DNA of 21,717 bases, from IMG/VR virus record IMGVR_UViG_3300037493_002029, positions 1 through 21,717 of that record; one strand, given 5' to 3'. Origin of the DNA: a virus. Shown here piece by piece: positions 1 through 21,717 of this stretch; position 1 is the stretch's first letter, and each line of letters opens with the position of its first letter. A program made the position numbers and the translations under genes. Under the pieces are notes generated by a model. That model was given only the letters and a program-made list of their open reading frames with translations, was not told the DNA's origin and ran no database searches.

Positions 1-2051
1 GTGACCAACTGCGGCATCAAACCAAGCAAGGTGAATGGTAAAGGCTGATCTTGTCGGAAGTACATCTGCCCTTCTGTTTCATAACCTGAGTTCCAATTGA
101 TAGTCTTGTCGCCTGTGAATAACTCAGGGGGATTCCCCATTGCGTCAGCAGATGTTCTAAAGGGTAGCGTGTCAAGCGTTGATGAGTTAGGGCCGAACTT
201 CAAACCTAGTGTTTTGTATAGTCTCACATTGACACGATGGATTCGTTTCGTCTTTCCTTGTGCCGTTCCATCTGCGGCTCCGGCTTCAATTCGGAGAGTC
301 CCAATGTTCGACTCATACGCCAAACCAAGATGGACGCGACTCGCAGACCGCGCCAGAGTGACCGAACCCCCTGAAACAACAACATCAGGATGCGAAGCGC
401 CATCAGCCAAGACGCTGAGAGTCTCGCCTTCTAAATGATCCATGCCAGTTATCATTGTCACTGCCGCACCGTCGTATTCAAGACCGCAATCCACGAAATG
501 CGCCGCAGTCGTGTCATCGTCATCGAACCTGGGAGTGACATATTCAACATAACGCTTAGTCATCCCGTTTATATCACGCTTCACAATCAACCACAATTCA
601 TCTGAACTACCGTCAGGCGTTGGGATTATGGCGAGTGACTCTACTACTGCATCACCTGTTCCGACACTTCCTCCGATGATATGTCTGTGCCACCCTAGAA
701 CATCCTGATCTCGCTCGTATGTCAGTCCGATCAATTGGCCGTCTGTACGGACAAACCAGACAATAGAGAACGGTTCCTGTTGATAGTCGAACTGAGTTAC
801 CCCGCCTTCCATAACGTGTTCCGATAGGACGGTCATATCAGGTGATCTAAAGCCATCAACCTCATAGACGTAGGCCAACTCACGGGCTTTCCTGCCAGCC
901 CGTTGAACGTAGATAGACGCCTTACCTGTCCTAATAGCTTGAAGGTTTGCTGATCCGAATGCCGTTGACCTCTTTGCCGCGATGTTTGTCGGGGTCATTG
1001 CTTCAGACAAAGAGGAAGGCCTTACCATCCATTCACCAGATACAGTTCCGACAAGCAAACCTTTTTCATCGTCAATCATCCAGCGAATTACATTCACATC
1101 ATTGGCGTTCAAAGAAGCAGCAAGTGCATTGTCATCAGCGACAACACCATCAGAGGCGCTTGGTGCGAAGTTCTCGTAATCCCCAACCACGCTTCCATCA
1201 ATCCGTTGAGGACGGTGAGCGTTTCCAGCGAAGAATAAACGATCTTCAAAGAACGTAACGCAAGCCGGGTATCCAGTTGTCTCACTCCACAGACCCAATC
1301 TCCAATCAGCAGATGCAGTTGCAGCAGCAGGGCTTCTCTGCACCGTGGCGGTCACAAGCGTTGTATTGGTATAAGCCGTGATGATTAGCCAGCCCCATGT
1401 AGACCCTGTCGACTTGAATCTGATATGCCTGCCGACATCAGTAGATGCGAAGATTCCAGAACTCGCTGTGACTGACACACTGCCACTTGTCGCTCCAAGA
1501 GTTATCGTCGTTGCCGATGAATTCGTCGGTAGATACGGGCCGTCAGTGAATGAGATTGTGCTAAGAGTCCATGATGTATGCCCTGATCTAGTCAGTTTTC
1601 TTGGAGCATAGTCAGGGTGCGTGATGTATAGAACATCAGCAGACTGCGTGAATTTCAATTCAAACAGATCGCTAAATGAGTATGGAGATGCGATTGAATA
1701 TGGAGAAATCCCTGAAACAATGATTCCACGATCTTTGTAGAACCGGATTATTCCCTCGCCAAACTCCAAAACGTATGCCTGTGTAGTGCTGTACTCAAAT
1801 TGAACTAACCTGGACTTACCGCTTGACTCAACGTATCCATCTACAACATACGCATCTTCTACATACAGAGCATCAGCAACCTCTTCTACAAACATCGTTC
1901 CCGTCCTGCGGGTCATCCCGCCTTGGACAATCGGGATCATATTCTCTGCTAACGCTACGGCATTCTTGTACTTCTCAAAACGTACTTGAGCCGATACAAG
2001 AGGAGAAAACTCCCCTGCATTGAATGACGATTGGATTGGCGATACCTTCAT
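1..2051 (-). CDS. gp12-like tail tube/stabilisation protein, 3' end beyond window
   Basis: An uninterrupted minus-strand frame of 683 codons runs from ATG at 2051 to the window edge without a stop, so the protein is truncated at its C-terminus. The N-terminus (MKVSPIQSSFNAGEFSPL, then a QGGMTRRTGT stretch near residue 44) is the typical start of podovirus tail proteins annotated as tail tubular protein B, nozzle or stabilisation protein; the rest is beta-rich with many W, Y and G residues. The family builds the distal part of the short tail below the gp11-like adaptor. The ATG overlaps the stop of the adaptor gene (ATGA at 2048-2051), which indicates translational coupling. The family and position are clear; the exact equivalence to T7 gp12 is inferred. 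Confidence 0.85.
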   Translation of the reverse strand, partial: MKVSPIQSSFNAGEFSPLVSAQVRFEKYKNAVALAENMIPIVQGGMTRRTGTMFVEEVADALYVEDAYVVDGYVESSGKSRLVQFEYSTTQAYVLEFGEGIIRFYKDRGIIVSGISPYSIASPYSFSDLFELKFTQSADVLYITHPDYAPRKLTRSGHTSWTLSTISFTDGPYLPTNSSATTITLGATSGSVSVTASSGIFASTDVGRHIRFKSTGSTWGWLIITAYTNTTLVTATVQRSPAAATASADWRLGLWSETTGYPACVTFFEDRLFFAGNAHRPQRIDGSVVGDYENFAPSASDGVVADDNALAASLNANDVNVIRWMIDDEKGLLVGTVSGEWMVRPSSLSEAMTPTNIAAKRSTAFGSANLQAIRTGKASIYVQRAGRKARELAYVYEVDGFRSPDMTVLSEHVMEGGVTQFDYQQEPFSIVWFVRTDGQLIGLTYERDQDVLGWHRHIIGGSVGTGDAVVESLAIIPTPDGSSDELWLIVKRDINGMTKRYVEYVTPRFDDDDTTAAHFVDCGLEYDGAAVTMITGMDHLEGETLSVLADGASHPDVVVSGGSVTLARSASRVHLGLAYESNIGTLRIEAGAADGTAQGKTKRIHRVNVRLYKTLGLKFGPNSSTLDTLPFRTSADAMGNPPELFTGDKTINWNSGYETEGQMYFRQDQPLPFTLLGLMPQLV

Positions 2052-2620
2052 TGCCTAATGGTGATCCACGAATCAGTCTCTTGTTCCGCCGGTACGTTCT
2101 CGAAAGCATTGATCTTCCGCGCTTCCCTCAATGCGTTCCTGTAGTCTGCCGCTGCCGCTTCCTTCTTGGAGTTGCTCTGCGTCAGTTCCTCGCACATCTC
2201 ATACGCCATCTTGCTCGAAAGAGCTTCAATGAAAAGAGCGTCATATTGCGTTGTGTCAGTAACGCGATAGACGTAGCGGATAGGTAAAGGAGCAGATTCA
2301 TCCGTGATGATCTTTCGACCCTCAACCTTCCAGTTGTTTGAGTAGTAGTTCTCCTGATGGTCGTTCTTCAGAAGGCGGAGACAATCAGAAGGAAGGGTGT
2401 AAGCGTAGGAATACCCATAAACCGGAGCCGTAGCATCAGCAGCCAACTCCCTGCGCTTGATGGCAAAGTTCCAAGTATGTGACCTGAGTTCTGAGTCTCG
2501 CACAGACTCATACGCAAGATTACATGCCCTTGCTGAAACGCTGTCCTGCGTCAGAGAAATGATGCGTTCAGCGCCTAACTTTTGTAGCGCACGATTACAA
2601 ATATCAACGACTGAAGCCAC
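2048..2620 (-). CDS. gp11-like tail tubular protein A / head-tail adaptor
   Basis: A 190-residue protein. The N-terminus (ASVVDICNRALQKLGAERI) followed by an ARACN and YESVRDSELRSHTWNFA block is the recognised signature of T7 gp11-like adaptor proteins, which form the ring joining portal and tail tube in podoviruses; the length fits the family. The start is GTG at 2620, preceded by AAGGGGG at good spacing; the stop overlaps the ATG of the next tail gene by four bases. It lies directly before the gp12-like gene, the usual order. Family assignment is strong; the structural role is taken from the family. Confidence 0.87.
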   Translation of the reverse strand: MASVVDICNRALQKLGAERIISLTQDSVSARACNLAYESVRDSELRSHTWNFAIKRRELAADATAPVYGYSYAYTLPSDCLRLLKNDHQENYYSNNWKVEGRKIITDESAPLPIRYVYRVTDTTQYDALFIEALSSKMAYEMCEELTQSNSKKEAAAADYRNALREARKINAFENVPAEQETDSWITIRQ

Positions 2621-2629
2621 GATGCCCCC

Positions 2630-3346
2630 TTATGTGTAGAAATCAGGTGCTTTTGCTTTCGTACCCATATTCGTACTTTGGTAATGAATATCTATCGTGA
2701 AGTACGCAGGTTCATTGGTTGTTCCACCAGTGATGGTCGGAATTGTAGTTGTCTCGAAACGAACAAGGATCAACCCGTCGATTTCGATATTGTCACTATC
2801 TATCTGGCTTGCCGCTGGAGATGCAGCCGAGATTTGAGTCTCATCAACCCGATGACGATACTGTGGGACTGTTGCAATGTCAGGAGTTGAAACAGTCAGA
2901 GTCCGATTCACTTCAGCAGAGAAGTTCGCCTGATTATGCCCCTTGGCATAGGTGATATAGTAATCAACCACCAATGACCCGCTAATGGCAGTACCGTTGT
3001 GCGCCCAATGCAGATGGAGGAACAAGTCTGTCCCAGGCACATAGTCGTGAGGGATATGAAACACGCAATCCCCGTCATCACCCGCTGAGTAAAAAAACGC
3101 CCTGACATTCCCACCACGGAAAGCTGCCAGAGTCGGAGCGCCAGCACCAGAAGTCTTGGGGGTAATGTCGCCTATCAGATCACGCCACGGGAACGTAGGG
3201 GTTCCTGTTGAATCAACCTTGATCCCCAAACCTGAGGTCTTGGGGAGTTGAAGACCGCCAACCCCATCACGAAGGTCAGTGAAATTTACGTCAAGCTCGT
3301 TATGAGTCAGTGCAGAACCCTTGCCTGCGCGAGTAGTGATCGTCAT
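2630..3346 (-). CDS. putative tail-associated virion protein with spike-type N-terminus
   Basis: A 238-residue protein. The first 25 residues (TTRAGKGSALTHNELDVNF) match a short module that recurs at the N-terminus of many phage tail fibre and spike proteins and is thought to attach them to the particle. The remainder is beta-rich (for example FHIPHDYVPGTDLFLHLHW around residues 95-115) and ends in YFTIDIHYQSTNMG; similar proteins are frequent in phage genomes without known function. It starts 1 base after the stop of the 42-residue gene and has AGGAG five bases before the ATG. A receptor-binding or decoration role is only inferred. Confidence 0.75.
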   Translation of the reverse strand: MTITTRAGKGSALTHNELDVNFTDLRDGVGGLQLPKTSGLGIKVDSTGTPTFPWRDLIGDITPKTSGAGAPTLAAFRGGNVRAFFYSAGDDGDCVFHIPHDYVPGTDLFLHLHWAHNGTAISGSLVVDYYITYAKGHNQANFSAEVNRTLTVSTPDIATVPQYRHRVDETQISAASPAASQIDSDNIEIDGLILVRFETTTIPTITGGTTNEPAYFTIDIHYQSTNMGTKAKAPDFYT

Positions 3347-3347
3347 G

Positions 3348-3476
3348 CTATCTCCTGCTTCTTCGTCTAGCGAATGTAATCCATTCTACTATTGATTGAA
3401 TTAGTTGTCCTAAACTTCCTAAGACAGTAAAGTGTTTAGCGCCAAAATGCTTTGCGCTGAAATGATTAAGCGGCAT
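3348..3476 (-). CDS. 42-residue basic phage protein
   Basis: A short gene in the gap between two tail genes. It reads MPLNHFSAKHFGAKHFTVLG and ends in an arginine-rich tail (ARRRSRR). The repeated KHF/AKHF motif at the N-terminus followed by a basic end is familiar from tiny proteins in the tail modules of other phages, of unknown function. The ATG at 3476 overlaps the last 11 bases of the upstream gene, and its stop is one base before the start of the next gene, so it exactly fills the gap and the Shine-Dalgarno of the following gene lies inside its last codons. The residue pattern and fit support a real gene. Confidence 0.65.
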   Translation of the reverse strand: MPLNHFSAKHFGAKHFTVLGSLGQLIQSIVEWITFARRRSRR

Positions 3477-4326
3477 CTAGTACGACACTGGTTCTATTAC
3501 CACTCGCATCGACTGTGCTAGTAACACGATTCTCGTCAGCCTGCCCCTTAAAGACTTCTGTTCCAGTGCCAGCACCAGATACCTTACCGGCAAGAACAGA
3601 AAGCACTATCCGCTGGACATCACGCAGGGTTAGCGTCCCCTCGACTACTCCAAGCAAAGGATCGCCGGCAGCGCCAGCAGCAGCTAGCAGGTCTTGCGCC
3701 TCACTTGAGTCTATGATGTATGACCAGACCGAATTGGCAATCCCTGAATTAGTTAATCCAAATTCTTCTGTTGTACCTTCCATGATCCCGATAGCGTAGC
3801 TCGTCAGCGTTCCGTCAAAACCAAAGGTAGTAGGCAGAATCGTCAGGCTGGCTATAGCGCCAAGGGTAGGCACGTTCGTAGCGAACCCAAACTCACAAGG
3901 TTGCCCTACGTTGTCCCCGCTGATAGATGCTGTAAGCAACGGGACGTTGGTGCTGATACCGAATGTGGCAGGAGCACCACCGGCAGGGATCGTTGATACC
4001 AACTGGCCGTCTGGAATATTTGTGGCAATTCCGATGGTTGCTGAACCCGCTTCAGTCACACCAGACAGCGCAGCACCAGCAGGTGTGAAAGAGAAGTCAG
4101 CCTCATTGGTAGATGACATACCCCCTGTTCTACGAGGTAGCACCTGTGCCGTCTGGTTCGTAGCCCCATTAGGGATTGCAGCGAACTTATCGAATGCGAC
4201 CGAGTTGTTGAATCGACTATCGCCTAGACTGAATGATGTCTTGTCATGCAGATAGGCGAGTCCGTTCCCGCCAGCATTAAATCGGTGCGGAGCGTGTAGC
4301 CAGAAGTGTCCTGTGGTGATTAGCAT
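3466..4326 (-). CDS. tail/virion protein with about 24-residue tandem repeats
   Basis: A 286-residue protein. The middle contains repeated [AT]-x-[IF]-G-[IF]-x-T-N-[IV]-P segments centred near residues 98, 122, 146 and, weaker, 168 and 189, which suggests a repetitive beta structure. The C-terminal part (GTLTLRDVQRIVLSVLAGK near 230-248, then a VFKGQADENRVTSTVDASGNR segment) matches a C-terminal module common in phage minor tail and baseplate-region proteins. The ATG at 4326 overlaps the stop of the 55-residue gene by 7 bases. I recognise it as a virion-module protein but not its precise role. Confidence 0.72.
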   Translation of the reverse strand: MLITTGHFWLHAPHRFNAGGNGLAYLHDKTSFSLGDSRFNNSVAFDKFAAIPNGATNQTAQVLPRRTGGMSSTNEADFSFTPAGAALSGVTEAGSATIGIATNIPDGQLVSTIPAGGAPATFGISTNVPLLTASISGDNVGQPCEFGFATNVPTLGAIASLTILPTTFGFDGTLTSYAIGIMEGTTEEFGLTNSGIANSVWSYIIDSSEAQDLLAAAGAAGDPLLGVVEGTLTLRDVQRIVLSVLAGKVSGAGTGTEVFKGQADENRVTSTVDASGNRTSVVLDAA

Positions 4327-4487
4327 GATGCCCTAATCGTGTCTGCGACTTCCTGTTGTCCCATACCTTCAGCGATAGCCGCATCATCCTCGCGTTGACG
4401 TTGAGCAATCAGAACAGCAAGCGCGTAGGTATTCCCCTGCCAAGCAGGGAAGTCTGCTACCAGTTCGATGAGTTCTTTGCTAGTCAT
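4320..4487 (-). CDS. 55-residue protein of unknown function in tail module
   Basis: A short reading frame from ATG at 4487 to TAA at 4320-4322: MTSKELIELVADFPAWQGN, then a helical, acidic stretch (QRQREDDAAIAEGMGQQEVA). It begins one base after the TGA of the 299-residue gene and its end overlaps the next gene by 7 bases, filling the gap completely. Amino acid composition is that of a soluble helical protein. No family recognised; the position suggests a small virion or chaperone component, which is a guess. Confidence 0.68.
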   Translation of the reverse strand: MTSKELIELVADFPAWQGNTYALAVLIAQRQREDDAAIAEGMGQQEVADTIRASC

Positions 4488-4488
4488 A

Positions 4489-5388
4489 TCAACCCCAGAC
4501 TACATCGCCGGTAGCGAGGAAGTTAGCATTGGCAGTTGTCGCAGCAGTATGGTAAGCCATCAACTTGACGCAAGCACCATCAGGAAGCTTCGGGAGACTT
4601 GGCATCATGTTCACGAAGTCAGTCATACTGTGCATACCGGCTGTAGGGACTGGAATCACAAACAGAGGCTTGACTAGAAGTATTGCAAGTCGTCCAGCAC
4701 CAGTGTAAGCAGTAGCCGCGAAGGTGACTGACTCAATATCCTTGACTCCGGTATGACCAGAGGCGAGGTTGATGAATGGAGCAGCACGAGTAGCAACAGG
4801 GCCACTATGAATCACAGTACCTTTAGGAGCGGCGGCAAGCGTCGATGATGCTACCGTGGTCTGGCCGGTAGCACCGCCGGCACCGGAAGCCGTGTAAGTC
4901 ACCGTCACGTTACCACCACCCGTAGCAGGAGCAGTCTGAGACACAACCATCATTCGCAGACCTTCACCGTAGGCATAACGATCACCCTTCCCTGCTGTAT
5001 TGCCAAGAGCAGTCATGGTGATGGTATGAGTTGCAGCGGTGTAGTTGGCAGCAGCAATCGGAACATAGCCAACCTGATCTACTGCCATGATGAGCCAAGG
5101 TGCGCCGGTTGTGACGTTGCAGCTTGCCCCGAAGTTCAGAACGTGCTTGGTGTCGGTAGAGACATCCCCGCCCAAGTACCATGAGGAAGCAGTGGTGTTG
5201 TCCGTTGGGGCATAGACCACCGATGACCCTGTATAACCGTCAGCAGTAGGAGTACCTGCGAACACGCTCAAGTCAGTCCAGTAACCGGCAGTCGGAGCCG
5301 TATCATGGGTTTTCTGGAACACGTTACAGGTTTGAATCTTGCCAGCAGTCATTTCTGACAGCAGGTCGTCTTGTGATGAAAATCCCAT
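4489..5388 (-). CDS. virion-module protein, paralogue B of tandem pair
   Basis: A 299-residue protein of unknown function, rich in T, A, G and V, as in beta-rich phage surface proteins. Its central part (LRMMVVSQTAPATGGGNVTV near 148-167), an APFINLASGHTGVKDIESVT segment near 208-227 and LAILLVKPLF near 238 align with segments in the same order in the neighbouring 300-residue protein, so the two arose by tandem duplication. A GGAG lies nine bases before the ATG, inside the end of the upstream gene. Similar proteins occur in podovirus tail or capsid accessory modules; role as decoration or fibre-related protein is inferred. Confidence 0.75.
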   Translation of the reverse strand: MGFSSQDDLLSEMTAGKIQTCNVFQKTHDTAPTAGYWTDLSVFAGTPTADGYTGSSVVYAPTDNTTASSWYLGGDVSTDTKHVLNFGASCNVTTGAPWLIMAVDQVGYVPIAAANYTAATHTITMTALGNTAGKGDRYAYGEGLRMMVVSQTAPATGGGNVTVTYTASGAGGATGQTTVASSTLAAAPKGTVIHSGPVATRAAPFINLASGHTGVKDIESVTFAATAYTGAGRLAILLVKPLFVIPVPTAGMHSMTDFVNMMPSLPKLPDGACVKLMAYHTAATTANANFLATGDVVWG

Positions 5389-5390
5389 GA

Positions 5391-6293
5391 TTAGTTACTC
5401 CAAATGTACTCTATGTAGCCAGTTAAAATTGACGAGGCGATAGAACCACCCATGCCCCTACCAATGATGCCAAGAAACGCCCCATTCTTTATCTCTGGGT
5501 ATCCAGCGTTCTGTACCCCGCTTTCCACCATTGCTGCATCACCATAGGACGCAAAGGTGGTGGCATCCCTGCGGCGCACCTCTTCACGCACCCAGTTGTT
5601 TAACAGCGGCTTGACGATGACGATACAGAACAGACCACCGTTGTTTGAGTTCATCGTGACCGACTTGACTCTGGTTACTCCGGTATCACCTGAAGCGAGT
5701 TCGACAAATGGCGCGGTTGATGTCGCATTGGCAATGCAGGAAACCAATGCGCCGGGAGGTTGAGCAGCGGCGCAATAAACAATTGGTGTGGTGTGCTCCA
5801 CTCCGTCCTGATTCTCATAGGTGATCGTGAAGTTTCCGCCGCCCGTTGTCGCTGACTGACTCACCACCATCATCTGCAAACACTTGTCCGTTGTATATCT
5901 CGGTAGCGTCTTTACGTTGGTCATTTCCTGCAAGTCACCCGCCGCGTCAGCATCGACAAACGGGTAATAGAGAAGGTAGTCGCACAACATCAAATGCTGG
6001 TTCTGATTCGTCGCGCTAGTGCCGCCTGACGCAAGAGACATTGCACACCACGACTTGAGATACACAGTCTTTGCCGGAAGCGTCGGGATATACAACCCTT
6101 TGTTAGACTCTAGCGTTTCTGCCGTTGTCGGGCTTGCTGCGTAGTAGTTCGCTACAGGCATACCGGGAGCATACGAGTAGTCGAACCACTGCCCGGTTAT
6201 TGTCGCCGTCGAAGACACCGCCTTGCGGTACTGGCACAAACCACAGTTCCCGCCAGTGACATCTTGAACGAGAGTCCTGTAATTGCGGAACAT
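5391..6293 (-). CDS. virion-module protein, paralogue A of tandem pair
   Basis: A 300-residue protein. It shares ordered blocks with its downstream neighbour: LQMMVVSQSATTGGGNFTI against LRMMVVSQTAPATGGGNVTV, APFVELASGDTGVTRVKSVT against APFINLASGHTGVKDIESVT, and FCIVIVKPLL against LAILLVKPLF. The N-terminal and C-terminal thirds differ, which points to divergence after duplication with conserved core. The ATG at 6293 directly follows the TAA of the 137-residue gene. The end overlaps nothing but is 2 bases from the next start. Function unknown; a trimeric or surface-exposed particle protein is plausible but not shown. Confidence 0.75.
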   Translation of the reverse strand: MFRNYRTLVQDVTGGNCGLCQYRKAVSSTATITGQWFDYSYAPGMPVANYYAASPTTAETLESNKGLYIPTLPAKTVYLKSWCAMSLASGGTSATNQNQHLMLCDYLLYYPFVDADAAGDLQEMTNVKTLPRYTTDKCLQMMVVSQSATTGGGNFTITYENQDGVEHTTPIVYCAAAQPPGALVSCIANATSTAPFVELASGDTGVTRVKSVTMNSNNGGLFCIVIVKPLLNNWVREEVRRRDATTFASYGDAAMVESGVQNAGYPEIKNGAFLGIIGRGMGGSIASSILTGYIEYIWSN

Positions 6294-6707
6294 TTAGGTC
6301 GCCGTGATACTCAATGCACCTGCGGCAAACTGTGGCTGAATTCCACTTGACACATTCAGCGTTCCAGACAGCGCCCCGGAGATCATCATGTTCACCGCAG
6401 TCAAACGAGCAGGGCCGGTATCAACTACAGCAAAGTGCGTGATGGCCGAAGTCGATCCGGTACATGCAGGGAACTGAATCAGCGCAGCGTTGGTGAAAGG
6501 ATTACCACCACCTGTCCATGCAGTAGCCTTAGTCAGTGCGACTCGGGCGTAGTCAGTGTAGTTACTTTCCTGCGCCAGCGAAGCAGACTCACCGGGATCG
6601 CCTTCAAACAGCGCAAGGTATTGCGTGGCACCGGCGCGGTACGCGGGATCAGTTCCTTGCAGGAATGCTGCGAGTGCTGCTATTTCTGTGGTATCGGACA
6701 TCGACAT
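6294..6707 (-). CDS. phage tail fibre-type / Gp80-like structural protein
   Basis: A 137-residue protein. It contains YLALFEGDPGE near 30-40, an ESNYTDYARVALT segment near 47-59, then NAALIQFPACTG and ITHFAVVD, an arrangement typical of small phage structural proteins annotated as tail fibre-like or Gp80-like, in which an 'LF..DP' start is followed by 'YAR..V' and 'I..F..F D' blocks. GGGAG is placed seven bases before the ATG at 6707. An internal ATG two codons later could also serve. Family resemblance is good; the position in the particle is unknown. Confidence 0.72.
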   Translation of the reverse strand: MSMSDTTEIAALAAFLQGTDPAYRAGATQYLALFEGDPGESASLAQESNYTDYARVALTKATAWTGGGNPFTNAALIQFPACTGSTSAITHFAVVDTGPARLTAVNMMISGALSGTLNVSSGIQPQFAAGALSITAT

Positions 6708-6710
6708 AAT

Positions 6711-7184
6711 TTAACTCCCAAGCAATTTTGCGATCTGTGCCTGCGCTTTGGCAATCTTCGCTTCGCTATCTGCCAACGCTGCCATTTTGGCATTAACCTC
6801 TTGCTCAATAGCTTGCAGTTTTTGACCGGCAGCAGCAACACTATTATTAGCGTCTGCGACAACATTGTCAGAGGCTAACTTAACCGCCGCCGATTCAGAT
6901 TCAGCCTTTATTATCAACTCATCAGCCTTCTCTTTAGCTTTCGCCTTGATCTGCTTAGCCTCATCTTTAGCAGCGGCTATATAAGCATTTGCCGCAAGAA
7001 CATCCGATTCTGCTTTAGCAATATCTGATCGCAACGAACTTAATTTCTCCTCAGATTCTTTGACAGCATTCTGAATGGAGCCTGCGCTTTCAAGCGCGGA
7101 AGAAACCTGCTCAATAGCCTTGAACCCTCGAAGCATCTTACGAATTTCATCAGATGCCTGTGTAAAGGTCATATCATTCATCAT
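6711..7184 (-). CDS. coiled-coil phage protein (virion module)
   Basis: A 157-residue, highly helical protein. From about residue 30 to the end it is dominated by A, E, K, S and Q in heptad-like order (for example AAAKDEAKQIKAKAKEKADE near 86-105), which predicts a long coiled coil. I chose the ATG at 7184, which overlaps the upstream TGA (ATGA) and has GGAGG five bases ahead; an ATG five codons earlier lies inside the upstream gene without a good site. No family is recognised with certainty; long coiled coils in this position may act as scaffolding, tail or fibre-linking proteins. Confidence 0.75.
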   Translation of the reverse strand: MMNDMTFTQASDEIRKMLRGFKAIEQVSSALESAGSIQNAVKESEEKLSSLRSDIAKAESDVLAANAYIAAAKDEAKQIKAKAKEKADELIIKAESESAAVKLASDNVVADANNSVAAAGQKLQAIEQEVNAKMAALADSEAKIAKAQAQIAKLLGS

Positions 7185-7543
7185 ACAGTCCTCCGACATA
7201 AGACCTGAACCGTCAGGCTTGTAGTTCCATCACCAGCAGTTACTATTGGACGGATATAACGCGGAGCTTCAACCAGCATCTCCATACCTGCTGCTGTTTT
7301 AGTAACCGCATTTGCTTGAAGATCGGTCATTGGGAAATAATTCACACCGTCATTTGATCCTTGCATGGTGACTGAACCAGCCGCACCGAATGTTCCAGTG
7401 AACGTAACGGTGCGATCTGGATAATCAACTATTTCAATCGGAACACCAGAATCATCCAAATCCAAACCCGTCCATGTCATCAAGCAAGCAGGAACGGCTG
7501 ACTTAAGATCAACACGAGATACTGCGCGAATTGCATCAGCCAT
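7181..7543 (-). CDS. small phage structural protein, unknown role
   Basis: A 120-residue protein with TVTFTGTFGAAGSVTMQGSN in the middle and APRYIRPIVTAGDGTTSLTV near the end. This beta-sandwich-like pattern, a strand pair around 'G.FG..GSVT..GSNDG..Y' and a terminal 'RYIRP.VTAGDGTTSLTV', is common in phage head and tail modules, with no assigned function. AAGGGG is six bases before the ATG. It may be a decoration or adaptor protein; that is inferred from the place between capsid and tail genes. Confidence 0.72.
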   Translation of the reverse strand: MADAIRAVSRVDLKSAVPACLMTWTGLDLDDSGVPIEIVDYPDRTVTFTGTFGAAGSVTMQGSNDGVNYFPMTDLQANAVTKTAAGMEMLVEAPRYIRPIVTAGDGTTSLTVQVLCRRTV

Positions 7544-7553
7544 GTCTTACCCC

Positions 7554-7748
7554 TTATGCAATAGGACTTGTTTCGACTGTCTTGAGGTAATCTTCAAGAA
7601 CTTCCAGAAGCAGAATTACATCCAGCTTCGTCGTGTAAATTGAATCACTTACTCGCAACTCGACGGCTTCACCGGATGTCGATGCGCCTTCAGTTACCTG
7701 CCAAGTGCTGTGTTCGCCTTTGATAAGGCTATAGAAGCGATCTGCCAT
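7554..7748 (-). CDS. 64-residue conserved phage protein, unknown
   Basis: A 64-residue protein starting MADRFYSLIKGEHSTWQVTE and containing GASTSGEAVELRVSD, with an acidic helical C-terminus (LLEVLEDYLKTVET). Short proteins with this 'MADRFY..' start and 'V.EGAST' core accompany capsid genes in several phages. AGGAG lies seven bases before the ATG. It follows the stem-loop at 7769-7786. No role can be assigned. Confidence 0.72.
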   Translation of the reverse strand: MADRFYSLIKGEHSTWQVTEGASTSGEAVELRVSDSIYTTKLDVILLLEVLEDYLKTVETSPIA

Positions 7749-7768
7749 TTTGAATCTCCTAAGAAGCT

Positions 7769-7786
7769 GGGGGGCCGAAGCCCCCC
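7769..7786 (-). terminator. strong UUCG stem-loop after the head genes; attenuator or mRNA stabiliser
   Basis: On the minus strand a perfect 7-base-pair GC stem (GGGGGGC / GCCCCCC) closes a TTCG tetraloop, an unusually stable hairpin. It lies 7 bases after the stop of the 166-residue gene and before the Shine-Dalgarno of the 64-residue gene. There is no run of T after it, so it is not a classical intrinsic terminator; partial attenuation, or protection of the abundant capsid mRNA 3' end, fits better. Confidence 0.6.
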
Positions 7787-7793
7787 GATTCGG

Positions 7794-8294
7794 TTAGATC
7801 ACGTACTGAACTTCGAGAACGAACACCGTACCCATGCCATCACCAGTTGTCGTTACGGTGGCAGCAATATCGTATTCACGATTACTGTCAGCCGTCAAGC
7901 CAAGGACTTCCCACAACGGAAGGCACGATTCAGCATAGGTGTATTGAGTGGATTCCCAAGTCTGATCGCTGCGAACAAACGGGCCACCAGTCAGAGCCAA
8001 AGCAGAAGCGAACAAATCCGCATCCACTACAGCACCACCATTAGCCGCAGTTTGATATACACCAATATCAACCGCTCCGGCAGTAGCGGCATCTGCCGTG
8101 GTAAGCAGAACCGCATCAATGCGAGCATTGGACGGAACGCGAACCATGCGAATAATGTCTCCAGACGCCTGAGTGATTGAAACGGTTGCTGCTGATTTTG
8201 CAGAAAATACCCGTCCAGTGGACTTGTTAGAATTGGTTGCTACCGCAGGAGTAGCTACCGCGTTGGTGATCCAAGTTGAATTTACAGTTGCCAT
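7794..8294 (-). CDS. capsid-adjacent structural protein, possible decoration protein
   Basis: A 166-residue protein made directly after the major capsid protein. It is rich in A, T, V and S, with blocks SGDIIRMVRVPSNARIDAVL near 44-63, AGAVDIGVYQTAANGGAVVD near 72-91 and a C-terminal VTTTGDGMGTVFVLEVQYVI. The mixture of short beta strands and its place in the operon are typical of head decoration or head-associated proteins, but no family is firmly recognised. An AAGGGG is placed about seven bases ahead of the ATG. It ends just before the UUCG hairpin, so it may share the high expression of the capsid gene. Confidence 0.75.
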   Translation of the reverse strand: MATVNSTWITNAVATPAVATNSNKSTGRVFSAKSAATVSITQASGDIIRMVRVPSNARIDAVLLTTADAATAGAVDIGVYQTAANGGAVVDADLFASALALTGGPFVRSDQTWESTQYTYAESCLPLWEVLGLTADSNREYDIAATVTTTGDGMGTVFVLEVQYVI

Positions 8295-8310
8295 TTTTGT
8301 TCCCCTTCAA

Positions 8311-9204
8311 TTAAGCGCGGTAGGATTCGATGGCGTAGACCTTGTCTTCTTCAAGACGGGACGCGCCGCAAGACATCTTGGTGTAAAGCTGCCAGGGTTC
8401 GCCTTGCAGGTCGTTACGCTTCGATACCGAGTTCTCGATGTCGTTCCACAGGCCGAGATACATACCCGACTTCACCCAAACAGGCAGAGTGACTTCGTTC
8501 GTGCCAACCAGCGAAGTTTCGATCTGTTCGCAATGGATGAAACGGAAGCCGAGGAACGAAGTAACCATACCGTTTTGCAGAACAGGCATACCACCGTTGA
8601 AGTCGCTCGAAATCACTTGAATCTCATTCAACAGGGAAGCATGGTCAGCGGCAGTGATACCGATGTAAGCCTCTTCCGAATCGAAGTCGATGTGATTCGC
8701 CATCATCAGTTCCTTGACGGCCTTGATCTTGGCGACGTTCAGCTTGGAGTTAGCACCGCCAACAGCCACATCAACCTCATTCGCAGCAGTGAAGATGGTC
8801 GAAGTACCACCGGATTCGCCAGTCTTGGCAGTTCCGGTGAAAGCAGTGCAAAGCAGTTGATCGAACTTGCGACCAGCCGCCAAAACAGCGTTCTGAACGT
8901 AAGCCGAAGACGGATCGGTAATCATCTTCAACTTGTCGAACTCATCAATGAGTTGCGGCAGGTCGAAGTCCGAGGGGAAAACCCAACGGCGGTCAGTCGA
9001 AGCATCCACGCGGCTCATGGGAGCGAAGCGGGAAGTAACCGACTGCATTTCGATGGAGCCGAACTGATCCACAGGCGAGGCTTGCTTGCCAACGTGGTTG
9101 CCGGTCATAACGGCGTTGCGGAGTTTGGAACCCTTTTGCTGCAAGAGCAGCGCGATATTGGTACTGTACTGCTGCACAAAGTGCGTAGGCAGATTTACGG
9201 ACAT
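8311..9204 (-). CDS. major capsid protein
   Basis: A 297-residue protein in the canonical place after scaffold. The N-terminal helix (LPTHFVQQYSTNIALLLQQK), the PMSRVDASTDRRWVFPSDFD block near 82-101, YVQNAVLAAGRKFDQLLCTA near 122-141, and the C-terminal SCGASRLEEDKVYAIES are the pattern of the podovirus-type phage capsid protein family, expected to have the HK97 fold and form the icosahedral shell. GGAG lies seven bases before the ATG. A 109-base untranslated stretch precedes it, a common arrangement for independent control of capsid synthesis. Assignment strong by motifs and context. Confidence 0.88.
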   Translation of the reverse strand: MSVNLPTHFVQQYSTNIALLLQQKGSKLRNAVMTGNHVGKQASPVDQFGSIEMQSVTSRFAPMSRVDASTDRRWVFPSDFDLPQLIDEFDKLKMITDPSSAYVQNAVLAAGRKFDQLLCTAFTGTAKTGESGGTSTIFTAANEVDVAVGGANSKLNVAKIKAVKELMMANHIDFDSEEAYIGITAADHASLLNEIQVISSDFNGGMPVLQNGMVTSFLGFRFIHCEQIETSLVGTNEVTLPVWVKSGMYLGLWNDIENSVSKRNDLQGEPWQLYTKMSCGASRLEEDKVYAIESYRA

Positions 9205-9313
9205 AATATGTCTCCTGATGAGTAAAAGAAAAGTTCGTTGCCCTTTAAGGCGGCGACGCTCCTTGACTTGTCCTCATCAAGAGGGGTCATGCACTACCGT
9301 AAAACAGGTTTTC

Positions 9314-9508
9314 TCAGGGCTTTGGCGGTCTTCCTCGCCTTGGCTTGTCTGCTTGTGTTACTTCTGCCGGGATGTTCCCCGATAGGGTTTGTATATGAAG
9401 ATACATCTTTTCAGAGATTTGTGCAATAGCCTCAAAACGATCATTAACAGAAGGGCTTACCAGTGTTGCGGCTATCTTGACGCACTCCAATGCTATCTGT
9501 TCGCTCAC
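9314..9508 (-). CDS. 64-residue protein with AT-hook-like tail
   Basis: A small protein between scaffold and capsid genes. Residues 1-45 look helical (SEQIALECVKIAATLVSPSV, then a FEAIAQISEKMYLHI stretch), and the C-terminus is DKPRRGRPPKP, which contains the GRP core of an AT-hook flanked by R, K and P. AT-hooks bind the minor groove of AT-rich DNA, although similar basic tails also occur in phage proteins without such a role. Its ATG overlaps the scaffold stop (ATGA at 9505-9508). It could contact packaged DNA or the capsid inner surface; this is inference. Confidence 0.72.
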   Translation of the reverse strand: MSEQIALECVKIAATLVSPSVNDRFEAIAQISEKMYLHIQTLSGNIPAEVTQADKPRRGRPPKP

Positions 9509-10377
9509 GATGGGTATGCGAACTGCATCAGACGCTCCATCTCAGCCCGAGCTTGGATGTTTCCACCAAGGTATTTAGCCGTCCATTCTTTATCGCCTTG
9601 AAGTTGTTTGATCCGTGATTGCGCTCCTGCCGGAGTCAATGCACCACTACCGGATGAGGCATCTCCACCAACATACTTATCTTCCCCAATCCGAGCGCCG
9701 ATGTTCGCCATCATCTTCATCAGATTGGCAAACCCTAGCGACCCTTCTAGGGCGTCGATCTGTTCAGGTTTGATACCAAGGGCTTTGGCGGCGTTCTTGG
9801 CTTTACCAATCTCCTGATCGTAAGCCTGACCCCATTCGGTTTTGAGTTCGTTGTTCTGCTGTTCGATGGTTTGAGCGTAGGTTTCTTTCTGTTTTACCCC
9901 AAGCCCTGCAATGTGTTCGTTCCACTTCTCAGCGATCACCTTGGCTTGTTGATTTGTCAGCCCTGCTTCATGGAATATGGGTTTTGCCCAATCTGCCATG
10001 TCCTTCGGAGCGCCTTCAGGTACGGGGAGTTCGTACAGCGTCGGGTCAGCGGGTCGCCCCAACTTGGTATAGAACCCGTCAATCTCCGATTTCTCGGCAT
10101 TGTTCCAATCGGGGAGTCTCAGAAGTTTGTCAGCCGGAGTCCCCATGTGTTTCTCAAGTTGCTGATACGAGTTCAGCAAATCAGTCGGGGCTTTCCACCC
10201 TTTGTTCTGGACGTAACTTGCAGTCTCAGGTGCAAGGCCAGAAGTCCAATCTGTTGATACTGGTGTTGATGCAGGAGTTGATGTGGTTGTTCCTGGTGCT
10301 GCCGATGAATTGATCGGAGCAGGGTCAGCACTAGGTGTTGCGCCTTGTCCGGTTGCGGGGGCAGTTACATCAGTCAT
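9505..10377 (-). CDS. capsid scaffolding / head assembly protein
   Basis: A 290-residue protein. The N-terminal 45 residues are a low-complexity A, P, S, T region, then comes an aromatic GLAPETASYVQNKGWKAPTD motif near 48-66 and LLNSYQQLEKHMG, followed by an acidic, Q- and K-rich helical region (140-215) and a terminal LGGNIQARAEMERLM. The 'W..P.DLL.SY..LEK..G' block followed by 'LGRP.DP..Y' is characteristic of phage scaffold proteins. It lies upstream of the capsid gene, as expected. It overlaps the preceding gene by 8 bases. It should assemble inside procapsids and leave before packaging, by family knowledge. Confidence 0.85.
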   Translation of the reverse strand: MTDVTAPATGQGATPSADPAPINSSAAPGTTTSTPASTPVSTDWTSGLAPETASYVQNKGWKAPTDLLNSYQQLEKHMGTPADKLLRLPDWNNAEKSEIDGFYTKLGRPADPTLYELPVPEGAPKDMADWAKPIFHEAGLTNQQAKVIAEKWNEHIAGLGVKQKETYAQTIEQQNNELKTEWGQAYDQEIGKAKNAAKALGIKPEQIDALEGSLGFANLMKMMANIGARIGEDKYVGGDASSGSGALTPAGAQSRIKQLQGDKEWTAKYLGGNIQARAEMERLMQFAYPS

Positions 10378-10636
10378 TGGAAGCCTTTCGGTTGGTTGTG
10401 AGTAAAGTTAGAAGTTCAGTCTCAGACATATTCAGGTGATTCTGTATCCGCAAGAATGTCTCCCTGCGGCCCTCCATCACTGCATGAACCCGTGCGTCTG
10501 GATGAAAGCAGGATTCGTTTGCCCTGCAAAACCTCGCAAGGTCTTCAATAACTGCTTCACCATGCGGCCCTGCAAACGTGAGTGAGTACGCACGTTTTCT
10601 CTGTTCGATCAGATGCTTCGCGTCTTTCACACTCAT
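10370..10636 (-). CDS. Bbp19-like small phage protein
   Basis: An 88-residue protein. The block AVIEDLARFCRANESCFHPD near 28-47 followed by HAVMEGRRETFLRIQNHLNM near 53-72 matches the Bbp19 family named after a Bordetella phage protein: 'L..FC...S.F' and 'EGRR...LRI'. These proteins lie between portal and scaffold genes in podoviruses and have no proven function. Translation is coupled to the portal gene (ATGA at 10633-10636). Confidence 0.82.
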   Translation of the reverse strand: MSVKDAKHLIEQRKRAYSLTFAGPHGEAVIEDLARFCRANESCFHPDARVHAVMEGRRETFLRIQNHLNMSETELLTLLTTNRKASND

Positions 10637-12270
10637 ACAGGTGCGCCGACTCCTTGTTTCATCATGGAGGCCATAGCAGGAGCGGCGTCAATCAGTTGTT
10701 GAGTCGCTTGCTGTTGCTGTCTTCCGGCGCGGATTTCCTCTACTTGCTTCTTACTTCTGATCCACGAAGCAGGCATGGCTTGAGCGTCAGCTAGAGCAGG
10801 CATCATTTCATCGACATTGAACCAATCCAAAGAGGACGGGTCTTGCGTCGTAGCTGCGATTTCACCGGCGTACTGAAACATTCTTAGACCGCCAGCAGAT
10901 GCTTCGGCCTTCTGCATACGACTCAAAGGAGACTCGTACTCAACCTTATAGTCTCCACCAGCTTCACGCATGGCGTCAGTCATTGGAGGAAGAAGCCTCT
11001 GCGCCATCAGAACGTCAATTTCCCGTTCGATCATCGGGCCAAGAGCTTCGCTCTGTTGCCTTCCCATGATAGGAGCCAAGAGAGCTGACTTCTCCCTAGC
11101 TCTTTCAAGGACTTCCGTGGCGGTCATCTGCGGAGTTTCGACAAGAATCTGGAAGAGGGTAATCAGGAAAGCGTCGTTGATTACCGCCCTCTCCTCGTCC
11201 ATCATGTCTTTGGCGATAGCAAGGTTTCCAGACGGAAGGGCATGAACCAACTGCCGACCTTCTGCGCTTACGCCACCGTAGTTGATCGCGCCAGGTTTCA
11301 GACTGAACGAATCCAGAACCCCATCGTCGTAGGCAAGAAGGACAGGGTCAACTATCCTGTGGCCTTGCTTGAGGATGGTTTTCTTTTCCTCGTTAAGAGT
11401 CTTGATAGCAGGAAGTACATCCATTGCCGGACTTCTGCCGTAGTTCTCCCCCGGTAGAGTCACATACCTAGACACGATATACGGCATCGTGTCATAGCCG
11501 CCTTCACTCAGGATGGTCTTTGAGTCTTTACACAGATAGATTGACTCATAAGCCATGCCTGCGTAGTCGATACGTTGTGTCTGCCTATCACTTCTAGGAT
11601 AGACGCAATGGATGATTTCATGCTCATCATCCGGCTTTGTTTCCAACTTGTCCTTGATGTCCTTCGGGGTTTTGTCTCCCCACTTCTGGAAGACCTGTCG
11701 AGCGGTCATGTTGAAACAGCGGTAAACAGTATCTATGATCCCTTGATGGTTCTCTATGAAAAAGACCTCACCAAGAAAGATAGCCCGATACCTTAGTCCT
11801 TTACCATTGTCCAGCTTATCAACGAACAGACAACCCGTACCAAAAGCTCCAAGGCTTGAGTAGATTTCACTCTGCTGGCTGGCGTAGTTCGCATTCGGAG
11901 CGTAGCGATACCGGAATAGAAGGTCGTTCGCCTGTTCAAACCACAACTGCGTGTCGCGGTCTTTCATCAAGTACGGATCAACAGCCTTAAGCCTGTGCCA
12001 AGTCTGCTGTCTTGGAGTCAGGATAGATTCCATCACCGACCGGAACCGCGTCAGTGCAGCTTGTGCCGTGGAGTCGAATACCTTTTCAGTCTTCTTCTGA
12101 CCGGGGGTTATTATTCCCCTACTCAGGAACATATCTGAATACGCAGGAACAACGTATTCAGCAATCTCAGTCCAGTGAGATTCCCATGTCGCCCTATCAC
12201 CGCGAGCCTTCTCAACCCGCTTGAGGATGTCAGCGGCCCTATCGTCCTGTGGGCCGGTTACGCCCTTCAC
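10633..12270 (-). CDS. portal protein (podovirus head-to-tail connector)
   Basis: A 545-residue protein of the T7/Bordetella-phage-like head-tail connector family. Recognisable parts are WTEIAEYVVPAYSDMFLSRG near 37-56, FDSTAQAALTRFRSVMESIL near 66-85 with LTPRQQTWHRL, a FGTGCLFVDK segment near 133-142, PGENYGRSPAMDVLPAIKTL near 285-304, and TATEVLERAREKSALLAPIM near 402-421 in the C-terminal helical crown region. Twelve copies would form the vertex channel for DNA entry and exit. Length and order (after terminase, before scaffold) fit. The start overlaps the stop of the proline-rich gene. Confidence 0.92.
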   Translation of the reverse strand: MKGVTGPQDDRAADILKRVEKARGDRATWESHWTEIAEYVVPAYSDMFLSRGIITPGQKKTEKVFDSTAQAALTRFRSVMESILTPRQQTWHRLKAVDPYLMKDRDTQLWFEQANDLLFRYRYAPNANYASQQSEIYSSLGAFGTGCLFVDKLDNGKGLRYRAIFLGEVFFIENHQGIIDTVYRCFNMTARQVFQKWGDKTPKDIKDKLETKPDDEHEIIHCVYPRSDRQTQRIDYAGMAYESIYLCKDSKTILSEGGYDTMPYIVSRYVTLPGENYGRSPAMDVLPAIKTLNEEKKTILKQGHRIVDPVLLAYDDGVLDSFSLKPGAINYGGVSAEGRQLVHALPSGNLAIAKDMMDEERAVINDAFLITLFQILVETPQMTATEVLERAREKSALLAPIMGRQQSEALGPMIEREIDVLMAQRLLPPMTDAMREAGGDYKVEYESPLSRMQKAEASAGGLRMFQYAGEIAATTQDPSSLDWFNVDEMMPALADAQAMPASWIRSKKQVEEIRAGRQQQQATQQLIDAAPAMASMMKQGVGAPV

Positions 12271-12476
12271 GATCCGAGCAGCCTCTTACGCGCAGTCGGG
12301 GCTTCTTCTTCATCTCCAATCTTTGTCAGCATCGTGCTGGCCCTGCCTTGTGCTGTAGACCTGCGCTTACGTTCTTCAGCAGCGGCAGTATTTACGCTTT
12401 CCGTATCCACCGTGGGAGGGGGAGGGGGAGGGGGAGGGGGAGGGGGACTATCGCCACCGCCAAAGAAACCACTCAT
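12267..12476 (-). CDS. 69-residue proline-tract protein between terminase and portal
   Basis: A small protein: MSGFFGGGDS, a run of eleven prolines, then a charged stretch (AEERKRRSTAQGRASTM) and a basic end. Short proteins with 'GFFGGG' followed by a proline tract occur at this place in several podovirus-like genomes; function unknown. The prolines are encoded by alternating CCC and CCT, which makes a six-base tandem repeat likely to slip. AGGAG is placed six bases before the ATG, and its stop overlaps the portal start by four bases. Confidence 0.75.
   Translation of the reverse strand: MSGFFGGGDSPPPPPPPPPPPTVDTESVNTAAAEERKRRSTAQGRASTMLTKIGDEEEAPTARKRLLGS
12414..12447. repeat. GGGGGA hexanucleotide microsatellite
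   Basis: On the plus strand A residues at 12417, 12423, 12429, 12435, 12441 and 12447 separate runs of G, a period of six bases with about 5.5 copies. It encodes the proline tract on the minus strand. Four or more G runs in the non-coding strand could form a G-quadruplex. Unit size is a multiple of three, so copy changes keep the frame. Confidence 0.95.
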
Positions 12477-12519
12477 AGCTATCTCCTATTGGAATCCTGT
12501 CAAAAGTATAGGAACCATA

Positions 12520-14064
12520 TCACCCAAACATCGGATAGTCAATATCCACTGCTGTGGTTACCTGCTTACCACGGGATGTCTTAATGTCTGTTCTAGCCAC
12601 AGGTCTTGCAAACGTATGGGCTAAAGCGTCTGGTTTGTCAGGAGAGGCTACCCCTCTTTTCTTCATATCGTCCTTACTTTCAATAATCAACTGACCCGTA
12701 ATCGGATGCCACGAATAAGAAGGCCCGCCAAGATCGGTCATTAGATTATCGTCTTGAGGGAGACACCCGACTTCAACCCACTCATTCATCAACCCCCACA
12801 TCTCGGCTCTCTTGTTTCTGTACTTGTTCTTGTCTTCAGCACTTCCGCCAGACTGAACTTCTATTACCTTGAATCTCATTGCTTTCAAAGAATCCACCAC
12901 CCCACCACCTACTCCTCCACCGTCTATAAACACAGCGTCAGGGTTATACCTTCTAATCGCATGGGCGACTTTTGCGGCTAACTGCTGAGTGTCCAGTTTT
13001 TCATAAACTTCCCAAGGGATAGACCTAGCATCTCTTCCCCTTCTGAAAGCGATAACGCTCTTGTCTACTCCGAATCTAGCGACATCCACTCCCATAATCA
13101 AAGGAGCGCCAGGGTCTTGATAAGTCTCTCGATAAGCAGCGTCTCTTATCTTTTGTCCGTCAATGAACTGAGTTTCTCCCCTTAAAGGGAATTCTCCCTT
13201 AACCTCAATCCTAGCTTCGTCTGATTCCTCTCCGTACTGCTTGATGATGTTCTCAAAGGTACTGTGACTTATTCCTTCTACCGTTCTTGAATCTATCTGT
13301 CTCGTTCTCCATAAATCCCTGTTCTTGTTGAATGTCTCAAAGAATGCACCAGTGTTCTTCCGTGGGTTAGAGAAACAGAACCAGAAACGGTCAGGGATGT
13401 TCTCCGTGAAAACCCCCTCCTGTACCGTCCAAATCCTGTCTGGTATTCCAGAGGCTTCGTCAAAGATAGCCATCTCACCATCGTTATTATGTGCGCCTGC
13501 AAAAGCATCGGGGTTCTCCTCACTCCATAACTGTCCTGAAGCGTAGTAATACCTCGTGCTCTTTCCTAAACCACCTTTCTGTACCGGAGACTCAATCATC
13601 TCCTTGAACCACTTAGCAGGTTGAATACTCATTGAGTTAACTTCAAACCAATGCCCATTCAAACCCCTAGCGACCCACTTAGCTATCTCAGGAAATGTCT
13701 TGGTTCTTAACTGAGGTTCTCCGTTAGCAGCTACCCAAACACTTCCCCCGATCCTCGTAGAGATGAACCAATGCGCCAACATCCCAACCAAAGCACTCTT
13801 ACCCGGCCCTCTACCACTTGCTATCGCACAACGAAAGAAATCAGGTAACTGTTCCGCCCTCTCCTGTCTATTCCGACAAGTCTTCAAATATCCCGCTACA
13901 TCTAACATAACCTCCCTCTGCCACTTCCTCGGCCCTGGGAAGTCTTTCAAATCTCCTTCACCCCATCCATACGCCCACATAGCAAAGTTAAAAGGATTGT
14001 CTGCGATCCTAGGATCACTCAAATCTTCTAACATCGCTATATTATCTTTTGCTGAAATTAACAT
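12520..14064 (-). CDS. terL: terminase large subunit
   Basis: A 514-residue packaging motor. The ATPase half shows Walker A SGRGPGKS at residues 83-90 with the catalytic-site lysine K89, Walker B AIFDE at 199-203 with D202 and E203, and a coupling motif CFSNP at 230-234. The nuclease half has the RNase H-like acidic residues D327 (MGVDVARFG), D381 (VFIDGGGVGGGVVDSL) and D479 (KPDALAHTF). All key residues are present, so it should be active: ATP-driven translocation of DNA into the procapsid and cutting of concatemers. The first ATG (14064) lacks a strong ribosome site; ATG at 14034 is an alternative. It is separated from the small subunit gene by 184 bases. Confidence 0.95.
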   Translation of the reverse strand: MLISAKDNIAMLEDLSDPRIADNPFNFAMWAYGWGEGDLKDFPGPRKWQREVMLDVAGYLKTCRNRQERAEQLPDFFRCAIASGRGPGKSALVGMLAHWFISTRIGGSVWVAANGEPQLRTKTFPEIAKWVARGLNGHWFEVNSMSIQPAKWFKEMIESPVQKGGLGKSTRYYYASGQLWSEENPDAFAGAHNNDGEMAIFDEASGIPDRIWTVQEGVFTENIPDRFWFCFSNPRKNTGAFFETFNKNRDLWRTRQIDSRTVEGISHSTFENIIKQYGEESDEARIEVKGEFPLRGETQFIDGQKIRDAAYRETYQDPGAPLIMGVDVARFGVDKSVIAFRRGRDARSIPWEVYEKLDTQQLAAKVAHAIRRYNPDAVFIDGGGVGGGVVDSLKAMRFKVIEVQSGGSAEDKNKYRNKRAEMWGLMNEWVEVGCLPQDDNLMTDLGGPSYSWHPITGQLIIESKDDMKKRGVASPDKPDALAHTFARPVARTDIKTSRGKQVTTAVDIDYPMFG

Positions 14065-14248
14065 CGCTTTATGAGCATAGTCTGAGTTCTATTTCTAAAA
14101 AAAATAATAGACGGGAAGTGGGATGTCCCTAGGAACTTCTCGCGCATCCATCCAGCCCCCACCCCCCCCCATGCACCCCCATGCGACGCATGACGTGATT
14201 GGAACAATCCTGATACATGGATTGGGTGATTAGGATGGTCGGCCAGCG
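14065..14248. other. GC-rich spacer between terminase genes
   Basis: No gene is seen in these 184 bases. On the plus strand there is a run of nine C at 14162-14170, flanked by other C runs and by a CCCCCATGC direct repeat, then the perfect 11-base palindrome ATGCGACGCAT at 14181-14191. Near the large subunit start there is an A-rich run (14096-14105). The spacing between the two terminase genes is unusual; a packaging site or a structured leader for the large subunit is possible but unproven. Confidence 0.5.
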
Positions 14249-14656
14249 TTAAGGATTGTCGCTGTCTTCGACTGAAGAGGCTTCGCCTTCAATCAATCTA
14301 GCACGCTGCCTGCCTTTACTAATGGCATCGCTCATATTGATATGCTCGATGCTCAGCTCCTGCTTGCTGGCATATCGTTTATCGAGCCTTTCGGCTCTCC
14401 AAGAATATGCTTTCCATACTTCCCGTGCACGTACGATGTCAATCTGCTCTGATGCGGACTCAAGAGCCTGCTCCGCAGCATCTAGTCTGGCATCGTGAAA
14501 TGCTTGATAGGCGGCTTGATATTCTGGATCAGAGCCTAGTTGATTGTTGATAGCTTGTTTCGAGATTCCAAGGTCTGCGGCTATCTTCGATAGTCTGACA
14601 CCTGCGCGAATCTGATCCAGGATTGTCTCTTTGTTGATTACTGCCAATGAAGTCAT
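14249..14656 (-). CDS. terS: terminase small subunit
   Basis: A 135-residue protein, predicted to bind the packaging site and hand DNA to the large subunit. The N-terminal third holds a helix-turn-helix (IRAGVRLSKIAADLGISKQA, residues about 17-36, then INNQLGSDPEY), followed by helical oligomerisation segments (ARLDAAEQALESASEQIDIV) and WRAERLDKRY, and an acidic tail. This layout is usual for phage small terminases. I chose the ATG at 14656 because GAGGG sits eight bases ahead; a TTG five codons upstream overlaps that site. It is the first gene of the leftward late operon. Confidence 0.85.
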   Translation of the reverse strand: MTSLAVINKETILDQIRAGVRLSKIAADLGISKQAINNQLGSDPEYQAAYQAFHDARLDAAEQALESASEQIDIVRAREVWKAYSWRAERLDKRYASKQELSIEHINMSDAISKGRQRARLIEGEASSVEDSDNP

Positions 14657-15034
14657 TCTAGAATCCCTCAACAGGTATCAAACAATACGGGCACCCGTGC
14701 CGAAGATGCTATTAACAAGAATGCCGCCCATAAGTAGCTGTTGTTAGCGGCTCGCCTCGATTGTATTCCGCCGGCCTGTGGCGTTCCTGAGCGACTATTG
14801 AGACGTTAGCTTTATCGCTCGCCCTGGGTGATAGGGCCAATGGTTAGAGACTATCCGATTCCACAAAGTATTGCAATAGCCCCTAACCACTCTATTTGAT
14901 TCTATTGATTGTTTTACTGATTAATTAGTTCTGTTTATCCGCCCATTAACTAGACGCCTTTACATGACTATTGCAGGAACTAAAATAGAAATACGGTAGA
15001 AATAAAGGCCGGATAAATCAAGGGGTTAGCAAAA
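14657..15034. other. divergent intergenic region
   Basis: No gene is seen. It separates the leftward late operon from the rightward accessory island. It holds inverted repeats such as GAGCGA 14789-14794 with TCGCTC 14815-14820, CGCC 14769-14772 with GGCG 14780-14783, and a GGCA/TGCC stem near 14690. The right third is AT-rich and contains the promoter described separately. I see no convincing promoter for the terminase direction; the late genes may need a phage activator or read-through. Confidence 0.6.
14959..14986 (+). promoter_or_regulatory. sigma70-type promoter for the accessory island
   Basis: TTTACA at 14959-14964 and TAAAAT at 14981-14986 are separated by 16 bases; each box differs from the consensus in one position. 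Transcription would start near 14993 and give a leader of about 40 bases before the 59-residue gene, whose AAGGGG ribosome site lies inside it. Confidence 0.65.
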
Positions 15035-15214
15035 ATGACAACGATCAACAAGGATAACGTGAAGCAAGAGAGCTTCTATAACTTGTGCCTGCTATCTGAC
15101 GTTACTAAGTATTGGAATCCAATAGGCGCGGTTCAATCTCTCGGCCTTTCTATTGAAGTTGATAAAGACGAATGCGGGAACATCGTTAAAGTCTATTGGC
15201 CTTCAAAGTCCTGA
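15035..15214 (+). CDS. 59-residue protein, unknown, upstream of ardC
   Basis: A short gene, MTTINKDNVKQESFYNLCLL, then SDVTKYWNPIGAVQSLGLSI and a KVYWPSKS end. AAGGGG precedes the ATG with suitable spacing, and a strong promoter lies just upstream. It is the first gene of the island that includes the antirestriction gene, 39 bases ahead of it. No family recognised. By guilt of association it could be an anti-defence protein, but nothing in its sequence shows that. Confidence 0.7.
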   Translation: MTTINKDNVKQESFYNLCLLSDVTKYWNPIGAVQSLGLSIEVDKDECGNIVKVYWPSKS

Positions 15215-15253
15215 AATATCATCAACCCTTACTGATTACTTACGGAGAACATC

Positions 15254-16033
15254 ATGAGCGACAATAAGCAAAACTGGAGCGAATTACTTAGCGAAGCCGT
15301 TACCATTCCAGGCCGACTCTCTGAATGCTATTCCGCATTTTGGAATTACAGCATAGGAAATCAAGCCGCTGCCGGTTACCAACTACGTGCTCGGGGTCTT
15401 CCTGTTTCCCCTATTGCATCCTTCAAGGCCTGGAAGGAAAAAGGGCGCAGCGTGAAGAAAGGCGAGAAAGCTATTGCTCTGTGTATGCCTTTGACCGGCA
15501 AGAAGGAAAACAAGGAAACCGGCGAGACTGAAACCTTCGCATTCTTTGCCTGGAAGAATAATTGGTTTTCACTCGATCAGACCGAAGGCGAAGAATTCAA
15601 GCCGGAAGTTAAAATCCCATCATGGGACAAGTCATTAGCTCTCGAAGCCCTGAAGATTACCGAAGGCACATTCGATCACGTAGACGGAAACTGCCAAGGC
15701 TACGCTAGCGGTAGAAGTATCGCCGTTAATCCTCTGGCCGTCCTGCCGCATAAAACAAGGTTTCACGAATTGGCCCACGTCGTCCTAGGCCATTGTGCAG
15801 AGACTACGCTTTCCGATAGCGAACGGACTCCGAAAGATATTAGGGAAGCCGAAGCCGAAGGAACCGCCTACATTCTTTGCAGTCTCTTAGGGCTTCCTGG
15901 GCTTGAAGAATCGCGTGGATATATCCAGAACTGGCTATCTGGGCAATCCATACCTGAAAAGAGCGCGCAGCGGATATTCAGCGCAGCGGATAAGATTCTA
16001 AAGGCAGGAAACATTCAACCCGCTAAGGACTAA
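15254..16033 (+). CDS. ardC: ArdC-like antirestriction protein with zincin metallopeptidase domain
   Basis: A 259-residue protein with the two-part ArdC layout. The N-terminal part (residues about 10-125) has the single-stranded-DNA-binding ArdC-N pattern: FWNYSIGNQ, a GLPVSPIASFKAWKEKGRSV block near 48-67, VKKGEKAI, and FAFFAWKNNWFSLDQT. The C-terminal part is a zincin-like domain with the zinc site HELAHVVLGH at 171-180 (H171, E172, H175) and an EAEAEGTAY segment at 198-206 supplying a third ligand (E200 or E202). The family, known from conjugative plasmids and phages, protects incoming DNA from host restriction. GGAG lies seven bases before the ATG. All motif residues are intact. Symbol given by family. 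Confidence 0.88.
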   Translation: MSDNKQNWSELLSEAVTIPGRLSECYSAFWNYSIGNQAAAGYQLRARGLPVSPIASFKAWKEKGRSVKKGEKAIALCMPLTGKKENKETGETETFAFFAWKNNWFSLDQTEGEEFKPEVKIPSWDKSLALEALKITEGTFDHVDGNCQGYASGRSIAVNPLAVLPHKTRFHELAHVVLGHCAETTLSDSERTPKDIREAEAEGTAYILCSLLGLPGLEESRGYIQNWLSGQSIPEKSAQRIFSAADKILKAGNIQPAKD

Positions 16034-16034
16034 T

Positions 16035-16073
16035 GCCGCAGTCTATGCGCCTCTCTTGGGGCGTATAGGCGGC
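16035..16073 (+). other. stem-loop directly after ardC
   Basis: TATGCGCCTC (16044-16053) pairs with GGGGCGTATA (16058-16067) across a TCTT loop, ten pairs counting two G-U; GCCGC (16035-16039) pairs with GCGGC (16069-16073) as an outer stem. The two G-U pairs exist only in the plus-strand RNA, which supports that strand. No T run follows, so it could protect the ardC mRNA end or modulate the next gene. Confidence 0.6.
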
Positions 16074-16112
16074 TGTATTGGCCGGAACCTGATAACTTGA
16101 AAGGAAATCATC

Positions 16113-16268
16113 ATGAGCAAAACAGACTATGAAAAAGGCCGCACGGACGGATTTTGCAGCATTGAACCGCGCTATCCGAACAACGCTAACTATATGCTCG
16201 GCCATGCGGCAGGATACAAGGCCGCAGAGCTGGAATACTACGACACGCTGCCCGACTACACGCCGTAA
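16113..16268 (+). CDS. 51-residue protein with KGRTDGF motif, unknown
   Basis: MSKTDYEKGRTDGFCSIEPR, then a middle with YMLGHAAGYKAAELEYY and an acidic end. GAAAGGAAATC lies ahead of the ATG and supplies a usable ribosome site. The KGRTDGF segment and the glycine/tyrosine spacing resemble the start of the 112-residue early protein at 18754-19092 (YKGRTDGY). No known family is recognised; the frame is clean and coding-like in a GC-rich stretch. Confidence 0.65.
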   Translation: MSKTDYEKGRTDGFCSIEPRYPNNANYMLGHAAGYKAAELEYYDTLPDYTP

Positions 16269-16309
16269 GGCCCGAACGACACGCACGCCGACGCTTTCCA
16301 CTGCTAACC

Positions 16310-16423
16310 ATGAAATACCGCCATTCAATCGCCTGGGTGAAGTCTTATCTTCAATGCCTGGGCGAACGTAGGCCGGTTTCAATTCTCCGGCCTGCTGAAC
16401 CGCAGCAACTTAATTTAATCTAG
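16310..16423 (+). CDS. possible 37-residue protein
   Basis: A short open frame, MKYRHSIAWVKSYLQCLGER, then RPVSILRPAEPQQLNLI. Its start context (CTAACCATGAAA) resembles that of the next gene (CTTACCATGAAA), but no clear Shine-Dalgarno is present. It fills the gap between two small genes. It may be real; length is too short to be sure. Confidence 0.35.
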   Translation: MKYRHSIAWVKSYLQCLGERRPVSILRPAEPQQLNLI

Positions 16424-16432
16424 GGGCTTACC

Positions 16433-16630
16433 ATGAAAACCGCCTGCACGTTTCAATTCCAGGATGAACCGCAATTCCGCGCATTTGAAAGTAGAGAGTA
16501 TCTTGCGAACCTTCTACGCGCCTGGAAACGGCAACCCGACAAGTACATTCTTACCCGCAAGGGAACCGGCCTGTATTCCTGCCAGAACCGCTATAACGGA
16601 TCGCCGGTCGCGCTGGTAACGACGCGATGA
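16433..16630 (+). CDS. 65-residue protein, unknown
   Basis: A small basic protein: MKTACTFQFQDEPQFRAFES, followed by LANLLRAWKRQPDKYILTRK and a short beta-type end. GGGG is about six bases before the ATG. Its TGA overlaps the ATG of the next tiny gene (ATGA at 16627-16630). It belongs to the ardC island. No family recognised. Confidence 0.6.
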   Translation: MKTACTFQFQDEPQFRAFESREYLANLLRAWKRQPDKYILTRKGTGLYSCQNRYNGSPVALVTTR

Positions 16631-16734
16631 ACAACGCCCCTAACCGCTACCCGATCCGCCCACAATCCTCCGGCCTGATCCGCGCGATGCTTTTCGGCGC
16701 TCTCTGTGGATATTTCCTCGCGCTTGCGATATAG
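16627..16734 (+). CDS. 35-residue possible single-pass membrane peptide
   Basis: A 35-codon frame coupled to the previous gene by an ATGA overlap. After a short polar basic N-terminus (NNAPNRYPIRPQSSGLIR) it ends in one hydrophobic segment (AMLFGALCGYFLALAI) that could span the membrane. It is the last gene before the terminator at 16783. Very short genes of this type exist in phages; function unknown. Confidence 0.5.
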   Translation: MNNAPNRYPIRPQSSGLIRAMLFGALCGYFLALAI

Positions 16735-16782
16735 TTAATCCCCATCGGCGCATCCTCCCGCGCCTTTCGCCCCTCAGTGATT

Positions 16783-16800
16783 AGCCCTGGGGGGCTTTTT
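16783..16800 (+). terminator. intrinsic terminator of the accessory island
   Basis: AGCCC and GGGCT form a five-base-pair stem around a TGGG loop, followed by TTTTT, then C and further T-rich bases. It ends the rightward ardC island 48 bases after the last small gene. Confidence 0.75.
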
Positions 16801-16810
16801 CTTTCCTTCA

Positions 16811-17382
16811 TGGGGTTGGCGCTCAGGAATTTTGATCTTCCAAGCTAACCATCTGCTGTTTAAAACGGAGGATGGTTGACCTACCTGAATCCATTTTCAA
16901 TCCTGAATTGCTTAGGGTCGTTTTGGGGAGACATCCGTTAATGGGGTGGCGCTGTAGGGTTTCCTAGACTCAAAGAGTCTCCAATGGTGGATAGGATGCC
17001 TACCCTGCCAACTCCGAGACTAGGATATGAAACAACCTAGTCCCCAAGTCACCTTTGAGGCAGCTATTTATCGACTATGGCGTTGGTAGTTCCACCGTTT
17101 TGCGCCATAACTTGTGTAGTCCCTAGCTGACAGGCTACGAGGGGCCAGAGATGGTGTCACTCTACCCTGTCTTTCTGAGGTTTAGCCCGATTCAAGGCTA
17201 TCCTTGCCTAACGCTGCATCCTCACGCGGTCGGCAAAGAAAAACCCCGAAAGACTCTTGGAGGGGCTGGCCCTTGGCTGGACAATGGTCGGCACGGGAAA
17301 GCGCGATTAGACCACTACACAGCCCCTTCAAGAATGTTCCGGGGTTCTGCTTTCCGTGCCGGTTGCCATACCGACGCCAACA
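16811..17382 (+). ncRNA. candidate large structured phage RNA (about 570 nt)
   Basis: No credible gene lies in 16801-17399, but complementary segments are dense and nested. GTTGGCG (16815-16821) pairs exactly with CGCCAAC (17375-17381), closing the region. Inside: TTGGGG 16923-16928 with CCCCAA 17042-17047; TGGC plus AGGGT (16947-16950, 16956-16960) with ACCCTGCCA (17002-17010); hairpins AGACTC/GAGTCT (16966-16980, AAA loop), GACTAGG/CCTAGTC (17018-17042), TATGGCG/CGCCATA (17076-17109), TAGC/GCTA (17124-17137), CAAGG/CCTTG (17193-17206); and two long stems in 17242-17369. A-rich loops and several G-U pairs favour the plus strand. Size and phage setting recall the GOLLD and ROOL RNA classes, but I cannot assign it to either. 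No promoter is obvious. Confidence 0.5.
17242..17369 (+). repeat. two interleaved long inverted repeats (alternative stems)
   Basis: Stem A joins 17242-17268 with 17320-17346: of 27 positions, 23 are Watson-Crick and one is G-U. Stem B joins 17284-17302 with 17349-17369: ATGG/CCAT, TCGGCACGG/CCGTGCCGG and AAAGC/GCTTT, 18 pairs with one 1-base and one 3-base bulge. The order of arms is A, B, A', B', so they form either a pseudoknot or, since only two bases join A' and B', two exclusive conformations. Confidence 0.7.
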
Positions 17383-17390
17383 GATTACCA

Positions 17391-17404
17391 ACTAACCGGT
17401 TAGT
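17391..17404. repeat. 14-base palindrome at convergent gene end
   Basis: ACTAACCGGTTAGT is a perfect palindrome that contains the stop codon of the NinG gene (17400-17402) and lies 10 bases after the closing stem of the putative RNA. It could be a weak bidirectional hairpin or a protein binding site between converging transcripts. Confidence 0.6.
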
Positions 17405-17828
17405 CTGTCAACTCTTTTAATGCTGCCGAATAATATTCTATGGCCTCAAGAGCTAATTCCCTGACTTCCGATCCTCTCAAGACCTTCCTGCTGTCGGCTT
17501 TGATTTCCTCAATTCCTTCCCTCCCATAGCGATCAAGCTGGAATAGGGTGTATTCCCTGCTATGAGTTTCAGGGCGATAGCAGTTACACGCCGCACAGCC
17601 TGGCATCAAATTTCTTTCGTCCCACCTGACCGACTTAGCTGATCTTCCAATCCAATGACAGCAATGCGCTTTTGACCAGTGAAGTATGGTTTCACAAGAA
17701 ACGCACTTCACCATCCCGTTTTCGTCGGCGTACTTTAGTCTGACGCACTGAGAGGCCAGCTTGTCAGCTTTCGCTATCAGACTCGGTAAAGGGGTCTGCT
17801 TAGGGCGCTTCTTTTTCTTTGGGATCAT
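17400..17828 (-). CDS. ninG: NinG/Rap-like recombination endonuclease
   Basis: A 142-residue protein. After a lysine-rich start (IPKKKKRPKQ) comes a helix, then KCVSC (C42, C45), SKAHCCHWIGRSAKSVRWDE with H55 and H58, and NLMPGCAACN (C78, C81, N82), which is the zinc-binding HNH-like pattern of lambda NinG (Rap), a structure-specific nuclease that resolves branched recombination intermediates. It is shorter at the N-terminus than lambda NinG and lacks the first Cys-rich segment. The ATG overlaps the previous stop (ATGA at 17825-17828). It is the last gene of the early operon. Confidence 0.85.
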   Translation of the reverse strand: MIPKKKKRPKQTPLPSLIAKADKLASQCVRLKYADENGMVKCVSCETILHWSKAHCCHWIGRSAKSVRWDERNLMPGCAACNCYRPETHSREYTLFQLDRYGREGIEEIKADSRKVLRGSEVRELALEAIEYYSAALKELTD

Positions 17829-18067
17829 TGTATTTTTGCTCTGAGTCGTTTTATAGCTTCAAGATACCCCTCTTGATACCCATTATTCCACCCATCTGCG
17901 TAGGCTTGCATCGGGGCCATGTCGTTAAACATAGCTACCAATGCCGGAACATCATCATCGAATCTAATGATGAAATGCTTCCCGAACCTTTTTGCCTCAT
18001 CGTTATCGTCGCAATAGCCGATCCCTATCTCCTTAATCTTCGCAACCCAATCAATGTCATCAATCAT
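17825..18067 (-). CDS. 80-residue protein, unknown
   Basis: A small protein with an acidic N-terminal half (IDDIDWVAKIKEIGIGYCDD, RFDDDVPALVAMFND) and a C-terminal segment AYADGWNNGYQEGYLEAIKR that has a regular glycine/tyrosine spacing seen also in two other small proteins of this window. It begins three bases after the previous stop and overlaps ninG by four bases. No family recognised. Confidence 0.68.
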   Translation of the reverse strand: MIDDIDWVAKIKEIGIGYCDDNDEAKRFGKHFIIRFDDDVPALVAMFNDMAPMQAYADGWNNGYQEGYLEAIKRLRAKIQ

Positions 18068-18070
18068 GGC

Positions 18071-18256
18071 CTATACCTCCACTTGGGGGGCCAAATCGCG
18101 CGTTATTCGGGGCTTACTTACAGGTCTGATAGGCCAGAGAGCGCAGACTTTTACTCGGCAGTCTCCTACTTGTTGTCTCCAGTTCCCTTCGCCAAGGGGG
18201 TCATAGGTACAGTCCTTGCATTTCTGGTTGATAGACTTTCTGAGAGAAATTGTCAT
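18071..18256 (-). CDS. 61-residue conserved phage Cys protein
   Basis: A small protein with KSINQKCKDCTYDPLGEGNW near residues 8-27, then RQQVGDCRVKVCALWPIRP. The pattern 'I..KC.DC.YDP...G.WR.QV..C....C.L.P.RP' is well known among small phage proteins near ninB/ninG; four cysteines probably hold one zinc. Function unknown. The ATG overlaps the previous TGA (18253-18256). Confidence 0.8.
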   Translation of the reverse strand: MTISLRKSINQKCKDCTYDPLGEGNWRQQVGDCRVKVCALWPIRPVSKPRITRDLAPQVEV

Positions 18257-18417
18257 TTTTTCACCTTCATAAATTGTCCAGTGGAACGCGCCAGGGTGTG
18301 AATCTTCTCCCGAAACTCCATCCTGATCTGCTCAAGACGGATGTTTATCGAGGTTTCAAGCTGATCGAACTCGGAGGATTTCTTGACTCTCATCATCCAG
18401 TTAAGGGCTTCGTTCAT
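18253..18417 (-). CDS. 54-residue helical protein between ninB and Cys protein
   Basis: A short gene coupled at both ends by ATGA overlaps (18414-18417 and 18253-18256). Sequence starts MNEALNWMMRVKKSSEFDQL, continues with an amphipathic helix (IRLEQIRMEFREKIHTLARS) and ends QFMKVKK. It fills the gap between NinB and the Cys protein exactly. No family recognised. Confidence 0.75.
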   Translation of the reverse strand: MNEALNWMMRVKKSSEFDQLETSINIRLEQIRMEFREKIHTLARSTGQFMKVKK

Positions 18418-18743
18418 ATATTCCCCTCGTCGAAATCAGGCAGTTGAACTCCGTGTTGACCACACCACGACTCGATTTTCAGCATGAATTCACTCATTTC
18501 CTCTTTCGTCAGGCTTGAGGTTCCCCGTGTTCGGGTGATGATCTTCCCGTTCGGCAGTTGGAATTCTTCCTTGCCGAGATACCTTTCCTTGAAGTATTCC
18601 AGCCAGCAATCAGCGCCAAAGTGCTTCCCCTTCACGGCAAGCTGCTCTTCTATCATCCTCACGATAGCCCAGAGAAGGTTATTTTGTGAACGGGTTCGCT
18701 TGCTCATTTGGTGACAATAGGGGCATCGGTCGTTGTTAAGCAT
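18414..18743 (-). CDS. ninB: NinB-like recombination protein
   Basis: A 109-residue protein. RTRSQNNLLWAIVRMIEEQL at residues 16-35, a FGADCWLEYFKERYLG segment and PNGKIITRTRGTSSLTKEEM near 64-83 with the terminal helix ESWCGQHGVQLPD follow the core of lambda NinB (Orf), which binds single-stranded DNA and assists RecA-type recombination. The usual N-terminal strand region of NinB is missing and replaced by a short NDRCPYCHQ segment. I start at ATG 18743 because GGAG lies five bases ahead; a TTG nine codons upstream overlaps the previous gene. Together with NinG it indicates a lambda-type ninR-like region. Confidence 0.78.
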   Translation of the reverse strand: MLNNDRCPYCHQMSKRTRSQNNLLWAIVRMIEEQLAVKGKHFGADCWLEYFKERYLGKEEFQLPNGKIITRTRGTSSLTKEEMSEFMLKIESWCGQHGVQLPDFDEGNI

Positions 18744-18753
18744 TTTTTCTCCA

Positions 18754-19092
18754 TCATTTATTGGCATCAAACTGATTTATTGTTTCCTCAACACTAATTT
18801 CATCGTTTGATTTTGTTATTGCCTCAATCAATGAAGTCCTCAGATCGCTGATGTTCCGATTACATTCCTGCGCTCTAACTCGGCACTCGTCAGGGAACGC
18901 GCCTATATCTGCATCTGAAAGCACCCTCTCTGCCTGATCGACTACCGCCAAAGCAAAGAGATAGCCTCCATGACGGTCACGCTTTGATAGCGGAGAACCA
19001 GCCTTTCTCCCACGGTCAAATCCCTCTGAAGCCCCATCAACATAGCCATCCGTCCTCCCCTTATAAAACCCATGACCCCATTGCTTGCTCAT
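18754..19092 (-). CDS. 112-residue protein, unknown
   Basis: The N-terminus (GHGFYKGRTDGYVDGASEGF, then DRGRKAG) is a run of G/D/Y/F at regular spacing, similar to a segment of the 51- and 80-residue proteins of this window; the rest is helical (LFALAVVDQAERVLSDADIG, then ISDLRTSLIEAITKSNDEIS). The start overlaps the previous stop by four bases (19089-19092). No family recognised; probably an early accessory protein. Confidence 0.7.
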   Translation of the reverse strand: MSKQWGHGFYKGRTDGYVDGASEGFDRGRKAGSPLSKRDRHGGYLFALAVVDQAERVLSDADIGAFPDECRVRAQECNRNISDLRTSLIEAITKSNDEISVEETINQFDANK

Positions 19093-19346
19093 GCTTTCTC
19101 CTTTTCTCTCTCCAATGATTCTTTGATTCGTCCGTAAGTCGAAGCGGCTATCTGGCTCTTGATGTATTCAAATATCGAGTCTCTACGGGCTTCCTCGTTG
19201 GCTTCTCTATGCTCTCCTGGGTTGTTGATGTATTCATTTACCCATTCAAGAACTTCATCACAAGCCTCGTCTATGTCGAAATCTAACTGCTGGACGTATA
19301 TTTGGGCATACCTTTCGATGGTAGGGCCGCGTCTAATCTTGATCAC
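19089..19346 (-). CDS. 85-residue helical acidic protein, unknown
   Basis: A helical protein with YAQIYVQQLDFDIDEACDEV near the start and a charged end (RIKESLEREKEKA). I prefer GTG at 19346, which overlaps the preceding TGA (GTGA), the coupling style of this operon; a TTG four codons upstream is also possible. Its stop overlaps the next ATG. No family recognised. Confidence 0.65.
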   Translation of the reverse strand: MIKIRRGPTIERYAQIYVQQLDFDIDEACDEVLEWVNEYINNPGEHREANEEARRDSIFEYIKSQIAASTYGRIKESLEREKEKA

Positions 19347-19543
19347 AGATGCCGCCAATCTTTCAGCATTGGCCTTCCAGTCGAGTTAAAGAACAGCAAC
19401 CCTTCGACGGAATCAGCCTTAAAACGCTCTGTATGCGATTTTCTGCACTCGCGGCAGATATACCTAACCCCAACAACAGGAAACGTCTTGTAATGCGTTA
19501 TACCGTGCCTTAGAAACTCTCCACCGCAAGAACAGGTTTTCAA
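19343..19543 (-). CDS. 66-residue zinc-ribbon protein
   Basis: MKTCSCGGEFLRHGITHYKT, then VGVRYICRECRKSHTERF: two Cys pairs (CSC and CREC) separated by about 24 residues form a likely zinc ribbon like those of small nucleic-acid-binding phage proteins. The ATG overlaps the previous stop by four bases (19540-19543). Function unknown, DNA or RNA contact possible. Confidence 0.72.
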   Translation of the reverse strand: MKTCSCGGEFLRHGITHYKTFPVVGVRYICRECRKSHTERFKADSVEGLLFFNSTGRPMLKDWRHL

Positions 19544-19935
19544 AACGCCACCCCTTCAATCTTCACAGGCTCTTTCCCTTTAGCATCACAGGCGAGTCTG
19601 TAGCCGTTTTCATGGGGATACCGCCCAGCTTCAAAGTCTTCAATGATCTGATCTGCCCAATCCTTCCCAGGCTTTACCTTTACCAAAGTCTTGATGTACG
19701 CATGAAGAGCTTTACGTCTTTCCTCACCTTTGACGTTTTTACCCACAACCCCACGATCCTGTAGCCATTGCCTTGCCTTTTCAGACTCTCTGGCTTCATC
19801 CACCTTCAGGGTTTGCTTGCGCTGGAACTCCCAGGCAGCGCGTTCTGGAGGCGACATGCCTGATCCTCCAGTTTTACCCCACCCACAAGAACAGGAAGAC
19901 CCTTTGCAATACTTCCCGCAGTCAGGACACTCCAT
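19540..19935 (-). CDS. 131-residue protein with N-terminal Cys-rich ribbon
   Basis: The N-terminus MECPDCGKYCKGSSCSCGWG holds five cysteines and resembles a zinc ribbon. It is followed by a charged helical region (AAWEFQRKQTLKVDEARESE) and a C-terminal DWADQIIEDFEAGRYPHENG segment. I start at ATG 19935, nine bases after a GGAG; an ATG three codons earlier abuts that site and is unlikely. The start lies inside the last codons of the 53-residue gene. No family recognised. Confidence 0.7.
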   Translation of the reverse strand: MECPDCGKYCKGSSCSCGWGKTGGSGMSPPERAAWEFQRKQTLKVDEARESEKARQWLQDRGVVGKNVKGEERRKALHAYIKTLVKVKPGKDWADQIIEDFEAGRYPHENGYRLACDAKGKEPVKIEGVAF

Positions 19936-20083
19936 TTGAATCATCTCCTATAAAAAACACGAACCCGAATACAGAAATCGCTGTCCATTCTGGACAAACT
20001 TCTCGTTTGTACGGCAATAAGATATATCTCCACCATTTACTAGGGCATTCTTTCCATCCGTTCATAACTCCAATAATCCTCAT
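19922..20083 (-). CDS. 53-residue protein with possible membrane segment
   Basis: A short gene hidden between the replication protein and the Cys-rich protein. Its ATG shares one base with the stop of the replication gene (TGATG at 20081-20085) and its end overlaps the next gene by 14 bases. It starts MRIIGVMNGWKECPSKWW and contains an aromatic, hydrophobic stretch (WTAISVFGFVFFIG) that could insert in a membrane. No family recognised; the tight coupling supports it. Confidence 0.6.
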   Translation of the reverse strand: MRIIGVMNGWKECPSKWWRYILLPYKREVCPEWTAISVFGFVFFIGDDSNGVS

Positions 20084-20793
20084 CACTCCTCCATGTGAAG
20101 CTGTCCAACATAGTTGGCACAGTTAGAAGCCGCAAATAGCGTCATCGGACGAAGGTAATCAGACATCTTTTCGTCTTGACCCCACTCCCTGGCTTTCATA
20201 GAGATCATTGACTTTAACTCCTGCAACTCAAACTCCTTGAGTCGGGCAGCTATAGGTTTCAGGGTGGCATCAACAGGTCTAAATCTTTTCCCTGTCTTCA
20301 TGTTCAGGAATTCAAGAAGCTCTATAGCTTTTGCCCTTGAACCGTTTATCGGAGGACTGGCGTCAGGCTTGCCTGACAATGTAGTTGACTCTATGGTTAC
20401 TGGTTCTTGGTTATTGGTTATTGGTTCCTGGTTGCCTTTCGTTTGGGTTTCATTTGGGTTAGCCAAAATAACCGAATGGGTTTTCTTCGGCCTCCCGCCA
20501 AGCCTTCCGTTGCGCCTGTTTTTCTCTGCATTGTGTTTGTAGTTGTTAATTTCAATGTCACATCGCTCGTGATGCCACCCATCTTGCTGAAGTTCAAAGA
20601 ACTCTTTGAGGATGGTTTCTACCTGCTCAAACGGAACTTGAAACCTCCTAATAACCCAATGGGTTTCCGTTGGGATGGGCTTCTCGTCTAGGTAGTACCA
20701 GTCCAAAAGCTGTCTATATATTGCATGTTCCATAAGACTCAGGTGTGCCGTGTCTTTCCGATAGTCGGCAATGTTGAACTGGTAGTAGTGCAT
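20083..20793 (-). CDS. replication protein with DUF1376 and Phg_2220_C domains
   Basis: A 236-residue protein. Residues 1-104 are a DUF1376 domain (MHYYQFNIADYRKDTAHLSL, ending with NRRNGRLGGRPKK), common at the start of phage replication initiators. Residues 105-150 are a polar linker with a 7-residue repeat (NQEP[IV]T). Residues 158-232 match the Phg_2220_C type domain (FLNMKTGKRFRPV, then SDYLRPMTLF). I start at ATG 20793, which overlaps the stop of the HTH gene by one base (TAATG); a longer frame reading upstream merely overlaps that gene in another frame. It most likely starts phage DNA replication, as lambda O does; this is inferred from domains and place. Confidence 0.82.
   Translation of the reverse strand: MHYYQFNIADYRKDTAHLSLMEHAIYRQLLDWYYLDEKPIPTETHWVIRRFQVPFEQVETILKEFFELQQDGWHHERCDIEINNYKHNAEKNRRNGRLGGRPKKTHSVILANPNETQTKGNQEPITNNQEPVTIESTTLSGKPDASPPINGSRAKAIELLEFLNMKTGKRFRPVDATLKPIAARLKEFELQELKSMISMKAREWGQDEKMSDYLRPMTLFAASNCANYVGQLHMEE
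20394..20433. repeat. iteron-like array inside the replication gene
   Basis: TGGTT begins at 20394, 20401, 20408, 20415, 20422 and 20429 on the plus strand: six copies with an exact 7-base period. Two copies of TTTGGGTT follow at 20442-20449 and 20453-20460. The period is not a multiple of three, so codon repetition alone does not demand it. The array is in the linker-coding part of the initiator-like gene, as are the iterons of the lambda origin in O, so a replication origin is a reasonable guess. Confidence 0.6.
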
Positions 20794-20957
20794 TAGGACT
20801 GCCTTAGAATCTGTGAAACTCTTTGGTGGCTGATAGCAAACTTCTTTGCTATAGCTTCGAGCTTCCAGCCTTGGTTCCGTAGCAACTTTATCTTGGCTCG
20901 CCTGGCCTTTGCTTGACGGTTGATAGCGACAGGATTGATTAGCATGGACTGCATCAT
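20793..20957 (-). CDS. small helix-turn-helix protein, first gene of early operon
   Basis: A 54-residue basic protein not evident from long reading frames. NRQAKARRAKIKLLRNQGWK is followed by LEAIAKKFAISHQRVSQILR, a clear helix-turn-helix of the type found in sigma factor region 4 and small phage regulators. Its stop overlaps the ATG of the replication gene by one base. Possible starts are ATG at 20957, 20954 and 20945; the first two overlap the proposed -10 box, so with that promoter the 50-residue form from 20945 would be made from a leaderless mRNA. Place and fold suggest a Cro- or CII-like regulator, but no symbol is justified. Confidence 0.75.
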   Translation of the reverse strand: MMQSMLINPVAINRQAKARRAKIKLLRNQGWKLEAIAKKFAISHQRVSQILRQS

Positions 20958-20981
20958 ACACGCCTAACTTTATTTGTGCAA
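20953..20981 (-). promoter_or_regulatory. leftward promoter of the early operon
   Basis: On the minus strand TTGCAC (20981-20976) and TATGAT (20958-20953) are 17 bases apart. The -10 box is good, the -35 box moderate. Transcription would begin close to 20945, at the third ATG of the HTH gene. Confidence 0.55.
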
Positions 20982-20991
20982 GGGGGTTGCA
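20977..20991. promoter_or_regulatory. operator-like dyad between divergent promoters
   Basis: TGCAA GGGGG TTGCA is a 15-base inverted repeat covering the inner halves of both -35 boxes. A regulator bound here would block both promoters. A second dyad, TTCCATTGGAA at 20994-21004, lies in the spacer of the rightward promoter. Confidence 0.5.
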
Positions 20992-21014
20992 ATTTCCATT
21001 GGAAGGCGTATCAT
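20987..21014 (+). promoter_or_regulatory. rightward promoter of the 21137 operon
   Basis: TTGCAA (20987-20992) and TATCAT (21009-21014) are 16 bases apart. The right part (AAGGCGTATCAT) mirrors the leftward promoter (TTAGGCGTGTATGAT), so the two look like a duplicated, inverted promoter pair. The leader would be about 115 bases with no gene seen. Confidence 0.5.
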
Positions 21015-21136
21015 CACTCTCCATCAGCAAGCGTTTTACAGCGATAGCACCTAGATACGGCCCTCTGTCTCCGACAAGGCATGATAGGCAGGCAGCGACG
21101 ATAAGCTGATTCTCTGATAACTTTTACGAGGATATT

Positions 21137-21346
21137 ATGAAAACATTTGAAGGGTTTAGAAGCATCGAAATTGACATCAAAGAGGGCAACATCACCCTCT
21201 CACAAGGTAATGGCAGGTACTCCACCGAGTCCATCACCTTCCCAGTATCTCAGTGGGGCCACTTGGCAGCAGCCGTCTCAAGTGAAGTGATGAACCCGAC
21301 TCCTGAGCCTACCGATCACATCCAAGCCGCTCAGGTAGTATCGTGA
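21137..21346 (+). CDS. 69-residue protein, unknown
   Basis: MKTFEGFRSIEIDIKEGNIT, then LSQGNGRYSTESITFPVSQW and a helical end. GAGG is five bases before the ATG. The alternation of strands and the 'I.F...QW..LA..V' core resemble small phage proteins of unknown function in early regions. Its stop overlaps the next start (GTGA at 21343-21346). Confidence 0.7.
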   Translation: MKTFEGFRSIEIDIKEGNITLSQGNGRYSTESITFPVSQWGHLAAAVSSEVMNPTPEPTDHIQAAQVVS

Positions 21347-21540
21347 GCAATCCAGAAACCCTCTGCTGGCGCTGTAACGCTATCTACGGATCAACCGTTA
21401 CTACTTGCCCCAAGTGCGGTGCTACTAACGGCCTTGTGGATTTCGCACAAGCTGCCCATGAAGTCGCTTCGCAGGACTCAGGCTACACAGACTACACCAT
21501 GCGCCAAGGCGAGCTTGGTAATCCAGATCGGAGCCGGTGA
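21343..21540 (+). CDS. 65-residue zinc-ribbon protein
   Basis: Starts at GTG, coupled to the previous stop. LCWRCNAIYGSTVTTCPKCG near residues 7-26 has two CxxC pairs 12 residues apart, a typical zinc ribbon. The remainder is polar. Its TGA shares one base with the ATG of the next gene (TGATG). Function unknown. Confidence 0.7.
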   Translation: MSNPETLCWRCNAIYGSTVTTCPKCGATNGLVDFAQAAHEVASQDSGYTDYTMRQGELGNPDRSR

Positions 21541-21717
21541 TGAGTCACTCATCTGAAATGTGGGCAGAACAGCAGGAACAAGACCAACAGGCGCAGGAGT
21601 CTGAATACGAACTCTACTGTTCGATTCTTGACGCCATTCAACAGGCAAAAGACCTTGGACTTCCCAAGGATCAGGTGCAGGTGCTTTGCTACGCTTCCGG
21701 CGTAGATTCAGATTACT
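21540..21717 (+). CDS. partial small acidic protein, cut by window edge
   Basis: Fifty-nine codons are visible from ATG at 21540 to the edge with no stop. MSHSSEMWAEQQEQDQQAQE is followed by SEYELYCSILDAIQQAKDLG and a short end, so it is a glutamine- and glutamate-rich helical protein. It is coupled to the zinc-ribbon gene by TGATG. No family recognised. Confidence 0.65.
   Translation, partial: MSHSSEMWAEQQEQDQQAQESEYELYCSILDAIQQAKDLGLPKDQVQVLCYASGVDSDY

Follow-up and report, generated by a model that had tools for sequence, protein, structure and literature searches.

What occupies the gap between the plus-strand genes and ninG in this viral DNA? In the stretch analysed here (record IMGVR_UViG_3300037493_002029; 21,717 nucleotides, referred to as a whole as the window), the called genes of the plus strand end at 16630 and the minus-strand gene ninG ends at 17400. 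A sequence-only reading had proposed that this region lacks a credible gene and encodes a large structured phage RNA, related to GOLLD and ROOL or representing a new class. The first part of this proposal was borne out, since no credible gene was found within 16630-17400 and no plus-strand frame is open across the whole gap.

Folding of the gap on both strands

Compared to dinucleotide-shuffled controls, the interval 16811-17382 showed a pronounced folding signal on either strand (z -3.46 on plus and -4.46 on minus), and none of 120 shuffles equalled the real sequence, as had been anticipated for a structured RNA. The signal is unevenly distributed: minus-strand 17231-17382 alone folds very strongly (z -5.34), 17048-17230 folded alone remains at chance level, and homologues were therefore needed. 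The homology-defined RNA as a whole (17377-16980) yielded z -4.42 on the minus and -2.51 on the plus strand. Both the evolutionary signal and the stronger fold reside on the minus strand and not on the plus strand that had been implied before. The borders required correction as well, because 16811-16979 gave z values of only -0.49 and -0.64 on the two strands and has no homologue among the loci fetched.

Of the helices suggested previously, the 7-base match between 16815-16821 and 17375-17381 is present in the sequence, but its role as a closing stem is unsupported: about 10 complementary 7-mers are expected by chance in 600 nt (600^2/2/4^7), and on the minus strand its 3' arm lies beyond the conserved RNA while its 5' arm spans the predicted transcription start. 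Likewise, the direct repeat exists (16804 and 16934 in register), but competition of its second copy for this stem found no support. The segment 17042-17047, assigned to a domain stem with 16923-16928, instead pairs with approximately 17013-17018 in a conserved helix, and one arm of the bulged helix 16947-16960/17002-17010 falls beyond the conserved RNA. The strongest elements, the inverted repeat S1 and the helix S2 crossing it (Table 1), had not been named.

Homologues, architecture and covariation

Neither blastn of 16801-17399 against phages and plasmids, which returned ninG matches only, nor a plain-sequence search of the loci retrieved through their terL, ninG, ArdC-like and primosomal proteins detected an RNA homologue. 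Scanning IMG/VR with back-translated peptides from an arbitrary open frame across the stretch retrieved four near-identical phage contigs (L246-L249), of which only 43-50 bp are alignable to the window and which share its minus-strand architecture with different stem sequences. In this architecture S1 begins with AACCCCG, the 5' strand of S2 precedes S1, the 3' strand of S2 lies in the S1 loop, and the U-tract UUUUUCUUU follows. A structure descriptor applied to all loci scored 59.6 for the window, 68.6 for L246 and 63.4 for L134, a locus missed by plain sequence, compared to a best score of 40.0 in the control, which was one first-order Markov set equal in size. L246 and L134 are among the loci that share the S1 helix. 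Further pseudoknots followed by a terminator-like tail were observed in L203 (3884-3978), L207 (1840-1934), L220 (4158-4255), L166 (4955-5030) and L083 (7120-7217); with descriptor scores above or near the control maximum, they may be further 5' domain types.

A DNA pattern built from the window, L246 and L134, consisting of GCCAAGRGCCA, a gap and GGGGTTTTT, matched at least 119 viral stretches in IMG/VR, nearly all of which carry the S1/S2 pseudoknot. Since homology runs on past the U-tract, the RNA must be larger than this 5' domain, and a pseudoknotted terminator as the whole element was dropped from consideration. L295, L332 and L469 align over most of 17377-16980, and a 3' domain, B, is common to the window, L332, L295 and L360 behind the U-tract. 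The 17-mer GCCTGTYAGCKAGGGAC of the B domain was also found in at least 119 viral stretches of IMG/VR, attached to several kinds of 5' domain, with scarcely any overlap between the stretches listed for the two patterns. The U-tract accompanies several other 5' domain types, and in 20 of the 78 loci tested B stands behind the commonest 5' type. A scan with a B pattern specific to the window gave no match, so that no close relative was available for testing the tail 16811-16979.

Table 1. Features of the RNA encoded on the minus strand of the window, in the predicted direction of transcription.
Feature	Position	Strand	Remarks
-35 TTGACA	17406-17411	-	inside last ninG codons; predicted promoter
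-10 GGTAAT	17384-17389	-	spacer 16; 15 nt before TGGCA; weak -10
Whole RNA by homology	16980-17377	-	~400 nt, both ends inferred; z -4.42
5' hairpin CGGT-ATGGCA-ACCG	17360-17373	-	conserved TGGCA in loop; homologue consensus
S2 5' strand CGGCACGGAAAGC	17349-17361	-	hypervariable pseudoknot; complements 17289-17302; compensatory changes in homologues
S1 5' strand	17320-17346	-	inverted repeat I1; long helix (27 positions) with 17242-17268
S2 3' strand	17289-17302	-	within S1 loop; pairs with 17349-17361
Conserved GCCAAGGGCCA motif	17267-17277	-	GCCAAGRGCCA pattern, at least 119 viral stretches
S1 3' strand	17242-17268	-	CGGGGTT at end; pairs with S1 5' strand
U-tract UUUUUCUUU	17235-17243	-	directly behind S1; terminator-like
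3' domain B	16982-17218	-	several covarying helices and two pseudoknots
B helices by mutual information	17214-17212/17181-17179; 17198-17196/17187-17185; 17168-17165/17143-17140; 17138-17136/17118-17116; 17110-17104/17081-17075; 17049-17043 with 17015-17006	-	
Pseudoknot CAGCUA (17129-17124)/UAGCUG (17066-17061)	17061-17129	-	covariation
Long-range pairing GGUGG (17096-17092)/CCACC (16990-16986)	16986-17096	-	covariation

At their 5' ends the homologues display a TTGACA/TATAAT-like pair and, at the same distance as in the window, a hairpin whose loop contains TGGCA. A promoter-like score of at least 9 out of 12 was reached by 41 of 95 homologues compared to 43 of 475 shuffles, mostly 14-15 nt ahead of TGGCA; the pair in the window, which overlaps the end of ninG, sits at the commonest homologue distance. 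Transcription is thus predicted to start near 17377. The 3' end of the RNA yielded no intrinsic terminator. As the U-tract behind S1 resembles an intrinsic terminator, some transcripts may stop near 17235. On the opposite strand, a terminator-like hairpin with a T-run at 16783-16806 closes the plus-strand operon, which is thus convergent with the RNA gene; a suhB-like Rfam match (16733-16810, plus strand) overlaps this terminator and was rejected. In L391, where the RNA is on the minus strand, the terminator hairpin of the upstream operon is seemingly fused with the RNA promoter at 2332-2420 (TTGACCCAGC...GCTGGGTCTTTTTTTGTGTATACT), a fusion that gives rise to spurious small-RNA matches. Another locus, L004, contains tandem short repeats at 54-145 and 2520-2760, built of CTGACCTGC-like repeats and of a unit of greater length, CTGCTGGCCGTCCTGACC; the second of these arrays is situated within a predicted ATPase-like gene.

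To characterize domain B, mutual information with average product correction (MI-APC) was computed on 79 dereplicated B domains, revealing the six helices listed in Table 1, the pseudoknot around 17129/17061 and the long-range pairing around 17092/16990. In 50 distinct sequences, the 37 pairs of this structure were formed in 95.2% of cells versus 71.7% after shuffling, with 422 versus 131.5 both-side changes and a covariation score of 0.617 versus 0.185, values that none of 500 shuffles matched but that are flattered because the structure scored was derived from the same homologues. Sliding the partners by one column reduced pairing to 37-39%. RNAalifold, as an independent prediction, returned 27 pairs, 22 of them showing double changes. 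The CAGCUA/UAGCUG pseudoknot was paired in 100% of cells in the 50 sequences; two of its pairs, among them the U-A of the window, show compensatory changes. GGUGG/CCACC was paired in 85.6% of cells, with both-side changes at one pair. Sequence changes among the homologues thus track base pairs, and the compensatory changes expected of a structured RNA do occur.

A covariance model of 49 sequences from which the window had been left out is clear of the structure-derivation bias; it detected 17172-17050 on the minus strand of the window with 76.9 bits (E 3.5e-19). The window is unpaired at some alignment positions, for instance in the first B helix, and it is therefore a divergent or partly misaligned member. 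The covariation that includes G-U pairs falls on the minus strand. In addition to its detection by the window-free B model, the window possesses S1 with the crossing S2, the GCCAAGRGCCA motif, the U-tract and the promoter-like pair at the conserved distance. Altogether, we are close to certain that the minus strand of the window encodes a member of this class of structured RNAs.

The hypervariable pseudoknot S2

Typically for this class, S2 is retained as a helix and exchanged as a sequence. At least 9 contiguous S2 pairs can form in 91 of 102 homologues, compared to 21% after swapping loops between homologues, and 92 distinct S2 5' strands occur in this set, which still includes a few chance genome matches. 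Within the commonest 5' type, the mean pairwise identity is 0.40 for S2, a value partly depressed by register shifts of S2, versus 0.87-0.89 for S1 and the conserved core. Among 60 pairs of RNAs, not independent of one another, that are at least 94% identical elsewhere (mean edit distance 0.026), the edit distance was 0.25 for S2, 0.03 for S1 and 0.08 for the first loop, i.e. S2 diverges about ten times as much as the rest of nearly identical RNAs. In 16 of these 60 pairs the S2 segment had changed by at least 40%, and in the examples inspected its partner was altered to match.

A guide function of S2, directed at the genome of the same phage, was rejected, since S2 matched the remainder of its own contig without a clear excess over chance (10.7 versus 7.4 hits per Mb; n=9 and 60). 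As S2 is replaced wholesale and the rest is near constant, its likeliest role would be that of a pairing code distinguishing self from non-self, operating either by intramolecular closure or by strand exchange in a homo-oligomer of identical molecules; such a code would stop RNAs of co-infecting phages from mixing. We put this step forward tentatively and regard it as rather improbable. Block recombination or relaxed sequence constraint, instead of selection for a code, could also account for the hypervariability. The phage phi29 pRNA, the product of a phage RNA gene of about 174 nt, contains complementary segments that covary between phages and pair between molecules. It served as a lead for the idea of an S2 code and differs from the RNA described here in size, fold and partner.

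Gene neighbourhoods, function and known relatives

The genes adjoining the RNA vary between phages. In the window the neighbour is ninG, L246 has a cro-like gene and a primosomal one, L134 has terL, and ParB-like, PAPS reductase, RusA and HNH genes occur elsewhere. Head-assembly genes and major head genes each adjoin the RNA in 12 of the loci sampled, in which the RNA showed no regular association with terminase genes. This variability favours a trans-acting RNA gene. By our main reading, to which we assign a probability of roughly 55%, minus-strand ~17377-16980, a member of a widespread class of noncoding phage RNAs with modular build, constitutes such a gene. The RNA would be transcribed from its own sigma-70-type promoter and act in trans as a folded molecule. 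During synthesis, the S2 5' strand would emerge first and, by pairing with the loop of S1, hold back formation of the S1 hairpin; polymerase could then pass the U-tract and finish the 3' domain.

The strongest alternative is a cis-acting leader, in which the promoter and the structured RNA control termination of the genes behind, by attenuation, by put-like antitermination or as the leader of a late operon. The terminator-like S1 and U-tract inside the RNA are in line with such a function, and 52 of 76 downstream ORFs, called heuristically, are on the strand of the RNA. Moreover, in a clade of 12 loci (L386, L393, L395, L404, L409, L411 and relatives) the RNA lies about 150 nt ahead of the major head gene, and in L246 and L324 it lies ahead of primosomal genes. 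Like HK022 put and the lambda PR'/6S leader, the RNA would head phage transcription units near a terminator, and its position between ninG and the late genes matches that of lambda PR'. However, 24 of the 76 downstream ORFs have the opposite orientation, as do the genes called behind the RNA in the window over more than 2 kb. In some members an additional promoter-like sequence separates the RNA from the next gene; in the head-gene clade this is a TTGACA/TATAAT-like promoter ahead of the head gene in members such as L386. HK022 put is a small two-hairpin element, whereas the RNA described here has two large domains in which pseudoknots or long-range pairings number three, far exceeding what known put elements need, and its neighbours vary; a leader function also leaves the S2 pattern unexplained. 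We consider a cis-acting leader a real, if minority, possibility.

A DNA element with RNA-like inverted repeats, such as a replication origin, a packaging or recombination site or a palindromic mobile element, would fit the inverted repeats and the intergenic location, but the many helices with compensatory changes, the pseudoknots, the promoter-like sequence in front and the better fold of one strand make it very unlikely. A plus-strand RNA spanning 16811-17382 with the closing stem and helices suggested at first is still less probable: its segments are complementary and the plus strand does fold beyond expectation, yet 16811-16979 lacks both fold signal and homologue, and the conserved promoter, the U-tract and the G-U-bearing covariation are all on the minus strand.

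GOLLD and ROOL RNAs usually lie close to tRNA genes and form homo-oligomeric RNA cages. The RNA described here shares with them that it is large, ornate, phage-borne and pseudoknotted, and that its 5' part is the more variable (cf. PMC12286853). Nevertheless, the chance that it is a distant member of either family is negligible, given that no gathering-score match occurred in the window or in 32 related loci and none at relaxed E-value on the stretch, that ARAGORN found no tRNA in the window (a partial genome), and that its ~400 nt are about half the size, compared to ~660 nt for ROOL env-120 and >800 nt for GOLLD (PMC12286853).

More generally, searching Rfam with the window at gathering score and with the stretch at E values up to 5 gave no credible match within the RNA. 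Among the 32 related loci, a single Rfam family was detected, RF02932 (Betaproteobacteria-1), matching L324 at 369-487 (91.2 bits), L251 at 1302-1417 (97.8 bits) and L266 at 2566-2684 (73 bits; gathering score 49.4). In all three loci the same 5' pseudoknot domain directly precedes the match, and we conclude that this 120-nt model is one exchangeable 3' domain of sister RNAs. Conserved-looking sequence was observed to run on past the 3' end of RF02932 in L324, L251 and L266, and the Betaproteobacteria-1 family apparently covers just one section of a longer RNA. No RF02932 match in the window reached 49.4 bits; the model leaves the B domain unmatched and takes in no part of the promoter, the 5' domain or the remaining types of 3' domain. 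The B domain of L391, a canonical B member, was also without a credible Rfam match. The proposal of a large structured phage RNA, or of a new class of such RNAs, was upheld by extensive covariation across many homologues, by the window-free model's recognition of the window and by the absence of an Rfam family matching its RNA.

In bacterial genomes no credible match was obtained, in searches that were sampled or used exact patterns, so that rare prophage copies could escape. A scan of genome contigs gave 13 matches, judged on inspection to be due to chance because they lacked the pseudoknot and the promoter context. The B model gave one weak match in 369 Pseudomonadota genomes (26.8 bits, E 7e-4 per genome), in line with chance, although the stricter filters used may lose weak matches, and RF02932 gave none in genomes in which the controls were silent as well. 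B-type RNAs were observed in two public Manatee Spring podovirus genomes, MW202484.1 (L498, 2501-2783) and MW202674.1 (L499, 2501-2691), where they underlie ORFs annotated as hypothetical proteins.

Apart from the RF02932 fragment in sister RNAs, this RNA class is undescribed in Rfam 15 and in the open literature searched, which covered few subscription papers. The family is new except for that fragment, and in kind it groups with the large orphan RNAs of phages. A trans-acting, multi-pseudoknot particle with exchangeable 5' and 3' domains and an S2 code that keeps self from non-self and prevents co-assembly would be a new RNA device, an outcome that we hold to be doubtful. An unexplained gap has thus led to a large, previously unrecognised family of structured phage RNAs, represented in more than 200 viral stretches over two scans (at least 119 in each), and the 120-nt Rfam orphan Betaproteobacteria-1 is shown to be an interchangeable piece of a larger RNA. 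Covariance models of the class could end the annotation of such RNAs as hypothetical proteins, as in the two public phage genomes. Finally, a helix that is swapped wholesale and stays complementary in RNAs otherwise near identical provides a testable clue to function, which is rare for large orphan RNAs.
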